The notes under the pieces were generated by a model. The model had not been told where the DNA came from, did not search any database, and saw only the letters and a program-made list of their open reading frames with translations. Positions 1-64,000 of a stretch of DNA of 64,000 nucleotides are shown in pieces. A program made the position numbers and the translations under genes. Source of the DNA: Flavobacteriales bacterium. GTDB taxonomy: Bacteria; Bacteroidota; Bacteroidia; Flavobacteriales_F; PHOS-HE28. Every line of letters starts with the position of its first letter. Within the stretch, counting starts at the first letter, position 1. The DNA lies in contig JAGNSU010000010.1 of the NCBI GenBank assembly GCA_017987895.1, positions 2,761 through 66,760 of the forward strand. Reading direction: 5' to 3'.

Positions 1-1265
1 TCTTCTGCAACAATCAGGCTTTGCGACGCAGCACGGACGGCGGCAACAGCTTCCAGGTGATCGGTACCGGCCTGCCTACGCTGGCGATCACCTACATCGC
101 GATCGATCCTCTGGATCCGGACCTCATATGCGTTACGCTAAGCGGTTTCCTGGAAGGGGAGAAGATCTACAGGAGCACCGATGGCGGTACGACCTGGAAC
201 AATATCAGCGGCAATTTGCCGAACGTGCCGGCGAACACCGTCGTGTTCTCGGGGAGCAACGGTGGTATGTACATCGGCACCGATCTGGGCGTCTTCTACC
301 ACGATGATGATCTCGGGAACTGGCAGCCGTTCTGGCAGAACATGCCGAACACGATCGTGATGGAGTTGGAGATCGACCCCACCGAACAACAACTCTATGC
401 CGCAACCTATGGAAGGGGGATCTGGCGCACGCCGCTCTTCACACCGAGCAATCAGGCACCGGTGGCCGACTTCACCGCGACACCCCTCACGCTGTGCCCC
501 GGTGATCCCGTGCATTTTGAGGATATGGCCTTGGAAGCCGCGCCCGGTTGGACCTGGCAATTCCCGGGTGGCACGCCTTCTACCAGCACCGATGCCGAAC
601 CCGATGTCGTGTATCCCGCGAGCGGCACCTACACTGCGAGCCTCACCTTGAGCAACGCCTTCGGCAACGACACGCACAGCGCGGACATCACCGTGGCCTA
701 TACCGGCGAACGGATCGACGTGGACCTCGTGCTCGATCAATACGGCAAGGAGAGCAGCTGGTCTATCACCGATGATATCGGGAACGTGGTGGCCTACGGC
801 GGCACTTACGATGGCTTACTGAGCGGCACCATGATCGCGGCCTCCACCTGCCTTGCCGATGGCTGCTACACGTTCACCATGCACGATTCCTACGGCGATG
901 GCATGTGCTGCGATAACGGCAACGGCAGCTACTCCGTGTCCGGCAGCGTGCTGGGGCAGATCGTCGCGGGCGGCACCTTCACCATGGAAGAGAGCACGCC
1001 GTTCTGTGTGGACAACAATGTGGTCGTTCCATCGCATACCGCAGCGATCGGCGTTGTGGTGCGCACGCTGGATCACGAAGGGCCATTCGCTCTGCGCACT
1101 ACCGATGTGGACGCTACGTGGACGGTGTATGATGCGATGGGACGGAGGCTCTTCACATCACAGGCGCACGGGCAGGAGGCGCTCATTGATCTGCGCGCCC
1201 ACGCTACCGGTAGCTACATCGCCCTCAGCGCGCAACACGGTGCGGTGCGGTTGATGCGGCCTTGA
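1..1265 (+). CDS. Secreted BNR/PKD-domain protein, C-terminal part (5' truncated)
   Basis: The reading frame is open to the left window edge (codons run from base 3), so this is the C-terminal part of a larger protein. The visible part starts with sortilin/BNR-type beta-propeller repeats (RRSTDGGNSF, YRSTDGGTTW, then YAATYGRGIW), as in secreted sialidase or xyloglucanase-like proteins. A PKD domain follows (PVADFTATP to about residue 230). Next comes a module with GCYTFTMHDSYGDGMCCDNG that also occurs in the 2084-residue protein near 49.8 kb. The last ~70 residues (VYDAMGRRLF ... SYIALSAQ) look like a divergent T9SS type A sorting domain. The protein is likely exported to the surface; its substrate is unknown. 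Confidence 0.8.
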   Translation, partial: FCNNQALRRSTDGGNSFQVIGTGLPTLAITYIAIDPLDPDLICVTLSGFLEGEKIYRSTDGGTTWNNISGNLPNVPANTVVFSGSNGGMYIGTDLGVFYHDDDLGNWQPFWQNMPNTIVMELEIDPTEQQLYAATYGRGIWRTPLFTPSNQAPVADFTATPLTLCPGDPVHFEDMALEAAPGWTWQFPGGTPSTSTDAEPDVVYPASGTYTASLTLSNAFGNDTHSADITVAYTGERIDVDLVLDQYGKESSWSITDDIGNVVAYGGTYDGLLSGTMIAASTCLADGCYTFTMHDSYGDGMCCDNGNGSYSVSGSVLGQIVAGGTFTMEESTPFCVDNNVVVPSHTAAIGVVVRTLDHEGPFALRTTDVDATWTVYDAMGRRLFTSQAHGQEALIDLRAHATGSYIALSAQHGAVRLMRP

Positions 1266-1333
1266 GCGAGCGCGGGGCCGAGTGGGCATGTGATCCATTT
1301 GGAAGTCGGGAGACTTCCGAAGAGCTTTGGGCT

Positions 1334-2887
1334 ATGTGCAATGGGCGATGGCGTCGATCTCTGCGGTGGGTGGTGATATGCCTTGTTCTTGGGCTGATGT
1401 CCACGTCCTATGGGCAATCCATCATGCGACGGTACGATGCAGCGAACCAAATGCTGGCCGAAACTGGTTTCGGCATTGAGCACGCTACAGGAGGAGGCTA
1501 TTGGCTTGTCATCGGGTCCCACTTCATCCATGATTCCGTGCAGTACAGTTCGGTGGTGATGCTACTTCACCTGGATGCCAATGGGAATGCGATCGATACG
1601 GCTCAGGTAGTTCTACCTCCACGGGCGATGTTCCCTGGATTATCCAATACATCCTTCGAACTCTCCGGAGGAGGCGTAGGAATTGGCGGAAGTTCCGTCG
1701 ATCCTGACGGTACCATACGTCCTACGTTGTACTTGTTCGATGAGCAGGGCAATTCCACGCTGGTTCAGGAGTATGGTGCCCCGCTTGAAGAATGGATCGG
1801 TCGGCAAGGCAAACAAACACCAGATGCAGGCTTTGTTATCTGCGGAGAAACCAGCACTTCAGGGGTTGCCCTCGATGGATTCCTGCTGAAGATCGATAGC
1901 CTTGGGAATGAGCAATGGTTAAAGACCTACGGCCTTCCGAATGGCAATGAGTTTATCAGTTCCGTGGACCTCGCACCTGGCGGGGGCTACTATCTGGGTG
2001 GTGCACAATCACCATACGGGAATAACTATGATCAATGGATACTCCGGATCGATTCGGTCGGCGACGTCGTTTGGCAGGATATCTATGGTGGGCCGTTTCA
2101 GGACGGATGGTTCGCGAGCATCACAACGGCTGCTGACTCGAACGTTCTTGTGGCTACAGGTTGGGCTCAGAACAATTTCGGATCGAGCCGTCTTGGCCTT
2201 GCCAAAGTTGACAGTGCCGCAGACCTGTTGTGGTCGAAAATGTATGATGCACCTGCTCAGATGGCCAGTTTGTTGTCGGTGAAAGAAATCGAGCCTGGCG
2301 GTGATTTAATAGCTACAGGCGGGAGTTACAGGCCAGAATTCATATACATACAGGGCGTGCTACTGCGCACCACTGATGAAGGCGATAGTCTATGGATGCG
2401 GTACTATCACTACTACGATAGCCTGTGGATGGAAGGAGAGGGCCTTTTGCATGACGTTCTGCCGACCGCGGATGGTGGATTTATTGCGACTGGAGCCGCT
2501 TATGGTACGGGCAACCCTTACGACCCGCCTGCATACGGCCAGGATACCTGGGTGGTGAAAGTGGACAGCATGGGCTGTTTGGAACCCGGCTGCCATTTGA
2601 TCACGGGCCTGCAAAGCCAGGCGACCAATTTGCGCGGGGCGCTCGCCGTGGCGCCTAACCCGGCGAGCGATGTGGTGCGGCTTACCTGGGAGTTACCCGA
2701 TGGACTGGTTGGTAGTGCACAGTTGTCGGTTGTCAGTGCGCAAGGGCAACTGGTGCGCACCGTGCCGATCGCACTCGCTGACAAGATTTGTTCGCTGGAT
2801 GTGTCCAGCTATGCGGCCGGCCTCTACAACCTGCACTTGGTGGTGGATGGGCAGTGGGTGAGCGGGGTGAAGGTGGTGATCGAGTAA
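1334..2887 (+). CDS. T9SS type A sorting domain-containing secreted protein (beta-propeller-like)
   Basis: The ATG at 1334 gives a basic N-terminus followed by a hydrophobic signal peptide (VVICLVLGLMSTSYGQ). An upstream TTG at 1262 overlaps the previous gene and would precede the signal peptide with an unlikely 24-residue extension. The body holds repeats of the type GGGYYLGG / DGGFIATG / LLKIDSLGNEQW, typical of secreted propellers in Bacteroidota. The C-terminus (VAPNPASDVVRLTW ... SSYAAGLYNLHLVVDGQW) is a T9SS type A sorting domain. Its architecture resembles the three tandem proteins at 31.7-36.9 kb. Function beyond surface localisation is unknown. Confidence 0.85.
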   Translation: MCNGRWRRSLRWVVICLVLGLMSTSYGQSIMRRYDAANQMLAETGFGIEHATGGGYWLVIGSHFIHDSVQYSSVVMLLHLDANGNAIDTAQVVLPPRAMFPGLSNTSFELSGGGVGIGGSSVDPDGTIRPTLYLFDEQGNSTLVQEYGAPLEEWIGRQGKQTPDAGFVICGETSTSGVALDGFLLKIDSLGNEQWLKTYGLPNGNEFISSVDLAPGGGYYLGGAQSPYGNNYDQWILRIDSVGDVVWQDIYGGPFQDGWFASITTAADSNVLVATGWAQNNFGSSRLGLAKVDSAADLLWSKMYDAPAQMASLLSVKEIEPGGDLIATGGSYRPEFIYIQGVLLRTTDEGDSLWMRYYHYYDSLWMEGEGLLHDVLPTADGGFIATGAAYGTGNPYDPPAYGQDTWVVKVDSMGCLEPGCHLITGLQSQATNLRGALAVAPNPASDVVRLTWELPDGLVGSAQLSVVSAQGQLVRTVPIALADKICSLDVSSYAAGLYNLHLVVDGQWVSGVKVVIE

Positions 2888-3037
2888 CGCGTTCGCGGGG
2901 ATCAGCGCCGAGAGCGAAGCTCGAGGAGATGGCCGAAGCGATCTCTCATTCGTGCGAAGGATCATGCCCGGCGGAAGATGATCCCGCACGGATCCAATAA
3001 GATCGCTTCGCGCCGAGGACGGACGCTCGCGAACGCG
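2888..3037. repeat. Imperfect inverted repeat between convergent genes
   Basis: Two pairs of complementary arms are nested around a centre near 2970: cgcgttcgcg (2888-2897) with cgcgaacgcg (3028-3037), and cgaagcgatct (2934-2944) with agatcgcttcg (3000-3010). The structure starts right after the stop of the 1334 gene and lies upstream of the stop of the minus-strand gene at 3081. It could act as a bidirectional terminator or be a degenerate palindromic element. No coding content is seen. Confidence 0.6.
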
Positions 3038-3080
3038 GGTGGGAGTTGATACCGACGAACAACGATGCACGGTGGACTGC

Positions 3081-4415
3081 TCAAGGCTTCGGGAATACCA
3101 CCTCGTATAGATCGTCCTCGCCTTCGCCCCCCGGGCGGAAGGAACTGAAGTAGCCTTTGCTGCCATCGCCCACCAACACCATGAACAGGTCGTCGTCCGG
3201 TGAGTTGATCGGCCAACCGAGGTTCTCCGGCTTGCTCCAACGGCCGTCCGTCCACGAGGAGCGGAACACATCGTAGCCGCCCATGCTGGTGTGGCCCTTG
3301 CTGCTGAAATAGATGGTGGCGCCATCGCCCTGCACGAAGATGCCGTCCTCGTCGAACCGGGAATTGACATCGGGGCCCAGGTTCTCGGCTTCCTTCCAGG
3401 CTTTCGCGTTGGCGTCCCACGCGCTGCGGTAGATGTCCTGTCCGCCCAGGCCGCCTTCGCGGTCGCTCACGAAATAGAGCCACTTGCCATCCTGGCTGTA
3501 GCACGCGCTGCTCTCGTGGAACTTGGTGTTGATGGCCGTGCCGAAGGGTTCCGGTGCGCCCCAATTCGAGCCCGCACGTTTGCTCTCGAGCAGGTCGCCG
3601 GTCACCTTCACGTCGCGGTAGATGATCATCCGGTCACCCTCGTGGTCCATGCCCACGGAGGCATCGTTCATTTCGGTGTTCACTGGTGGTGGTAGGGGTT
3701 GCGGTGCGCTCCAAGCCCCGTCCTTCAGCGTGCTGGTGTATACATCCTCGAAGTACTGGTTCGTGCTCTTGTTCACCTTGCCACCGGTGCTGTTCTCCCG
3801 TCGCGAAGTGAACCACATGGTCTGTCCATCGTGCGCGACCACCGCTCCGTAATCGCTGTACACACTGTTGACCCGCGGACCGAGGTTGGTGACCTGTGCG
3901 GAAGTGGGGTTGGCCATCAACGCCTTGCCATTGCGGCATTCGCTCAAGTGCTTCTCGGCTTGATTGTAGACAGGGTTCTCGTCCGGAAGACCCATGCTGC
4001 TGCGTTTGTGCGCTTCGAACTCCCAAATGGCCTCGTCCCATTTCGCGTTCAGCTGTAGTGCCATCCCAGCGAGGTAGTGCGCGCGCGGCACCTGTGGATC
4101 GAGCGTCACCGCCTTCTGGAAGTACGGCATGGCGAGATGCCGTTGCTGACCGTTCAGGTGGCACAAGCCCAGGCGCACGTTCAGGTCCGCGTTGTCCGGG
4201 TTCACCGCGTAGGCCTTCTCGTACAAGGCGATCGCCTGCCCGTAGTCCTTGCCACCGGCCTGCGCGAACTTTTCCGCGGCTTTCATGGCCGTGAGCGCTT
4301 CCTCCAGTTTCGCCTTGTCGGCGATATGCTCCTTGTCGAAGGGCACGTTGCCCTGTGCCCACGCCGGTGCGGTGGAGAGCGCGAGAGAGCAGAGCAGTGT
4401 GGCGCGAAGCATCAT
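3081..4415 (-). CDS. TPR and PD40 (WD40-like) repeat protein, OmpA-family relative without OmpA domain
   Basis: Starting at the ATG at 4415 (a second ATG follows at once) gives about 444 residues with a signal peptide (MMLRATLLCSLALSTAPAWAQ). TPR-like helices follow (EKAYAVNPDNADLNVRLGLC; PYFQKAVTLDPQVPRAHYLAG). The C-terminal half carries PD40 beta-propeller motifs (MWFTSRREN, LYFVSDREGGLGGQDIY, IYFSSKGHTSMGGYDVF, GYFSSFRPGGEGEDDLYEV). In Bacteroidota such TPR-PD40 proteins are often followed by an OmpA peptidoglycan-binding domain, as in PorE of the T9SS; that domain is absent here. A periplasmic or outer-membrane scaffold role is inferred. Confidence 0.85.
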   Translation of the reverse strand: MMLRATLLCSLALSTAPAWAQGNVPFDKEHIADKAKLEEALTAMKAAEKFAQAGGKDYGQAIALYEKAYAVNPDNADLNVRLGLCHLNGQQRHLAMPYFQKAVTLDPQVPRAHYLAGMALQLNAKWDEAIWEFEAHKRSSMGLPDENPVYNQAEKHLSECRNGKALMANPTSAQVTNLGPRVNSVYSDYGAVVAHDGQTMWFTSRRENSTGGKVNKSTNQYFEDVYTSTLKDGAWSAPQPLPPPVNTEMNDASVGMDHEGDRMIIYRDVKVTGDLLESKRAGSNWGAPEPFGTAINTKFHESSACYSQDGKWLYFVSDREGGLGGQDIYRSAWDANAKAWKEAENLGPDVNSRFDEDGIFVQGDGATIYFSSKGHTSMGGYDVFRSSWTDGRWSKPENLGWPINSPDDDLFMVLVGDGSKGYFSSFRPGGEGEDDLYEVVFPKP

Positions 4416-4525
4416 GAGGGCGGTGGTTTTGGGCGGGGGACTGTTCACAGGTCGCCGGATCGGTCCCGGCAAAGGTGGGAGCGGCGGCTAATTTCGCCAC
4501 GCCGCATCAAGGCGCTTTTCAAACC

Positions 4526-5674
4526 ATGGCCATTAAGAAGTCCGCAGCGAAAGGAACGAAGAAGGGGACCACCGCCACCGCAGCGCCCAAACAGAAGAGT
4601 ATCCTGGGCCCCGCCTCGCTGGAGTTCCTTACCAGTTACTTGAACAATGCCAGTCCCACCGGCTTCGAAGCCAGTGGCCAACGCCTTTGGCTGGACTATC
4701 TCAAGCCCTACATCGATGACCACTTCACCGATGTGTACGGCACGGCAGTGGGTGTGATCAATCCGAAGGCCAAGTTCAAGGTGGTGATCGAGGCGCATGC
4801 CGACGAGATCAGCTGGTTCGTGCATTACATCACGAAGGAAGGGTTCATCTACGTGCGACGCAACGGCGGTAGCGATCACCTCATCGCCCCCAGCAAGCGG
4901 GTGAACATCCATACGGACAAGGGCATCGTGAAGGCCATCTTCGGCTGGCCCGCCATCCATGTGCGCAACGGCAAGACCGAGGTGACACCCACCTTGGAGA
5001 ACATCTTCCTGGATTGTGGCTGCAAGAACAAGGAGGAGGTCGAGAAGCTCGGCGTTCACGTGGGCTGCGTGATCACCTACGAGGATGAGTTCATGGTGCT
5101 GAACGGAAAACATTTTACCGGACGCGCCTTGGACAACCGCATGGGCGGCTTCATGATCGCGGAGGTGGCCCGCCTGATCAAGCAGGAGAAAACGAAGTTG
5201 CCCTTCGGTCTCTACATCACCAACAGTGTGCAGGAGGAAGTGGGCCTGCGTGGCGCGGAGATGATCGTGGAGCGCATCCGCCCGGATATCGCCATCGTGA
5301 CCGACGTGACGCACGATACGCAGACGCCGATGATGAACAAGATCGCCAACGGCGATGTGGCCTGCGGAAGCGGTCCGGTGTTGAGCTACGGCCCGGCCGT
5401 TCACAACAACCTGCTGAAGCTGGTGATCGATGCCGCGAACAAGGCGAAGATCCCTTTTCAACGCGCCGCGGTGAGCCGCGCGACGGGCACGGATACCGAT
5501 GCCTTCGCATACGGCGCTGCAGGCGTGCCCAGTGCCTTGATCAGCCTCCCGCTGCGCTACATGCACACCACCGTGGAAACCGTCCACCGCGACGATGTGG
5601 AGAGCGTGATCCGCTTGATCCACGCCAGCTTGCGCGAGATCCGCGACGGCCACGACCTCCGTTACATCAAGTAG
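4526..5674 (+). CDS. M42 family metallopeptidase (glutamyl/lysyl aminopeptidase type)
   Basis: This is a di-metal aminopeptidase expected to remove N-terminal residues from peptides in the cytoplasm. The M42 signatures appear in order: EAHADE (metal His at about residue 91), GRALDNR, the catalytic QEEVGLRGA, DVTHD, and a late metal His in YMHTTVE. The ATG at 4526 (MAIKKSAAKG) is preferred over an in-frame upstream start at 4475, which lies in the region divergent from the PD40 gene. The first ~25 residues are Lys/Ala/Thr-rich, unusual for the family. A membrane-protein gene starts 13 bases downstream, so co-transcription is likely. Confidence 0.93.
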   Translation: MAIKKSAAKGTKKGTTATAAPKQKSILGPASLEFLTSYLNNASPTGFEASGQRLWLDYLKPYIDDHFTDVYGTAVGVINPKAKFKVVIEAHADEISWFVHYITKEGFIYVRRNGGSDHLIAPSKRVNIHTDKGIVKAIFGWPAIHVRNGKTEVTPTLENIFLDCGCKNKEEVEKLGVHVGCVITYEDEFMVLNGKHFTGRALDNRMGGFMIAEVARLIKQEKTKLPFGLYITNSVQEEVGLRGAEMIVERIRPDIAIVTDVTHDTQTPMMNKIANGDVACGSGPVLSYGPAVHNNLLKLVIDAANKAKIPFQRAAVSRATGTDTDAFAYGAAGVPSALISLPLRYMHTTVETVHRDDVESVIRLIHASLREIRDGHDLRYIK

Positions 5675-5687
5675 TGGTCCTCAACGC

Positions 5688-6371
5688 ATGAAGCTGCGGC
5701 TGGACGACAACACCCGCTCCGCGCTGCACTTCCTGCTGCTGGCCGTGGGCGTGCTCGGCGCGTTCCGGTTGGCGTATATGGCCTTTCTAAGCGGGACCCG
5801 TGCCGTGGGCCCCGATGCCGCTGCGCTGGAACCTTGGCGCCACGGCTATCTGTTGCACGATCCCTACGCGGTGGTGCGCGCAAGTACCACGCTACCCGAA
5901 CGCCTCGCCTGGGTCTTCCTCTATGCCATCGTGGGCGGCTTCGTCGTCTATCTCCTTGCATCGTTCCTCGCACGGTCGTTGCGCCATGCCGACGCGCGCT
6001 ATCCGGTGATCGCGGGTCGCATCGCCGGTGGTGTGGTTCTCCTGCTCGCAACGGCCGGGGCGTTGTGGTGGCCACCGCAGGAAGTTTGGCCGGACCGCAC
6101 AACACGGGAATGGAAGGTGGTCCAGCGCGGTTCACTTCCCGGCGACCTCACCCTACCATGGACGCGACAGGCGCTCGCGCTGCCCTTCGGCGAGGTGGGG
6201 GCGATCGACATGGATAGGGCGCCGGAAGGGGAGGTGGCTCTGATCGCAGCGGGCCCCTTCGGGACCTTTGTTCTCGCTGCACAGGCCGAAAGCGCGGACC
6301 CCATGCTGGACGAGGCCGCAGCGCAACGTGCCATTGGAGCGCTAAGCGCCCGGGTGGCCAACGAGCCTTGA
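5688..6371 (+). CDS. Hypothetical membrane protein
   Basis: This is a 227-residue protein with three probable membrane helices (LHFLLLAVGVLGAFRLAYMAFL, LAWVFLYAIVGGFVVYLLASFL, AGRIAGGVVLLLATAGALWW). A soluble C-terminal region of about 100 residues follows and contains a hydrophobic stretch around GPFGTFVLAAQ. No family was recognised. It starts 13 bases after the M42 peptidase and precedes the GNAT gene by 44 bases in the same direction. Confidence 0.75.
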   Translation: MKLRLDDNTRSALHFLLLAVGVLGAFRLAYMAFLSGTRAVGPDAAALEPWRHGYLLHDPYAVVRASTTLPERLAWVFLYAIVGGFVVYLLASFLARSLRHADARYPVIAGRIAGGVVLLLATAGALWWPPQEVWPDRTTREWKVVQRGSLPGDLTLPWTRQALALPFGEVGAIDMDRAPEGEVALIAAGPFGTFVLAAQAESADPMLDEAAAQRAIGALSARVANEP

Positions 6372-6415
6372 TCGTACTGGACCCGCTCGCTCCCGCTCCC
6401 TAATTTGCGGAGCCC

Positions 6416-6850
6416 ATGCGCATCGCCTACCTGAAAGCTCCGGATACATGGCCATTGCGCCACCTGGTGCTGCGTCCGCACCAGCCGATCGAGGAGTGCG
6501 ATTATCCCAACGATCGCAATCCGGACAGCTTCCACCTGGGTGCTTTCAGCAAGAACGAGTTGATCGCCATCGCTTCGTTCTATAAGGAACGAAAGGACGG
6601 CTTGACCGGCTGGATCCAATACCGCCTGCGCGGCATGGCCGTACACCCGGATCAGCGCGGCAAGGGCGTAGGGGGGAAGCTGCTCGTGTTCGGCTTTGAC
6701 CATCTGCGCGACCTGAAGGCCGATCTGCTCTGGTGCAATGCGCGCGATAATGCGAAGGGCTTCTACCTTGCGCATGGCATGGAGGTGCATGGTCCCCCTT
6801 TCACCATCGAAGGCATCGGCGAGCATCAGCTGATGTTCCGCCGCCTATGA
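6416..6850 (+). CDS. GNAT family N-acetyltransferase
   Basis: This is a 144-residue single GNAT domain. The acetyl-CoA-binding motif A is visible as AVHPDQRGKGVGGKLL (about residues 80-95), followed by LWCNARDNAKGFYLAHGMEV, the typical GNAT beta4-alpha4 region with a Tyr. The substrate is unknown; the family acetylates amines of small molecules or protein termini using acetyl-CoA. The stop overlaps the start of the next gene (ATGA at 6847), indicating translational coupling. Confidence 0.9.
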   Translation: MRIAYLKAPDTWPLRHLVLRPHQPIEECDYPNDRNPDSFHLGAFSKNELIAIASFYKERKDGLTGWIQYRLRGMAVHPDQRGKGVGGKLLVFGFDHLRDLKADLLWCNARDNAKGFYLAHGMEVHGPPFTIEGIGEHQLMFRRL

Positions 6851-8247
6851 GGCGCGGGTCGACCGATGCCTTCGTCGTTATCGCGCTGTTGCTCCTGTGC
6901 GGGGTGGTGCGTGCCTTGTTCATCGGCCTGAACGAACTCGCCCATGATGAGCCTTTCACGCTCTACTGGGCGCATCGCCCCTTGAGTGAGCTCTTCGCGC
7001 AACTGCGCGCGGAGAACAATCCGCCGCTGCACTTCCTGCTGGTGAAAGTGTGGCTGCCGATCGCGGGATGGGACGTCACCCTGCTGCGCATGCCCTCCGC
7101 GTTGTTCAGTGCGCTTACCGTCTGGCCCCTGTTCCTGCTGGGCCGCGAGCTCGGTGGAAGGCTGGTCGGTTTCACGGCGGCCTTGCTCTTCACTTGTAGC
7201 AGCTACCATCAAGGGTTCGCCCATGAGGTCCGTGCGTACACGTTGTTCGCCTTGCTGGCCGCTGTGGGCATGTGGCAATTGGCGCGGATAGCGCGAAAGG
7301 AGGATCCGCCGCATTGGGGTTGGCTCGCCGCCGTGAACATCGCGATGGTCTATACGCACTTCTTCGGCTGGACCATGCTGGGCGTTCAGGCCCTGTGCGT
7401 GCTCCTGATCAAGGACCTGCGCACCGCCCGGCGCGGATGGCTGCTGGCGACGGGTGCCACCTTGCTCGCCTATGCGCCTTATGCCGTGGTCTTCGCACAA
7501 CGGCTCGCCACCAGCGTTTCGGAAGGCACATGGCTTACGGCGCCCGAGCCTGAGGAGATCTACAACATGATCTGGCGTTGGAGCAATGCGCCGGTGATCG
7601 CGGTCCTTCTTCTGCTCGTGATCGTTGCCGTGTCCGCGCAGCGCCGGGGACGCACCACGTTCTGGGCGATGGGCTTGTGCTGGACCTTGGTGCTGCTGCT
7701 GGGCATGTTCGCCGCTTCGTTCATCGCCCCCATGTTCCTGGACCGCTACCTGATCCACGCGAGCCTGGGTTTCTACCTGCTCGCCGCCTACGCCTTGCAT
7801 CATGCCTTCCCGCAGCGAACACCTGGTTTGGTCCTCGCCGGCGCGGCGGTGGTGGCGATGGCCTTCACCTTCGAGCCCGATCGATCCAACGGGTTGCGCC
7901 CCAGCCGCGTACGAGCGGTGGTGGAGGCCATGGGCAAAGGAGCGGTCCCTGTGCTCATAGCGCCCCCGTGGTACGCCATCACCTATGCGTGGTACTTGGA
8001 CCCCTCCTTGTACCGCGACCCCGCCACGTTGGAGCACGCGCTGGCCGGCAGGGATATCCACGCGGTGCGCGATGCGACCGAATTGCCCACCACGATCGGT
8101 AGCGCCGATACCGTGATGGTGGTGGACGCCTGGAGCGCCCTCACCGATCCTGAGGGCAGCATCGACGAACGGTTGCGCGCCACCCACCCTCAGGTGGATG
8201 AGGTGGAGGCGGACGACCATGTGTTCGTCCGCCGGTACCGGCGTTAG
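6847..8247 (+). CDS. Glycosyltransferase family 39 / ArnT-like integral membrane protein
   Basis: This is a 466-residue polytopic membrane protein. Its N-terminal part has HDEPFTLYWAHRPLSEL and NNPPLHFLL, the acidic loop and proline-rich motif of GT-C lipid-linked sugar transferases (GT39/PMT, ArnT). About ten hydrophobic segments follow up to ~residue 340, then a soluble C-terminal domain. It likely transfers a sugar from a polyprenyl-phosphate donor to an envelope acceptor; the acceptor cannot be told from sequence. It overlaps the GNAT gene by 4 bases. Confidence 0.85.
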   Translation: MRRGSTDAFVVIALLLLCGVVRALFIGLNELAHDEPFTLYWAHRPLSELFAQLRAENNPPLHFLLVKVWLPIAGWDVTLLRMPSALFSALTVWPLFLLGRELGGRLVGFTAALLFTCSSYHQGFAHEVRAYTLFALLAAVGMWQLARIARKEDPPHWGWLAAVNIAMVYTHFFGWTMLGVQALCVLLIKDLRTARRGWLLATGATLLAYAPYAVVFAQRLATSVSEGTWLTAPEPEEIYNMIWRWSNAPVIAVLLLLVIVAVSAQRRGRTTFWAMGLCWTLVLLLGMFAASFIAPMFLDRYLIHASLGFYLLAAYALHHAFPQRTPGLVLAGAAVVAMAFTFEPDRSNGLRPSRVRAVVEAMGKGAVPVLIAPPWYAITYAWYLDPSLYRDPATLEHALAGRDIHAVRDATELPTTIGSADTVMVVDAWSALTDPEGSIDERLRATHPQVDEVEADDHVFVRRYRR

Positions 8248-8304
8248 AGCCGTTCATCCCGCCACCGCTCCGATCCTGTCCGATAGTCAACGGTCCATGG
8301 ATCG

Positions 8305-8338
8305 TTGGCTGGACATTCCCGCCGCGGATGCACCTTTG
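8305..8338 (+). promoter_or_regulatory. Putative Bacteroidota-type promoter for the S9 peptidase
   Basis: A TTG at 8305-8307 is followed after 23 bases by CACCTTTG (8331-8338), one base from the Bacteroidota -7 consensus TAnnTTTG. It lies 18 bases before the preferred ATG at 8357, which supports that start. Confidence 0.4.
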
Positions 8339-8356
8339 CGGACCTTAACCCCTCCG

Positions 8357-10306
8357 ATGCACCCCAGAACATCTCTTCTCCCCAGCCTGGCGCTGGGTCT
8401 GCTGCTCGCTTCGTGCGGTGGCGCCGATACCACCGTGGCCGAGTCCAAAGCCCCGATGACCCCGCCGCCGGTCATCGACATGGAACTCTTCTTCAAGAAC
8501 CCCGAGAAGGCCGGCTTCCGCGTAAGCCCCGACGGCAACTACTTCAGCTTCCGCGCGCCGTGGAAGGACCGCATGAACCTCTTCGTGCAGAAGATCGGCG
8601 ATGCGGCACCGCTCCAAGTGACCTTCGACACCGTGCGCGATATCGGTGGTTATTTCTGGAAGGGCGATCGCCTTGTCTACAGCCGCGACATCAATGGCGA
8701 TGAGAACTTCATCATCTTCAGTGCCAGCATCGATGGCAAGGACGCGAAGGCGCTGACCCCAGAGAAAGGCGTGCGCGCGGGAACGATGGACGACCTGCAC
8801 AACATCCCCGGGATGGAGCAGAGCATCATGGTCCAGATGAACAAGCGCAATCCGGAGGTCTTCGATCCCTACCTGTGCAACATCGCCACCGGCGAACTGA
8901 AGCCGCTCTATGACAACAAGGAGAACTTCGAAGGCTGGATCACCGACCACACCGGCCTGATCCGTATCGCTACGAAGACCGATGGCACCGACCAGGTGCT
9001 CTTCCACCGCGCTACGGAGAAGGAACCCTTCAAAGAGTTATTGCGCACCGGGTTCAAGGACAGCTTCAACCCGATGTTCTTCACGTTCGACAACAAGAAC
9101 GTGTTCGCCAGCAGCAACTTGAACGGGCGCGATAAGAGCGCCATCGTGGAATACGACCTCGCCGGCAACAAAGAGGTGCGCGAGATCTTCGCCAACAAGG
9201 ACTACGATGCCGATGGATTGAGCTACAGCCGCAAGCGGAAGGTGATCACCACCGCCAGCTTCACCAGCTGGAAGGAAGAGGAGGTACACCTGGACGAGAT
9301 CACGAAAGCCCGCCATGAGAAGTTGAAAGCGAAGTTCCCCGACTACGAAGTGTACGTGTACGGAGCGAACGACGAGGAGAACAAATTCATGGTGTGGGTG
9401 GGCAACGACCGCATGCCAGGCAAGTACTTCTTCTACGATGAGGCGGCCGACAAGACCGAGGAAATGGCCACGCTCTATCCTTGGTTGAACGAGAACGACC
9501 TGGCCGAGATGAAGCCCATCGAATACAAGACGCGCGATGGCCTCACCGTACATGGTTACCTCACTCTGCCCAAGGGCCGCGAAGCCAAGAACCTCCCCAC
9601 CGTGTTGATGGTGCATGGTGGCCCATGGGCGCGCGATATCTGGGGCTACGACTCCGAAGCGCAGTTCCTCGCGAACCGCGGTTATGCGGTGTTGCAGGTG
9701 AACTTCCGCGGAAGCACCGGCTACGGCCGCGAGTTCTGGATGAAGAGCTTCAAACAGTGGGGCCTCACCATGCAGGATGACCTCACCGATGCGGTGGAAT
9801 GGGTGAAGAAGGAAGGCATCGCGGACCCGGCGCGTGTGGCGATCTACGGCGGCAGCTACGGCGGGTACGCCACGCTCGCCGGCATTACCAAGACCCCCGA
9901 GCTTTATGCCTGTGCGGTGGACTATGTGGGCGTGAGCAACATGTTCACCTTCATGAAGACCGTGCCTCCGTATTGGGAGCCGTTCAAGAAGATGATGTAC
10001 GAGATGGTGGGCGATCCCCAGGCGGACAGCCTGCTGTTGGCGGCCGCTTCACCGGTGTTCCATGTGGACAAGATCAAGTGCCCGCTCTTCATCGCGCAGG
10101 GCGCGCAGGATCCCCGCGTGAACAAGGCCGAGAGCGACCAGGTGGTGGAAGCCCTCAAGGCCCGCGGTGTGGAAGTGCAATACCTGGTGAAGGACAACGA
10201 AGGCCACGGTTTCCGCAACCAGGAGAACCGCTTCGAGTTTTATGGCGCCATGGAGAAATTCCTGGAAGAGCATATCGGCACCAAGCCGGTGGCGGTGAAG
10301 GGCTGA
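8357..10306 (+). CDS. Prolyl oligopeptidase family (S9) serine peptidase, lipoprotein
   Basis: Exported serine peptidase of 649 residues from the ATG at 8357. The signal sequence ends in a lipobox (LALGLLLASCGG), so the mature protein is probably membrane-anchored. The N-terminal half is a beta-propeller; the C-terminal alpha/beta-hydrolase domain has the nucleophile in GGSYGG (Ser500), the acid in QDPRVN (Asp585) and the His in GHGF (His617), so the triad is intact. MVHGGPWAR supplies the oxyanion region. The family cleaves short peptides, acting as dipeptidyl, acylaminoacyl or oligopeptidases. A strong hairpin terminator follows. Confidence 0.95.
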   Translation: MHPRTSLLPSLALGLLLASCGGADTTVAESKAPMTPPPVIDMELFFKNPEKAGFRVSPDGNYFSFRAPWKDRMNLFVQKIGDAAPLQVTFDTVRDIGGYFWKGDRLVYSRDINGDENFIIFSASIDGKDAKALTPEKGVRAGTMDDLHNIPGMEQSIMVQMNKRNPEVFDPYLCNIATGELKPLYDNKENFEGWITDHTGLIRIATKTDGTDQVLFHRATEKEPFKELLRTGFKDSFNPMFFTFDNKNVFASSNLNGRDKSAIVEYDLAGNKEVREIFANKDYDADGLSYSRKRKVITTASFTSWKEEEVHLDEITKARHEKLKAKFPDYEVYVYGANDEENKFMVWVGNDRMPGKYFFYDEAADKTEEMATLYPWLNENDLAEMKPIEYKTRDGLTVHGYLTLPKGREAKNLPTVLMVHGGPWARDIWGYDSEAQFLANRGYAVLQVNFRGSTGYGREFWMKSFKQWGLTMQDDLTDAVEWVKKEGIADPARVAIYGGSYGGYATLAGITKTPELYACAVDYVGVSNMFTFMKTVPPYWEPFKKMMYEMVGDPQADSLLLAAASPVFHVDKIKCPLFIAQGAQDPRVNKAESDQVVEALKARGVEVQYLVKDNEGHGFRNQENRFEFYGAMEKFLEEHIGTKPVAVKG

Positions 10307-10328
10307 GGAGGAACGAACGATCAATGGA

Positions 10329-10360
10329 GCGGCGGCCGGAAGGCCGCCGCTTCTTCTTTC
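10329..10360 (+). terminator. Rho-independent terminator after S9 peptidase
   Basis: A perfect 9-bp GC stem (gcggcggcc 10329-10337 / ggccgccgc 10342-10350) with a 4-base loop is followed by a pyrimidine-rich tract, ttcttctttc. Confidence 0.8.
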
Positions 10361-10456
10361 AAGTATTCTCGCTTAAGCGAGCCGGTTGGCGCGATCTCGA
10401 AGCCAATGGGGTCGTCGGCGCATGTAGATTCGTGACAACCCGTGAAAGAAGGTTCC

Positions 10457-10846
10457 ATGAAAAAGGTATGTCTTCTCGCAATGATTCTCGGAGTTCTATC
10501 CTGCAAGAATGCGATACTGAGCGAAGCCCCTACTAAGCTCTATCTAAAGCGAATTGAAACACCGTCGGTTAGGGTTGAGTGGTACTTCCACTCATTGATA
10601 AGCAGCACGACTCCGGATATAGTCACCGTTACTAAGAATGGCTCACTTGATACCGTTTGCCGTGCCCAGAACGTCAAGGATGTTCAACTAACCGACAGCA
10701 CCTTGGTGCTTGAGTTCTATGGTGCACCCAGATGTTATGGCAAGGAGATCACCATTCCAACATCCCTCAACGGAATTGGAATAGAAACAGACCCGAACCA
10801 CAATGGAATAGGTCCAACGTACCGCCGAACTTTTACAGCCAACTAA
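10457..10846 (+). CDS. Small hypothetical lipoprotein
   Basis: The ATG at 10457 is preceded by AGAAGG at 10447-10452, a reasonable ribosome-binding site. It gives 129 residues with a lipoprotein signal (MKKVCLLAMILGVLSC). The remainder is rich in beta-strand-like segments, and no family is recognised. Its codon use is clearly more AT-rich than its neighbours (many AAG/ATA/CTA codons), suggesting recent acquisition or relaxed constraint. It stands alone between a terminator and the DinB gene. Confidence 0.65.
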   Translation: MKKVCLLAMILGVLSCKNAILSEAPTKLYLKRIETPSVRVEWYFHSLISSTTPDIVTVTKNGSLDTVCRAQNVKDVQLTDSTLVLEFYGAPRCYGKEITIPTSLNGIGIETDPNHNGIGPTYRRTFTAN

Positions 10847-10862
10847 ACTTGGGGCAGCACAC

Positions 10863-11348
10863 ATGGATCACACCCTCCTCATCAACGAAGCCATCCGCCA
10901 CTTGGAGGAAGGCCGCAAGCGCATCCATCGTTGTGCCGGCTTGGTGGGTGAAGAAGGCTTGTGGCATCGCCCGAACGCGCAGGTGGTGAGCCCCGGCAAT
11001 TTGGTCCTGCACCTCTGCGGCAATGTGGGGCAATGGATCATCGCCACCCTGGGAAAGCGGCCGGACCATCGCCAGCGGCAGCAGGAATTCGATGAGACGG
11101 GGCCGATCCCCACACCTGCGTTGCTCGCCAAACTTGATGGCACGATCAGCGAAGCCGTCGCGGTTTTGAAGAGCTTGAGCGCGGCGGATCTCGAAGCCAC
11201 CTGGGACGTGCAGATCTACCAGGAAACCGGTGTGGCGATCGTGGTGCACGTGGTGGAGCACTTCAGCTACCACGTGGGCCAGATCACCCTGCACACCAAA
11301 CTGTTCCGGGGTGTGGACACGGGCTATTACGCCGGGCAGGATCTTTAG
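10863..11348 (+). CDS. DinB family protein
   Basis: This 161-residue protein belongs to the DinB/YfiT four-helix-bundle family. It has the N-terminal helix LLINEAIRHLEEGRKRIH, a central NLVLHLCGNVGQWI with a putative metal His, and a C-terminal HVVEHFSYHVGQITLHTK with paired His residues, the usual DinB metal site. Members act as metal-dependent thiol-handling enzymes or stress proteins; the specific role here is unknown. Confidence 0.88.
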   Translation: MDHTLLINEAIRHLEEGRKRIHRCAGLVGEEGLWHRPNAQVVSPGNLVLHLCGNVGQWIIATLGKRPDHRQRQQEFDETGPIPTPALLAKLDGTISEAVAVLKSLSAADLEATWDVQIYQETGVAIVVHVVEHFSYHVGQITLHTKLFRGVDTGYYAGQDL

Positions 11349-11395
11349 CCGGGGAGCGGACACCCTCCAGGCGACGTTTTACCCGCACGTTACGT

Positions 11396-11415
11396 CACCC
11401 CTTGGCAAAGGGGTG
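11396..11415. terminator. Possible hairpin terminator downstream of DinB gene
   Basis: An 8-bp perfect stem (cacccctt / aaggggtg) with loop ggca lies 48 bases after the DinB stop. No clear T-tract follows, so termination efficiency is uncertain. Confidence 0.4.
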
Positions 11416-11459
11416 TTGAGGGTTCCGAGAATGGGTCGAACCTTTTGCCGTTCAGCGTG

Positions 11460-11488
11460 TTGACCTACCTAACGATCCGTTAACTTTC
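11460..11488 (+). promoter_or_regulatory. Putative promoter of the CotH-kinase gene
   Basis: TTG (11460-11462), an 18-base spacer, then TAACTTTC (11481-11488), one base from TAnnTTTG. A transcript starting about 7 bases further would begin at or next to the ATG at 11497, so the second in-frame ATG at 11509 may be the real start. Confidence 0.5.
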
Positions 11489-11496
11489 CGCTCTTC

Positions 11497-14268
11497 ATGC
11501 ACGGCTCTATGTCCCTACGCTCCCTGTACCACACGGCAGGCCTTGTGGCCGCCTGTTCCCTGCTCCCCCAGTTGCACGCCCAAGTGGTGATCAACGAAGT
11601 GAGCGGTGCGAACATGACCTCCTTCGCGGACAACAACGGTGAATACGAGGATTGGATCGAACTGTTCAACACCGGTGGGGCACCTTTTGACCTCAGCGGA
11701 TGGCACCTCAGTGACACGCAGAACAACCCCATCAAGTGGCAGTTCCCCGCTGGCAGCAGCGTACCGGCGAACGGCCGCATCATGGTGTTCTGCTCCGGCC
11801 GTGATATGTTCACTTTACCGCTGATCTACCACACCAACTTCAAGCTGAGCCAGAGCACCGGCGAATGGGTGATCTTGGCCGATCCGGGAGGCGTGATCTT
11901 GGATGACTACCAGTTGCAAGCCACCAAGGAGGAGGGGAGCCGCGGCCGCACCACCGATGGTGCCGCCACCTGGTCGCTGTTCCAAACAGCCACGCCCAAC
12001 GCGGCGAACGCGGGTTCCTCACCGGACTACGAGCCCAAGCCGCAGTTCAGCGTGCCCGCCGGTTTCTACGCTGGGGCGCAGAGTGTTTCCATCACCGCTC
12101 CGGGCGGTGGTGATATCCGCTACACGCTCGATGGCACTACGCCCACAGCCACCAGTACGCTCTATGCCGGCCCTTTGAACATCGCGGTGACCACACCGGT
12201 GCGTGCGGCCTGCTTCAGCGCCGCCCCGGGGGTGCCGTCCAGCTTCATAGAAACGAACACCTACTTCATCGGCGTCACCCACACGGTGGCGGTATTCAGC
12301 ATGGTGGGGGATGACATGGAGACCCTCCTGGACGGCAACGGCGGTATTGAACCCGTCAGTTCGATGGAGTACTTCGGTCCCAACGGGCTGCTGCGCGATG
12401 AGGCGGTGGGTACGTCCGACGAGCACGGTCAGGATAGTTGGGCGTACGATCAGCGCGGCTTCGATTACGTGGTGCGTGACCAGTTCGGGTACAACGACGC
12501 CATCCATTATCCCATCTTCCGCACCAAGGACCGCGATTCCTTCCAGCGGTTGATCATCAAGGCGTGTGCGGGCGACAACTACGAGTTCGGTCCCGGGCAG
12601 CCCGCGCACATCCGCGATCCCTACGTGCAGGCCTTGAGCCAGGTGGGCGAGTTGAAGGTGGATGAGCGCAGCTACGAAGCCTGCGTAGTGTACGTGAACG
12701 GCCAGTACTGGGGCGTGTACGATGTGCGCGAGAAAGTCGACGATCACGACTTCACCAACTACTACTACGGGCAGGGGGAGTACGATATCCAGATGATCAA
12801 GACCTGGGGCGGCACTTGGAGCGAGTACGGTGGGGCACAATCCCAGACCGATTGGAACAACCTGCTCACCTACATCAACACCAACAATATGGGCGATCCC
12901 ACGGCATTCGCCTATGTGGACAGCCTATACAACTGGCAGAGCTTGATCGATTACTTCTGCTTGAACAGCTACACCGTATGCGCCGATTGGCTGAACTGGA
13001 ACACCGGTTGGTGGCGCGGGATGAACCCTGCTGGTGATAAGCAGAAATGGCGCTACATCCTTTGGGACGAGGACGCCACCTTCGGGCACTACGGCAACTT
13101 CACCGGCATTCCCGACCAATCACCCACCGCCGATCCCTGCACACCGGAACAACTGAACGATCCAGGCGGCCAGGGGCACACCGTGATCCTGAACAAATTG
13201 ATCACCGAGAACACGATGGTACACGACTACTATGTGAACCGGTATATCGACCTCGGGAACACACTGTTCAGTTGCGATTTCATGGTCCCCTTCCTGGACA
13301 GCCTGGTGGCCGTGATCACGCCAGAAATGACCATGCAGGTGGCCCGGTGGGGCGGGAGTGTCGCCGACTGGCAGAACAACGTGCAAGTGATGCGGGACTT
13401 CATCACCACGCGTTGCGTCACCATCGAGAGCGGCCTGGTGGATTGCTACGACCTGAACGGCCCGCACGATGTGCAGTTCGATGTGTATCCGCCGCTGAGC
13501 GGCAAGATCCAGGTGAATTCGCAGGTGCTTCCGAACTATCCGTTCAATGGCACCTACTACGGCGGCATCAACACCACCCTCGCTCCTTTGCCCGAACCCG
13601 GTTGGGCCTTCAGCCATTGGACCATCCAGAACGACACCATCCTGCCCAGCTTGAACGATAGCCTGGTCACGGTCACCACGGACACTTCGGATGTGATCGT
13701 CGCGCATTTCCTGCCGCCCATCTCCTACGAAGTGATGCTCGATGTAGAACCGCGCAACTCCGGTCGCATCGAGTTCGACGGAACCGTTTACACCGACTTC
13801 CCCACCTACGTGGCGGTGCCCGAAGGAGTGGCCAAGGCCGTGAAAGTGCTGCCTGCGGAGTTCTACGATTTCGCCTATTGGGACATCAAGAACAACTATC
13901 CCAACCCGGCGGATACCACGGTCACCGATATCAGCATCACCTTCTTCAGCAGCGATACGATCATCGCCAACCTGAAACCCCAGGACTACGCCTATTTCGT
14001 ACCCAATTCCTTCTCCCCGAACGGCGACGGCATCAACGATGAGTGGCGCCCATGGGGCAATGTGATCGATCTCGAGACCTTCGACCTGAAGGTGTTCGAC
14101 CGCTGGGGCCAGTTGATGATGGAGTCGAAGGACCCCAACCTGCCCTGGGATGGCAGCGATGGCGGCGGCACGGTTCGGGACGGTGTGTACACCTACCGCG
14201 CTTATGTGATCGAAGGCATTACCAAGGAGCGTCACGAACTCTTCGGGCACGTTACCGTTTTCAAGTAG
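11497..14268 (+). CDS. CotH kinase family protein with lamin-tail domain and gliding-type (T9SS type B) sorting domain
   Basis: This is a 923-residue exported protein; an ATG at 11509 is an alternative start. Domains in order: signal peptide to about residue 28 (ending LHAQ); lamin-tail domain (VVINEVSGANM ... WIELFNTGGAPFDLSGW); chitobiase/FN3-like segment (RYTLDGTTPT); CotH kinase-like domain (VYVNGQYWGVYDVREKVDDHD ... KWRYILWDEDATFGHY); two InlB-B-like beta repeats (~residues 650-800). The protein ends with a gliding-motility-type sorting domain (FVPNSFSPNGDGINDEWRP ... FDRWGQLM). CotH proteins are atypical protein kinases known from spore coats; secreted LTD-CotH fusions in Bacteroidota are poorly characterised. 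Confidence 0.9.
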   Translation: MHGSMSLRSLYHTAGLVAACSLLPQLHAQVVINEVSGANMTSFADNNGEYEDWIELFNTGGAPFDLSGWHLSDTQNNPIKWQFPAGSSVPANGRIMVFCSGRDMFTLPLIYHTNFKLSQSTGEWVILADPGGVILDDYQLQATKEEGSRGRTTDGAATWSLFQTATPNAANAGSSPDYEPKPQFSVPAGFYAGAQSVSITAPGGGDIRYTLDGTTPTATSTLYAGPLNIAVTTPVRAACFSAAPGVPSSFIETNTYFIGVTHTVAVFSMVGDDMETLLDGNGGIEPVSSMEYFGPNGLLRDEAVGTSDEHGQDSWAYDQRGFDYVVRDQFGYNDAIHYPIFRTKDRDSFQRLIIKACAGDNYEFGPGQPAHIRDPYVQALSQVGELKVDERSYEACVVYVNGQYWGVYDVREKVDDHDFTNYYYGQGEYDIQMIKTWGGTWSEYGGAQSQTDWNNLLTYINTNNMGDPTAFAYVDSLYNWQSLIDYFCLNSYTVCADWLNWNTGWWRGMNPAGDKQKWRYILWDEDATFGHYGNFTGIPDQSPTADPCTPEQLNDPGGQGHTVILNKLITENTMVHDYYVNRYIDLGNTLFSCDFMVPFLDSLVAVITPEMTMQVARWGGSVADWQNNVQVMRDFITTRCVTIESGLVDCYDLNGPHDVQFDVYPPLSGKIQVNSQVLPNYPFNGTYYGGINTTLAPLPEPGWAFSHWTIQNDTILPSLNDSLVTVTTDTSDVIVAHFLPPISYEVMLDVEPRNSGRIEFDGTVYTDFPTYVAVPEGVAKAVKVLPAEFYDFAYWDIKNNYPNPADTTVTDISITFFSSDTIIANLKPQDYAYFVPNSFSPNGDGINDEWRPWGNVIDLETFDLKVFDRWGQLMMESKDPNLPWDGSDGGGTVRDGVYTYRAYVIEGITKERHELFGHVTVFK

Positions 14269-14290
14269 CTGAACCGAGCCCGCGCAAGGA

Positions 14291-14318
14291 AGCCCCCGGT
14301 GAGAACCCGGGGGCTTTT
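14291..14318 (+). terminator. Rho-independent terminator after CotH gene
   Basis: A 9-bp stem (agcccccgg 14291-14299 / ccgggggct 14307-14315) is followed by a T-run (14315-14318), 22 bases after the stop. Confidence 0.85.
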
Positions 14319-14425
14319 CATTTCCCGCCAGTGGATCGGGATGAATTGTTCAGATTATTTTCGCACCCGTTGAACAAAAAGCCACTCCACTTGTTCTGCA
14401 TGTCCTAACCTCCAAACACCGAACA

Positions 14426-17400
14426 ATGTCACGAACGCTTTCTCTGGGATTTCTAGCCGCCTTAGCGGCCAGTCCCGTGCTCGCGCAAACCGCGCGTGTC
14501 CAGGTCATTCACAACTGCGCCGACGCCGCCGCTTCGGTGGTGGACGTGTGGTTGGATAATACACTGTTGATCGACGACTTCGCTTTCCGCACGGCCAGTC
14601 CTTTCGTGGATGCCCCTGCGGGAACGCAGTTCACCGTAGGCATCGCACCGAGCACAAGCACGAGCGAGATCGAATCCATCTTCACGCAGGACTTCACGCT
14701 TACGGATGGTGCCACGTATGTGATCGTCGCTAGCGGCACGGTGAGCGCAACGGGTTATTCCCCCCTCACTCCCTTCACCCTCGAGGTCTTTGATCAAGGT
14801 CGTGAGGCGGCGTTGGTGGGCGCCAACACGGATGTGCTGGTCCTGCATGGCAGCACCGATGCCCCGACCGTGGACGTGTTCGAGAGTTCGACGCTGAACG
14901 TGACCGCCGTGAACGATGCTTCCTACGGTGACTTCGCAGGCTACCTCGAACTACCCACTGCCGATTACACCGTCCAAGTTCGCACGGCGGATAATAGCGC
15001 GATCGTGGCCGCCTATGGCGCTCCCCTTCAAACGCTCGGCCTCAGCGGTGCCGCGATCACGGTGCTCGCCAGCGGATTCCTCGATCCAAGCGTGAACAGC
15101 GCCGGACCTTCGTTCGGCTTGTGGGCCGCCACGTCAGCAGGCGGTGCGCTGGTGGAACTTCCTTCGGTCGCGATCCCCATCGCCCGTGCGCAGGTGATCC
15201 ACAACTCCGCCGATGCCGCTGCCGCAGCGGTGGATGTGTACTTGAACGGTGCTCTGCTCCTTGACGACTTCGCCTTCCGCACGGCTACCCCCTATGTTGA
15301 CCTGCAAGCAGGAGTGGACCTGGAAGTGGCCATCGCGCCGAGCACCAGCACCAGTGTGAACGATGCGATCGCCACATTCCCCTACAACCTGACCGCTGGC
15401 GAGACCTACACCTTGGTGGCGAACGGTATCGTGAGCGGTACGGGCTACAGCCCGGCCCAACCCTTCGACATCGATGTTTATGCGGGCTCGCGCGAAACAG
15501 CGACCTCCGGTCCTGCGAACACGGATATCCTGGTATGCCACGGAAGTACCGATGCGCCCGTGGTGGACGTGAACGAAGTACTGGTCCTCGGCGGTGCCAC
15601 GTTGGTGGACGATATCGCCTACGGCGACTTTCAGGGGTATGTGGAAGCGCTTACGGCGGACTATGCGCTGCAGATCACCGCAGGAGGGAATCCCGTGGTG
15701 ACCTATGAGGCGCCTCTCGCCACGCTCAACCTCGATGGCACGGCCATCACCGTGCTGGCCAGTGGCTTCCTCGATCCTTCCGTGAACAGCAATGGTCCGG
15801 CCTTCGGCCTTTGGGTCGCACTTCCGGCTGGCGGACCTCTGGTGGAATTACCCGAGTTGGTAGGAGGAGGGAACGCCCGTGTGCAAGTGATCCACAACAG
15901 CGCCGACCTCGCTGCTGCCGTGGTGGACGTTTACCTGGACAACACCTTGCTGCTGGACGACTTCGCCTTCCGCACCGCCAGCCCTTTTGTGGATGCACCG
16001 GCCGGCACCCCGTTCGTAGTCGGTGTCGCCCCGGGCAATAGCACAAGTGCTGCCGATGCGATCTACACGGAGACCTTTACCCTCACGGATGGTGAGACCT
16101 ACGTGATCGTGGCGAGCGGTATTGTGAGCGCCACCGGTTACACCCCACTCACGCCTTTCAGCTTGGAGGTGTTCGATCAGGGCCGTGAGAGCGCTGGCCT
16201 TCCCGCCAATACCGATCTGCTCGTATTCCACGGAAGCACCGATGCCCCCGCAGTGGATGTGTACGAAGCTGGTGTACTCAATGTGACCGCGGTGAACGAT
16301 GCATCGTACGGCGATTTCGCCGGTTACCTCGAACTCCCCACCGACGACTACACGGTGCAGGTGCGCACTGCCGATAACAGCACGGTGGTAGCCGCCTACA
16401 GCGCCCCACTGCAAACGCTCGCACTGAACGGTGACGCCATCACGGTGCTCGCCAGTGGCTTCCTCGATCCCGCGCAGAACAGCAATGGTCCGGGCTTCGG
16501 TCTCTGGGTAGCCCTCGCTGCGGGTGGTCCGCTCGTTGAACTGCCGAGCGCAGCGATCCCCGGTGCGCGCCTCCAGGTTATCCACAACAGTGCCGACCTC
16601 GCCGCCGCCGAAGTGGACGTGTACCTGAACGGATCCTTGTTGCTGGATGATTTCGCCTTCCGGACGGCCACGCCCTTCGTGGATGTCCAAGCCGGTACCG
16701 ATCTCAGCGTAGCTATCGCACCAGGCAACAGCACGAGCGTGGCCGATGCCATCGCCACCTTCCCCTTCAACCTGGCGACCGATGGGAAGTACATCGTGGT
16801 AGCGAACGGGATCGTGAGCACGAACGGGTATTCCCCGAACCCTGGCTTTGACCTCTTCGCTTATGCGCCTGCACGCGAAACTGCCACATCAGGCGCAACG
16901 AACACGGACATCCTCGTGTTCCACGGTTGCACCGACGCACCGGCGGTGGATGTGAACGAGACCGCTTTGCTCGGCGGTGCCACTTTAGTGAACGGGATCG
17001 AGTACGGAGAGTTCAGCAGCTACCTGGAGCCACCCGCACAGAATCTTGTGCTCCAGGTCACGGACGGCACCACGGCATTGGCCAGCTATGATGCTCCGCT
17101 CGCCCAGCTCGGCCTGCAGGGCGATGCCATCACCGTGCTCGCCAGCGGCTTCCTCGACCCTTCGGTGAACAGCAATGGACCGGCTTTCGGTCTCTGGGTG
17201 GCGCTAGCGGGTGGTGGTCCGCTCGTGGAGCTTTCCGTCTTCACCGGCATGGATGCGCTCGGAATGTTCGCAGGGACCAGCCTTTGGCCGAACCCTGCTA
17301 CCAATGAAGTGAACGTGTTCGTCCCTGCCCTTGGCGATGCACAAGTGGAAGCCGAACTGCTCGATGCTACCGGTCGGGTGGTGCGTTCGGTCGGTGCTGC

Positions 17401-17518
17401 GGTGCGCGGCAGCGACCGTGTTATCATCAGTACATCGGACCTGAGCGCGGGCCGCTACTCGATCCGCTTGAGCGGAGCTGGCAGCCGCATCACCTTGCCC
17501 TTGAGCGTGGTGCGCTGA
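14426..17518 (+). CDS. DUF4397 repeat protein with T9SS type A sorting domain
   Basis: This is a 1030-residue exported protein with signal peptide MSRTLSLGFLAALAASPVLAQ. The body is four tandem copies of a ~230-residue unit, each opening with (A)RxQVIHNSADxAAxxVDVxL and closing with VLASGFLDPSVNSNGPxFGLWVA. Each unit contains two DUF4397-type subdomains, the second opening with HGSTDAPxVDV. The last ~85 residues (SLWPNPATNEVNVFV ... DLSAGRYSIRLSG) form the T9SS type A sorting domain. DUF4397 proteins are surface or cell-wall proteins of unknown function; an adhesive or structural role is inferred. Confidence 0.92.
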   Translation: MSRTLSLGFLAALAASPVLAQTARVQVIHNCADAAASVVDVWLDNTLLIDDFAFRTASPFVDAPAGTQFTVGIAPSTSTSEIESIFTQDFTLTDGATYVIVASGTVSATGYSPLTPFTLEVFDQGREAALVGANTDVLVLHGSTDAPTVDVFESSTLNVTAVNDASYGDFAGYLELPTADYTVQVRTADNSAIVAAYGAPLQTLGLSGAAITVLASGFLDPSVNSAGPSFGLWAATSAGGALVELPSVAIPIARAQVIHNSADAAAAAVDVYLNGALLLDDFAFRTATPYVDLQAGVDLEVAIAPSTSTSVNDAIATFPYNLTAGETYTLVANGIVSGTGYSPAQPFDIDVYAGSRETATSGPANTDILVCHGSTDAPVVDVNEVLVLGGATLVDDIAYGDFQGYVEALTADYALQITAGGNPVVTYEAPLATLNLDGTAITVLASGFLDPSVNSNGPAFGLWVALPAGGPLVELPELVGGGNARVQVIHNSADLAAAVVDVYLDNTLLLDDFAFRTASPFVDAPAGTPFVVGVAPGNSTSAADAIYTETFTLTDGETYVIVASGIVSATGYTPLTPFSLEVFDQGRESAGLPANTDLLVFHGSTDAPAVDVYEAGVLNVTAVNDASYGDFAGYLELPTDDYTVQVRTADNSTVVAAYSAPLQTLALNGDAITVLASGFLDPAQNSNGPGFGLWVALAAGGPLVELPSAAIPGARLQVIHNSADLAAAEVDVYLNGSLLLDDFAFRTATPFVDVQAGTDLSVAIAPGNSTSVADAIATFPFNLATDGKYIVVANGIVSTNGYSPNPGFDLFAYAPARETATSGATNTDILVFHGCTDAPAVDVNETALLGGATLVNGIEYGEFSSYLEPPAQNLVLQVTDGTTALASYDAPLAQLGLQGDAITVLASGFLDPSVNSNGPAFGLWVALAGGGPLVELSVFTGMDALGMFAGTSLWPNPATNEVNVFVPALGDAQVEAELLDATGRVVRSVGAAVRGSDRVIISTSDLSAGRYSIRLSGAGSRITLPLSVVR
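14492..17254 (+). repeat. Four in-frame tandem repeats of ~690 bp within the DUF4397 gene
   Basis: Unit starts, anchored on the codons for ARxQVIHN, are at 14492, 15182, 15875 and 16565, spacings of 690, 693 and 690 bases. Units 1 and 3, and units 2 and 4, look most alike (1/3 share FAFRTASPFVDAPAGT and NVTAVNDASYGDF; 2/4 share FAFRTAT and LLGGATLV-type segments), which suggests a two-unit block was duplicated. Confidence 0.85.
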
Positions 17519-17535
17519 TCCTATTGGCTCTGAGT

Positions 17536-17567
17536 GGGAGGCCTTCTTCGGAGGGCCTCCCGCCTTT
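17536..17567 (+). terminator. Rho-independent terminator after DUF4397 gene
   Basis: An 8-bp stem (gggaggcc 17536-17543 / ggcctccc 17554-17561) is followed by gccttt, 17 bases after the stop. Confidence 0.7.
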
Positions 17568-17646
17568 GGGCCTGAACCAAATCCTTGTTGGTCTGCTCTC
17601 CACTTCGATCCACAACCGCCGGACCGCACCTGGGCCGGAAGCTCGC

Positions 17647-18579
17647 ATGCTTGATAGTCCTTTCCGCAGCCGTTTCCAGATCCGCGACCTCGAGGAGTTC
17701 TCCGGTGTGAAAGCCCACACCATCCGGATCTGGGAGAAGCGCTATGCATTACTCCGTCCGGACCGCACCCAGACCAACATCCGCACGTATGGGATCGAGG
17801 AGCTGAAGAACCTGCTCAATGTGGCCTTCCTGAACAAGCACGGCCATAAGATCAGCAAGATCGCAAGGCTCACTGCGCTGGAACGGGAGCATTTGGTGAA
17901 GAACACCGCCTACGAGCGTAAGGACCTGGGCGAGGCGCTCAATGCGTTGAAGCTGGCCATGCTCACCTTCGATGAAGCCGCCTTCGAAGGTGTATGCGCG
18001 GGTTTCCGGGAGCAGGCCGGCTTCCGCGCACTGGTCGAGGATCTCTTCCTTCCGCTGCTCGAGCATGTCGGTCTCTTGTGGCAGACCAGTTCCATCTGCC
18101 CCTCCCATGAACATTTCGTGAGCAACCTGGTCCGGCAGAAGATCAGTGCGGAGATCGACGCGATGCCTCCGCTTCCGGCCACCTCCGATCCGCTCGTGGT
18201 ACTCTTCCTTCCGGAGCACGAGATCCATGAACTGGGCTTGCTTTATGTCGCTTATGTGTTGCGTTCGTTGGGTCGAAGGGCGATCTATCTTGGGCAGAGC
18301 GTGCCCATGGCCGACCTGGCGCAGGTCAGCGGAACGTGTTCCCAGCGGCTCACCTTCATCAGCTTCGTCACCGCCTTTCCAGCCATGGATGAACTGATCC
18401 CCTATGCGACCCGGTTCGTGGAGCTTGTGCCGAAGGAGCGCTGTGCGCTCTGGCTGTGCGGCGGTCAAATAGCACGTCTGGGCGATGCCCCCTGGCCCGA
18501 AGGGGTTCGTGCGTTCACGCACATCCGGGAGCTGCTCAAGGAACTGGAAGCCTCCGCGACGGCCGGTACCGAACGGTAA
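17647..18579 (+). CDS. MerR-family regulator with cobalamin-binding domain (CarH/LitR-like)
   Basis: Transcriptional regulator of 310 residues from the ATG at 17647; the upstream in-frame extension crosses a terminator and is not credible. The N-terminal MerR winged helix is clear (FQIRDLEEFSGVKAHTIRIW, residues ~10-29). A helical domain follows with LLWQTSSICPSHEH, matching the Wx9EH motif (W145, E155, H156) that caps adenosylcobalamin in CarH photoreceptors. The Rossmann-type B12 domain has E-x-H-x-x-G (E192, H194, G197), where the His is the expected lower axial Co ligand. CarH-type proteins repress carotenoid genes in the dark and release DNA in light; no carotenoid gene is in this window. 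The next gene starts 10 bases downstream. Confidence 0.9.
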   Translation: MLDSPFRSRFQIRDLEEFSGVKAHTIRIWEKRYALLRPDRTQTNIRTYGIEELKNLLNVAFLNKHGHKISKIARLTALEREHLVKNTAYERKDLGEALNALKLAMLTFDEAAFEGVCAGFREQAGFRALVEDLFLPLLEHVGLLWQTSSICPSHEHFVSNLVRQKISAEIDAMPPLPATSDPLVVLFLPEHEIHELGLLYVAYVLRSLGRRAIYLGQSVPMADLAQVSGTCSQRLTFISFVTAFPAMDELIPYATRFVELVPKERCALWLCGGQIARLGDAPWPEGVRAFTHIRELLKELEASATAGTER

Positions 18580-18589
18580 TTTGGCCGGG

Positions 18590-19330
18590 ATGTGCGGCCA
18601 TCCCTGCCTTTCCTTCGGAGCACTGTTACGGTTCGGTGGTGCCATGCTGTTGTTCGCGTGCATGGCGGTGTCGTGCATCGACGTTCCCAGTAACCGCATC
18701 GTTCAACAGGAGGACGCTGGTACGCTGGCCGTGGTAACCCTGCGGAACGGGAGCAAGGATGGTCCGGCCCGGTTGCTCGATGGAACAGGTCACGTGCGAA
18801 AGGAGGGGCACTACGTGCGGGACCACAAGGAAGGGCAGTGGAGGACCTATGATCCGCAGGGCAGGATGCTTGAAGTGCTCCGGTACCATGAGGGAACGTT
18901 GCATGGTACCTGCACCACTTTTTCGGCGGGCGGGAGCGTAGTGCGCGCTGTGAACTACGCCAGAGGTGTGCTCCACGGTCCGTTCGAAGCGTACCATCCG
19001 GATGGTCGCATCGCGCTGCGATGCACCTATGCGGACGGCTCGCTGAACGGACATTACTTCGCGCAGTCCTGGACCGACTCCTTGGTGCGTGGACCGATCA
19101 CGGAGTGTTGGTATGAGCACGGTCACCGCGAAGGGATATGGACGCGCCGATATGGGAACGGACAAACCTCCGTGGTGGGCATACGGCATCGGGACGTGCA
19201 GGACGGTGTCTGGCGGTATTGGGACCGCGCAGGGAATTTGAAACGCATCGGGTACTACCGCATGGGAGTGCGCTACCGCGTGGTGATCCTCCAGCGGGAG
19301 GAACCCTGGTTCCTCCTTCCCATGGGCTGA
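18590..19330 (+). CDS. MORN/YwqK-type repeat lipoprotein
   Basis: From the ATG at 18590 the protein has 246 residues with a probable lipoprotein signal (AMLLFACMAVSC). Six or more MORN-like units of about 23 residues follow (GHYVRDHKEGQWRTYDPQGR; GVLHGPFEAYHPDGR; GSLNGHYFAQ; GHREGIWTRRYGNGQ; VQDGVWRYWDRAGNLK). Databases often label such proteins YwqK-family antitoxins, but no toxin partner is seen here. It begins 10 bases after the CarH-like regulator, so both are probably on one transcript. Confidence 0.8.
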   Translation: MCGHPCLSFGALLRFGGAMLLFACMAVSCIDVPSNRIVQQEDAGTLAVVTLRNGSKDGPARLLDGTGHVRKEGHYVRDHKEGQWRTYDPQGRMLEVLRYHEGTLHGTCTTFSAGGSVVRAVNYARGVLHGPFEAYHPDGRIALRCTYADGSLNGHYFAQSWTDSLVRGPITECWYEHGHREGIWTRRYGNGQTSVVGIRHRDVQDGVWRYWDRAGNLKRIGYYRMGVRYRVVILQREEPWFLLPMG

Positions 19331-19334
19331 TCGT

Positions 19335-20723
19335 TCAGGGGAACACCTTGCCTGGGTTCATGATACCCAGCGGATCGAACGCACGCTTGATGGCACGCAT
19401 CAGGTCCAGTTGCACCGTGTTGAAAGCGATGTCCATATAAGGTCGCTGCACCAGGCCAATGCCGTGTTCCCCGCTCAGGGTGCCGCCCAGGGAAACCGTC
19501 AGCTCGAAGATCTCCCGGATCGCCTTCGGCAATTCGTTGGCCCAGAACGCATCGCTCAGATCCCCCTTCAGAATGTTGACGTGCAGGTTGCCATCGCCCG
19601 CATGCCCGTAGCACACACTCCGGAAGCCGAACCGCGCACCGATGGCCTTCACTCCTGCGAGCAATCGGGGCAGTTCGTACCGTGGTACCACGGTATCCTC
19701 CTCCTTGTATACACTGTGCGCTTTTACGCTCACGGGAACACTTCGCCGCAGCTTCCATAGTGCGTCCTTCTCACTGCTGCTCTCCGCGAACAACACCTCG
19801 CCGCATCCGTGTTCTTCCATCACGCGCAGGATCGTTCCGCAATCGCGCATGAGTTCCTCCCCGTGGTTGCCATCGACCTCGATCAACAGGTAGGCCCCGG
19901 GACCCGTGGAGATCTGCGTCGGCAGACCTTCGGTGAAACGCATCGTCCAGGCGATGGCATCGCGCTCCATGAACTCCATGGCGCTCGGGTTGATCCCGGC
20001 TCGGAACACCGCGCTCACCGCCTCGCATGCCCGTACCGCATCGCCGAAGGGTACCAACATCAAGCGGGTCTCCCGGGGCATGGGTACCAGCCGCAACACC
20101 GCTTTTGTGATGATCCCCAGCGTGCCTTCACTGCCCACGATCAAGCGGGTAAGGTCATAACCCGTGCTGTTCTTCAACGTGTTGGCACCGGTCTGGATCA
20201 CCGACCCGTTCGGTAGTACCACTTCCAGATTGAGCACCCAATCCCGGGTAACACCATACTTCACCGCTCTTGGGCCACCGGCGTTCTCCGCGAGATTCCC
20301 ACCGATGGTACAACTGCCTTTGCTGCTCGGGTCGGGTGGGTAGTACAGTCCCTTGGCGGCCACCGCGTCCATGAGCACTTGGGTGATCACCCCGGGTTCC
20401 ACGGTCACCTGCAGGTTGCGCTCATCAATGGCCACGATGGCGTTCATCCGGTCCAGTGAAAGGCCCACGCCCCCATGCACACAAAGCGCGCCTCCGCTCA
20501 AACCAGTTCGCCCGCCAATGGGGGTTACCGGTACTTCGTGTTCAGCGCACAGGCGCACGGTGGCCGCAACTTCCGCCGTGTTCCGTGGCCGCACCACCAC
20601 ATCGGGGGGGTAGGAGAGGTCTTCGGTCTCATCGTGGCCGAAGGCTGTACGCTCTTCCATCCCGGTATGGACGATCTCCGGTGGAAGTGTGCTTCGCAGG
20701 GCGGTCAGGAACGCATCGTGCAT
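19335..20723 (-). CDS. FAD-linked oxidase, GlcD/D-lactate dehydrogenase type
   Basis: A 462-residue flavoprotein of the FAD_binding_4/FAD-oxidase_C family, which oxidises glycolate, D-lactate or other 2-hydroxy acids. Visible features are PPDVVVRPRNTAEVAATV (FAD-binding entry), PIGGRTGLSGGAL (pyrophosphate loop), KGSCTIGGNLAENAGGPRAVKYG, and in the C-terminal domain CYGHAGDGNLHVN and SGEHGIG (active-site region). The ending AFDPLGIMNPGKVFP is typical of the family. No iron-sulfur GlcF partner is adjacent, so this is a stand-alone dehydrogenase. The substrate is not determined. Confidence 0.93.
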   Translation of the reverse strand: MHDAFLTALRSTLPPEIVHTGMEERTAFGHDETEDLSYPPDVVVRPRNTAEVAATVRLCAEHEVPVTPIGGRTGLSGGALCVHGGVGLSLDRMNAIVAIDERNLQVTVEPGVITQVLMDAVAAKGLYYPPDPSSKGSCTIGGNLAENAGGPRAVKYGVTRDWVLNLEVVLPNGSVIQTGANTLKNSTGYDLTRLIVGSEGTLGIITKAVLRLVPMPRETRLMLVPFGDAVRACEAVSAVFRAGINPSAMEFMERDAIAWTMRFTEGLPTQISTGPGAYLLIEVDGNHGEELMRDCGTILRVMEEHGCGEVLFAESSSEKDALWKLRRSVPVSVKAHSVYKEEDTVVPRYELPRLLAGVKAIGARFGFRSVCYGHAGDGNLHVNILKGDLSDAFWANELPKAIREIFELTVSLGGTLSGEHGIGLVQRPYMDIAFNTVQLDLMRAIKRAFDPLGIMNPGKVFP

Positions 20724-20787
20724 CGTTTCCGAAGAGGGATGGGAGGGCGAATTTGCGCCATGCGCTTCTCCGATCGATCGGTGTGCG

Positions 20788-20795
20788 TAACTTTC
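20788..20795 (+). promoter_or_regulatory. Putative -7 box upstream of secreted protein gene
   Basis: TAACTTTC, one base from TAnnTTTG, lies 53 bases before the ATG at 20848; the same octamer precedes the CotH gene. A small hairpin (gggg...cccc, ~20804-20820) lies between box and start. No good -33 TTG is seen. Confidence 0.3.
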
Positions 20796-20847
20796 TCAGG
20801 CCACCCGGGGGATAGTGCCCCCGTCTTCCCAACAGAACCCGATCGTC

Positions 20848-22509
20848 ATGAGAACACTGCACATCCTCCTGCCCGCCATGTTGCTGCCGGGCATTGTGAT
20901 CGGACAGAACATCGGCATCAACGTGAACGGCGCGGTGCCCGCTGCCAGCGCATTGTTGGACATCGATGCTTCCGCGTTAGGTGCTGCGAACAAAAAGGGC
21001 CTCCTAGTCCCTCGCATCGCCCTGACCGCCACCAACGTGGCCGCGCCGGTGGTGGCCCCGGCCACGTCACTTTTGATCTACAATACCGCTACGGCCGGTG
21101 TCGCACCGAACAATGTGGTCCCGGGTTACTACTACTGGAACGGTGCGGCGTGGGTGGCCTTCGTGGCGGGCGTGCAAGGATGGACCATCCTCGGGAACGC
21201 AGGTACCGTTGCGGCCACCAATTTCCTTGGGACCACGGACAATGTGGACCTGGTGGTGCGCACGAATAATCTGGAGCGGTTCCGGACCATGGGTGCCACA
21301 GGCCGCATCGGTTGGGGCACCACTGCACCGATAGCCCCCCTGGAGGTGAGCAGCGGCGCGACCGATGCGATCTACGGGCACAGCATCAACGTGGGCGGCT
21401 GGCTCGGTCGGGAAACCAATATCACCTTCGGGGTGCCTTTGCAGAACGTGTTGGGAGCGGGTCTCTATGCCAATAATCCCACCGCCGGTTATACCTCGGC
21501 TTATGCACAAAGCACCGGAGCGGCGACCGTCGCGGCGAATATCAACTACAGCGATGTGTGGATCGCGCAGTACAACTATGTCCAGAACGCGAGCGCCGTG
21601 AACAATCCCTCCGCCACGTACAGCCAGTTGAACGTGACGAACGGTACGCTCGGCGGCCTTCAGGCCGCCCACAGGGGGTATAGTAACCGTGGTACGGTCG
21701 CTGGCAATGTGGGCTGGACGTTGGGTGGTCAGTACACCGCCGTGTCCCAGTTCCAGGACGCGATCGGCGTCTGGGGTACGGCCATCTCCAATTCCGCCCT
21801 CGAACGCACGGGTGGGTACTTCGAATCCGATCAGTACACCTTGCCCGCGAACTACCTCTACGCCTGGGTCGGTGGGGTGGTGGCGGGAGTGAACCGGAAG
21901 ATCACGGGTCTTGGAACGGTCGCTGAGATCATACCCACGCAGAACCACGGTCGCATCACGATGATCTGCCCGGAGTCGCCCGAGTACTGGTACCAGGATT
22001 ATGGCTCCGTACAGTTGGTGAACGGTACGGCGCATGTGGAACTGGACCCGATCCTGGTGGACATAATCCTGGTGAACGATGAGAACCCCGTCCGTGTGTT
22101 CTGCACCCCGGTGGACATGCCCAATTTCAATGGGGTCACGGTCACCAACAGAACGGCTACGGGTTTCGATCTGGTGGAACTCAACGGTGGTGGCCACTCG
22201 GGTACCCTGGACTACCAGTTGACGGCCAAGCCCAAGACCAACTTCGGAGAAGGTCGATTCCCACAAGCGCCTGGACCAGCCTGGTTGAAACCAGAATTCG
22301 AACCCGCCTCCGCAAAAGCCGCCAACCAGCCGACGACCCGGAGCATCTTCCATTGGCCGGCGGATTGGGAGGTGTATGGCTATGATGTGGAGAAGGCTAC
22401 GCCGATCGGTGCAACGGTGATGGGTGGAGAGCACAAAGGCATGGTGAAAGTGGCCGAAGGTGTTTTTCAGCCCGGTATCCCTGCAACGCGCCCCTCGGAG
22501 CATAAGTGA
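20848..22509 (+). CDS. Secreted protein of unknown function (tail-fibre-like organisation)
   Basis: Starting at the ATG at 20848 (553 residues), the protein has a signal peptide (MRTLHILLPAMLLPGIVIGQ). It opens NIGINVNGAVPAASALLDIDA ... KGLLVPRIALT ... LLIYNTATAG ... GYYYWNGAAW, a pattern common in secreted Bacteroidota proteins that often carry a tail-fibre chaperone domain. Here the rest is Gly/Ala/Asn/Thr-rich with EVSSGATDAIYGHS and ends in a charged, non-T9SS C-terminus. No intramolecular chaperone domain is evident. Function unknown. Confidence 0.75.
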   Translation: MRTLHILLPAMLLPGIVIGQNIGINVNGAVPAASALLDIDASALGAANKKGLLVPRIALTATNVAAPVVAPATSLLIYNTATAGVAPNNVVPGYYYWNGAAWVAFVAGVQGWTILGNAGTVAATNFLGTTDNVDLVVRTNNLERFRTMGATGRIGWGTTAPIAPLEVSSGATDAIYGHSINVGGWLGRETNITFGVPLQNVLGAGLYANNPTAGYTSAYAQSTGAATVAANINYSDVWIAQYNYVQNASAVNNPSATYSQLNVTNGTLGGLQAAHRGYSNRGTVAGNVGWTLGGQYTAVSQFQDAIGVWGTAISNSALERTGGYFESDQYTLPANYLYAWVGGVVAGVNRKITGLGTVAEIIPTQNHGRITMICPESPEYWYQDYGSVQLVNGTAHVELDPILVDIILVNDENPVRVFCTPVDMPNFNGVTVTNRTATGFDLVELNGGGHSGTLDYQLTAKPKTNFGEGRFPQAPGPAWLKPEFEPASAKAANQPTTRSIFHWPADWEVYGYDVEKATPIGATVMGGEHKGMVKVAEGVFQPGIPATRPSEHK

Positions 22510-22606
22510 GCGCCGAACTTCGTAGCTGTTCCTTTGTGTTGAGGCGTTCTGGGTCGGGGCCAACCGCCCGGTGGTGCGGTGCGTTCCGTTCCTTCGCACC
22601 TCCACA

Positions 22607-23488
22607 ATGATCACTTACGACTCCCGCGATTGGTTCAAGGCGCTCGCCCTGCATCGCTCGGACACCGTCCGGAAATTGTTGCCCCTGCTCATCCTCGTCG
22701 GGCTCTTCACCTGGGGGGTGAGCATCCTGGAGATCCGGGTCCTGAAGCTGTCGAAGACCGATCTGGTGACCAATCTGCCGGTGATGCACAGTCTGCTGGG
22801 TTTTGCCATCAGCATGCTGCTGGTGTTCCGCACCAATACCGCGTACGACAGGTGGTGGGAGGGACGGAAGCTCTGGGGGCAACTTCTGAACGTGAGCCGC
22901 AATCTGGCCGTGAAGATCAGTGTGATGGTGCCGCACGAGGACCACACCACGCGGTCCTTCTTCACCCGCACGATCAGCCTGTTCGCGCACGAGCTGCGAC
23001 AGCATCTTCTTCTTGAGAAGACGCGATTGGAATTGGATCAGCAACCGCATCCGGAGATCCCGGATCTCGACCTGAGCAAACATGTGCCTTCGCAGGTGGT
23101 CGGTTTGATGCAGCAGCGTGTGCAACGGCTGTATCGCGATGGGGTCATTTCAGGCGATCAACTCATCGTTCTGAACACGGAACTCGTGCAATTCCTGGAC
23201 ATCTGTGGTGCGTGCGAGCGGATCAAGAACACGCCGATACCCTATTCCTACAGCACCTTCATCAAGAAGTTCATCGTGGTCTATGTGCTCACCCTGCCCT
23301 TCGGCTTCGTTTTCTCGCTGGGCCATATCGCCATCCCGGTCGTGATGTTCATCTTCTACGTGCTGGCGAGCCTGGAGCTGATCGCGGAGGAGATCGAGGA
23401 CCCCTTCGGCAAGGACGGGAACGATCTGCCGATGGAGCGACTGGCCACAATGATCGCGAAGAACGCCGAAGAAACGCTCGTTCACTGA
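22607..23488 (+). CDS. Bestrophin family (YneE/UPF0187) anion channel-like protein
   Basis: From the ATG at 22607 the protein has 293 residues. Family features are the N-terminal YDSRDWFKALALHRSDTVRKLLPLLILVG, TM helix 2 with MHSLLGFAISMLLVFRTNTAYDRWWEGRKLWG (the RTNxAYDRWWEGRxxWG signature), and IPYSYSTFIKKFIVVYVLTLPFGF followed by EEIEDPFGKDGNDLP. Bacterial bestrophins form pentameric channels, some cation- and some anion-selective. The 3' end overlaps the convergent neighbour by 7 bases. Confidence 0.93.
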   Translation: MITYDSRDWFKALALHRSDTVRKLLPLLILVGLFTWGVSILEIRVLKLSKTDLVTNLPVMHSLLGFAISMLLVFRTNTAYDRWWEGRKLWGQLLNVSRNLAVKISVMVPHEDHTTRSFFTRTISLFAHELRQHLLLEKTRLELDQQPHPEIPDLDLSKHVPSQVVGLMQQRVQRLYRDGVISGDQLIVLNTELVQFLDICGACERIKNTPIPYSYSTFIKKFIVVYVLTLPFGFVFSLGHIAIPVVMFIFYVLASLELIAEEIEDPFGKDGNDLPMERLATMIAKNAEETLVH

Positions 23489-24381
23489 GGCCGGTACGCG
23501 TACCGGACGAGAACGGGGTCGCGGCCCTTGCCCTCGCTGGATAGAAGCAGGTCCTGGTCCGCCAGGAAGGTGATCCCTTCGGGTTTTGGAAGTAGTTCCG
23601 GGTCCAGGTTCACCAGGTCCACGAGCCTTCCATTGCGGTCCACGATCAGCAAGGTGCGGTCCGCTGCGGAAAGCAGGTAGTAGTGTCCGGTGGATGGGTG
23701 GACCGCCACCGAACTGTAACGCAGTTTGAGGGCGGGCGCGCTTGCGCCGTTCTCCTTGGTGCGCATCGGGACCGGGATGCCCATGGCGGTCGCATCCGCC
23801 ATCACCTTTTGCACGGACAGCGTGAGCGCGATGGACGGGGTGTGCGTAACATCCTTCGGATCGAAGGCGTGGATCACGCGCTGGTCCCGGACCTCCGAGG
23901 ATCCCTTGATGAAGTCCTTGGGTGATACCAGGACCCTGCGTCCCGGTTCATCGTACCCAAGGCCTTCGATGTTGTGGTTCGGCAGATCCAGCCGGAAGGT
24001 GTCCTGCACCACAGTATGGTCGTCCCGGATGATCAAACGATGGATCAGGCCGTCGCTGCGCAACGCGAAGAAGAAGCTGTCCACGCGTGTCAGTCCTTCG
24101 AAATCGCCAGGTACGGAGAAGGGAACGCGCCGTAGGATGCGACCATCCTTCAACGAGAGGAAGTACACGGCGGCCTCTTCATCCTGAACGCACGCCACAG
24201 TAAGGCTATCCACATCGGTGAGCGCGGAGATCTCGACAAGTTGCGGCGGGAGCGGAAACACGGCCGTCGGATGGGCCAGGTCGTACGGCACCCCGCCACC
24301 CGACGTGGTCACCGGGGGGACTTCCTGCTTCGGTGTTGCCATGCATCCCACAAGGAAAAGGAAGTAAAGGAAGGTCCGCAT
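23482..24381 (-). CDS. SdiA-regulated/YjiK-like beta-propeller lipoprotein
   Basis: This is a 299-residue lipoprotein (MRTFLYFLFLVGCMATP) with a propeller-like body: LVEISALTDVDSLTVACVQDEEAAVYFLSLKDGRI, FEGLTRVDSFFFALRSDGLIHRL, EGLGYDEPGRRVLVSPKDF, SVAVHPSTGHYYLLSAADRTLLIVDRNGRL, PKPEGITFLADQDLLLSSEGKG. These match the SdiA-regulated family, which has no established biochemical role. The gene is convergent with the bestrophin gene and divergent from the MFS gene. Confidence 0.8.
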   Translation of the reverse strand: MRTFLYFLFLVGCMATPKQEVPPVTTSGGGVPYDLAHPTAVFPLPPQLVEISALTDVDSLTVACVQDEEAAVYFLSLKDGRILRRVPFSVPGDFEGLTRVDSFFFALRSDGLIHRLIIRDDHTVVQDTFRLDLPNHNIEGLGYDEPGRRVLVSPKDFIKGSSEVRDQRVIHAFDPKDVTHTPSIALTLSVQKVMADATAMGIPVPMRTKENGASAPALKLRYSSVAVHPSTGHYYLLSAADRTLLIVDRNGRLVDLVNLDPELLPKPEGITFLADQDLLLSSEGKGRDPVLVRYAYRPQ

Positions 24382-24449
24382 GCGGTAAAGGTCGGCCCCT
24401 GGCGGCTTGGATTTGATGGTGCGCTCCCCGCCTCGTTCCTTCGCCAGCG

Positions 24450-25754
24450 ATGCGAGAGGTCTTTCCCGACGGGCGTACGTTCCTATTGGTGGTGGTGGCC
24501 GCTCTGGGCTACTTCGTGGACATCTATGACCTGGTGCTCTTCAACGTGGTGAAGCGGGAGAGCTTGGAGTTCATACTGGGTCCGGGACATCCGGACATCA
24601 AGGACGTGGGCATCGATCTGTTCAACTGGCAGATGCTGGGCATGCTCGTGGGGGGCATCCTCTGGGGGGTGTGGGGGGATCGAAAGGGACGGATCACCGT
24701 GCTCTTCGGCAGCATCCTGCTCTATTCCATCGCGAACATCGCCAATGCGTTCACTTACGACCTCACCACCTATGCCATTGTGCGCTTCATCGCCGGCGTG
24801 GGGCTGGCGGGTGAATTGGGTGCGGGCATCACCCTGATCACGGAGTCGATGCCCCGGGAGAAGCGCGGCTACGGCACGCTCATCGTGGTCACCTTCGGGG
24901 CGCTGGGTGCGGTGTTCGCTGCGGAAGTGGCGGACCGCGGTGCGTGGTTCATCGCGCTCTGGCACAGCACAACCGGAACCACGTTGATGAACTGGCAGGT
25001 GACCTATCTGGTAGGCGGTGGGATGGGGCTCGTTCTTCTCGTCATGCGTGTAGGTACCTTCGAGAGCGGCCTGTTCGAGAACATGCGTGAACGCGCTGTA
25101 CGCAAGGGTGATCTACGCATGCTCTTCAACGATCGCCACCGCCTGCTGCGCTATGTGAGCTGCATCCTCATCGGAATTCCTGTGTGGTATGTGATCGGTG
25201 TCCTTGTGAGCTTGAGCCAGGATGTCTTCGTGCCAGAACTCGCGATCGATACGAGCGCGCTTGACGCCGAGGGACTGAAGAGGATCAATGGGCAGGCGAT
25301 CAAGTACGCCTACATCGGCCTGAGCATCGGCGATCTGCTGAGCGGCCTGTTGAGCCAGTTCCTGCGCAGCCGCAAGAAGGTGATCGTGCTCTATCTCTTC
25401 GCGAACCTCGCGCTCACGCTCATCTTCCTTTTCGGCATGCGTGGCGCCAGCATCGCGAACTACAACTGGCTCTGTCTGGCCCTGGGCATGGCCACGGGTT
25501 ACTGGGTGATCTTCGTTACCGTGGCCAGCGAACAGTTCGGCACCAACATCCGCAGCACGGTGGCCACCACCACGCCCAACTTCGTGCGCGGTGCGGTATT
25601 GCCCGTTACCAACGCTTTCAAGTTCCTGGCGGTCCCTCTGGGCAATGTCACCGGTGCGCTCGTGGTCGGGTTGGTGTGCCTCGGCGCTGCGCTTTGGGCC
25701 ACGACGCGGGTGCATGAGACCTTCCACCGGGATATGGATTTCGTGGAGGAATGA
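24450..25754 (+). CDS. Major facilitator superfamily transporter
   Basis: This 434-residue protein has about twelve hydrophobic segments. The MFS loop 2-3 motif is seen as GGILWGVWGDRKGRI, and VRFIAGVGLAGELGAGITLITE is the TM4 region of metabolite:H+ symporters. A long central loop (~residues 200-230) and a hydrophilic stretch around VFVPELAIDTSALDAEGLKRING interrupt the symmetry. The substrate is unknown. It ends 3 bases from the convergent murQ stop. Confidence 0.9.
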   Translation: MREVFPDGRTFLLVVVAALGYFVDIYDLVLFNVVKRESLEFILGPGHPDIKDVGIDLFNWQMLGMLVGGILWGVWGDRKGRITVLFGSILLYSIANIANAFTYDLTTYAIVRFIAGVGLAGELGAGITLITESMPREKRGYGTLIVVTFGALGAVFAAEVADRGAWFIALWHSTTGTTLMNWQVTYLVGGGMGLVLLVMRVGTFESGLFENMRERAVRKGDLRMLFNDRHRLLRYVSCILIGIPVWYVIGVLVSLSQDVFVPELAIDTSALDAEGLKRINGQAIKYAYIGLSIGDLLSGLLSQFLRSRKKVIVLYLFANLALTLIFLFGMRGASIANYNWLCLALGMATGYWVIFVTVASEQFGTNIRSTVATTTPNFVRGAVLPVTNAFKFLAVPLGNVTGALVVGLVCLGAALWATTRVHETFHRDMDFVEE

Positions 25755-25757
25755 GGA

Positions 25758-26564
25758 TCACCCCCGCCCAGCTTCGATCGCACGTCGCACACTACCGTAT
25801 TGTTTGAGCAGGGTGTTGGCTGCGTCGTAGCCGATGCCGAGCCCGTCCATCACCATGCGCGTGCCGCGGTCGATCAACTTCACGTTGCTCAACTGCATAT
25901 CCACCATGCGGTTGCCCTTCACCCGGCCGAGCTTGATCATCACGCTCGTGCTGATCATGTTCAACACCAGCTTCTGCGCGGTGCCGCTTTTCATCCGCGT
26001 ACTGCCGGTCACGAATTCGGGGCCTACCACCACCGCGATCGGATGGTCGCAAACCGCGGTCACAGGTGATCCCGGGTTGCAGGTGATGCATGCGGTGAGG
26101 ATCCCCTGCGCGCGACAGTGCTCCAACGCGCCCACCACGTAAGGCGTACCTCCGCTGGCCGCGATACCGATCACCGTATCGTCGGCGCCGATGGCGTGTT
26201 CCTGCAAGTCCTTCCAACCCTGCGCGCGATCGTCCTCGGCGAACTCCACCGCTTTGCGGATGGCGGCATCACCACCGGCGATCAGGCCCACCACAAGACC
26301 GTGCGGCACCCCGAACGTGGGCGCACATTCACTCGCGTCCACAATGCCCAGCCGCCCGCTGGTGCCGGCGCCGAGATAGAACAGCCGTCCACCGCGCCGC
26401 ATGCGTTCCACGATCGCGTCCACGAGCCCTTCGATCGCAGGCAGTACTTCGCCCACCGCCGCTGGAACGAGGCGGTCCTCCGAGTTGATGTTCCGCAGCA
26501 GCTCCGCCGTGGACATTTCTTCGAGGTGGTCGTAGTGCGAGGGTGATTCGGTGATGCGTTCCAT
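25758..26564 (-). CDS. murQ: N-acetylmuramic acid 6-phosphate etherase
   Basis: MurQ cleaves the lactyl ether of MurNAc-6-phosphate to give GlcNAc-6-phosphate and D-lactate during cell-wall recycling. The ATG at 26564 (MERITESPSHYDHLEEMSTAELL) gives 268 residues, a little under the E. coli length. The SIS domain shows GRLFYLGAGTSGRLGIVDASECAPTFG and IGIAASGGTPYVVGAL, and the catalytic-region signature GPEFVTGSTRMKSGTAQKLVLNM is intact. No MurP PTS or anmK gene is adjacent, but Bacteroidota often lack MurP. The longer N-terminal extension of the frame has no support. Confidence 0.95.
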   Translation of the reverse strand: MERITESPSHYDHLEEMSTAELLRNINSEDRLVPAAVGEVLPAIEGLVDAIVERMRRGGRLFYLGAGTSGRLGIVDASECAPTFGVPHGLVVGLIAGGDAAIRKAVEFAEDDRAQGWKDLQEHAIGADDTVIGIAASGGTPYVVGALEHCRAQGILTACITCNPGSPVTAVCDHPIAVVVGPEFVTGSTRMKSGTAQKLVLNMISTSVMIKLGRVKGNRMVDMQLSNVKLIDRGTRMVMDGLGIGYDAANTLLKQYGSVRRAIEAGRG

Positions 26565-26585
26565 GGGTCGAGGGTCGGCTGTCCG

Positions 26586-26660
26586 GTGGGTGAAGCTCCG
26601 AACCGCGATCCGTTGTCCGTTGCGGGCCCACCGACAACTATCAACGAACAACTGTTCCCA
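26586..26660. repeat. Degenerate GTTGTC-type repeat cluster
   Basis: The stretch contains gttgtccgttg followed by the complementary motifs ccgacaac, atcaac and gaacaac. It belongs to the same low-complexity family as the clusters at 44.2 kb and 56.3 kb. Confidence 0.5.
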
Positions 26661-26723
26661 CCGGCCCACCGCAAAGAAAAGGGCCACCCGCAGGCAGCCC
26701 CTTCCCAAAATGATGGCGATGCG

Positions 26724-28391
26724 TTAGTCGAGCATCAACTTACGGGTCACTGTGCCCTCGGCGAAGCGGATCTGCACGGAATAGGCCCCGGCCTCAAGGC
26801 CTTGGCGCTCGATCACCGCTTGTTTCGCATTGACGCTCGCGGTGCGCACCAGGCGGCCGTTCACATCGTACACCTCGTAGCTCAGGATGGCCGCTTCGGT
26901 GCTGGAGATCGTCACACGGTCCGCAGCAGGGTTGGGGAAGAGGTCCACCCCTTGGGCGACGCTGCTGTTCTCATCGATGTTCACCAAGGAGCAGAGCCCG
27001 AGCTGCAACTCGCACACAATGCGCGGGTTGATGTAACCCATGATCGTATCGATGTACAGACGGCCTTTCGCTCCGCTCATATCGGGGTTGCTCGCCAGGC
27101 TGGCCTGGTGGCAGGTGATGTTGATGCCAGGGATGATGTCCAACGCATCGGGGCTGGTGGGGTCCCACCACTGCCAGGGGCTCGCCTCTTCGCCAGCAGG
27201 TGCGGGCCAATGCGGACGGATCATCGGGAACAAGCCTTCCGCGTTCGCGGAGATCTGCACCCCATCCACCACTTGGCCATACAAAGAGCGAGCACGATCG
27301 GTGAAGCCATCCACACCCGAAGGCAGGGTGGCGAACGATGCGTTGTTGCCGTAGGTATTCGCAAGGGCCACGAAGAAATTGGAGCCTTGCACGGGCACTA
27401 CTTCCTCACCGGTGGTAGGCACGATCACAATGCCTTCGGTGAAGGGTGCGTACGGATCGAACACGGTATGGCAGGCCACCATCGGCACATCGCCCACTTC
27501 CATCCAACTGGTATCGGCAAGTGCCCCGCCCAAGTTCACACAGAACTGGGTCTCGTAGTCGAAGCCGTTCGGCCGGTAGAGGGTAAGTTGGCCGTTGAAA
27601 CCGTCCAAGTTGCCCACCGCGTTCGTGTCGATATAGCTCGAGTCCGGGAAGTTCAGCGGATCGGGAACGAATTTCTCGATGAACAACTCGGAAGGTTGAT
27701 CGAGCGTGGCGTTGGCCAGGGCGATGTAGCCCCCGGTGCCTTCGCCGAGCACCACGATTTTATCCGGGTTGATGGCGTAGGTGTTCCCCCCATTGGTCGC
27801 CAACTCTTTGTGTGTGCGAATGCACTCGCGCACATCATGGATGGCGCGGTAGATCGCGTTCAGCAGAGTGCCGCGACGCACTTCCAAGGTGGTGCCCAGG
27901 GGATTCCAACCCAAGCGATAGCTCATGCTCACGGCCACATAGCCACGTTGCGCAAGTTGCTTGCAGATCTCCACGGCGGTGCTGTCGGTGCGCCTGCCGG
28001 TAGGGCTGCCGTTGCCGGGATAGCCCGGGGGCAGCGCATTGCCGGTGTGTAGATACAACACCATGGGCCGTGCGGTCTCGGTGTCCACCGCTTGGTCGGG
28101 CTCGTAGATGTCCATCTTCAGATCGGCCACTTTCACGGCCGTGCTGGTATCCAGCGGATTGAAGTATTCGGGTGGGATCGGGTTGCCCTGCGACACGGTC
28201 ATTTGCAGGAAACCGAGATCGCCAGGAACATCCGGATCCGCGAGGTTGCTCGTCAGGAAGTCCACGTTCTGGCCGTAGCTCACGCCGGGGGTGATCACCA
28301 CTTGATCGGGCGTGAACACTTCGGTGACGTAGCGCTGCGCCGATACTGCCAGCGGCAGGCCGAGCAGCAGGAAGGGTAGGGCTCTTTTCAT
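26724..28391 (-). CDS. Secreted alpha/beta-hydrolase (carboxylesterase-like) lacking the nucleophile, with T9SS sorting domain
   Basis: This 555-residue exported protein has signal peptide MKRALPFLLLGLPLAVSAQ. An esterase/lipase-like alpha/beta domain spans about residues 85-300: LKMDIYEPDQAVDTETARPMVLYLHTGN, then GYVAVSMSYRLGWNP and IVVLGEGTGGYIALANA. In active carboxylesterases the elbow reads GESAGG; here Ser is replaced by Gly218 (codon GGC at 27738-27740), and the HGGG oxyanion motif is HTGN. Catalysis by the usual mechanism is therefore unlikely. The C-terminus (DLFPNPAADRVTISS ... LEAGAYSVQIRF) is a T9SS type A sorting domain. A ligand-binding or structural role is an inference. Confidence 0.85.
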   Translation of the reverse strand: MKRALPFLLLGLPLAVSAQRYVTEVFTPDQVVITPGVSYGQNVDFLTSNLADPDVPGDLGFLQMTVSQGNPIPPEYFNPLDTSTAVKVADLKMDIYEPDQAVDTETARPMVLYLHTGNALPPGYPGNGSPTGRRTDSTAVEICKQLAQRGYVAVSMSYRLGWNPLGTTLEVRRGTLLNAIYRAIHDVRECIRTHKELATNGGNTYAINPDKIVVLGEGTGGYIALANATLDQPSELFIEKFVPDPLNFPDSSYIDTNAVGNLDGFNGQLTLYRPNGFDYETQFCVNLGGALADTSWMEVGDVPMVACHTVFDPYAPFTEGIVIVPTTGEEVVPVQGSNFFVALANTYGNNASFATLPSGVDGFTDRARSLYGQVVDGVQISANAEGLFPMIRPHWPAPAGEEASPWQWWDPTSPDALDIIPGINITCHQASLASNPDMSGAKGRLYIDTIMGYINPRIVCELQLGLCSLVNIDENSSVAQGVDLFPNPAADRVTISSTEAAILSYEVYDVNGRLVRTASVNAKQAVIERQGLEAGAYSVQIRFAEGTVTRKLMLD

Positions 28392-28482
28392 GGGACGGTA
28401 GTTGGGTTCAGGTGACTAAGGTAGGGGTACCGTGACCACGGCCCGTGGCCTTCGACGAAGGTGCACTTTCGATCGGTCTCAC

Positions 28483-28598
28483 ACGGAGGCGCGGAGACAC
28501 GGAGTCACGGAAAATGCGCCCTCACTCCCGACCCCTCTCCCCCGGGTCGCGCCCGGGGCAAGCCGGAGAGGGGGCGCTCTATGTCTCCGCGCCTCCGT
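28483..28598. repeat. Nested palindromic intergenic element
   Basis: Outer arms acggaggcgcggagaca (28483-28499) and tgtctccgcgcctccgt (28582-28598) are perfect 17-bp inverted repeats. Inside lie a second pair (cccctctcc with ggagagggg) and a GC core (ccccggg / cccgggg). The design resembles the elements flanking the DUF559 gene at 38.9-39.7 kb. It lies downstream of the TonB receptor stop reading on the minus strand. Confidence 0.8.
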
Positions 28599-28634
28599 AT
28601 GAGCTTCACCGGGTCCTTGGTGGACCTCCCCCTG

Positions 28635-31511
28635 TCAGCGGCGGTCGAGCTCGTAGATCAGTTGCAGGTAGCCCAGGCGCCCTACGGCAGGTCCGCCGTA
28701 GACCAGGTAGACGTCGTTGTTCCACATCCGGTCCAAGCGTTCATCGCTCGGCACGGCCTTGTCGAACAAGGGCACCACACCGAAGAGATTGCTGCAGCCC
28801 ACCTTCACCGTGAGGCCCGGTTTCGGGAACTTCACGTTCACCTGCGCGTCGACCATGTCATAGCTCGGGATGCGGCCGGTGAACTGCGGTGAGCCTTCGA
28901 AGACATACGCCTCCACGTATTTGTAGTTGATGCCGAAGCCCAGGTCCGGTTTGTCCGTCCACGGGATGCGTATGTCGTGCCCGGTGAAGGCGATGTTGAA
29001 CTTGTTCAGCGGTGTGTTGAACGCGGGGATGATCGGATCGGCCTCCCCGGAAACCAGTTGGTTGTAGCTGTAGTTCGCGCTGTAGGTGATCTTCCGGCGG
29101 TAGTAGTTCAACCCGATGTTCGCGCCCTGCGTGCGTACCTCTTGGGTGCTGTTGGCCGCGACGCGGTAAACCTGCAGGGTGAGCGGGAAGCCGGTGGTCT
29201 CCTCGAAACTCCCATCGATGCCGATCAGGTAGCCTATGAAATCGGTGTACCAACTGGTGTATGCGCTCAGGTCCAGATAGAATTTCTCCCAGAGCGTGCC
29301 GCGATAGCCTGTTTCCAACGTGATCACCTTCTCCGGCCGGATGCGGTCCACGTTGAAGTAGTCGAGCTTGCTGATGCCTTCCAGCAGGCTGGGCGTATTG
29401 CGGTAGTCGTTGAAGCTCCCTAACGTGATCAGGCTGTCGTTGCCTTCCTCGAACTGCCCTTCGATGTTCCCCAGCAGGATGGCGCGGCCCACGTTGTAGT
29501 AGAGGTACTGATCGGCGAGTGTGGGGTTGCGCACCGCGCGGCTGGCACTGATCCGGATAACGTGCTCCGGCTTCGGCATCCAGACCGCGCTGATGGCCGG
29601 GGAGTACTGTTCCTTGAAGTTCTCGTTCTTATCCACGCGCAAGGTGGCGGTCAGCCGCAGTTTTTCGCGGAGCAATTTCTTCTCGATGCCCACGTAGCCG
29701 CCCACTTCCCAGTTGGTGATCACCACATCGGCCGTGTCCTTGAAAATGGTGCCCGCCGTATTGGGCCGGTACATGCGCCCGCTGCCGCCCACGGTGATCT
29801 CCGCGAACGATGGCTTGAACCGGTACTCGGCCATGCCGTGGTAGAGCGCCGAGCGATCGAAGAACAAGGAGCCGCCTTCGGTGAATCGTTTGCCAGTGAT
29901 CTCATCCCGTTTCTGGTTGAAGCGCTCAGTGCCCGGCTCATAGCGGGGATCCAGCGCAGCAGTGTTCAACCCGTTCACGGAATCCAATACGAGCTGGTGG
30001 TATCCCTGAAGGAGTTCCAAGTTGTCTTGTATGAACTCGTCCTGCCAGGCGATCCAGGTCTCGCTGCTCCAACCCAAGGCGATCGCTTCGGTCTGGTTGA
30101 TATAGTCCGGATGGGCTTCCACTTTCGGGCGCATCCAACTGGACCAAAGGTTCGTGTAGCGCGTGTTCCACTCGCGCGTGTCCCCCGCCGCCTCCTGTAA
30201 GCGCAGCCCTGTAGTGTAGATGTCGTAGGTCTTGCCAGCATCCTCGTGTGTCACGTAGCCGCGCACGAACCACTTCCCTTCCTGCTTGAACTCCAGCTTG
30301 TGCTGGAAGAACTGTACGCCGTCCAGCCGGTAGCGGTTGTCGCCCTGGTAGACGGTGCTGCCGGTGCTGTAGTTGCTGCTCAACACAGTTTCCACACTGT
30401 CGGTGATCTTGTAGTGGAGGCTCAATGCCGCCTTCACGTTGTAGGTGTTGTAATCCACTAGATCGCGCTCGTCATACCCGTTTCGCAGGAAGATGCCCAG
30501 CCCAGGTTTGTCGCGGCGTTCCTGGTAGGAGCGGAGGTAGTTGTTGTTGGTGGTCACATCCTCATCGCCGTAGCTGTTCACCGCATCGTAACGACCTGGG
30601 TTGTCCACGCCGGTGGGGCTGTTGCTGGTGGCCGAATAGTTCTCCGCGAACCAATCCTCGGCGCGCATCGCGAACACGTTCACCTTGTACCCGAAGCGGT
30701 CCTTGCCATCTTTGTTCTTGAACACTTGCGCCCAGCGGACGCAGCTTTCGAGCATGTCGCGTTCACCGCCCTTCACGCTCACGCTCAATCCCGGAAACGC
30801 CCAAGGGCTCTTGGTGGTCATTGCGATCACACCATTGAAAGCGCCCGGACCGTAGAACGCGCTGCTAGCCCCGGCGATCACGTCCACCTTCAGCACGTCC
30901 AGATCACTCGCGCCGAGGAAATTGCCGAGGCTGAAGTTGAGGCCGGGGCTCTGGTTGTCCACGCCATCGATCAGTTGCAGGCTGCGCACCGGGCTGGTGC
31001 TGTTGAAGCCACGGGTATTGATCACCTTGAAGCCGAAGCTCGCGGCGGTCATGTCCACACCCTTCAAGGTGCCGAGGCTCTCGTAGAAATCGCCGCTCGG
31101 CGCTTCACGGATCGCGATGATGTCCATACTCTCCACCGTGAGCGGCGCCTGCTTCTGCTTCTCACTGATGCGGCTGCCCACTACTTCCGCTTCCTGCAAG
31201 AGCACCTGGTCCGTGCTGAGCTTGAACTTCAGGTCCTGGTCCAGGCTCTTCACTTCCACCTCCTGATCGGTGAACCCCACGTAGCTCACCACCAGCGTGA
31301 GCGGCGGCAGTTCGTTCACCAGCAGTTCAAAGCGGCCATCGAAGTCGGTCTGGGTGACGTTCTTGGTGCCTTTCACCAGCACGGTGGCGCCGATGAGCGT
31401 TTCGCCATTGGTGCCGTCGGTGACCACGCCGCGCAATTTGTATTGCTGGGCGAGCAGGCAGCACGGGAGCAACACGAACAGGGCCGTGAGGCAGCGGGGC
31501 AGGTGGCGCAT
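28635..31511 (-). CDS. TonB-dependent receptor with carboxypeptidase-regulatory-like domain
   Basis: Outer-membrane active transporter of 958 residues from the ATG at 31511, supported by a promoter-like sequence 17 bases upstream (an ATG at 31520 is possible). Signal peptide (RCLTALFVLLPCCLLAQ), then a CarboxypepD_reg-like domain (LRGVVTDGTNGETLIGATVLVKGT ... DFDGRFEL), a plug (MDIIAIREAPSGDFYESLGTLKGVDM ... INTRGFNSTSPVRSLQLIDGVDNQSPG) and a long beta-barrel. No SusD partner is adjacent, so it is probably not a glycan SusC and may take up siderophores, peptides or vitamins. The C-terminus ends in Arg-Arg instead of the usual aromatic residue. Confidence 0.93.
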   Translation of the reverse strand: MRHLPRCLTALFVLLPCCLLAQQYKLRGVVTDGTNGETLIGATVLVKGTKNVTQTDFDGRFELLVNELPPLTLVVSYVGFTDQEVEVKSLDQDLKFKLSTDQVLLQEAEVVGSRISEKQKQAPLTVESMDIIAIREAPSGDFYESLGTLKGVDMTAASFGFKVINTRGFNSTSPVRSLQLIDGVDNQSPGLNFSLGNFLGASDLDVLKVDVIAGASSAFYGPGAFNGVIAMTTKSPWAFPGLSVSVKGGERDMLESCVRWAQVFKNKDGKDRFGYKVNVFAMRAEDWFAENYSATSNSPTGVDNPGRYDAVNSYGDEDVTTNNNYLRSYQERRDKPGLGIFLRNGYDERDLVDYNTYNVKAALSLHYKITDSVETVLSSNYSTGSTVYQGDNRYRLDGVQFFQHKLEFKQEGKWFVRGYVTHEDAGKTYDIYTTGLRLQEAAGDTREWNTRYTNLWSSWMRPKVEAHPDYINQTEAIALGWSSETWIAWQDEFIQDNLELLQGYHQLVLDSVNGLNTAALDPRYEPGTERFNQKRDEITGKRFTEGGSLFFDRSALYHGMAEYRFKPSFAEITVGGSGRMYRPNTAGTIFKDTADVVITNWEVGGYVGIEKKLLREKLRLTATLRVDKNENFKEQYSPAISAVWMPKPEHVIRISASRAVRNPTLADQYLYYNVGRAILLGNIEGQFEEGNDSLITLGSFNDYRNTPSLLEGISKLDYFNVDRIRPEKVITLETGYRGTLWEKFYLDLSAYTSWYTDFIGYLIGIDGSFEETTGFPLTLQVYRVAANSTQEVRTQGANIGLNYYRRKITYSANYSYNQLVSGEADPIIPAFNTPLNKFNIAFTGHDIRIPWTDKPDLGFGINYKYVEAYVFEGSPQFTGRIPSYDMVDAQVNVKFPKPGLTVKVGCSNLFGVVPLFDKAVPSDERLDRMWNNDVYLVYGGPAVGRLGYLQLIYELDRR

Positions 31512-31528
31512 GCGCGGCATGGTCGCGA

Positions 31529-31556
31529 CCAAGATAGCGGCCTCGGCTATCCACAA
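31529..31556 (-). promoter_or_regulatory. Putative promoter of the TonB-dependent receptor gene
   Basis: On the minus strand TTG (31556-31554), a 17-base spacer and TATCTTGG (31536-31529) match the Bacteroidota TTG/TAnnTTTG arrangement with one mismatch, 17 bases before the ATG at 31511. Confidence 0.5.
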
Positions 31557-31707
31557 CATCATCGCGAGGATCGGCCCTGACGTCGGAGCCGGAAGGGACG
31601 ACCGACCGCGCCGTCGCGAAGCGCTATGGCGAAGCACGGAGCGATCTTTAATTGTGCGCGGGGTTGCGCGTGGAATGCAGCGCTCCCGAACGGAGCGATC
31701 TTGTTCG

Positions 31708-33336
31708 CTACTCGACCACGAAACGTGCGCTGCCCAGCGCTGTGCCCTGCCCATCGATCGCCTGGACAAGGTGCAGCCCTGACGCAAGTCCGCTCGTGGG
31801 GACGTTGATGAGGCTCGAGTTCACTCGTTCGTGCCATACGATCCGACCTCGGGCGTCGAGCACCATGATCTCCGCGGCCTTGCTCGTGCGCAGGTGCAAT
31901 GGGTCACCTGCGGCCAACGGCGAAGGGAAGACCTCCAGCTCTGGGTGATAGTGCGCGTTGTTCTCTTCGAAACCGACCAGGGTGCAGAAGTCGAAATAGG
32001 TAGTGAGGTTGTCAGGGACGGCGATGGTGGTGGTATCGATAACACTAACCGCGCATGGTTGGGGTACGGGAAGATCCGCGACGCCCAGCATCCCGGCGGG
32101 TACGATCGTGTCAACTTCAGCGAGGGTGGAGTCGATCATCCATCCGCACGTTCCTGCGAGATCGAATGGTATGCGAGCGATCGTTGGCGTTGACCACTCG
32201 TATGCGAAGGTCAGATCGGTCTTGTGGTATGTGCCCGACACGAGAGAGCCCATCTGTGCTCCGTACTTGGAGGGATGCACGATCAGTTGGTATTCGTTGT
32301 TCATGAGCACCTGTGTGGGATGGGCCTGTACCGCGCTTCCTAGATGGTCACCAGTAAAGCTGAAATAGGATCGTCGTTGTGAACCGAAAACGAGATCGCC
32401 ATTGGTCAGTTGTTTTGCCGGGCCGTACATGGGCAGGGTCATGCCGAACTGTCCACTTCCAAAGATCTTGTACCAGTCCAGCACCCCGGCCGAACCAACC
32501 TTCATTAGATAGGTATAGTTCAGACTACCAAGGTCATATTGGTTTCCTGCAAGAAACACCTCGCCGGTAGGGGTGACCAACGGGATCATGTTCACATAGT
32601 TCCAGACCGTGTTCGTCATCTGCACTTGGATACCCCAAAGGAGCGCCCCAGTATCATCATAACGGAAGATCCCATTGGCATTGTCACCCGGGGTGAACAA
32701 GATGGTGCCGTTCCCATCTGCGGGCATCAGATAACGGTCGGGACCGCTTGGGCCGAGACCTTGCGTTATTCCCCACACCGGATCACCCGAAGCGTTGATC
32801 CGCAGGAGGACAGGCGACGTATATGCGAAAGGCCATTCCATGAGCAAGACCGTGTGGTCACCGTTCGGGTGGTTCACTACATCAGCGGTCCAGATCCCGT
32901 TCGACCACGCATTAATGGTCGCGGAGTATCGTTTGCTCCAAACCACCTGACCTGCCATGTCGATCCGTGTACACACGGCGTGTTGCCAGTCCTCAAGACC
33001 GTCCGATGTCTGATCCAGGTCATGCACGAGCAATGCCCCACCATCCGCAGTAGGTTCGATCTCATCGATGAACCAATATTGGTCCTGTACGTTGGCCGGG
33101 TAGTGCATAGACCAAAGCAGATCGCCGGTGGGATCCAGCTTCACCAGAAACTCAGCAGTGTCCGTGGTGAGGACCGAAAAAACGCTTCCGTCAGGTGCTT
33201 CAGCGGTGTGGCTGAATCGTGCTGAGGCTCCAGTATGTTCCACGAGCGTTGATCGTTGGAAGTACCCTGGCTGCGCGAGGAGTTGCGCCGCAGCGGCAAG
33301 GCTAAGGAAGGTCGAGATCGATCGAACCGATGTCAC
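31708..33336 (-). CDS. T9SS cargo protein, first of three tandem paralogues
   Basis: The best start is a GTG at 33336, preceded by AGGAG at 5-base spacing, giving 542 residues beginning MTSVRSISTFLSLAAAAQLLAQPGY. The N-terminal PGYFQRSTLVEHTG is nearly the same as in the paralogue at 35246-36868. Repeated motifs such as LVKLDPTGDLLWSMHYP, TADGGALLVHD and HPNGDHTVLL suggest a beta-propeller. The C-terminal sorting domain (PLAAGDPLHLRTSKAAEIMVLDARGRIVWHERV ... PTSGLASGLHLVQAIDGQG) is T9SS type A. Function unknown. The longer frame starting with GTG at 33384 adds a charged segment before the signal peptide and is unlikely. Confidence 0.85.
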   Translation of the reverse strand: MTSVRSISTFLSLAAAAQLLAQPGYFQRSTLVEHTGASARFSHTAEAPDGSVFSVLTTDTAEFLVKLDPTGDLLWSMHYPANVQDQYWFIDEIEPTADGGALLVHDLDQTSDGLEDWQHAVCTRIDMAGQVVWSKRYSATINAWSNGIWTADVVNHPNGDHTVLLMEWPFAYTSPVLLRINASGDPVWGITQGLGPSGPDRYLMPADGNGTILFTPGDNANGIFRYDDTGALLWGIQVQMTNTVWNYVNMIPLVTPTGEVFLAGNQYDLGSLNYTYLMKVGSAGVLDWYKIFGSGQFGMTLPMYGPAKQLTNGDLVFGSQRRSYFSFTGDHLGSAVQAHPTQVLMNNEYQLIVHPSKYGAQMGSLVSGTYHKTDLTFAYEWSTPTIARIPFDLAGTCGWMIDSTLAEVDTIVPAGMLGVADLPVPQPCAVSVIDTTTIAVPDNLTTYFDFCTLVGFEENNAHYHPELEVFPSPLAAGDPLHLRTSKAAEIMVLDARGRIVWHERVNSSLINVPTSGLASGLHLVQAIDGQGTALGSARFVVE

Positions 33337-33378
33337 GTGGCTCCTGTTTTGTTGCGGTGAAGATCTTTGTGATCGTGT

Positions 33379-33481
33379 TGCCACATCCGATCATTCCACC
33401 ACGAAGCGGACACTGTCCGAGGTGCCGTTCGTTCTATCGAGTGCGTGGATCACATGTAGCCCCGCTGCAAGTCCGCTCGTC
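33379..33481. repeat. 103-bp perfect repeat, copy A (3' ends of T9SS paralogues)
   Basis: Bases 33379-33481 are identical to 35234-35336. The repeat covers the last 91 coding bases of the sorting domain plus 12 bases beyond the stop codon. Confidence 0.95.
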
Positions 33482-35016
33482 TGGATCTGGGTGAGGCCGG
33501 TCTGAACACGATCGCGCCATACGATCCGTCCTCGGGCGTCTAGGATCGTCACTTCCGCTGCGGCAATGGTGCGAAGGTTCACGGGATAACCTGCTACCAG
33601 CAGCGACGGGAAGATCTCCAGTATCGGTTGGGCATGCGAGTTGTTCTCTTCCAAACCGACCAGCGTGCAGAAGTCGAAGAATGGATCGAATGCTTCCGGT
33701 TCTGCGTGCGTGGAAGTATCTGAAACGAGGATGTCGACCGGCTGGACAACGGCGGTCGTTCCAAGGCTCAGGAAAGCCACGGGCACCAACGTGTCGGCAA
33801 GGGCATAACTCGTATCCGCCACCCATGCGCATTCCGTCGTATTCCAAGGAACGTGGCCAACAGTGGGGGTATACCAAGTGTAGTTGAAGAGTTCGTCGCG
33901 TTTCCTGAAATTCCCGCTGATCAGCAGATCATTGCTATTGGAGTTCAAACGTTCGTCTTCAAGTGAGTATTCATTGCCACCAGCGCTCCAGACAGGGAAT
34001 TCCCTCGTTCCCCGCCCGAGGTGAGTGCCGTCCGGGGCAAAATACTCCCGGCCGCGAATACCGAACTGAAGAACGCCATTCCCAAGTTCGCGTCCCGGTC
34101 GCCCGATCGACGTGCTGTTGAAACTCTGGCCATAGAGCCGGTACCAATCCAACTGGCCTACTGGATCGAACCGGGTCATGAAGCCGAAGGATATAGGACC
34201 GACGACATAGTCCTGGGTCCCGCCCACATATACGGCGCCGGTATTCGTCACCAGGGAAGTCGCCTCGCTGTATTCCCATTCCACATTGGTCATCTGCACG
34301 GTGGTTCCCCATGTGAAGCTCCCGAACTCGTCGATCCGGGTAACAGCGATCATACCCTCATACCCATAGCCTGTGTGGCTGACTATGGTCAGGCTGTTGT
34401 CAAGTGAAGGGAGGAGTTCATGCCGCATATCCCAGGTAATTTGGAAAGGGGACTGGGTCCTGCTCCATTGAACCTGCCCGTTCGCGGCCAGCCGGGTGAT
34501 CAAGTTGGTACTACCGGATTGATCGCCCACAAGTGCGAAAGTGAATTCACCGTTCGCGTGCGCCACTAATCTGGGCTGGACCCCGATATGCTCGAGCCCG
34601 GCGCTCGTGCGATAGTGTTTCGACCAAGCGATGTTCCCGTTCCCGGCGATACGCGTTAATACCGCATGGTGATCCTCGGGTCCGGTTCCGGTGGTGTAGA
34701 CCTTCTGAACAAGGAGTGCTCCACCATCCTGGGTCGCGACCATCTCATACAATGCCCAGGCGGTGTCGTTCACACCGATGGGATAAGACTTCGCCCACAG
34801 CGGATCACCGGCGGCATCAAGCTTCATCAACTGGCGTATCGGGTTCCCCAGGAGAAGTGCAATGAACCCATTGTCACTGGATTCCACGATCTTCTGGAAT
34901 CCAAGAAAACTTGTTCGCTCCGGATATGTTGAACGCACGTAATGAGGGCTCTGGGCGTGGCCCACTAAAGAGGGCAATAGCAGACTTGCGGTAAATGCAT
35001 GTTCAAGTGGTTTCAT
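33391..35016 (-). CDS. T9SS cargo protein, second of three tandem paralogues
   Basis: This 541-residue protein has signal peptide MKPLEHAFTASLLLPSLVGHAQ. The propeller-like repeats are of the same type (LMKLDAAGDPLWAKSYP; TQDGGALLVQKV; LITRLAANGQVQWSRTQ). The T9SS type A domain starts FPSLLVAGYPVNLRTIAAAEVTILDARGRIVWRDRV and its last 91 coding bases are identical to those of the next paralogue (35246). The body is clearly more diverged than the C-terminus, suggesting module exchange or gene conversion. Confidence 0.88.
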   Translation of the reverse strand: MKPLEHAFTASLLLPSLVGHAQSPHYVRSTYPERTSFLGFQKIVESSDNGFIALLLGNPIRQLMKLDAAGDPLWAKSYPIGVNDTAWALYEMVATQDGGALLVQKVYTTGTGPEDHHAVLTRIAGNGNIAWSKHYRTSAGLEHIGVQPRLVAHANGEFTFALVGDQSGSTNLITRLAANGQVQWSRTQSPFQITWDMRHELLPSLDNSLTIVSHTGYGYEGMIAVTRIDEFGSFTWGTTVQMTNVEWEYSEATSLVTNTGAVYVGGTQDYVVGPISFGFMTRFDPVGQLDWYRLYGQSFNSTSIGRPGRELGNGVLQFGIRGREYFAPDGTHLGRGTREFPVWSAGGNEYSLEDERLNSNSNDLLISGNFRKRDELFNYTWYTPTVGHVPWNTTECAWVADTSYALADTLVPVAFLSLGTTAVVQPVDILVSDTSTHAEPEAFDPFFDFCTLVGLEENNSHAQPILEIFPSLLVAGYPVNLRTIAAAEVTILDARGRIVWRDRVQTGLTQIQTSGLAAGLHVIHALDRTNGTSDSVRFVVE

Positions 35017-35041
35017 AGCAGCGGGTCTGTTGTAAGTGTAC

Positions 35042-35049
35042 TCAAGGTA
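35042..35049 (-). promoter_or_regulatory. Putative -7 box upstream of second paralogue
   Basis: TACCTTGA on the minus strand, 26 bases before the ATG at 35016, fits the TAnnTTnG pattern except for the last base. No clear -33 TTG is seen. Confidence 0.25.
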
Positions 35050-35233
35050 GGCTCTGCCTAGAGGTCCGCACTAACCACTTCTAGTGAGATCGTGGGGGTT
35101 CGATATCCACTATGGTGGCATCAGCATGCGTGTTCCCGTGTCTTGACGTCCCACGATGCCTTCGGTCGACATGGACGAGCGAACTTCATACACCTTGTGA
35201 CCGTCCCTGCACCATTGGTAGGCAGTGGTCGTG

Positions 35234-35336
35234 TGCCACATCCGATCATTCCACCACGAAGCGGACACTGTCCGAGGTGCCGTTCGTTCTATCGAGTGCG
35301 TGGATCACATGTAGCCCCGCTGCAAGTCCGCTCGTC
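35234..35336. repeat. 103-bp perfect repeat, copy B (3' ends of T9SS paralogues)
   Basis: Identical to 33379-33481, with the same 12-base offset from the stop codon. Identity breaks at one base and the following ~70 bases remain similar but not identical. Confidence 0.95.
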
Positions 35337-36868
35337 GGGATCTGGGTGAGGCCGGCCTGAACACGATCACGCCAGACGATCCTCCCTCGCGCGTCCCGCA
35401 CGATCACTTCCGCTGCGTCGGTGGTGCGGAGGTTCACAGGATCGCCTGCGGATACCAAAGAAGGGAAGACTTCGATCGCAGGTTGATCCACCACAATGTT
35501 CTCTTCAACACCCACAAGAGCGCAGAAGTCGAAGAAGGCGAGGTTGGAAGGGACGATGATGAAGGATGTATCCGCAGAGAAAACCGTTTCCGGCACGGGC
35601 GCGTCCATGGTCTGAAGGCTGATGAAAGCCAGCGGCACGAGGGTATCCGTCACAGCGTAAGAGGTGTCCATCACCCAGCCGCAGGTTCCTGCCAAGTCTA
35701 GGGGGATTCGCTCGATCGTAGGCGTGCTCCAAGAGTAGCCGAACAATTGATCCGTACGCTTGTAATTGCCCGACACGAGGAAGCCGATCGAGGAGAGCCC
35801 AGTGTATCCGGCTGACCGAACGAACTGGTCGTTCCCCACATCGGTGCTCGGAAAACTAGTGCCCGCGTGGCCCAAGTATGTTCCGCCTGAGGTGAAGTAT
35901 TCCCTTCCCCGCGAACCGAACATAAGATCACCGTTGGTGAGTTCTGTCAAGGTGAACGAGGGTGACGGTGCGAAGGATGTATCGTAGAGCTTGTACCAGG
36001 CGAGGTCGCCGTTGGGTTCGAAGCGGATAAGAAGATCGCGATCGGTTTGCCCGATCTCCTGCTCACCTATCAAATAGACCGCCCCGGATGCGATCACCCC
36101 GGCGTTCATATTGGAATACATGGCGCTCGCGTTCGTCATCTTGATCCGTTTGCCCCAAAGCATGCTACCGCTTTGATCGAAGCGCATGGCCACAATGCCG
36201 TCCCCGGAAGGAAAGTCCGAGAGATAAACGAGCAACACACCGTTGTCCGGGCCTGGGAGAAGGTCCGCTTCGCTGTCCATGACATTGCTATCGGGGTATG
36301 TGGACCAAATAACGTTGCCCAGATCGTCGATACGGACAAGGACATTGTGGTAGGTCAGGAAGCCATGCAGCAGAATGGTGTGCTCCCCGTTCGGATGGGT
36401 TACAATGGAAGCATGCGGGAACGCGCTCACAAACATCGGCACCGGCGCGTTGTATTTGCGCCGCCACATCACCTGACCTGCGGCATCCAAGCGTGTGGCG
36501 GTCACCTCGAAGGTCTGGTAGTTCGGCGCTGTCGATATGTCGAGGTACTCATCATGCAGAACGATGGCGCCACCATCAGCGGTCGCTGTTAGCGCTCCGG
36601 CACGCCAAGTGTCGTCCGTACTGGAGGAAGGGTAAGCGTTGGCCCAGACGAACTCGCCGTTCTGGTCAAGCTTCACCAGATAGTTCGCGGTGTCCAGATT
36701 GAGAGCGGCGAGCACACTACCATCGCTGGTTTCCACCGCGTTGGCGAAAGCGGCGTTCGGCTCCGTATGCTCGAACAGTGTCGAGCGCTGGAAGTAGCCA
36801 GGCTGGGCCAGCAAGATGGCCGGGATGAAAGGAGCGAGGAGGGCGAGGGAACGGGTAAGGATCTTCAT
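35246..36868 (-). CDS. T9SS cargo protein, third of three tandem paralogues
   Basis: This 540-residue protein has signal peptide MKILTRSLALLAPFIPAILLAQ. Its mature N-terminus PGYFQRSTLFEHTEPNAAFANAVETSDGSVLAALNLDTANYLVKLDQNGEFVW closely matches the first paralogue (31708), while its sorting-domain DNA matches the second (33391). Propeller motifs include TADGGAIVLHD, THPNGEHTILLHGF and LLIRFEPNGDLAWYKLYD. The C-terminus is T9SS type A (FPSLVSAGDPVNLRTTDAAEVIVRDARGR). Likely a cell-surface or secreted adhesin-like protein of unknown ligand. Confidence 0.88.
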   Translation of the reverse strand: MKILTRSLALLAPFIPAILLAQPGYFQRSTLFEHTEPNAAFANAVETSDGSVLAALNLDTANYLVKLDQNGEFVWANAYPSSSTDDTWRAGALTATADGGAIVLHDEYLDISTAPNYQTFEVTATRLDAAGQVMWRRKYNAPVPMFVSAFPHASIVTHPNGEHTILLHGFLTYHNVLVRIDDLGNVIWSTYPDSNVMDSEADLLPGPDNGVLLVYLSDFPSGDGIVAMRFDQSGSMLWGKRIKMTNASAMYSNMNAGVIASGAVYLIGEQEIGQTDRDLLIRFEPNGDLAWYKLYDTSFAPSPSFTLTELTNGDLMFGSRGREYFTSGGTYLGHAGTSFPSTDVGNDQFVRSAGYTGLSSIGFLVSGNYKRTDQLFGYSWSTPTIERIPLDLAGTCGWVMDTSYAVTDTLVPLAFISLQTMDAPVPETVFSADTSFIIVPSNLAFFDFCALVGVEENIVVDQPAIEVFPSLVSAGDPVNLRTTDAAEVIVRDARGRIVWRDRVQAGLTQIPTSGLAAGLHVIHALDRTNGTSDSVRFVVE

Positions 36869-37105
36869 GGTGTCGGCACTTGTTGTGGGAGGAGATCGGT
36901 CGAGGTCGAGCCGAAGGCTCGAAGGCTTCGGGATAGATGGTCACCACAATACCCACACGTGGTGAAAAGGAAGGGTTCGTTCTTTGGTCGTACGAAGTAC
37001 GACGATCGGTGGAGCGCGAGGTTGCCGCACGCGAACGATCTTCGCAGCCCATCGAATTGATCCGTCCCATAGTCAGGATCGTAGGACGTTCGAGCCGGCC
37101 ATGCC

Positions 37106-37113
37106 TATGTTTG
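37106..37113 (+). promoter_or_regulatory. Putative -7 box for the small secreted protein/beta-CASP operon
   Basis: TATGTTTG is a perfect TAnnTTTG match, 17 bases before the ATG at 37130. The -33 region is not obvious. Confidence 0.45.
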
Positions 37114-37129
37114 GGCAAACCACCCACCC

Positions 37130-37432
37130 ATGAGACAGATCCTCCTTGGCGCCGCTTTCGCTCTGCTCACCACCCTGCCCGCGCTTTACGCGCAGGACGG
37201 CCCGATGCTTTCCGGTCAGCGCCTTCTCGAACTCTTCGGCAAGGTCGACCAGGTGATCATGATCGTCCCCGGTTTCGAGTACACCTACAATGGCGAATGG
37301 CTTCGGGGCATGAAACTGGAGGACCCGAACACCATCAGCTTCACGCGGGGCAAGGTGGTACACTACTACGACCTTCGGCACATCACCATGGTGCAGGACG
37401 AGGGCGGCTACATCCGCGTGCGGGCGCAGTAG
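37130..37432 (+). CDS. Small secreted hypothetical protein
   Basis: This 100-residue protein has signal peptide MRQILLGAAFALLTTLPALYAQ and a mature part of ~78 residues: LSGQRLLELFGKVDQVIMIVPGFEYTYNGEWLRGMKLEDP..., rich in aromatic and charged residues. No family is recognised. The metallo-hydrolase gene starts 17 bases after its stop, so the two are probably co-transcribed, although one product is exported and the other cytoplasmic. Confidence 0.7.
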   Translation: MRQILLGAAFALLTTLPALYAQDGPMLSGQRLLELFGKVDQVIMIVPGFEYTYNGEWLRGMKLEDPNTISFTRGKVVHYYDLRHITMVQDEGGYIRVRAQ

Positions 37433-37448
37433 GGAAAGCGAAGGACCG

Positions 37449-38879
37449 ATGCCCATCTCACTCACCTTCCACGGTGCCGCAGGTACCGTGACCGGCAGCA
37501 AGCATTTGCTCGAGGTCCAGCGCCGCGATGGAAAAACGTTCCGTGTGCTGTTGGACTGCGGCATGTTCCAAGGCGAAGCGGTGAACGGGGCCAAGCAGGA
37601 CCCGAACCGCCGCTTTGGTTTCGACCCCACCACGGTGGATGCGCTCGTGCTGAGCCACGCCCACATCGATCACAGCGGCCTGCTGCCCCGCCTCGTAGCG
37701 GAAGGGTTCAAAGGACCGATCTACAGCACACCGGCGACGCGCGATCTCTGCGCCATCATGCTGGAGGACAGCGCCCGCATCCAGGAGAGCGACTTCGCCT
37801 ACGATCTGAAACGGGCGAAACGACAGGGCCGTGCTCTGGAAGAGGAGGAACCGTTGTACGCTCCAGAGGATGTGCCGCCCGCCATGGCAGTGTTCCAAGC
37901 GATGGACTATGGGGAAGCGCTGGGGATCCTGCCGGGGATCACGGTCTCCTTCACCGATGCGGGGCATATCCTGGGCAGTGCCGTGGTACACCTCACCATC
38001 GACGACGGCGAACGTGTGCTGCGCCTCACCTTCAGCGGCGATGTGGGCCGATACGTGGACCGCTTGCTGCCCGAGCCGGTGCCGTTCCCACAGGCCGATG
38101 TGATCATCTGCGAAAGCACCTACGGCGATCGCGACCACGAGCCCCTCGCGCAAGCGGAGGATGAGCTCCTGGGGCATGTGCTCCGGACATGCGTGGAGAA
38201 AAAAGGAAAGCTCCTGATCCCGGCCTTCAGCATCGGGAAGACGCAGGAGATCCTCTACACGCTGAACAAGTTGAGCAATGCCGGCCGTTTGCCACGGATC
38301 CCCGTGTTCGTGGACAGTCCGCTGGCGATAAGTGCCACGGCGATAGCGCGCGATCACAGCCGCCTGTTCCGGGCCAGCGTGCGGGAGGAGTTGAGCCGCG
38401 ACCCGGACCTCTTCAGTTTCCTAGGTGTGGAGTTCGTGCGCGCTGCGGAGCGCAGCAAACAGTTGAACAGCCGACAGGAACCGTGCATCGTGATCGCCGC
38501 CAGCGGTATGATGGAGGCCGGCCGTATACGCCACCACCTGAAGCATTCCCTGCCCGATCCCCGCAACACGTTATTGGCGGTGGGCTTCTGTGCGCCGGGC
38601 ACGTTGGGTGCGAAGATCTTGGAAGGCCGCTCCGAGGTCCACATCTTCGGCGAACTCGTGCGGGTGAAGGCCGAAGTGGCGAAGATGGAGTTCTATAGTG
38701 CCCACGGCGATCGTACCGAACTGGCCCGCTTCATGAGCTGCCAGGATCCGGCGAAAGTGAAGCAGGTCTTTCTGGTACACGGCATCCCCGCTTCCTTGAA
38801 CGGGCTGAAGGATGTGCTGACGCACCAGGGTTTCAAGAACATCGCGATCCCGAAGCGCGGGCAGCGGGTGGAGCTCTGA
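37449..38879 (+). CDS. MBL-fold beta-CASP metallo-hydrolase (RNA-processing exonuclease family)
   Basis: This 476-residue cytoplasmic enzyme belongs to the beta-CASP branch that includes CPSF-73 and RNase J-like nucleases. The metal motif HxHxDH is SHAHIDHSG (H70, H72, D74, H75). GHILGS, TFSGDVGR, ESTYGDRDH and the beta-CASP block IPVFVDSPLAISAT follow. ASGMMEAGRIRHHLKHSLPDPRN and the RMMBL-type end VHGIPASLNGLKDVL complete the family pattern. It probably cleaves RNA, though the substrate is not established for bacterial members of this type. Confidence 0.93.
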   Translation: MPISLTFHGAAGTVTGSKHLLEVQRRDGKTFRVLLDCGMFQGEAVNGAKQDPNRRFGFDPTTVDALVLSHAHIDHSGLLPRLVAEGFKGPIYSTPATRDLCAIMLEDSARIQESDFAYDLKRAKRQGRALEEEEPLYAPEDVPPAMAVFQAMDYGEALGILPGITVSFTDAGHILGSAVVHLTIDDGERVLRLTFSGDVGRYVDRLLPEPVPFPQADVIICESTYGDRDHEPLAQAEDELLGHVLRTCVEKKGKLLIPAFSIGKTQEILYTLNKLSNAGRLPRIPVFVDSPLAISATAIARDHSRLFRASVREELSRDPDLFSFLGVEFVRAAERSKQLNSRQEPCIVIAASGMMEAGRIRHHLKHSLPDPRNTLLAVGFCAPGTLGAKILEGRSEVHIFGELVRVKAEVAKMEFYSAHGDRTELARFMSCQDPAKVKQVFLVHGIPASLNGLKDVLTHQGFKNIAIPKRGQRVEL

Positions 38880-38883
38880 TGAT

Positions 38884-39042
38884 ATCAACTCCCCTCCTTT
38901 CCGGCGGAACGCTCCGCCGGACCTAGCAAGGAGGGGATAGGGGGTGGTTTCATTTCAGTTTCCAAGAACGCGATGCGGTAACCACCCCAACCCCTCCTTG
39001 CGCACAGCGATCGAGAGATCGATCGCCAGGAGGGGAGCTGAT
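38884..39042. repeat. Nested palindromic element, copy 1 (upstream of DUF559 gene)
   Basis: A 159-bp element whose ends are inverted repeats (atcaactcccctcct at 38884; the complement of atcagctcccctcct ending at 39042). The left arm contains ccggcgga-acgc-tccgccgg inside cccctcctt...aaggagggg. The right arm contains gcgatcga-gaga-tcgatcgc inside acccctcctt...aggaggggagct. The centre (ggggtggttt ... aaccacccc) is also complementary. Starts 4 bases after the stop of the beta-CASP gene. Confidence 0.9.
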
Positions 39043-39060
39043 CCGCATTTGTTTTCAGGA

Positions 39061-39100
39061 ATGCGGTGCGCAGAGATCGATCGACTGGAGGGGACCTGAT
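39061..39100. repeat. Truncated copy of the palindromic element (right arm only)
   Basis: The stretch gagatcgatcgactggagg-type sequence ending gggacctgat at 39100 matches the right arm of copies 1 and 2 with a few changes. It ends 2 bases before the GTG start of the DUF559 gene, so it occupies that gene's leader. Confidence 0.7.
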
Positions 39101-39102
39101 CG

Positions 39103-39486
39103 GTGTACTTTCGGAATGTGGCTCCTTTCAACAACAGGCCAGAGCTCAAACCGATCCGGAAGCAACTCAGGAACGAGGGCACCGCAGCCGAGGCCACGTT
39201 GTGGACGTGCTTGAAGAACCGGCAGCTGGACGGGAGGAAGTTCCGCCGCCAGCACAGCTTTGGATCGCATGTGGTGGTGGATTTCTATTGCCCGGACGAG
39301 CGCTTGGCGGTGGAGTTGGATGGAAAGGAACATGCTGATCCTATCGGTTCGGTCAATGATGAGGTACGTGACGACTACCTCCGGGCGAATCGGATACGCC
39401 TTCTTCGGTTCGAGAATAGGGAGGTCTTCGAAGATGTAGAGCGCGTTCTGGAGGAGATCAGAATGGCGATCCACGATGCCGGTTAA
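39103..39486 (+). CDS. DUF559 domain-containing (Vsr-like) endonuclease
   Basis: From a GTG at 39103 the protein has 127 residues and consists of a single DUF559 domain: AEATLWTCLKNRQLDGRKFRRQHSFGSHVVVDFYCPDERLAVELDGKEHAD, then DDYLRANRIRLLRFENREVFEDVERVLEEI. The PD-(D/E)xK-type residues (E in AEATLW, D in VVDFYC, E in VELDG) look intact. The family is related to very-short-patch-repair nucleases; its cellular role is not established. The gene sits alone in an intergenic space, enclosed by two full copies and one partial copy of a palindromic element, which suggests a mobile cassette. Confidence 0.9.
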   Translation: MYFRNVAPFNNRPELKPIRKQLRNEGTAAEATLWTCLKNRQLDGRKFRRQHSFGSHVVVDFYCPDERLAVELDGKEHADPIGSVNDEVRDDYLRANRIRLLRFENREVFEDVERVLEEIRMAIHDAG

Positions 39487-39512
39487 GGCGGTCAATGAAG
39501 GTCGGGGAACAG

Positions 39513-39669
39513 ATCAACTCCCCTCCTGTCCGGCGGAACGCTCCGCCGGACCTAGCAAGGAGGGGTAGGGGTGGTTTCAATTCAGTTTTCAGAACGCGGT
39601 TCGGAACCCACCCCCAACCCCTCCCTGTGCACAGCGATCGAGTGCTCGATCGCCAGGAGGGGAGTTGAT
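39513..39669. repeat. Nested palindromic element, copy 2 (downstream of DUF559 gene)
   Basis: A 157-bp element in the same orientation as copy 1; the first ~53 bases differ by one substitution. In the right arm the inner palindrome reads gcgatcgag-tg-ctcgatcgc, so sequence change at the loop keeps self-complementarity. It starts 26 bases after the DUF559 stop. Confidence 0.9.
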
Positions 39670-39730
39670 ACTTATGCCACACAACCGTTCCGCCCTATCT
39701 TCCGTCATACCTCCGCCCTAACCCTTCGCC

Positions 39731-42700
39731 ATGCGCTTCGCTACCCCTTCTTCCGTTCTGTTCGCATTCGTATTGGCCTGTTCCGCGCAGGCCCAGGTGC
39801 CTGAGGTGCCCTGTGCCGCCGATGTCCTCCACCAGCAGAAGCTGGCGAACGACCCGGTCTATGCCGCGAGGCATGCCTGGTTCGAGCATCAGGCCCGGCA
39901 GGCGGCGATGGGCAGAGCGTTCCTCTCCGCGGAAGAGCGCGGCGGGGGCGGTGTGCTCACGGTGCCCGTGGTGGTCCACATCATCCATAACAACGGCCCG
40001 GAGAACATCCCCGACGCGCAGGTGATCCAGGCTATCGACGACATGAACCAGGCCTTCGAGAACGTCGGCTTCTACGACCCGCTGACCGGCGTGGACACCG
40101 AGATCCAGTTCTGTCTGGCCCTGCGCGATCCGAACGACGATGCCACGACCGGTATCAACCGCGTGCAGAACGTGCTGACGGACCTCATCGTGGAATCGCA
40201 GGACATCGACATGAAGAACCTGATCCGCTGGGACCCTCTGAGCTACCTGAACATCTGGGTGGTGAAGGAGATCACCAGCAGCGTGGTGGGTTCGGGTGTC
40301 GCCGGGTACGCCTTCTTCCCCTCCTCGCATGGCCAACCGGAGGATGGTATCGTGGTGGAGGCGAACTATTTCGGCCTTACGCAAGACAACAGCAAGGTGG
40401 CCGTGCATGAGGCGGGTCACTACCTCGGCCTCTATCACACCTTCGAGGGCGCGTGTACCAATACCAATTGCCTGTTCGATGGTGACCGTGTGTGCGATAC
40501 GCCGCCTGACCAAAGCACCAGTCCGGTGAACTGCGGCACGGTGATCAACACCTGCACCACGGACCAGGACGATACTTCCCCCAACAATCCGTTCCGCCCC
40601 ATTGGCATGGGCGGCCTCGGCGAGCAGGACGACATGTACATCAACTACATGGACTATGGGTACAAGAGCTGCCAGACGGCTTACACCCAGGGCCAGAAGG
40701 AGCGCATGCACGATGCCTTGAACGGCACCCGCGCGAGCCTGCTCGTGTCGGACGCGTGCATGACCCCCTGCAGCATCCCGTTCGCGGCTTCGTTCACGAT
40801 CAATCCACTGAACCCGGTGCCGGTCGGCTCCACCGTGAATTTCACGAACACCACGGGCCCCGCCACCGGTTTCGAGTGGACGTTGAACGGCACCGTGTTC
40901 AGCACGAGCATCAATACGAGCTACAGTTTCCCCGATGAAGGGGTGTACACCGTGATCCTCACCGCAGCGGATACGGTCAACTCCTGCCTGAACACGTTCT
41001 CGATGGACATCGAGGTGGAATGTCCGGGCGTCGCCTCGTTCACCACCAGCGCCACCACCATCCTTCCCGGCGGCACCATCGACTTCACCAACACGAGCAG
41101 CGGCGCCACGAGCTATGAGTGGTTCCTCGACGGCGTGAGCTACAGCACGAACACCGACGAGAGCATCGTGTTCAATACGCCGGGGATCTACAGCATCTAT
41201 TTGATCGCGAACACCGCCACGTGCGCTAATACGAGCACCACCGTGGTCCTCACCGTGGGTGATTGTGATAACCAGAACTACCTGAAGCAATGGCACTTCG
41301 GATATAATGCGGGGCTTGATTTCACTAGCGGCACCCCGGTACCCGTAGTGGGCAGCGCGATGCACAGCGATGAGGGCGTCTCCTCCATCGCGGATGGCAA
41401 TGGCAACCTGTTGTTCTATACCAACGGTGTTACCGTGTGGGACCGCAACAACAACCAGATGCCGAACGGTTTCGGACTATTGGGCGGTCAGCTCACCTCG
41501 GCGCGCAACCAGGCCATCATCGCGCCCGATCCCGCCAACCCGGACAACTACTACATCTTCTGCAACGACGAGAACGAGAACCAGTTCAACGCCGGGGTGC
41601 ACTACTCCAAGGTGGAGATGGCGCTTAACGGCGGCAACGGGGATGTGACCTTGAAGAACGCTGTGCTCTGCGGCACCGATCAAGAGAGCATGGGCGGAGT
41701 GGTGCATGACAACGGCACGGATTCCTGGATCTGCATCCCACGCCGCTTTCCGAACGCGCGGCTCGATATGTTCCACGTGAACGCCCAGGGCACTTTCCCG
41801 CTCGTGAGCACGCCGATCGCACCGCGGATCAATCCCGGCCTGCCGATCTTCTCCCACAGCGGCAAGAAGCTGGCCGTGAGCACCGCCAGTCCTCCTCCGG
41901 TGAACGTCTACATCCGTGTCTATGATTTCGACGGTACCAACGGCACCTTCTCGAACAATCCCATCGAACTCGTCCTGCCGGGCGGCAGCGGTTTGTGGTG
42001 CATGGAGATCTCCCCCGATGATTCCAAGCTGTATCTGGTCCGCAGCCAGCAGCTCATCCAGTTCGATCTCTCGCTCACCACCCAGGCCGCCATCCAGGCT
42101 TCGGAAACGGTGATCGCCACGGTGCCCTTCGGCTTCGGGGAAATGCGCGCCGCGACGGACGGGAAGATCTACGCCGCCACCGCCCACCTGAACGATCTGG
42201 ACGTGATCAATTTCCCGAACCTGCCGGGGGCGGCTTGCGGCTTCGTGTCCCAGGGCCAGCCCGTGGGTCCGGGCAATTCGCGCCTCGGTCTGCCGCTGAA
42301 CGTGCGCGGCCCACGCTACTCGGGCGATATCGAACTGGCCGTACCCGCGGAGGCATGCTTCGGTTCCGAACCGCTCGCGCAAGTGATCTCGCCCGACACC
42401 GCATGTACTTACACCTGGTTCGTGAACGATAGCCTCGTGCAAGCCAACCCCGGTGATAGCACCCTGCTGGTGCCCTACCTCGGTGCCGACAGCGTCACCA
42501 TCCGCGTGAACAAGGCCTGCTCGTGCGGCGCCGCGACCTTCGCCACCACGGTGCAGTACATCCCTGCCGGCACCATCGACCTCGGGCCGGACACCGCGAT
42601 GTGTCTCCCAGGCCTCCTCACCCTGAGCCCTGGGCCGGGTTATGCCGATTACCTCTGGCATAACAACAGCGCGACACCTTCGGTGAACGTGAACAACGCG

Positions 42701-43723
42701 GGCACATATTGGGTGCAGGTGCATGATGCCGCTGGTTGCACCATGAGCGATACCATCGTCGTCACGGCCAACAACAACCCGCCGTTGATCGAACTCGGAC
42801 CGAACGACACGCTCTGTCTCGGTGCGGTGGAAGTACTGGACGCTGGTCCGGGCTTCAACAGTTACCTCTGGCAGGACAACAGCACCGCACAGACCTTCAC
42901 CGCCTTCAACCCCGGCAGCTATTGGGTAACGGTGACCAATGGATGCGGCAGTGCGACGGACACGCTGCACATCATCCAGGCACCGGACGCTTCCATCGAC
43001 CTGGGACCCGATACCGTGCTCTGCACCTGGACGCCGATACTGCTCGATGCAGGGATCACTGGGATCAGTTGGCTTTGGCAGGACGGTTCTGTAGGGAGCA
43101 CATTGCTCGCCACCACGCCAGGCACCTACTGGGTGGATGTGGCCGATGAACGCGGCTGCTTCGCACAAGACACCATCACGCTCGCGCTCGATACCCTCGC
43201 TCCCGGGCTTGAATGTCCGGGGGATACCATCGGTTATGTGGGCTTCGACGTGTCGAGCCTCTTCATGCCGCTCTCCGCGCCGGTGGTCACTGAAGATTGT
43301 GGCTTTACGATCACCAATAGCTTCACCAGCACCCCGAACGCCAGTGGCAATTACCCCATCGGCGTTACCATAGTAACGTGGACGGTGACCGATGCCAACG
43401 GCCTGATGAGTTCATGCACGCACACGGTCACGGTCTCCAATACAGTGGGGATCGATGGAGTGGGGGATGCTGGAACCGCGCTACGCGTTTATCCGAACCC
43501 CGGGGCCGGCCACTTCAATGTGGACTTCGGTGCCGAGGTGAAGAGCCTCGTGACCATGAGCGTGGTGAACGCAATGGGAGAGCTTGTGCTTCAACGCACC
43601 CATGCTCCCGGAGCTGGGCGCATCGCGCTGCTCGATCTGAGCGATCGGGCGATCGGAGTTTACCATTTGCAACTCGCGACTCTGGAAGCCGTGGTGGTAC
43701 GGAAGCTGGTCGTCCAACGCTGA
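39731..43723 (+). CDS. M43 family zinc metalloprotease with PKD, propeller and HYR-like domains and T9SS sorting domain
   Basis: A 1330-residue secreted protease. Signal peptide MRFATPSSVLFAFVLACSAQAQ, then a pappalysin/cytophagalysin catalytic domain with HEAGHYLGLYH (H226, E227, H230, H236) and a Met-turn around YINYMDYG; metal and catalytic residues are intact. Two PKD domains (ASFTINPLNPVPVGS; ASFTTSATTILPGG) precede a ~330-residue propeller-like domain starting CDNQNYLKQWHFGYNAGLDF. Three repeats of the IDLGPDTxLCxxxxLLDAG...YLWQDNS...GTYWVxV type, an HYR-like module (CPGDTIGYVGFDVSS) and a T9SS type A end (VYPNPGAGHFNVDF) follow. It likely degrades extracellular proteins. Confidence 0.93.
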   Translation: MRFATPSSVLFAFVLACSAQAQVPEVPCAADVLHQQKLANDPVYAARHAWFEHQARQAAMGRAFLSAEERGGGGVLTVPVVVHIIHNNGPENIPDAQVIQAIDDMNQAFENVGFYDPLTGVDTEIQFCLALRDPNDDATTGINRVQNVLTDLIVESQDIDMKNLIRWDPLSYLNIWVVKEITSSVVGSGVAGYAFFPSSHGQPEDGIVVEANYFGLTQDNSKVAVHEAGHYLGLYHTFEGACTNTNCLFDGDRVCDTPPDQSTSPVNCGTVINTCTTDQDDTSPNNPFRPIGMGGLGEQDDMYINYMDYGYKSCQTAYTQGQKERMHDALNGTRASLLVSDACMTPCSIPFAASFTINPLNPVPVGSTVNFTNTTGPATGFEWTLNGTVFSTSINTSYSFPDEGVYTVILTAADTVNSCLNTFSMDIEVECPGVASFTTSATTILPGGTIDFTNTSSGATSYEWFLDGVSYSTNTDESIVFNTPGIYSIYLIANTATCANTSTTVVLTVGDCDNQNYLKQWHFGYNAGLDFTSGTPVPVVGSAMHSDEGVSSIADGNGNLLFYTNGVTVWDRNNNQMPNGFGLLGGQLTSARNQAIIAPDPANPDNYYIFCNDENENQFNAGVHYSKVEMALNGGNGDVTLKNAVLCGTDQESMGGVVHDNGTDSWICIPRRFPNARLDMFHVNAQGTFPLVSTPIAPRINPGLPIFSHSGKKLAVSTASPPPVNVYIRVYDFDGTNGTFSNNPIELVLPGGSGLWCMEISPDDSKLYLVRSQQLIQFDLSLTTQAAIQASETVIATVPFGFGEMRAATDGKIYAATAHLNDLDVINFPNLPGAACGFVSQGQPVGPGNSRLGLPLNVRGPRYSGDIELAVPAEACFGSEPLAQVISPDTACTYTWFVNDSLVQANPGDSTLLVPYLGADSVTIRVNKACSCGAATFATTVQYIPAGTIDLGPDTAMCLPGLLTLSPGPGYADYLWHNNSATPSVNVNNAGTYWVQVHDAAGCTMSDTIVVTANNNPPLIELGPNDTLCLGAVEVLDAGPGFNSYLWQDNSTAQTFTAFNPGSYWVTVTNGCGSATDTLHIIQAPDASIDLGPDTVLCTWTPILLDAGITGISWLWQDGSVGSTLLATTPGTYWVDVADERGCFAQDTITLALDTLAPGLECPGDTIGYVGFDVSSLFMPLSAPVVTEDCGFTITNSFTSTPNASGNYPIGVTIVTWTVTDANGLMSSCTHTVTVSNTVGIDGVGDAGTALRVYPNPGAGHFNVDFGAEVKSLVTMSVVNAMGELVLQRTHAPGAGRIALLDLSDRAIGVYHLQLATLEAVVVRKLVVQR

Positions 43724-43783
43724 ACAAAAGGTCGAGCGCCTTCTTTCAGTTACTTTCATCCCGAACAACACCGACCTGATCCC

Positions 43784-44203
43784 ATGGACCGTCGCAACTT
43801 CCTCCTCGCTGGCTGCAAGGCCTGTGCAGCCATGGCCGCTTTGCCCGCCATCGCCTCCCTCGAAAGCTGTTCCAGCACCAAGGCCTTGGCCCTGGCCGTG
43901 GAGAACGGCGTGGTCACCGTGCCTATGAGCGGTTTGGTGAACGGCTCGGCCGTGGTGAACGCGAACGGCGTGGCCGATAAGATCCTGGTCACCAAGAACG
44001 CCACCGGCGAGTACAAAGCGCTCGTTCTGAACTGCACCCACAAGGGGGGACCCGTGAAGCAGAACGGGACCGAGCTTTCCTGCAGCTGGCATGGTAGCAA
44101 GTTCGACCTGAACGGCAACGTGGTGAACGGCCCCGCCAAAGACGCCCTGAAAAGCTACCCGGTGGAAGTGGCCGGAGAGAATTTGAAGGTGAAGGTGGCC
44201 TAG
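43784..44203 (+). CDS. Rieske [2Fe-2S] protein
   Basis: This 139-residue protein carries one Rieske domain: box 1 NCTHKGGPV (C84, H86) and box 2 SCSWHGSKFD (C100, H103), which ligate a [2Fe-2S] cluster for electron transfer. The N-terminus MDRRNFLLAGCKACAAMAALPAIASLESC resembles a twin-arginine signal with a possible lipobox cysteine (C29; Glu at -2 is unusual). This suggests export in folded form with its cluster. No cytochrome bc or dioxygenase partner is adjacent. Confidence 0.88.
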   Translation: MDRRNFLLAGCKACAAMAALPAIASLESCSSTKALALAVENGVVTVPMSGLVNGSAVVNANGVADKILVTKNATGEYKALVLNCTHKGGPVKQNGTELSCSWHGSKFDLNGNVVNGPAKDALKSYPVEVAGENLKVKVA

Positions 44204-44210
44204 GGCAGAT

Positions 44211-44346
44211 ACCAGTTGTCAGTTGATAGTTGTCAGTGATAGTTGCCGGTCGTCGGTGTTGATCACGGCAGGCTGGCCCACGGACAACGGACAACCGCCA
44301 CCTCACAACCGGCAACTGCCAACCGGCACCTGACAACCGACAACTT
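44211..44346. repeat. GTTGTC-type degenerate repeat cluster with inverted half
   Basis: The left half has cagttgtcagttgatag and agttgtcag motifs (44215-44262). The right half has the complements (ggacaac, cacaaccggcaac, tgacaaccgacaac; 44281-44346). It fills most of the gap between the Rieske and TDO genes and has no coding content. Confidence 0.65.
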
Positions 44347-44364
44347 TCCCTCACCGCCCCCGGC

Positions 44365-44372
44365 TACATTTG
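44365..44372 (+). promoter_or_regulatory. Putative -7 box for tryptophan 2,3-dioxygenase
   Basis: TACATTTG matches TAnnTTTG exactly, 19 bases before the ATG at 44392. A -33 TTG is not clear; TTTCC lies at about the right distance. Confidence 0.4.
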
Positions 44373-44391
44373 GCGGCCTAATAGCGGTGCG

Positions 44392-45396
44392 ATGAGCGAC
44401 GTCTACTATCCCGATTACCTCCGGCTGGACAAGATCCTCAGCGCGCAGGAATTGGAGAGCGTGAAGCAGGGCCGCCCTGCGCATGATGAAATGCTCTTCA
44501 TCGTGATCCACCAGGCCTATGAGCTTTGGTTCAAACAGATCCTGCACGAAGTGGGCAGCGTGGCCGACCTTTTCAAGGACCATCATGTGGACGACAATAA
44601 CGGCGATCTCAACATCGCCGTGCATCGCATGCAGCGCGTGGTCACGATCCTGGAGGTGCTCGTTCACCAAATGGACGTAATGGAGACCATGACGCCGCTG
44701 GATTTCCTCGACTTCCGCGATATGCTACGCCCCGCCAGTGGTTTCCAAAGCATGCAGTTCAAGGTTCTGGAGGCACGGCTCGGGCTACGGATGGAAGCCC
44801 GCTTCGGGAAGCAGTACTACACGAGCCAGCTACGGCCTGACCACAAGGCGGAGATCGAAGCACTGGAGGGGGTGCCCACCCTGCTGGAACTGGTGAACGC
44901 TTGGTTGGAGCGCATGCCCTTCCTGGAGCCCCGCTTCTGGCCGGATGGCAGCGTACCCTTCTTCGAGCGACTGGAGAAGCTGTATGCCGATAGCTTGGTG
45001 CAGGGCGAAGAGGCGAACGCGAAGTTGTGGAAGGACATCTTCGTCACCGGCAGCGCTGAACGTCGCCTCAGCCCGGCGGCCTGTAGGAGCGCGCTCTTCA
45101 TCATGCTGTACCGCGATGAGCCCATCTTCCAGCAGGCTTTCCGGTTCCTCGAAGTGCTGCTCGACATCGATGCGGGCATGGCCACCTGGCGGAGCCGCCA
45201 CCTGAACATGGTACACCGCATGATCGGGTTGCGCGTAGGCACCGGCGGCAGCACCGGCAAGGCCTATTTGAAGGGCGCCATGGACAGCCACTACATCTTC
45301 AGTGAGATCGCCGATCTGAGCAGCTTCCTGTTCGAACGCCGCAAGCTGCCCGTGCTCCCGGAGGAATTGAAGGGAGCATTGCGCTTCAGAAGCTGA
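44392..45396 (+). CDS. kynA: Tryptophan 2,3-dioxygenase
   Basis: Haem enzyme that opens the indole ring of tryptophan to N-formylkynurenine, the first step of the kynurenine pathway. The 334-residue length, the N-terminal YYPDYLRLDKILSAQELES, the substrate/haem-pocket region HDEMLFIVIHQAYELWFKQILHE, the RVVTILEVLVHQMDVMETMTPLDFLDFRDML block and LNMVHRMIGLRVGTGGSTG (the family haem-ligand region) are all characteristic. No other kyn genes lie in the window. Confidence 0.96.
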   Translation: MSDVYYPDYLRLDKILSAQELESVKQGRPAHDEMLFIVIHQAYELWFKQILHEVGSVADLFKDHHVDDNNGDLNIAVHRMQRVVTILEVLVHQMDVMETMTPLDFLDFRDMLRPASGFQSMQFKVLEARLGLRMEARFGKQYYTSQLRPDHKAEIEALEGVPTLLELVNAWLERMPFLEPRFWPDGSVPFFERLEKLYADSLVQGEEANAKLWKDIFVTGSAERRLSPAACRSALFIMLYRDEPIFQQAFRFLEVLLDIDAGMATWRSRHLNMVHRMIGLRVGTGGSTGKAYLKGAMDSHYIFSEIADLSSFLFERRKLPVLPEELKGALRFRS

Positions 45397-45459
45397 TAGT
45401 CAAGGAAGTGTCCTACCCGAAGCGGCCAAATGTGCTGCTGAAAGTGGTGTTCGATGAAC

Positions 45460-45467
45460 TACCTTTC
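45460..45467 (+). promoter_or_regulatory. Putative -7 box upstream of T9SS protein
   Basis: TACCTTTC, one base from TAnnTTTG, lies 45 bases before the preferred ATG at 45513. It supports the later start over one at 45408. Confidence 0.3.
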
Positions 45468-45512
45468 CCTTTATGTCAGGCAACATCCTGGCCATTGCAG
45501 TCCTGCCCACCT

Positions 45513-47210
45513 ATGCGCTTCAAAACCTTACGACCCGTTTTTTTCCTTGTCACGGTCGCCTCGTGCTTGCTTGGCATCGCGCAGAACGGATACCAGGAAG
45601 TCCTGGACTCGACAGTTGTTTTGACATCCATACCAAGTACCGTTAGAACATCGGACCTAGGTCAGGTGATCAACGTTTTAAGTGCGGACGGGATGGTGAT
45701 CTACCGGACCGATGCAGCGGGTCAAGTTCTCTGGGTGAAGCGGTTCGCGATCCCGTTCGGTGAATGGTCAGGAACCAGCATGGTAGCGGATGCAAGTGGT
45801 GGTTTCATCATCGGTGGCTACTCGGGTCTAGCTTCCTACGAGGCAGACACCTGGGAGCCGGATACAGTTCGCTACACCTACCATTTTGCTCGCATCGATG
45901 CGCAGGGAAATGTGTCATGGGAGGAGAGTCTTGATCGCCGGTTCGAGTATGGTTCGTTCGGCCCTCCATATCCTTCTGTGATCGAAATTGAGCCTGGTCC
46001 AATTGGCTCATGGATAGTAGGACTACGATACGCCGGCTATTCCGAAGGTTTGGATGTGCTATCGCTGGGCGCCAACGGCTTGAACTGGGCCAGGAGTCTG
46101 GGTTATCAGACCATCCCAGGGACTATGCCCCAATTCCCCGTTGCGACCGGTGGACCGGTGCAGATCGGCACGGACCCCTCGGGAGGTACTGTGGTCGGAG
46201 TAGCACTACAGTTCCCGGAAACCGCATTTGAACTCACCAAATTGGATCCTTCGGGCACCTTCTTGTGGTCTGGACACTACGACTATCCGAACGGCGCTTA
46301 TGAGATGAGGCTGTTCGATGTGGCCATCGACGCATCGGGACGGCCGAACGTCTTCGCGAACCTGGGCACCTTTAATGGAGCCTCGGCCATGCTCGGCGTA
46401 GTGGCTCCGAATGGATCGAGTATAGCAGGGGAGTTGATCCCTGTGGTGAACAACGGTATGGATGGCAGAGTACAGATCGCTTCGAACGGCGATCGCTTGC
46501 TTTCCATTCGAACTTACAACGGTTCCATCAGTTCTGAACCGCAATGGATCCTAAGGGCCGACACGCTTGGGAGTCTAGCCGATATGCACATGCGAAGCGT
46601 GGCGTTGGTCGGTACGGATAGGATCTTCTTCCAATGGCTCTCTGCCTCCGTGATACAGGAAAGGTTCAGCATGGCTGGTCTGGAGCATCGCCAAGACACG
46701 ATCTTCAGCAATGATGTTATCAGGCCCGTGTTCTTTGACCGTCCTGTGAACGATCTAAGTGCTTGCTTCTGGACCGACACGCTCCTGGGCCGCTATCCCG
46801 TGCCACCCGCGTTGCTCACCACAGCACCTGCCCAGAACATGGTGGCGATGCCCATCGACACACTGTATTCCGAACCGCTTGGCGTGTTTTTGCAGGTGAC
46901 GGATCTGTCGGTCGCGCAATTGGATGCATGTGCCTTCTCAAATGGATTGAGCGATGCTATCGGCCATCCGCCTGGCCCGTATGTCGAGAATGTCTTAGTC
47001 AGCGCAGGGATGCCCCTTGTACTTCGTGAGATGCCAAAGGGTGAGTTAAGCTTGTACGATCAGCAGGGACGGCTTGTGAAGGCGAGGCAGGTTCTGATCG
47101 AGATGGGTCGACTTGAGTTGTCAACCGAGGGGTTGGCGGCCGGTCTGTATCTGCTAGGGTATTCAGCGCACAAGGGCCGTGGAAATGTGATCCGCGTGGT
47201 GATCCAGTAG
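45513..47210 (+). CDS. T9SS type A sorting domain-containing secreted protein
   Basis: From the ATG at 45513 the protein has 565 residues with signal peptide RFKTLRPVFFLVTVASCLLGIAQ. The body has motifs related to the tandem cargo family (YRTDAAGQVLWVKRF; ADASGGFIIGGYSG; FELTKLDPSGTFLWSGHY), again suggesting a beta-propeller. The C-terminus (LYDQQGRLVKARQVLIE ... STEGLAAGLYLLGYSAHKG) is a T9SS sorting domain. Composition is somewhat more AT-rich than the flanking TDO gene. Function unknown. Confidence 0.8.
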   Translation: MRFKTLRPVFFLVTVASCLLGIAQNGYQEVLDSTVVLTSIPSTVRTSDLGQVINVLSADGMVIYRTDAAGQVLWVKRFAIPFGEWSGTSMVADASGGFIIGGYSGLASYEADTWEPDTVRYTYHFARIDAQGNVSWEESLDRRFEYGSFGPPYPSVIEIEPGPIGSWIVGLRYAGYSEGLDVLSLGANGLNWARSLGYQTIPGTMPQFPVATGGPVQIGTDPSGGTVVGVALQFPETAFELTKLDPSGTFLWSGHYDYPNGAYEMRLFDVAIDASGRPNVFANLGTFNGASAMLGVVAPNGSSIAGELIPVVNNGMDGRVQIASNGDRLLSIRTYNGSISSEPQWILRADTLGSLADMHMRSVALVGTDRIFFQWLSASVIQERFSMAGLEHRQDTIFSNDVIRPVFFDRPVNDLSACFWTDTLLGRYPVPPALLTTAPAQNMVAMPIDTLYSEPLGVFLQVTDLSVAQLDACAFSNGLSDAIGHPPGPYVENVLVSAGMPLVLREMPKGELSLYDQQGRLVKARQVLIEMGRLELSTEGLAAGLYLLGYSAHKGRGNVIRVVIQ

Positions 47211-47318
47211 GACGGTTGCTCGGATCGTGCCATTCGGTGGGCCCCATCCGAACTTCTTGCCTTCCGTTCTTGGATCATTTCTTCCACACATGTATGTGTC
47301 TCGGACGTGCCGGATGCG

Positions 47319-47819
47319 ATGTCGCACTTTTCGGCCATGGAACTCCATTCCCCCGACAAACGCACCTACCAGCTGCTCGGTGAGCAGGGTCAGGAACTGG
47401 GCCGCCTGGAATATCCGAAGTGGTACAGCATGAACGCCGACATCCTCCTGCCTGAAGGCGTGTATCAGATCCGGAGCGAAGGCACCTGGGGCGTTTCGCT
47501 GGGCGTGCGCTTCAACGAGGTGCTGCTTTGGAAGATGAAGATGGCGTGGAACGGTGATGTCCTGTTCCAGCGCGAGGGCGATCAGGACCAAAGCATGCTG
47601 TTGAAGAGCAGAGGTTTCTGGCGCGAACGTTATGTGATCACCGATCACGCGGGAGAGGAGCGGGCGCAATTGAAGCCGAGCATGAACTGGCGGTCGATGC
47701 GGATGAGGTTCGACCTCGAACATCCACAGCAGCATCCGGCGGAACCGCTGCACATCCTGCTTGCCGTGTACGCCGTGAACTACCTGTACGCGATGAGCGC
47801 TGGGGCCGTCGCGGTATGA
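47319..47819 (+). CDS. Hypothetical protein, possibly tubby/LURP-one-like fold
   Basis: About 166 residues from the ATG at 47319; an ATG at 47337 and a GTG at 47307 are alternatives, and no ribosome-binding site decides. The sequence is an alternation of short strands: TYQLLGEQGQELGRLEYPKW, VYQIRSEGTWGVSLGVRFNEVLLWKMKMAW, GDVLFQRE, RERYVITDHAGEERAQLKP, and a hydrophobic C-terminal helix LHILLAVYAVNYLYAMSAG. The pattern recalls the LURP-one/tubby C-terminal fold, but that is a weak guess. No signal peptide. Confidence 0.6.
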   Translation: MSHFSAMELHSPDKRTYQLLGEQGQELGRLEYPKWYSMNADILLPEGVYQIRSEGTWGVSLGVRFNEVLLWKMKMAWNGDVLFQREGDQDQSMLLKSRGFWRERYVITDHAGEERAQLKPSMNWRSMRMRFDLEHPQQHPAEPLHILLAVYAVNYLYAMSAGAVAV

Positions 47820-47845
47820 TCCGTCGGTTAGGCTGGTGGGGAGGG

Positions 47846-47853
47846 TACCTTCG
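47846..47853 (+). promoter_or_regulatory. Putative -7 box upstream of 47877 gene
   Basis: TACCTTCG (TAnnTTnG) lies 23 bases before the ATG at 47877; the same octamer occurs at 59492-59499 before hpt. Confidence 0.3.
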
Positions 47854-47876
47854 TTCGAACCCTAACCCTATCGCCC

Positions 47877-48326
47877 ATGCTCGACCAGATCCTCTCCACC
47901 CTCCAAAGCCAGGCGGCGCCTGAGCTCAAGAGCAAGTTCGGCCTCAATGAGCAACAGACCAACGGCTCCATCAAAGCGGCCACGGACAGCGTTACCGAAG
48001 TGATCGGTGGCGGCGATGGTTTCGGCATGGACGATGTGCTCAACCTCTTCAGCGATGCCAAGAACACCGGCGGTGCGGATGGCGTGCTGAACAACATTGG
48101 CAGCGTGCTCCAGGGCAAGCTCACCGGCCAGGTCGGTCTCAACGCGTCACAAGCAGGTGGTGTGCAGGCCATGCTCATGCCAATGCTCACCAGCTTACTT
48201 AGCAAGTACGTTGGAGGCAACGCGGGTAACCTTCAGCAACTCATCGGCAGCTTCACCGGTGGCAAGGCCGGTGGCGGTGGTGTCGCGGACATGGCACAGG
48301 GCATGCTCGGAAAGCTCTTCAAGTAG
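47877..48326 (+). CDS. DUF937-like small protein
   Basis: This 149-residue protein is low in complexity and rich in Gly, Leu, Gln and Asn (MLDQILSTLQSQAAPELKSKFGLNEQQTN ... LLSKYVGGNAGNLQQLIGSFTGGKAGG). The amphipathic helices ending in LGKLF resemble DUF937/YidB-like proteins, whose function is unknown. No signal peptide. It is followed at once by a strong terminator, so it is probably a single-gene transcript. Confidence 0.7.
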   Translation: MLDQILSTLQSQAAPELKSKFGLNEQQTNGSIKAATDSVTEVIGGGDGFGMDDVLNLFSDAKNTGGADGVLNNIGSVLQGKLTGQVGLNASQAGGVQAMLMPMLTSLLSKYVGGNAGNLQQLIGSFTGGKAGGGGVADMAQGMLGKLFK

Positions 48327-48342
48327 CATCCCTGAACAAGTA

Positions 48343-48380
48343 CGAAGCCCCCATCGCAGCGCGGTGGGGGCTTCGCTTTT
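48343..48380 (+). terminator. Rho-independent terminator after DUF937-like gene
   Basis: An 11-bp stem (cgaagccccca 48343-48353 / tgggggcttcg 48365-48375) is followed by ctttt, 16 bases after the stop. Confidence 0.88.
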
Positions 48381-48592
48381 CCATGGCTCATACCGTTCCG
48401 CATTAGGGGTCGGGCTAGAGATGCGCCGCCATTTTTATGCAGGACGATCCGAACGGGTCGTTGCGTAGCCGCCGCTATGGAAGGACCTGGTTGGAGAAGT
48501 CATGCGGAAAAAGAGCAAGCAGATCGGCCCAAGCTTTCTTGCGAGATGGTATCACTTCCGGGTCCGTTGGTCCAGACGCGCGCCCGAAAGCA

Positions 48593-48623
48593 CGAAGCCC
48601 CCCGACAACGTCGGGGGGCTTCG
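48593..48623 (-). terminator. Terminator of the giant T9SS protein gene
   Basis: A perfect 14-bp stem (cgaagccccccgac 48593-48606 / gtcggggggcttcg 48610-48623) with a 3-base loop lies 25 bases beyond the stop of the minus-strand gene. On the minus strand it is followed by tgctttcg. The stem could also work in the other direction. Confidence 0.8.
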
Positions 48624-48648
48624 AACTTCAATTGCTATCGCTGTGCGA

Positions 48649-51600
48649 TCAACGCTGGATCACCAGGCGCTGGTTCCACTGTTCAGAACCGGCCGTGAGC
48701 GTGACCACATAGACACCGCTGGCCAGGCCGCTCAGATCGAGCGTACTGTTGAGCGTTCCGCTCACCGGGAGCTGCTCGGCATGCACGCGCTTGCCGAAGA
48801 GATCGGTCACGTCCAAGCTCACCAGTTCGATGTCCGTCTTCAGCACATCCATGCGCACCGTCACGAGACCATCGCGGTTCGGGTTGGGGTAGAGTTGCAT
48901 GGAGATCTGTTCCATTTCCTCCACCTCAATGGTGCGCGCTTGGGCCACAGGAGGCGCTACGATCGCCACGGTGCAGGATGCGCCGTACGGGCAGTAGGTG
49001 CTGCCGCCGTCGTAGCTCACGCGTACCACCACGTTATAGGTGTTGCCGGCCACCAAGGGCAGCGTGTTCCAGTTAAGCGTCAAGTTCGGACCGGTCACCG
49101 CGATGGTACGGGTGTAACCGCCGCCTACGCGATCGAACTTGAACTGGTATTTGTTCACTCCGGGCACGGTGATGGCGCTGATGTACTGGCTGCCACCGAA
49201 CGTGCGGGTCACACCACAGCTGTAGTTCGGGTTGTTGATGTCGTCCACAAGCTTGGTGGTCGCGCAAGGCGGCGGACCCACACGCATGCGGCATACACCA
49301 CCCCATGCTGCGTAGGTGCCGGCCACGCGGCTGCGTACCCGTACGTTCAACACCACGTTCTGCGGAACCGGCAGGGTGACGATATCGGCGAGCTTCAGCG
49401 TAGCGCACTTGGTAGCCCCGTTCGGTCCACCACCCGTGTTGTGGGCGAGGAAGATCATGCGGGTGTAACCACCGTGCGGGTTGAAAATGTGCCACTGGTA
49501 ACCGCTGGTGCTGTTGGTCAGGTTGTACTGCGCGCTCACTGCGGGGTTCACCACTGCGGTCAACGTACCGTTCGGCGGCAGGGACATCTGATCGCAGCTG
49601 CCTGCGGTCAAAGCATCGGTGCCCAAGGGGACACAGAAGCTCGGTGCCGCCTTGCTCAGCGAGGTGAATGTGTTGCCGTTGTTCGCGTTATCGATGATGC
49701 GGTTGGTATTGATATCCCGCAGCACGAACCCACCGGGGTTGATGCCATCGCCCATGCTGTCGAACACTTGCAGATCGTAGCAGCCGTTCGGCAGGCAGCA
49801 GGTAGCGGTGATCAAGCTGTTGTTGGCATAGCCACCACCACTGCAAACCACCGTGCTGGTACCACCATTCACGATGTTCCAGGTGGTCTGTGCGGCGTTC
49901 GCATCGGTGTTCAAGGTCAAGATCACCTCGTTCAGAGCGCAACCACCCACTGGCGTTCCAGCGCAGGTGCAGTTCGGCTGGTACAGATCATTGATCGTGT
50001 TGGGGTTGCCATCATTGCAGGCCGTGCCAGGAAGCGCGGTGCCGCCAGGTACGCCCAGGCAGTCGATCGTTTGACCGGCGCAGGTGCAGTTCGGCTGATA
50101 CACATCGTTGCCTGTGGTCGCGTTGCCGTCGTCGCAAGCGGTGCCTGGCAGAGCGGGTCCACCCGGTACGCCCAGGCAGTCGATCAACTGGCCTTCGCAT
50201 ACGCAACCGGCGCTCCAGGTGTCGTTACCCGTGGTAGCCAGGCCATCGTCGCAGGGCGTGCCTGGCAGCTCGGTGCCGCCTGGGGTGCCTTCGCAGTCGA
50301 GGGTTTGACCAGCGCAGGTACAGTTCGGCTGATAGATATCGTTACCCGTGGTAGCGTTCCCGTCATCGCAAGGCGAGCCGATCACTGCGGTTCCACCCGG
50401 TACGCCCAGGCAGTCGAAGGGTTGACCAGCGCAAGTGCAGTTCGGCTGGTACACATCGTTACCCGTGTTCGCGTCCAGGTCATCGCAAGGCGTGCCTGGC
50501 AGAGCGGGTCCACCCGGTACACCAAGGCAGTCCGTCAACAGACCCTGGCATATGCAGCTACCATTGATCACGTCGCCGCTCGTGTTCGGGTTCAAGTCAT
50601 CGCAAGGATCACCTTGCTCACCGAATAGGTTCGGGCAATCATCGTTCGCATCGCAGATGCCATCGAGGTCGGAATCCTGGAAGGTGTGGCTCACGTTGCC
50701 GTTACCCGTGCACTGATCAAGCGTGCAGGGATCGCCATCGTCCACCAAGGGGGTGGTTACGCTGGTGTTCCCCTGCGCGGAGCAGCCGTTCGCGGAAACC
50801 GTTACCTGGTAGTTGGTGACCGTGTTCGCTGTCATGATCGTGGCCATCGGGTTGGCGATGGTCGCGTCGTTCAGGGTGCCAGGGTTCGTCCAGCTGTAGG
50901 TGTAAGGGGCCACACCACCGGTCACGTTGATCGTGTAGTCTTCGGCCTGACCATAGCTGTATGCGCCGCACGGATCCGTCGGCGAAGTGAAGTAGTTCTT
51001 CACCACCCGCATGCGCGTATTGCCGTTGAACGCCCCGGCCGGAACCGTTACGTTGTTTGTGGCGGTAAGTATGCACGCCGTGTTGGTGATGGAGCCGATC
51101 GCTTGCTGTGATTCGAACGTACCGTTCTGATCCCAGTCGAAGAAGGCCGTGAAGTAGGTAGTGAAACTTCCGTCCGTGTTGCCCGAGGCTGTGAACGGAT
51201 AGACACCACCGGCGACCACGTTACCGACCACCCCAGTGAAATCCTGAAGTGCGTTCGTAGGAGGAGCGTTCACCGGACAGGGGCTCGAGTTGTTGATGCC
51301 TGCGAACGTCACGTTCGATATCGGCTCGATGCTGGTGGCGAAGCTGATCGTGGTGCAATAGCCCGAAGGCGCGGGAGTGGTCACCAGAAGCTGTGAGCTG
51401 CCACCTGGGCAGATCGTGCCGGGCGTAGCCGTCGTGCTCACGATCACTGGGTTGGCGTTCACTACTACAACCGTGTTGGAAGGTGCGGAAGGGCAACCAG
51501 CGGCCGTAGCGGTCAGCACATAGGTGCCGGCCATACCTGCCGTAGCGCTCGCGGAAACCTGCGGGTTCTGCGTGCCGTCCGTATAGGCCAACGGACCGGT

Positions 51601-54600
51601 CCAGCTGAAGGACGAACCACCTTCGCTCGAGGAACCGGTCAGGTCCAGCGGCTGGCCGATGCATACCGGGCTGTTGCTGCCTGCGGTCGCGACCGGGGTC
51701 GGGTTCACCGTCACAACGATGGAGTTGGAGACATCCGTCTGGCTGCTCGCGTCGGTGATGGACACCGAGTAGGTACCACTAGCGGTGGCTGAGTAGGTCG
51801 GGCTGTTCGTGCCCACCGTGTTCATGCCATCCGACCATACGTACGTAAAGGCAGGGCAGCCATCCGTGATGCTCGCGGTGAGCAGCACCGAGCCTCCGGA
51901 GCAGAAGGTGGTCGGGCCACCGGCCGCGATGGTCACATCGGGAGGAGAGCCGGAACCTACGTTCACCGTGGTGTTGGCCGTTGCTGTGCAGCTATTGGCA
52001 GCTGTTACGGTAACGGTATACGTGGTGGAAGGAGCGGTAACCGGCACTCCGGTCGGGTTCTGGACCGCGCTCGAATAACCACCGGGCGAACCGGCCCATG
52101 CGAATGTCGGAGCGGATGCAGCGTTCACCGAGAAGTTGTCTACGCACCAGTAGTAGTCCCACGTTCCCTTGTACCGGAAACGCACTTGTACGGTCGCCTG
52201 ACCCAGGACGCTGGTCAACGGAACAGAAGCCGACACGAAACCTGCAGGCAGACCGGTGGTCGCTACGAAAGCTTGTGCGATGGCCCAAGTGGTGCCGTTC
52301 GTGGAGGTCTCGACCACGGCGCTGTCACCGGTATCACCGATGTCCCGGTAGAAGTAGAAGAAATTCGCGCTGGCAGCGGTGTAACCCACCAGGCTGAACA
52401 CCGGGCTGACCAAGGTCGTGGCCGTGGTACCTCCACTGCCTTGCGCGTCGCTGTTCGTCATGTAGAACGTTGATGCGTCATTGCTGCTGAAGGTGCCTCC
52501 CAAGGGGGCGGTGAGGTAGGTGAACCCGTTCGCGCGAGGACCCCAGGCTGCATTCGCCGGTGTTCCACCCGTACTAGTGTTCGTAGTTGTCCAACCAGCT
52601 ACCGCGCCGTTGAAGTCTTCGGTCAGTATCGGCAGTTGTGGTGCGACCCCAGTGCTCGTCAGGTCGACAGTGCCACCGGGGCAAACCATTCCAGCGCTCG
52701 CGTTCGCGGTAACACCGGTCGGTCCAGGATCAACAACTACAACCGTGTTCGATGGAGTGGAGGAGCAACCAGCGGCGGTAGCCGTCAGCACATAAGTGCC
52801 CGACATGCCGGTCGTGGCGCTTGCCGATACCTGCGGGCTCTGTGTGCCGTTCGTGTAGGCCAGCGGACCCGTCCAGCTGAAAGAGGAACCTCCGATGTCG
52901 GAAGCACCTGTCAGGTTCAACGCGCTGCCTGCGCATATCGGGCTGTTGCTGCCCGCAGTAGCGACGGGAACGGGGTTCACCGTCAGCGTCAGTTCGTTCG
53001 AGTATCCGATGATGGGGCCAGCTGAACACGTTACACGCAAACGATAGTAGAGCGTACCGGTGCTCAGTGTGCCGGTCGTGTAACTCGTGCTGGTCGCACC
53101 ACTTCCGCCACTGACGTCAGCAAAACCCGCACCTCCACCAGTGGAAGAGACCTCCCACTGATAGGTGATACCAAGGCCTACATCAGCTCCGGTGGAGCTG
53201 ATCACTTTCGTGCCACCCGCGCATGCGCTCTGGCTGGCGGGCGAAATGGTCCCGCCGTTCGCGCTAGCGCATTGGAGAAGGATGAATTCATCCGCTCCGA
53301 TATCCGGAGGGGTTCCGCGCGCGTCGTTGTCGTAGTCGTTCGCTACACCCGTGCCACTGGCACCCGTGCCATTGAAACTGGAGGCCGCGGGGTTGGCAAG
53401 GTCAACGTGCAGGTCCGTAGCAGAAACGAAGGGACCATCCAAATTGATGGACGCTCCATCCTTGCCCGTGGCCGTCTGCCAAGCACCAAGCGTGGTCTGG
53501 TTGAGCGCGTTGTAGAAACCGACGTGCCCACCGGGAACGTAGTAGTCGTTGTTGTTCACCGATCCACCGGAGATGTTCGTGGTGGCGGCGGTGTTGAAGC
53601 CGTAAGCGTTCGTGCTCACGTGCGTGTTGCGGAGGATGTTGTTCCGGAAGGAAGCGAAGGTCACCCCACTCACGCTCGAGTTCATCGCGAACGAAGAGAA
53701 GTTCACACCCGCACCCAACTGGGTACCCATGGAGATCGTGTTATGGTCGAAGTTCACCAGGGTAGCACCCGCAGTGAAGAACACGCCACAGGGAATGAAC
53801 GTGGAGGTCTTGGAGGTCTGGTAGACCACCATTTTGCAATCACGGATGAAGTTGTTCGTGATAGTTACACCCGCCGTGGTCGTTGCCCCCGTGACGTAGA
53901 TACCATGCGCTCCATAACCACTGGTGCTGGGCTGGTTGATATCGTGGATGTTGTTGCGGTCGATGATCAGGCCGGCGTTCACCGTGCCCACTTCGATACC
54001 GGCGATCGTCGCCGAGAAACCGGTAGCACCGTAATCACCCACACGGATGTCGTTGTTGCGGATGGTAGCGGAGCCTACGCCAGCCGTAGATGCCGTGTAA
54101 CTGATGAGGATGCCGCGGCTGCCGATGTTGTCAGCGCTGGTGGCACTGCCCAGCACGTTGTCGCGGATGATCGTACCTGCGTTCATGTACGTGGCGCTCA
54201 CACCGATCGCACCGATACCCGTATAGCAACGGGTGATCGCGTTGTTCTCGATCAGCGTGTTCAAGCTTGAATAGGCACCTGTCGTAACAGCTGTGCTGTT
54301 GGACATCAGGATGCCCCACGAGGTGGTCGTTACGGTCGCACTGCTGCGGCCACCGACCAGGTTGCAGTTCCGTACCGTATTGTTGTTGGCACCATCCAAA
54401 CCCGTTGTGGAGTTGGATGCCAGACGGATGCATTGGGTACCCGCCGTGGTGGTGGTCACCATCTGGAAGGTCAGGTTGCGTATGCCACCTGTTCCCGGAT
54501 CATCGCCGTCGATGGTCACATTGTCCGCGCCAACGAGTTCGATGATGCCGCGCGAGGCCGTGGGCGTCGCTGCGGAGTTCACCGTTACGTTGCCCGTGCA

Positions 54601-54903
54601 GGTGAGCAGGATGCTCGTATAGCTGCTGGCACCGCCGCTCGCCAAAAGGGGCGTCGCTGGTGCGGGTTCCGTCGTACTGGCCGTCACGTTAACAGTGATG
54701 GCACCCTGGTGGGTTCCCGCGTTGATCGCGGCGAAGGCCGCGTTCACCGTTGCGTACACGGTGGGGCCGGGGCCAACTCCGGTTGCGGTAACGGTTACCT
54801 GCGCCTGCGTCGTCCCGAACAGCGCGAACGCCGCGCCGAGCAGGCCGGTCTTTAGCCATCCCCACGTTCGGTGGGTCGGCGTCGAGGAGTTTCGACAATT
54901 CAT
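48649..54903 (-). CDS. Giant multi-domain T9SS surface protein with beta-helix, GEVED and cysteine-rich repeats
   Basis: A 2084-residue exported protein with a basic N-terminus and signal region LLGAAFALFGTTQAQ. Residues ~35-550 form a right-handed beta-helix-like domain (IRDNVLGSATS; NVTIDGDDPGTGGIRNLTF; LIENNAITRCYTGIG). Ig/PKD-like segments separated by VTVNPxPVATAGSNSPxCxGxxLxLTG follow, with a lectin-like insertion near residues 770-920. A GEVED domain (FFDWDQNGTFE ... GQAEDYTINV) and a thrombospondin-3-like stretch (DSDLDGICDANDDCPN) precede six 39-residue cysteine repeats and a GCYDLQVFDSMGDGIN module. The T9SS type A end (LYPNPNRDGLVTVRM) is clear. An adhesin role is inferred. Confidence 0.9.
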   Translation of the reverse strand: MNCRNSSTPTHRTWGWLKTGLLGAAFALFGTTQAQVTVTATGVGPGPTVYATVNAAFAAINAGTHQGAITVNVTASTTEPAPATPLLASGGASSYTSILLTCTGNVTVNSAATPTASRGIIELVGADNVTIDGDDPGTGGIRNLTFQMVTTTTAGTQCIRLASNSTTGLDGANNNTVRNCNLVGGRSSATVTTTSWGILMSNSTAVTTGAYSSLNTLIENNAITRCYTGIGAIGVSATYMNAGTIIRDNVLGSATSADNIGSRGILISYTASTAGVGSATIRNNDIRVGDYGATGFSATIAGIEVGTVNAGLIIDRNNIHDINQPSTSGYGAHGIYVTGATTTAGVTITNNFIRDCKMVVYQTSKTSTFIPCGVFFTAGATLVNFDHNTISMGTQLGAGVNFSSFAMNSSVSGVTFASFRNNILRNTHVSTNAYGFNTAATTNISGGSVNNNDYYVPGGHVGFYNALNQTTLGAWQTATGKDGASINLDGPFVSATDLHVDLANPAASSFNGTGASGTGVANDYDNDARGTPPDIGADEFILLQCASANGGTISPASQSACAGGTKVISSTGADVGLGITYQWEVSSTGGGAGFADVSGGSGATSTSYTTGTLSTGTLYYRLRVTCSAGPIIGYSNELTLTVNPVPVATAGSNSPICAGSALNLTGASDIGGSSFSWTGPLAYTNGTQSPQVSASATTGMSGTYVLTATAAGCSSTPSNTVVVVDPGPTGVTANASAGMVCPGGTVDLTSTGVAPQLPILTEDFNGAVAGWTTTNTSTGGTPANAAWGPRANGFTYLTAPLGGTFSSNDASTFYMTNSDAQGSGGTTATTLVSPVFSLVGYTAASANFFYFYRDIGDTGDSAVVETSTNGTTWAIAQAFVATTGLPAGFVSASVPLTSVLGQATVQVRFRYKGTWDYYWCVDNFSVNAASAPTFAWAGSPGGYSSAVQNPTGVPVTAPSTTYTVTVTAANSCTATANTTVNVGSGSPPDVTIAAGGPTTFCSGGSVLLTASITDGCPAFTYVWSDGMNTVGTNSPTYSATASGTYSVSITDASSQTDVSNSIVVTVNPTPVATAGSNSPVCIGQPLDLTGSSSEGGSSFSWTGPLAYTDGTQNPQVSASATAGMAGTYVLTATAAGCPSAPSNTVVVVNANPVIVSTTATPGTICPGGSSQLLVTTPAPSGYCTTISFATSIEPISNVTFAGINNSSPCPVNAPPTNALQDFTGVVGNVVAGGVYPFTASGNTDGSFTTYFTAFFDWDQNGTFESQQAIGSITNTACILTATNNVTVPAGAFNGNTRMRVVKNYFTSPTDPCGAYSYGQAEDYTINVTGGVAPYTYSWTNPGTLNDATIANPMATIMTANTVTNYQVTVSANGCSAQGNTSVTTPLVDDGDPCTLDQCTGNGNVSHTFQDSDLDGICDANDDCPNLFGEQGDPCDDLNPNTSGDVINGSCICQGLLTDCLGVPGGPALPGTPCDDLDANTGNDVYQPNCTCAGQPFDCLGVPGGTAVIGSPCDDGNATTGNDIYQPNCTCAGQTLDCEGTPGGTELPGTPCDDGLATTGNDTWSAGCVCEGQLIDCLGVPGGPALPGTACDDGNATTGNDVYQPNCTCAGQTIDCLGVPGGTALPGTACNDGNPNTINDLYQPNCTCAGTPVGGCALNEVILTLNTDANAAQTTWNIVNGGTSTVVCSGGGYANNSLITATCCLPNGCYDLQVFDSMGDGINPGGFVLRDINTNRIIDNANNGNTFTSLSKAAPSFCVPLGTDALTAGSCDQMSLPPNGTLTAVVNPAVSAQYNLTNSTSGYQWHIFNPHGGYTRMIFLAHNTGGGPNGATKCATLKLADIVTLPVPQNVVLNVRVRSRVAGTYAAWGGVCRMRVGPPPCATTKLVDDINNPNYSCGVTRTFGGSQYISAITVPGVNKYQFKFDRVGGGYTRTIAVTGPNLTLNWNTLPLVAGNTYNVVVRVSYDGGSTYCPYGASCTVAIVAPPVAQARTIEVEEMEQISMQLYPNPNRDGLVTVRMDVLKTDIELVSLDVTDLFGKRVHAEQLPVSGTLNSTLDLSGLASGVYVVTLTAGSEQWNQRLVIQR
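49961..50662 (-). repeat. Six in-frame 117-bp cysteine-repeat units
   Basis: Anchored on the codons for CxC(A/E)GQ, units start at 49961, 50078, 50195, 50312, 50429 and 50546, an exact 117-base (39-residue) period. Each encodes the pattern CxCAGQxxDCLGVPGG...PC(D/N)DGNATTGND. The unit at 50195 is the variant DTWSAGCVCEGQ. Confidence 0.9.
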
Positions 54904-55327
54904 GGGTCTTGGGTTTGGTTGAGGTGGGTTGCGTGGAGAATGGATAGCGATCGGGCTATCGCCGTGGGTAAGGCAGCTTGCCTGGCAGTAACGGATGATC
55001 TGGATGTACCGGTGAGCGGTTCCGCTCGCCGGTGCGAGTAGGGTTTTAGGTCGTGGAAATGGGGTGGGACTTCCCCATTCTGGAGGAGGAAGTAGGCAAG
55101 CTTAAGGCGTTATGAGCGCGCGACGCAATATGACACCCCAGATCGTTAATAACTTTTCGAGGCAACCCTAAAGGGTGGTCTGCGAACGTATATCGACGAA
55201 ATGCGCGATTTCGGCGCTCGTTCACGCCGGCCTTACGCTGGAAAAGTCCCGTCCAGCAAGAGTTTTTAACGATCGGAACGCGCAAGGACGAGGTCATTCA
55301 GGTCGACGACCGTCCCTTGGCTGGTCG
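54904..55327. other. 424-base non-coding region upstream of the giant surface-protein gene
   Basis: No credible gene is seen here. It probably holds the promoter and leader of the minus-strand 2084-residue protein gene. It contains an imperfect palindrome at 55008-55033 (accggtgagcggt / tccgctcgccggt, 11 of 13 pairs), a short hairpin gcgat...atcgc near 54946-54961, and atgggg...ccccat near 55060-55078. The part at 55100-55270 is less GC-rich than its surroundings. No strong TAnnTTTG box was found. Confidence 0.6.
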
Positions 55328-56185
55328 TCACAGAACGAAAGGCATGCGGTGCACACCCGCGCGATCGCTCGTCCAGGCATGGATCCCATAGGAGCCGGTG
55401 GGCCAATCCAAAACCGATACGGTAAGTGGGACGTTGTGCGCGCCGGGATCCAACACGGTGTGATCGTGCAGTACCGCCACGACCTTCCCGGATCGATCCA
55501 GCACCACGGCGTTCAGGATGGTGCTCACGCCCACCGAGAGGTGCATAGTTCGCGAGATCGAAGCGGGCCGGCCGCTGCACACGCGTTCGGGATCATCGGC
55601 GTAGCGCAACGTGTGCAATGGCGCTGGTTGCCCGCTGATGCGGCTCACGGCGTAGCGCAACGTATCCGCCGCACTGCTGTCCAAGGCGCCCATCGAGGCG
55701 ATGTCGTGCGCATCGCTCAACACCCAGATCGCGCTCTGGGCCAGATCGTCGGGATAGTCGCCTCGTGCTATCGCCATCGCCGCCTCCGTGAGTTTCTTGC
55801 CCGCTTGGTGTCCCGTGCGATACGCTTCACCCTGCTCAGGACCAGTGCCTGTGCTCTCGCAACAAAAGGCACGACAGGTCACTGCGCACGAGGCTCCGCC
55901 GGGCAGATCCACGAACTCCTCGCGCACCACGATCAAGTCTTGCACTTCAGGTTCGGCGCTCACGAACACCCAGCCCACGGGGATGCTCGTTCGCAGGGCT
56001 CGTCCGCTCTTGTTGAGCACCTTCACTTGCACGCATTCGCCGCTGTGGCCGCCGAGGCCGGTAGGGGTAAGTGCGACCTGTCCGCGTTCCAGCAAGAGGC
56101 CGAGGGTGGTGTGCTCTTCGGTCGCGGACAAAGGCAGAAGGACGATCGCGGCCGCGCAGGCCGTCGCGTTGCGTAGCGTTCCCAT
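55328..56185 (-). CDS. Secreted hypothetical protein
   Basis: This 285-residue protein has signal-like N-terminus MGTLRNATACAAAIVLLPLSA. The first half is a beta-rich domain (LGLLLERGQVALTPTGLGGHSGECVQVKVLNKSGRALRTSIPVGWVF) with several cysteines (ASCAVTCRAFCCEST). A helical middle follows (GKKLTEAAMAIARGDYPDDLAQSAIWVLSDAHDIASMG). The C-terminal ~85 residues (VSTILNAVVLDRSGKVVAVLHDHTVLDPGAHNVPL ... PTGSYGIHAWTS) resemble a FlgD/T9SS-type beta-sandwich. No family is recognised. Confidence 0.7.
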   Translation of the reverse strand: MGTLRNATACAAAIVLLPLSATEEHTTLGLLLERGQVALTPTGLGGHSGECVQVKVLNKSGRALRTSIPVGWVFVSAEPEVQDLIVVREEFVDLPGGASCAVTCRAFCCESTGTGPEQGEAYRTGHQAGKKLTEAAMAIARGDYPDDLAQSAIWVLSDAHDIASMGALDSSAADTLRYAVSRISGQPAPLHTLRYADDPERVCSGRPASISRTMHLSVGVSTILNAVVLDRSGKVVAVLHDHTVLDPGAHNVPLTVSVLDWPTGSYGIHAWTSDRAGVHRMPFVL

Positions 56186-56274
56186 GGCGGTGGTTTGGGG
56201 AGGAACGCGGAAGGAACAGCGATCGTTGCGGAGATCCCAGTGTAGCCAGAGGCTATGGGCTGTAGATGCTCAGT

Positions 56275-56395
56275 GTCAGTTGTTGGTTGCCAGTTGTCGG
56301 TAGGCAGCTGTCAGTTGTCGGGGCATAGTTGTCAGTTATGCACGCTGCGCTGAGCTACTGACAACCAACAACTGACAACTGCCTACCGACACCGC
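56275..56395. repeat. GTTGTC-type degenerate inverted repeat
   Basis: The left half is a run of agttgttggttgccagttgt-type motifs (56278-56338). The right half (56357-56393) is its approximate reverse complement (ctgacaaccaacaactgac, then ctgcctaccgacac). Together they form an imperfect stem of ~35 bp just downstream of the HhH/barrel gene stop. Confidence 0.65.
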
Positions 56396-58576
56396 TCAGA
56401 ACCTCCACCGCACCTGCAACTTCAGATCGCTGCGGGTATCCCCACTGATCTCCTGTAGGCCGCTGCTGATCCGGTCCTGGTCCTGGAAGATGAACGCGCC
56501 ATAGCGTACCCATACGTCCACCCGGCGCAACGGCGTAAGGCGGACCATGGCGTACCAGCGCATGCCGCGACCGTAGTAGGGTGGTATACTGAACACGCCG
56601 ATCAGGTCGTTCTCGTAGGCGTAGAGACGGGCATCATAGCTGTCCGTATCGAAGAGCGCGGCGCGCAAGGTGAGCTCCACCATGCTGCGCATCGGCCGGT
56701 AGGCCAGGTCCTGGTAAACAATGAAGCCGTGTTCGGTAGGGGAGTCGCCACGGGTGAAGTCGATCGTTTCAATGCGTGTGCGCAGGCTGATGCTCGGGGT
56801 CACCTTGTAGCTCGCGTTGAAGCGCAGGTTCATCTGCTTGCGGCGTACGATGGGGTCCACGCCGGCCACATCCGCTTCGGTGTTGTAGCCCTTCTCCTCA
56901 AAGCGGGCCCGGGCGTAAAGCTCCACTTGCTTGTTCGGCCGCCAGGTCACTTGCGTGAGCACATCATAGCCATCGCTCGGTGCATCCACCTGGTACTTCA
57001 ACCAAGGGAAACGGTATTGATCGAAGTAGGCGTTGATGGTCCATTGGCGAGAGGGGCGGATCTCCAGGCCGGTGTACAGACCGCGTTCGTTCCACGGATT
57101 GCCGCTTTCGGCGAAGCCCACACTGCGGAGCCCGTGGAAATCGCGCTCGTAGTTGCGGTACAGCAGGGCCAGCGATACGCGCCGGTCCAGCGCGATGAGG
57201 GTGCCCAGGTTCAGTGCCCAACCCATGTTGCCGCCAGGTTGTGGCAGGGATCCGCTCACCTCGCCGAAGAAGCTCGCGTTGCGGAAAAGCCAGCTGAAGT
57301 CGCTGCCCACCGTGGTGTTCTGTTGCCCGTTGAACTCGAACTGGTTGTACGGTTGGGCGTTGCGGCTCAGTGGTACATCGAAACGGATGTGCGCACCCGT
57401 AGCTCCGATACTGAAGTTGTTCCTCCGGTAGCGCACATGCCCACCGAACACCTGCTCGCGGATCGCGTCCTTCTTCGCCAGTTCGTTGAACGTGCGGTGG
57501 TAGCCATCTTCCTGGAAGGAACTGAAGCTCACTTCCTGCACGTCCACATCACTGGTATCGACCTCCTGTGCCACGTTGCCATCGATCCCTTTGTTGGAAT
57601 AGAAGGCAGTGACGTCCACATGTTCCATCACTTCCACCGTGGCCGCCACTCCGCGGTTGAAGAGGTTCTCGTTCACGCTCGTATAGGGCACGATGCCCGT
57701 GGCGTTCCGCTTCACGTTCAGGCTGAAGGAGGATTTGCTGGCGAAGGCGAGTCCGCTCCAATAGGTGAGGCCCAGTCCGAACTGCGCCTGGTAGTCGCCG
57801 ATGGCCAAGGCTTTCAGTCTTCCGAAGCACCGCAGAAAAAAATGCGCGCTGTAGAAGTCGAAGCCTTTCGTCCGCGTTCCCCGGAAGAACTCCTCGCCTT
57901 CGTCTTTCTCCGCAGTGATGCCGAGACTGACGTTGTTGCGATAGCGGAACCGGTAGCGTGTATAGAGCTTGTAAGGGCTGCCGAGGTAGAGGCGACTTTC
58001 CCTGCGCAAGCTGTCGCGCACGGCATCGTCGTCGGTGTTCGGCAACGCATCACCATCCGGATCGGTGTAGCGATCGCCGAGCAGCCCACGCCGGTCCATG
58101 GAACCGCGGCGAGGCTCCACACCGATGATGCTCCGCACGGTGATCTCGTGATCCCCATTGCGCAGGATCTCCTTCAGCGAAGCGTTGGTGCCCTGTGCGT
58201 TCTCGCGCACGTTCACGAAGGGTCTCACCAGGGCCAGTGTGCGTGCGTCCCACGCATCGATGGTCTGCACCTCGTACACGCTCAGCAATTTGCCGTTGCG
58301 ACGGATGTGGTCGAAGAGCGCACCGATCTGCACGTCGGTGAGGAGTGAGAGCGTACTGAGCTCCTCGGTCGTAGTGTGGTTCAGGTCGATCGGATCGGTG
58401 TAGCGATCGGTGAGCACCTCGAACAAGGTGGTGAGGTCCACGTCGCTGTCGTCGCCCAATTGTTCGGCGGCGGCTTCGATGCGTTGCTCGATCAGGTCGC
58501 GCGGTACACCACGGTCATCCTGCGCCATCGCTGTGAGCGGAAGCAGGAGCGCGGCCCATCGCACCGCGCGTTTCAT
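56396..58576 (-). CDS. Helix-hairpin-helix domain outer-membrane beta-barrel protein
   Basis: This 726-residue protein has signal peptide MKRAVRWAALLLPLTAMAQ. Residues ~45-130 hold HhH motifs (DPIDLNHTTTEELSTLSLLTDVQIGALFDHIRRNGKLLSVYEVQTIDAW), similar to ComEA-type helix-hairpin-helix units. The remainder is alternating beta-strands with aromatic girdles (LYTRYRFRYRNNVSLGITAEKDEGEEFF ... FYSAHFFLRCFGRLKALAIGDYQAQFGLGLTYWSG), ending in RSDLKLQVRWRF, with a C-terminal Phe typical of outer-membrane barrels. The start overlaps the stop of the PorQ-like gene by 4 bases, so the two are co-translated. The role is unknown. Confidence 0.85.
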   Translation of the reverse strand: MKRAVRWAALLLPLTAMAQDDRGVPRDLIEQRIEAAAEQLGDDSDVDLTTLFEVLTDRYTDPIDLNHTTTEELSTLSLLTDVQIGALFDHIRRNGKLLSVYEVQTIDAWDARTLALVRPFVNVRENAQGTNASLKEILRNGDHEITVRSIIGVEPRRGSMDRRGLLGDRYTDPDGDALPNTDDDAVRDSLRRESRLYLGSPYKLYTRYRFRYRNNVSLGITAEKDEGEEFFRGTRTKGFDFYSAHFFLRCFGRLKALAIGDYQAQFGLGLTYWSGLAFASKSSFSLNVKRNATGIVPYTSVNENLFNRGVAATVEVMEHVDVTAFYSNKGIDGNVAQEVDTSDVDVQEVSFSSFQEDGYHRTFNELAKKDAIREQVFGGHVRYRRNNFSIGATGAHIRFDVPLSRNAQPYNQFEFNGQQNTTVGSDFSWLFRNASFFGEVSGSLPQPGGNMGWALNLGTLIALDRRVSLALLYRNYERDFHGLRSVGFAESGNPWNERGLYTGLEIRPSRQWTINAYFDQYRFPWLKYQVDAPSDGYDVLTQVTWRPNKQVELYARARFEEKGYNTEADVAGVDPIVRRKQMNLRFNASYKVTPSISLRTRIETIDFTRGDSPTEHGFIVYQDLAYRPMRSMVELTLRAALFDTDSYDARLYAYENDLIGVFSIPPYYGRGMRWYAMVRLTPLRRVDVWVRYGAFIFQDQDRISSGLQEISGDTRSDLKLQVRWRF

Positions 58577-59412
58577 TCGAACCGGTAGTTCAGGCCGATC
58601 ATCGGCGTAGGGCCGAGCAACGAACGGTAGGCCACGGCCAGGTCGATGTCGAAGTTCTTCACCCGCACACCCGCACCGAAATGCCCTTGCACCGGACCGG
58701 TGCTCACCCCGGTGCGCAGGAAGAGGGCGCTGATGGGCCGGTATTCAATACCCGCATGGAACTGCTCCTGCTTGTCGATGTCCTTGGCCACTTCACCGGT
58801 GATCACCAACTTATCGCTGAAGGTGTACCCCAGACCCGCCCGCAGGATGGTGGGCACCTTTTCATCGTACGGGCCACCCAGCTTCGCGCGTGTCGGGTTG
58901 TAGAGGTGGGCGCCGATCCAAAGCTTTTCGGTGAGCCGCGCCTGGATGCCGAGTTCGGCGGTCATCATACTGCGGCTTCCGTAGTTCTCGCCGAGGCGAA
59001 CGTTGAAGTAGTTCAACTGCACACCCGCCCGCAGTCCTTCGCCGAAACGCATGGCGTAGGCCACGCCCGCCTTGGTCTCGCGGTAGAGGTCGAAGCCCAG
59101 GGAATTGCCGCTCACCGCGATCGTGCCCTTGCCCAAGGGTATGGCCACGGCCAATCCCTGCTGGCTCAGTTCTTCGCTTAAAAAGTGCCGCTGGTAGTGC
59201 GCGCCTACGGTGATCTTCGTCAAGCCCGCGAGCCCGGCTTGGTTGTGGTGAACGCTCCAGAGATCGATCAGTGTAACGCCCGCTTGCCCCATACCGGCGA
59301 TCCGCGGACCCACGGGCGTGTTGTCTCCGCCTGCACAAAGCGCAAGGGCACGAAGGCAGAGCAAAAGAGAAGTGAGGTGGCGCACGGTGCCGAATGTAAC
59401 GGATCGCCGCAT
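58573..59412 (-). CDS. PorV/PorQ-like outer-membrane protein
   Basis: This 279-residue protein has a signal region RHLTSLLLCLRALALCAG and features of the PorV/PorQ (FadL-like) family: GGDNTPVGPRIAGMGQAGVTLIDLWSVHHNQAGLAGL, followed by barrel strands and the ending GLNYRFE. PorV family members shuttle or anchor T9SS cargo at the outer membrane, and this paralogue type is not necessarily T9SS-linked. It is translationally coupled to the HhH/barrel gene (ATGA-type overlap at 58573-58576). It is divergent from hpt. Confidence 0.82.
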   Translation of the reverse strand: MRRSVTFGTVRHLTSLLLCLRALALCAGGDNTPVGPRIAGMGQAGVTLIDLWSVHHNQAGLAGLTKITVGAHYQRHFLSEELSQQGLAVAIPLGKGTIAVSGNSLGFDLYRETKAGVAYAMRFGEGLRAGVQLNYFNVRLGENYGSRSMMTAELGIQARLTEKLWIGAHLYNPTRAKLGGPYDEKVPTILRAGLGYTFSDKLVITGEVAKDIDKQEQFHAGIEYRPISALFLRTGVSTGPVQGHFGAGVRVKNFDIDLAVAYRSLLGPTPMIGLNYRFE

Positions 59413-59491
59413 CGGAGCACCGCTGTGAACGGACCATGAAGGGGACGTTGCCGAGGGTGCTATCCAGGAGAAGGCCTCCGCATGCGTTGCC

Positions 59492-59499
59492 TACCTTCG
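59492..59499 (+). promoter_or_regulatory. Putative -7 box upstream of hpt
   Basis: TACCTTCG (TAnnTTnG) lies 39 bases before the ATG at 59539; no clear -33 TTG is visible. Confidence 0.3.
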
Positions 59500-59538
59500 C
59501 CGCCCCGGACCGCGTCCCCTTTGGAGCTATCCGCTGGA

Positions 59539-60105
59539 ATGGCCGAGAGCGCAACCACCGTCTCCCGCGTGAAGCTTCACAATATGGAGTTCACGCCGTA
59601 CCTCAGCGCTGCGGAGTTGGAGGTCGCGATCGCACGAGTTGCGGGCGAGATCGATGCGAAGTATGCCGGGCAGCGGCCGCTTTTCCTCGGCGTGCTGAAC
59701 GGTGCGTTCTTCTTCGCCGCTGAGTTGATGAAGCGTTTGGAAATGGAATGTGAGATCAGCTTCATCAAGGTGGCCAGTTACATGGGCACCTCGAGCAGTG
59801 GTTCGGTCACGCAGTTGATCGGACTGACCGAGCGGATCGAGGGACGGCATGTGGTGATCGTGGAGGACATCGTGGATACCGGAGGTACCATCGCCCACAT
59901 CATGGAGGAACTGGCCGAACGCCATCCGGCCAGTGTGCGTGTGGCGGCATTGCTCTTCAAGCCGGACGCGTACGAACGTCAGTACCCCATCGACCATGTG
60001 GCCGTGCGTATCCCCAATGTTTTCGTGGTGGGCTCCGGCCTTGACCACGATGGCCTCGGTCGAAATCTGCCGGGGATCTGGCGCATTCTAGAACCCAGTT
60101 CATGA
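59539..60105 (+). CDS. hpt: Hypoxanthine phosphoribosyltransferase
   Basis: Purine salvage enzyme converting hypoxanthine (and often guanine) plus PRPP to IMP or GMP. The ATG at 59539 gives 188 residues; a longer frame exists but reads back through the promoter region. Signature elements: GVLNGAFFFAAELMKRL, ISFIKVASYMGTSSSGSV (active-site loop), the PRPP motif HVVIVEDIVDTGGTI, and FVVGSGLDHDGLGRNLPGI near the C-terminus. The stop overlaps the adk start by 4 bases (ATGA), so the two are translationally coupled. Confidence 0.95.
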   Translation: MAESATTVSRVKLHNMEFTPYLSAAELEVAIARVAGEIDAKYAGQRPLFLGVLNGAFFFAAELMKRLEMECEISFIKVASYMGTSSSGSVTQLIGLTERIEGRHVVIVEDIVDTGGTIAHIMEELAERHPASVRVAALLFKPDAYERQYPIDHVAVRIPNVFVVGSGLDHDGLGRNLPGIWRILEPSS

Positions 60106-60677
60106 CCAAGAAGCTCAACCTCGTGCTCTTCGGACCGCCGGGTGCCGGCAAGGGTACGCAGAGCACTTTCCTGATCCAGCGTTATGGATTGGTACACCTG
60201 AGCACCGGCGATCTCCTTCGCGCGGAGATCAAGGCGGAAACGCCGCTCGGTCTGGAGGCGCAGGAAATGATGGACCGCGGTGACCTGGTGCCCGATCATG
60301 TGGTGATCGGCATGATCCGCAACAAGATCGAAGCGCACATCGAAGCACCGGGCTTCATCTTCGATGGCTTCCCGCGCACCAAGGCGCAAGCCCAGAGTTT
60401 GGACGCCATGCTGGGGGCCAAAAGCGAACCCATTACTTGCATGCTCGCGCTCGAAGTGCCTGAAGCGGAACTCGTGAAGCGACTGTTGAAACGCGGAGCG
60501 ACCAGTGGGCGGCCCGACGACAAGAACGAGGGCGTGATCCGGAACCGCATTCAGGAATACGAGCAGAAGACCGCCCCGCTCAAGGAGTACTACAGTGCCC
60601 AAGGCAAGTACAAGGGCGTCGAAGGCGTGGGTACGGTCGCCGAGATCACCGATCGCCTGGTGAAGGCCATCGGTTAG
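60102..60677 (+). CDS. adk: Adenylate kinase
   Basis: Catalyses ATP + AMP to 2 ADP, setting adenylate balance. It has 191 residues, the short-LID form without a zinc-binding insertion. The P-loop is GPPGAGKGTQS (about residues 10-20). YGLVHLSTGDLLRAEI binds AMP, FIFDGFPRTKAQAQSLD carries the DGFPR signature, and RNRIQEYEQKTAPLKEYYSAQGK is the C-terminal core. It follows hpt with a 4-base overlap and ends 3 bases before the convergent T9SS gene. Confidence 0.97.
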   Translation: MTKKLNLVLFGPPGAGKGTQSTFLIQRYGLVHLSTGDLLRAEIKAETPLGLEAQEMMDRGDLVPDHVVIGMIRNKIEAHIEAPGFIFDGFPRTKAQAQSLDAMLGAKSEPITCMLALEVPEAELVKRLLKRGATSGRPDDKNEGVIRNRIQEYEQKTAPLKEYYSAQGKYKGVEGVGTVAEITDRLVKAIG

Positions 60678-60680
60678 GCC

Positions 60681-63002
60681 CTAACGCTCGCGAACGAAAC
60701 GCACGGTTCTCGTCGCCGCGTCCTGTTCTACTTCCAGGAAATATGTGCCTGGAGAAAGCGAGGTCACATCGATGATGCCAGGTCCGTGCAGCGTACCGCG
60801 TTGCACGATGCGACCACCGATATCGCGGATCCGGTAGCGCGCTGCTCCACTGAAACCATCGATCCGCAGCCGGTCACGGGTGGGGTTCGGCATCACCATC
60901 AGTTCGGTGCTGCTATCCGAGCCCACGTCGGTCGAGTTGTCCACGAGGAACACCGCCGGTGGAGTAATGATCGCTGCGTTGAAATCGAAGACGATATGCG
61001 CGATGTTGCTCACCGTCTCGCCGAGTTGCAGTTGTGTGCTAGGTCGCATGCTGAAGCGCACGAAACCGTGGCTCTCTGCCTCGTTGTTGCCGCTATCGGG
61101 CAACAGGATCGGGTCGAAGATGAAGTGGAGCACACCATCCAGCATATACCAATCGCAGGTATGACTGCTGCCCAGGAACTGGAAGGTGGACCACTGCAAT
61201 TGATCGGAGAGCGTATCGACGATCACCACGCGCTCGGCTTGGTAGGTGCCCGTGTTCTGGAAGCGGATGGTGTAGGTGAGGTCCAAGTCATCGGCTTGCA
61301 CTTGGGTCAGCGTGGCCGTGGGCGTATTCAAAAGCTTGTCGTTGGGATCGAAGGATCCGACCACGGTATCGATCACGGTGACGGTGTTGTTCGCTGGTGT
61401 GGTATCTCCGGCCAGCGGATCGATCACGGCTTGGTGGAGCAGGGGAGTGCCGATCGGTACGCTTGGATCGGTATTGAGAGTGACGGCGATAGTCCATTGT
61501 GCGCCCACTGGAAGGTTAGGTAGGTTCCATGTAGCCGTGTTGCCTGTTTGGGTGGCGGGTGCCGATGTGCTGCTCACCCAGCTCTGGTCGCTGTCGAAGG
61601 TGAGCGTCAGGTCCGTGTTCAACACGGTTGTGCCGTCGTTGCGATAGGTGACCCAGATGGGGTTCTGGAAGCCGGGACGAGCCGGCGAAGCAGTGAGATC
61701 AACGCGCAGGTCGTTCACGTTCGGTACCAAGGTGTAACCGAAATGGTTGGTAGAATCCACTTCACCCAAGGCATAAAAGGTGGCGCTATGTTGCGACGGC
61801 GCCATGCTGACCACATAAGGATGGTTGGTCGCTGGGGTCACCGTATAGGTACCTGGCCAGACCCCGCGTTCCCACTGACCAGCGTTGTTGGTGGAGACCA
61901 TGGCATTGCCCGGTTGGATCTGCACATAGCTCGAAGGCATCGGTGCTTCACCAGCATCGAGGACACCATCGGAATCCGCGTCGATGAAAAGCCGGCCGGC
62001 CAGGGCCGCACCCGTGCCCGGACAAACGGAGTTCAGGACCGAGCAAAGGATGGTATCGCCGCCTTGGATGAACTCGCCGGACGCGGACTCCAATGAATCC
62101 GGGACATTCGGGATGCACTCATACCACTCAGCCTCCAAAACACGCAGTTCATTCGGAAGCATGGGCAGGCAACCGCCAGCCAAAGGATCCAAGCGCAACT
62201 CTCGAAGCGTCGACGGCCAGGGCGGGAATTGGTCGATGAAGTAGTTCGAGATGTCGATCAATGTGGTTGCAGAGGGCCAACTTTGGATTTCTACGTTGCC
62301 GCTGTTGACCCCGAGTCGGTCGCACGACATATTGGCCAGGTCCAGAACAAAATGTCCCCCATACATCTGCGATACGTGCATATCCCCGCAATCCCAATTC
62401 GGTGGTGAGATGATCACTGTGTCGGGTGAGAACGCACTCAAACCTATGGTCATCCATTCAATGTAACCGGTGCTGGTCCCACCGCTCATAGAGCGTATCC
62501 CCTGCAGGCTCAGAACATCCAGGGTGTCCTGAACAGATGCAATGCTGAGAGCCAGCGGATCACCGGCCGGCGAACCACTGATGTAAGCCTTTCTAAGCGG
62601 ACTCCTTAGTGCCGGAAGAGCTAGGGAAGGAATACACATCCCAAAGTACATGTTCAGTTCTTTGGCCGCAGGAGGCAGAGCAGGGCAGAACACATCGATC
62701 TCTGCGGAAGGATCCTGCGAGTTCAGTATGACACTTACGTAGGTCGTGGAGTCCAGATATTGAAGGCCGGTCAAGTCGACGTCCAGGCCGGTCAACGTAT
62801 TGTAACTCCAATCCACGGAATCCAGCGTCACGATCCCCACGTGGCTCGTATCCATGATCCCGTTCGCATCCACGATGCCCGGGATGGAGCCGTTCAGCCA
62901 GTTGCGCACCAGCGTGTCGGGGATGAAGACCTGGGCGGTGGCCTGTGGGCTAGTGGTCAGCAGCGTTCCGCAAAGCGCGAAAAAGGCAAGATGGTGTTTC
63001 AT
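60681..63002 (-). CDS. T9SS type A sorting domain-containing secreted protein (LRR-like N-terminus, DUF11-like domains)
   Basis: The ATG at 63002 gives 773 residues with signal peptide HHLAFFALCGTLLTTSPQATAQ. The frame extends further upstream into obgE, which is not credible. The first ~350 residues contain a leucine-rich/internalin-like layout (LRNWLNGSIPGIVDANGIMDTSH-type start; TLDSVDWSYNTLTGLDVDLTGLQYLDS; LRELRLDPLAGGCLPMLPNELRVLEA). A SpaA/SdrD-like B domain follows (GRLFIDADSDGVLDAGEAPM), then CARDB/DUF11-like repeats (GSFDPNDKLLNTP ... TIRFQNTGTYQAERVVIVDTLSDQLQ). The T9SS end is VMPNPTRDRLRIDGF. The gene lies between adk and obgE on the opposite strand. Confidence 0.88.
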   Translation of the reverse strand: MKHHLAFFALCGTLLTTSPQATAQVFIPDTLVRNWLNGSIPGIVDANGIMDTSHVGIVTLDSVDWSYNTLTGLDVDLTGLQYLDSTTYVSVILNSQDPSAEIDVFCPALPPAAKELNMYFGMCIPSLALPALRSPLRKAYISGSPAGDPLALSIASVQDTLDVLSLQGIRSMSGGTSTGYIEWMTIGLSAFSPDTVIISPPNWDCGDMHVSQMYGGHFVLDLANMSCDRLGVNSGNVEIQSWPSATTLIDISNYFIDQFPPWPSTLRELRLDPLAGGCLPMLPNELRVLEAEWYECIPNVPDSLESASGEFIQGGDTILCSVLNSVCPGTGAALAGRLFIDADSDGVLDAGEAPMPSSYVQIQPGNAMVSTNNAGQWERGVWPGTYTVTPATNHPYVVSMAPSQHSATFYALGEVDSTNHFGYTLVPNVNDLRVDLTASPARPGFQNPIWVTYRNDGTTVLNTDLTLTFDSDQSWVSSTSAPATQTGNTATWNLPNLPVGAQWTIAVTLNTDPSVPIGTPLLHQAVIDPLAGDTTPANNTVTVIDTVVGSFDPNDKLLNTPTATLTQVQADDLDLTYTIRFQNTGTYQAERVVIVDTLSDQLQWSTFQFLGSSHTCDWYMLDGVLHFIFDPILLPDSGNNEAESHGFVRFSMRPSTQLQLGETVSNIAHIVFDFNAAIITPPAVFLVDNSTDVGSDSSTELMVMPNPTRDRLRIDGFSGAARYRIRDIGGRIVQRGTLHGPGIIDVTSLSPGTYFLEVEQDAATRTVRFVRER

Positions 63003-63140
63003 GCGTGCGCAAGTTGGTCCAGGTATGGGCGAGAAGGCCGTTGAAGGTAGGTCACTGATGGGACGCCGCCGACCTGATCCGGTTGCTGCTGTCACCGGTG
63101 AAATACCCACTAGTGGGGATATGGCGACCTTTGCCCGCCG

Positions 63141-64000
63141 ATGAATTTCATTGACCATATCCGCATCGAGTTCCGCAGTGGGAAGGGCGGCGCCGGTTCG
63201 CGTCACCTGCGCCGGGAGAAGTACATGCCCAAGGGCGGCCCCGATGGCGGCGACGGTGGCCGTGGCGGCAACGTGATCCTTCGCGGGAACGCCCAGTTGT
63301 GGACTTTGCTCCACCTGCGCTACACCAAGCATGTGATCGCCGGTGATGGTGGGAGCGGTGGTTCCAACCAGCGCAGTGGCAAGGCCGGCAAGGACGTGGT
63401 GATCGAAGTGCCCCTCGGCACGCTCGCCAAGAACGAGGACACCGGCGAGGTGATCTGTGAAGTGATGCACGACGGCGAAGAGCACATCCTGCTGGCCGGC
63501 GGCAGAGGAGGCCAGGGCAACCAGCACTTCGCCACCGCCACACGGCAAACGCCGCGCTTCGCCCAACCAGGCGAACCTGGCAAGGAGCAATGGATGGCGA
63601 TGGAACTGAAGGTGCTCGCCGACGTGGGCCTCGTCGGTTTCCCCAACGCCGGTAAGAGCACCTTGCTAGCCGCCATCACCGCCGCCAAACCGAAGATCGC
63701 CGACTACGCCTTTACTACACTCACGCCCAATTTGGGCATCGTGCCCTACCACGACCATTTGAGCTTCGTGATGGCGGACATCCCCGGCATCATCGAAGGG
63801 GCGCACGAAGGCAAGGGGCTCGGGCTTCGTTTTCTGCGACACATCGAACGCAACAGCGTGCTGCTCTTCATGGTGCCTGCGGATAGCAAGGACATCAAAG
63901 AGGACTATGACGTGCTGCTGAACGAACTGAAGCAGTTCTCTCCTGAATTGTTGGATAAGGACCGCGTGCTGGCCGTTACCAAGTGCGATCTACTCGATGA
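63141..64000 (+). CDS. obgE: Obg family GTPase (3' truncated by window)
   Basis: Essential ribosome-assembly GTPase. The ATG at 63141 starts [47 protein letters not shown], the glycine-rich Obg fold. It continues through [16 protein letters not shown]-type glycine repeats into the G domain: G1 GFPNAGKST, switch region [14 protein letters not shown]3 [17 protein letters not shown] and G4 TKCDL. The frame is open to the last base of the window (286 codons visible), so the C-terminus is missing. It is divergent from the T9SS gene. Confidence 0.96.

Follow-up and report, generated by a model that had tools for sequence, protein, structure and literature searches.

A nuclease gene of the DUF559 family lies between palindromic repeats in the window, the 64,000-nt stretch of a Flavobacteriales contig that was analysed. 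This locus is probably a copy of a selfish mobile element, in which tagged hairpin units form inverted pairs around a Vsr-like DUF559 gene. The gene is associated with palindromes in this genome, in the phylum at large, and in other phyla as well. The element recurs, its sites occur in empty and filled form, one lineage with hairpin ends is found in non-homologous genes, and the nuclease is under purifying selection. We infer that the nuclease would drive the mobility and act on the palindrome. The features of the locus are as follows.

38884..39042, no strand: copy 1, the full 159-bp element, two inverted hairpin units with tags inward (42 own-genome BLAST matches)
38884..38949, plus strand: copy 1 left unit, ATCAACTCCCCTCCT, inner stem TCCGGCGGA/TCCGCCGGA, AAGGAGGGG, tag AGGGGGTGGTT
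38980..39042, plus strand: copy 1 right unit, tag AACCACCCC, CCCCTCCTT, inner stem GCGATCGA/TCGATCGC, AGGAGGGGAGCTGAT
39066..39101, plus strand: right-arm fragment in the leader of the gene (39072-39101 90% identical to the right arm)
39103..39486, plus strand: DUF559 (Vsr-like) nuclease gene, likely true start GTG 39118 (PF04480, E=2.9e-28)
39513..39669, no strand: copy 2, the full 157-bp element
39513..39576, plus strand: copy 2 left unit, ATCAACTCCCCTCCTG, inner stem, AAGGAGGGG, TAGGGGTGGTT
39605..39669, plus strand: copy 2 right unit, tag AACCCACCCCC, CCCCTCC, inner stem GCGATCGA/TCGATCGC, AGGAGGGGAGTTGAT
38980..39576, plus strand: putative gene-bearing unit, DUF559 framed by an inverted pair of hairpin units whose tags point outward (22-nt inverted repeat; same layout in relatives)
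38883..39669, no strand: segment missing at the orthologous place in the congener G013

The DUF559 gene is enclosed by two copies of a nested-hairpin element. The left parts of the copies (53 bp) are 98% identical, with one substitution, and the right parts (58 bp) are 91% identical. Every arm is a hairpin within a hairpin, in which an outer stem, CCCCTCCT/AGGAGGGG, encloses a perfectly paired inner stem (8-10 bp) that is capped by a 4-nt loop. The arm pattern CCCCTCCT-N10..30-AGGAGGGG matches 3 times in the window versus 0 times in 100 shuffles. The loop of the right arm differs between the copies while the stem is intact (GCGATCGA-GAGA-TCGATCGC versus GCGATCGA-GTGC-TCGATCGC), and a 30-bp fragment of this arm stands in the leader of the gene. 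The initial annotation had reported the two enclosing copies, the single substitution in their first 53 bases or so, the nested arms, the changed loop in an intact palindrome, and the leader fragment, and all of these are present. Its element length of about 158 bp was an approximation, the exact values being 159 and 157 bp. It had also described the copies as direct, which is correct, but the gene is additionally bracketed by an inverted pair that consists of the right arm of copy 1 and the left arm of copy 2. This pair forms a terminal inverted repeat of 22 nt (38980-39001/39555-39576) with 95% complementarity. The bracketing of DUF559 by an inverted pair is the layout that recurs at other loci.

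The window copy of the gene-bearing unit is intergenic. Its neighbours are a beta-CASP metallo-hydrolase gene upstream and a secreted M43 peptidase gene downstream, and no methyltransferase gene adjoins the DUF559 gene. The window holds no Rfam match at the gathering score, and the sub-threshold microRNA matches are spurious. Elsewhere in the window, at positions 49958-50532, a 117-bp unit is repeated in tandem about 4.9 times (72% matches). Two adjoining genes on the minus strand, 33391-35016 and 35246-36868, encode paralogous secreted-type proteins of 541 and 540 aa, whose C-terminal sorting regions are nearly alike.

DUF559 is the sole domain of the product by profile match, and the gene carries no transposase domain of the DDE, HUH, serine, or tyrosine type. 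Among known defence proteins, PADLOC gave weak matches only. The gene was initially placed at 39103-39486; it is indeed a DUF559 gene, but alignment with paralogues makes GTG 39118 (MAPFNNRPEL...) a more likely start than GTG 39103. Across 72 homologues, residues E30, W34, Q50, D60, E71, D73, G74, and D86 never vary, and 71 of the homologues keep H77. The protein has a conserved acidic/His active site, and its nuclease domain is homologous to that of an EDxHD homing endonuclease. In a Foldseek search with the AlphaFold model (pLDDT 89), the best matches were 3HRL (E=3e-7, TM 0.90 by target) and the catalytic domain of I-Bth0305I (E=6e-4), with Vsr (1VSR) ranking lower at a probability of 0.89. 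Profile HMM searches likewise returned 3HRL (E=4.5e-37) and 3R3P (E=2e-6). The predicted fold is Vsr-like, as expected for the PD-(D/E)xK Vsr-like nuclease proposed at first, and is closest to 3HRL and the homing endonuclease I-Bth0305I. The dN/dS ratio is about 0.1 in most DUF559 pairs with measurable dS, with synonymous sites mostly saturated. This indicates that the nuclease has been kept functional and that the paralogues of the own genome are old, so that movement of the gene itself within this genome may not have been recent.

The element is dispersed in its own genome rather than confined to the window locus. BLAST with the element gave 42 matches on about 20 contigs of the assembly (about 21 with C107). 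Each of the four DUF559 genes in the genome is situated inside element copies or abuts them. On contig C146 (L032), the gene occupies the central spacer of one element, in the order left unit, gene, right unit, and the congener G244 (L266) has the same layout. In the window and on contigs C154 and C97, neighbouring copies form a BIME-like array, and DUF559 stands between their units. The 30 distinct units of this genome mostly follow one plan: a tag, CCCCTCC, an asymmetric stretch of 7-9 nt, a 7-10 bp inner stem closed by a 4-nt loop, and GGAGGGG. A few units have longer inner parts. The 30 units carry at least six unrelated inner stem sequences, all palindromic, and their mean MFE is -17.3 versus -9.8 for shuffled sequences, which is strong evidence of selection on structure. 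At two own-genome loci (L031 and L033), the DUF559 frame extends into a hairpin arm and stops inside it, so that the arm supplies the C-terminus. Four units of another tag type (TCACCCC...) occur in this genome (G000) on C140, C173, C210, and C237, and no DUF559 gene of the in-frame clade that would match these units was found there.

An empty counterpart of the locus exists in a congener. Of 45 congeneric genomes, most have the orthologous beta-CASP gene. In G013 (L256), the M43 gene comes next after this gene, at a distance of about 45 bp versus 851 bp in the window; the 786-bp segment 38883-39669 is absent, and the gene order is otherwise the same. The initial suggestion to look for an empty site thus yielded one. 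The flanks of this site are too diverged for a target-site duplication to be readable, as are the filled and empty leuS alleles described below. Ten other relatives have other genes downstream of the beta-CASP gene. Within the genomes compared, no excision or transposition event was seen. The same-type DUF559 genes of congeners G239, G252, and G244 are also embedded in the element, as are the four of the own genome (7/7). DUF559 of this type is found in three of the five genomes that bear the window-type element versus one of the 41 others (p=0.003). The remaining two element-bearing genomes, G007 (99% complete) and G241, yielded no DUF559 gene. These may be remnants after gene loss, or the element may move without DUF559, contrary to our model. 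The window-type hairpin units of G007 are located on C30, C36, C41, and C45 (L275-L278).

In genomes of the same genus and the same class, many DUF559 domains lie within long open frames. The leuS gene hosts DUF559 at two sites, one in the loop before IEVFTTRPDT and the other before the TMPGWAG motif. Other in-frame hosts are methylmalonyl-CoA mutase, methionine synthase (MetH), RecJ, RecG, HsdR, HsdM, a CoA-transferase-like protein, and a SpoIIE-like phosphatase. LeuRS was confirmed as a host by the family model TIGR00396, alone among the hosts; the other names are our assignments from recognised sequence motifs. The inserts open with a translated hairpin (e.g. LTPNPSPEERG) and close with another (e.g. 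SPSPRERGPGGE), and their DNA runs from CCTCACCCC and a hairpin to a hairpin and GGGGTGAGG. In one set, the first leuS site is empty in 27 alleles and filled in four. Further filled leuS alleles are L156, L159, L194, and L260-L263. The second leuS site, metH, and hsdR have each been filled more than once. The stretch from loop to motif in the leuS inserts is 480-597 bp, which leaves little space for a splicing domain beside DUF559. The mobility that had been considered possible at the outset is supported by these filled and empty leuS sites together with the empty site in G013. In G029, two SpoIIE-like phosphatase paralogues (L104 and L105) carry nearly identical DUF559 inserts.

In a tree of 107 DUF559 domains, which is based on few columns and has unsettled bootstrap values, most in-frame housekeeping inserts form one clade (98/89). 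In the genus of the window, one clade (100/99) spans units in leuS, mutB, and a restriction-modification gene, and the DNA of these units is 72-75% identical across non-homologous hosts. A single lineage has therefore entered unrelated genes. The four DUF559 genes of the own genome also form one clade (100/99).

Association with palindromes extends to the phylum, in which DUF559 was found in 84 of 198 sampled genomes. The best-matching locus was fetched from each of 60 genomes, a sample that is non-random for DUF559 subtype, and 58 loci (58 Bacteroidota genomes) were scored with 735 same-contig windows as controls. The best inverted match between flanks has a median of 14 at DUF559 loci versus 9 in controls (Mann-Whitney p about 1e-23), and exceeds the control p99 at 34 and the p95 at 41 of the 58 loci. 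Direct-repeat scores between the flanks are also raised. Flank similarity increases with protein similarity (Mantel 0/300), as is expected if ends and enzyme travel together. The test of other phyla was made on plasmid records, a genome-contig search having given four loci. Of 18 DUF559 loci from alphaproteobacterial, cyanobacterial, and Deinococcus plasmids, 13 score above the p99 of their own controls. On a Sphingomonas plasmid, the unit lies between two transhydrogenase subunit genes, and two related catabolic clusters of Deinococcus carry it at different positions. The palindrome pattern TCACCCCN{2,4}CCCYTCTCC is present in 15 of 19 relatives with DUF559 versus 3 of 20 without (Fisher p=9e-5), and the reversed control pattern has one site in all genomes together. 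All 15 pattern-bearing DUF559 genomes keep at least one site away from DUF559 genes, as judged by inspection of coordinates. G023, G027, G031, and G032 have DUF559 and lack this pattern; their palindromes are of other types. Both the flank test and the comparison of genomes with and without DUF559 link DUF559 genes of relatives to palindromes. Neither of the two outcomes that the initial annotation had named as counting against it, an element confined to this locus or no such link in relatives, was observed.

DUF559 genes of more distant bacteria also neighbour palindromic sequences. The E. coli gene ycjD, which lies between sapF and fabI, belongs to DUF559 (L286, match 3001-3309) and has CCCCTCGCCCCTCTGGGGAGAGGGTTAGGGTGAGGGG downstream. 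Pieces of this stretch have a median of four matching places per genome, and an old orphan repeat, for instance Box C, is a possible relative of it. The E. coli ycjD gene is present in about 3,364 of 5,426 genomes. Two strains without it have other genes after sapF, and so offer no simple empty site. The hairpins that flank DUF559 in rhizobia (L219 in Shinella; L220 and L222 in Sinorhizobium) look to us like RIME intergenic repeats. Strain-level empty sites were sought on plasmids of Sinorhizobium and Azospirillum, and none was obtained.

Several known systems share features with the element. In REPIN/RAYT systems (REPtrons), GTAG-tagged REPs are associated with a Y1 HUH transposase (PMC3116915, PMC3733652). 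The likeness to REP and RAYT pointed out in the initial annotation holds for the layout: tagged hairpin units in inverted doublets, arrays beside the enzyme gene, scattered solo pairs, and co-occurrence of enzyme and repeat. It does not hold for the enzyme, which here is a PD-(D/E)XK nuclease of Vsr-like fold (DUF559) and not a tyrosine HUH transposase. The tags also differ, being CTCACCCC/AACCACCCC-like here and GTAG/CGTC in REPtrons, and, unlike in REPIN/RAYT, many units are in frame within genes with the nuclease inside the pair. A RAYT origin of the palindromes was considered and rejected; Y1_Tnp genes exist, and none is near the element. The window unit resembles an insertion sequence or MITE in its terminal inverted repeats (22 nt), but the locus has no DDE, HUH, serine, or tyrosine transposase. 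The element works like a REPtron or an insertion sequence, and its classification as either fails on the enzyme.

EDxHD homing endonucleases such as I-Bth0305I (PDB 3R3P; PMC3943268) have a homologous catalytic domain, and their genes are likewise inserted in conserved genes. A DUF559 gene has been placed in the EDxHD homing family in passing (PMC9403480). No group I intron (by Rfam, in the window) and no intein was seen. Unlike in the EDxHD systems, DUF559 has no extra DNA-binding region, and the unit has hairpin ends, leaves solo repeats, and has many unrelated targets. Rickettsia palindromic elements (RPEs), which are about 150 bp long (reviewed in PMC10969869), are also tolerated as in-frame palindromes in unrelated protein genes, as are the copies in relatives here. 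Unlike RPEs, the palindromes here bracket a nuclease domain. We know of no nuclease gene of the DUF559 kind in RPEs. The 'endonuclease-like protein' NGO0050 (PDB 3HRL) belongs to the same domain family as the window protein, and its database title gives no role. Vsr acts in T:G repair together with a cytosine methyltransferase. The window DUF559 shares the fold of Vsr, but has no adjacent cytosine methyltransferase gene. VsrA of Caulobacter, which contains DUF559, is tied to cytosine methylation and is responsible for the DNA-damage response in a methylase mutant, so that a member of the DUF559 family can damage DNA in vivo (PMC12907096).

In the reading that we prefer, a mobile element of hairpin units and DUF559, the nuclease would recognise the hairpin ends or the target and make a nick or break, and repair would copy the unit into a new place. 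The structural kinship of DUF559 to a homing endonuclease counts for this reading. To our knowledge, Vsr-like nucleases have no strand-transfer activity, so host repair would have to do the joining. Recognition sites and element ends would both be provided by the palindromes. Pairs that lack the gene, each 159-bp copy for instance, would be non-autonomous derivatives of the element, as REPINs are of RAYT genes. When read in frame, the palindromes would form flexible linkers rich in Pro, Gly, and Ser, allowing the unit to sit inside protein genes. The re-filled leuS sites favour a homing-like cut at the target, and the many unrelated sites and abundant solo units favour a transposition-like cut at the element's own hairpins. 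Homing as such, in which DUF559 cuts preferred sites in conserved genes, the hairpin pairs are merely end sequences, and solo palindromes are debris, is possible but doubtful. It is a sub-case of the mobile-element reading, and our confidence in the two overlaps. The closest characterised relative of DUF559 is the homing endonuclease I-Bth0305I (3R3P), and the first leuS loop has been filled by DUF559s that lie apart on the tree (four changes of the site label, at least two forced by starred branches); the second leuS site, metH, and hsdR have been filled repeatedly too, which in this reading would be homing. However, such loops may simply tolerate inserts, solo units are numerous, and members of a single lineage occupy many non-homologous genes as well as intergenic places.

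It is unlikely that DUF559 genes are passengers inside pairs of palindromes that another enzyme, such as a Y1/RAYT transposase, spreads. Y1_Tnp genes do occur in the own genome and in most relatives, and G007 and G241 have the element without DUF559. However, the three weak Y1_Tnp matches of the own genome (C108, C77, and C218) are on contigs without the element, and G003 (73% complete), G021, G030, and G036 have DUF559 and palindromes with no Y1_Tnp match, so that a RAYT is not needed to account for the palindromes. One would not expect a passenger to turn up in several phyla together with palindromes of its own and under strong purifying selection. Still less probable is a housekeeping role, with DUF559 as a Vsr-type mismatch-repair or restriction-linked nuclease and the palindromes as terminators or mRNA-stability hairpins. 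Intergenic GC hairpins are common, and the link of VsrA to cytosine methylation and the DNA-damage response would fit such a role (PMC12907096). It would, however, leave unexplained the in-frame units of hairpin, DUF559, and hairpin in leuS, mutB, metH, and recG, the filled and empty polymorphism, the outward tags, and the matched flank repeats well above same-contig controls, and the window gene has no adjoining methyltransferase gene. Self-alignment of GC-rich, low-complexity DNA by chance can be practically dismissed. The motif CCCCTCC is compositionally simple, but same-contig controls, the reversed pattern with its single site, and dinucleotide shuffles rule out such an origin, and the inner stems vary in sequence yet remain paired.

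A broader proposal is that the element represents an undescribed, phylum-spanning class of transposable elements, whose only enzyme is a Vsr-like nuclease of about 125 residues that acts on its own tagged hairpins, which can reside in frame inside essential genes, and from which several of the 'orphan' palindromic repeat families in bacteria have arisen. We hold this tentatively, at slightly less than even confidence. Our search of the open literature found no description of DUF559 joined with palindromic repeats or with in-frame insertion; since subscription papers were outside this search, 'undescribed' is provisional. Many bacterial families of palindromic repeats have no known mobility enzyme, the CGTC REPs among them (PMC3733652), and DUF559 is a concrete and testable candidate. 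If the proposal is true, a non-HUH enzyme would be added to the REP world. The low-complexity Pro/Gly/Ser inserts and DUF559 domains in leuS, metH, mutB, recG, recJ, and hsdR would be explained, and a Pfam family still named for its 'unknown function', which includes YcjD of E. coli, would gain a role.
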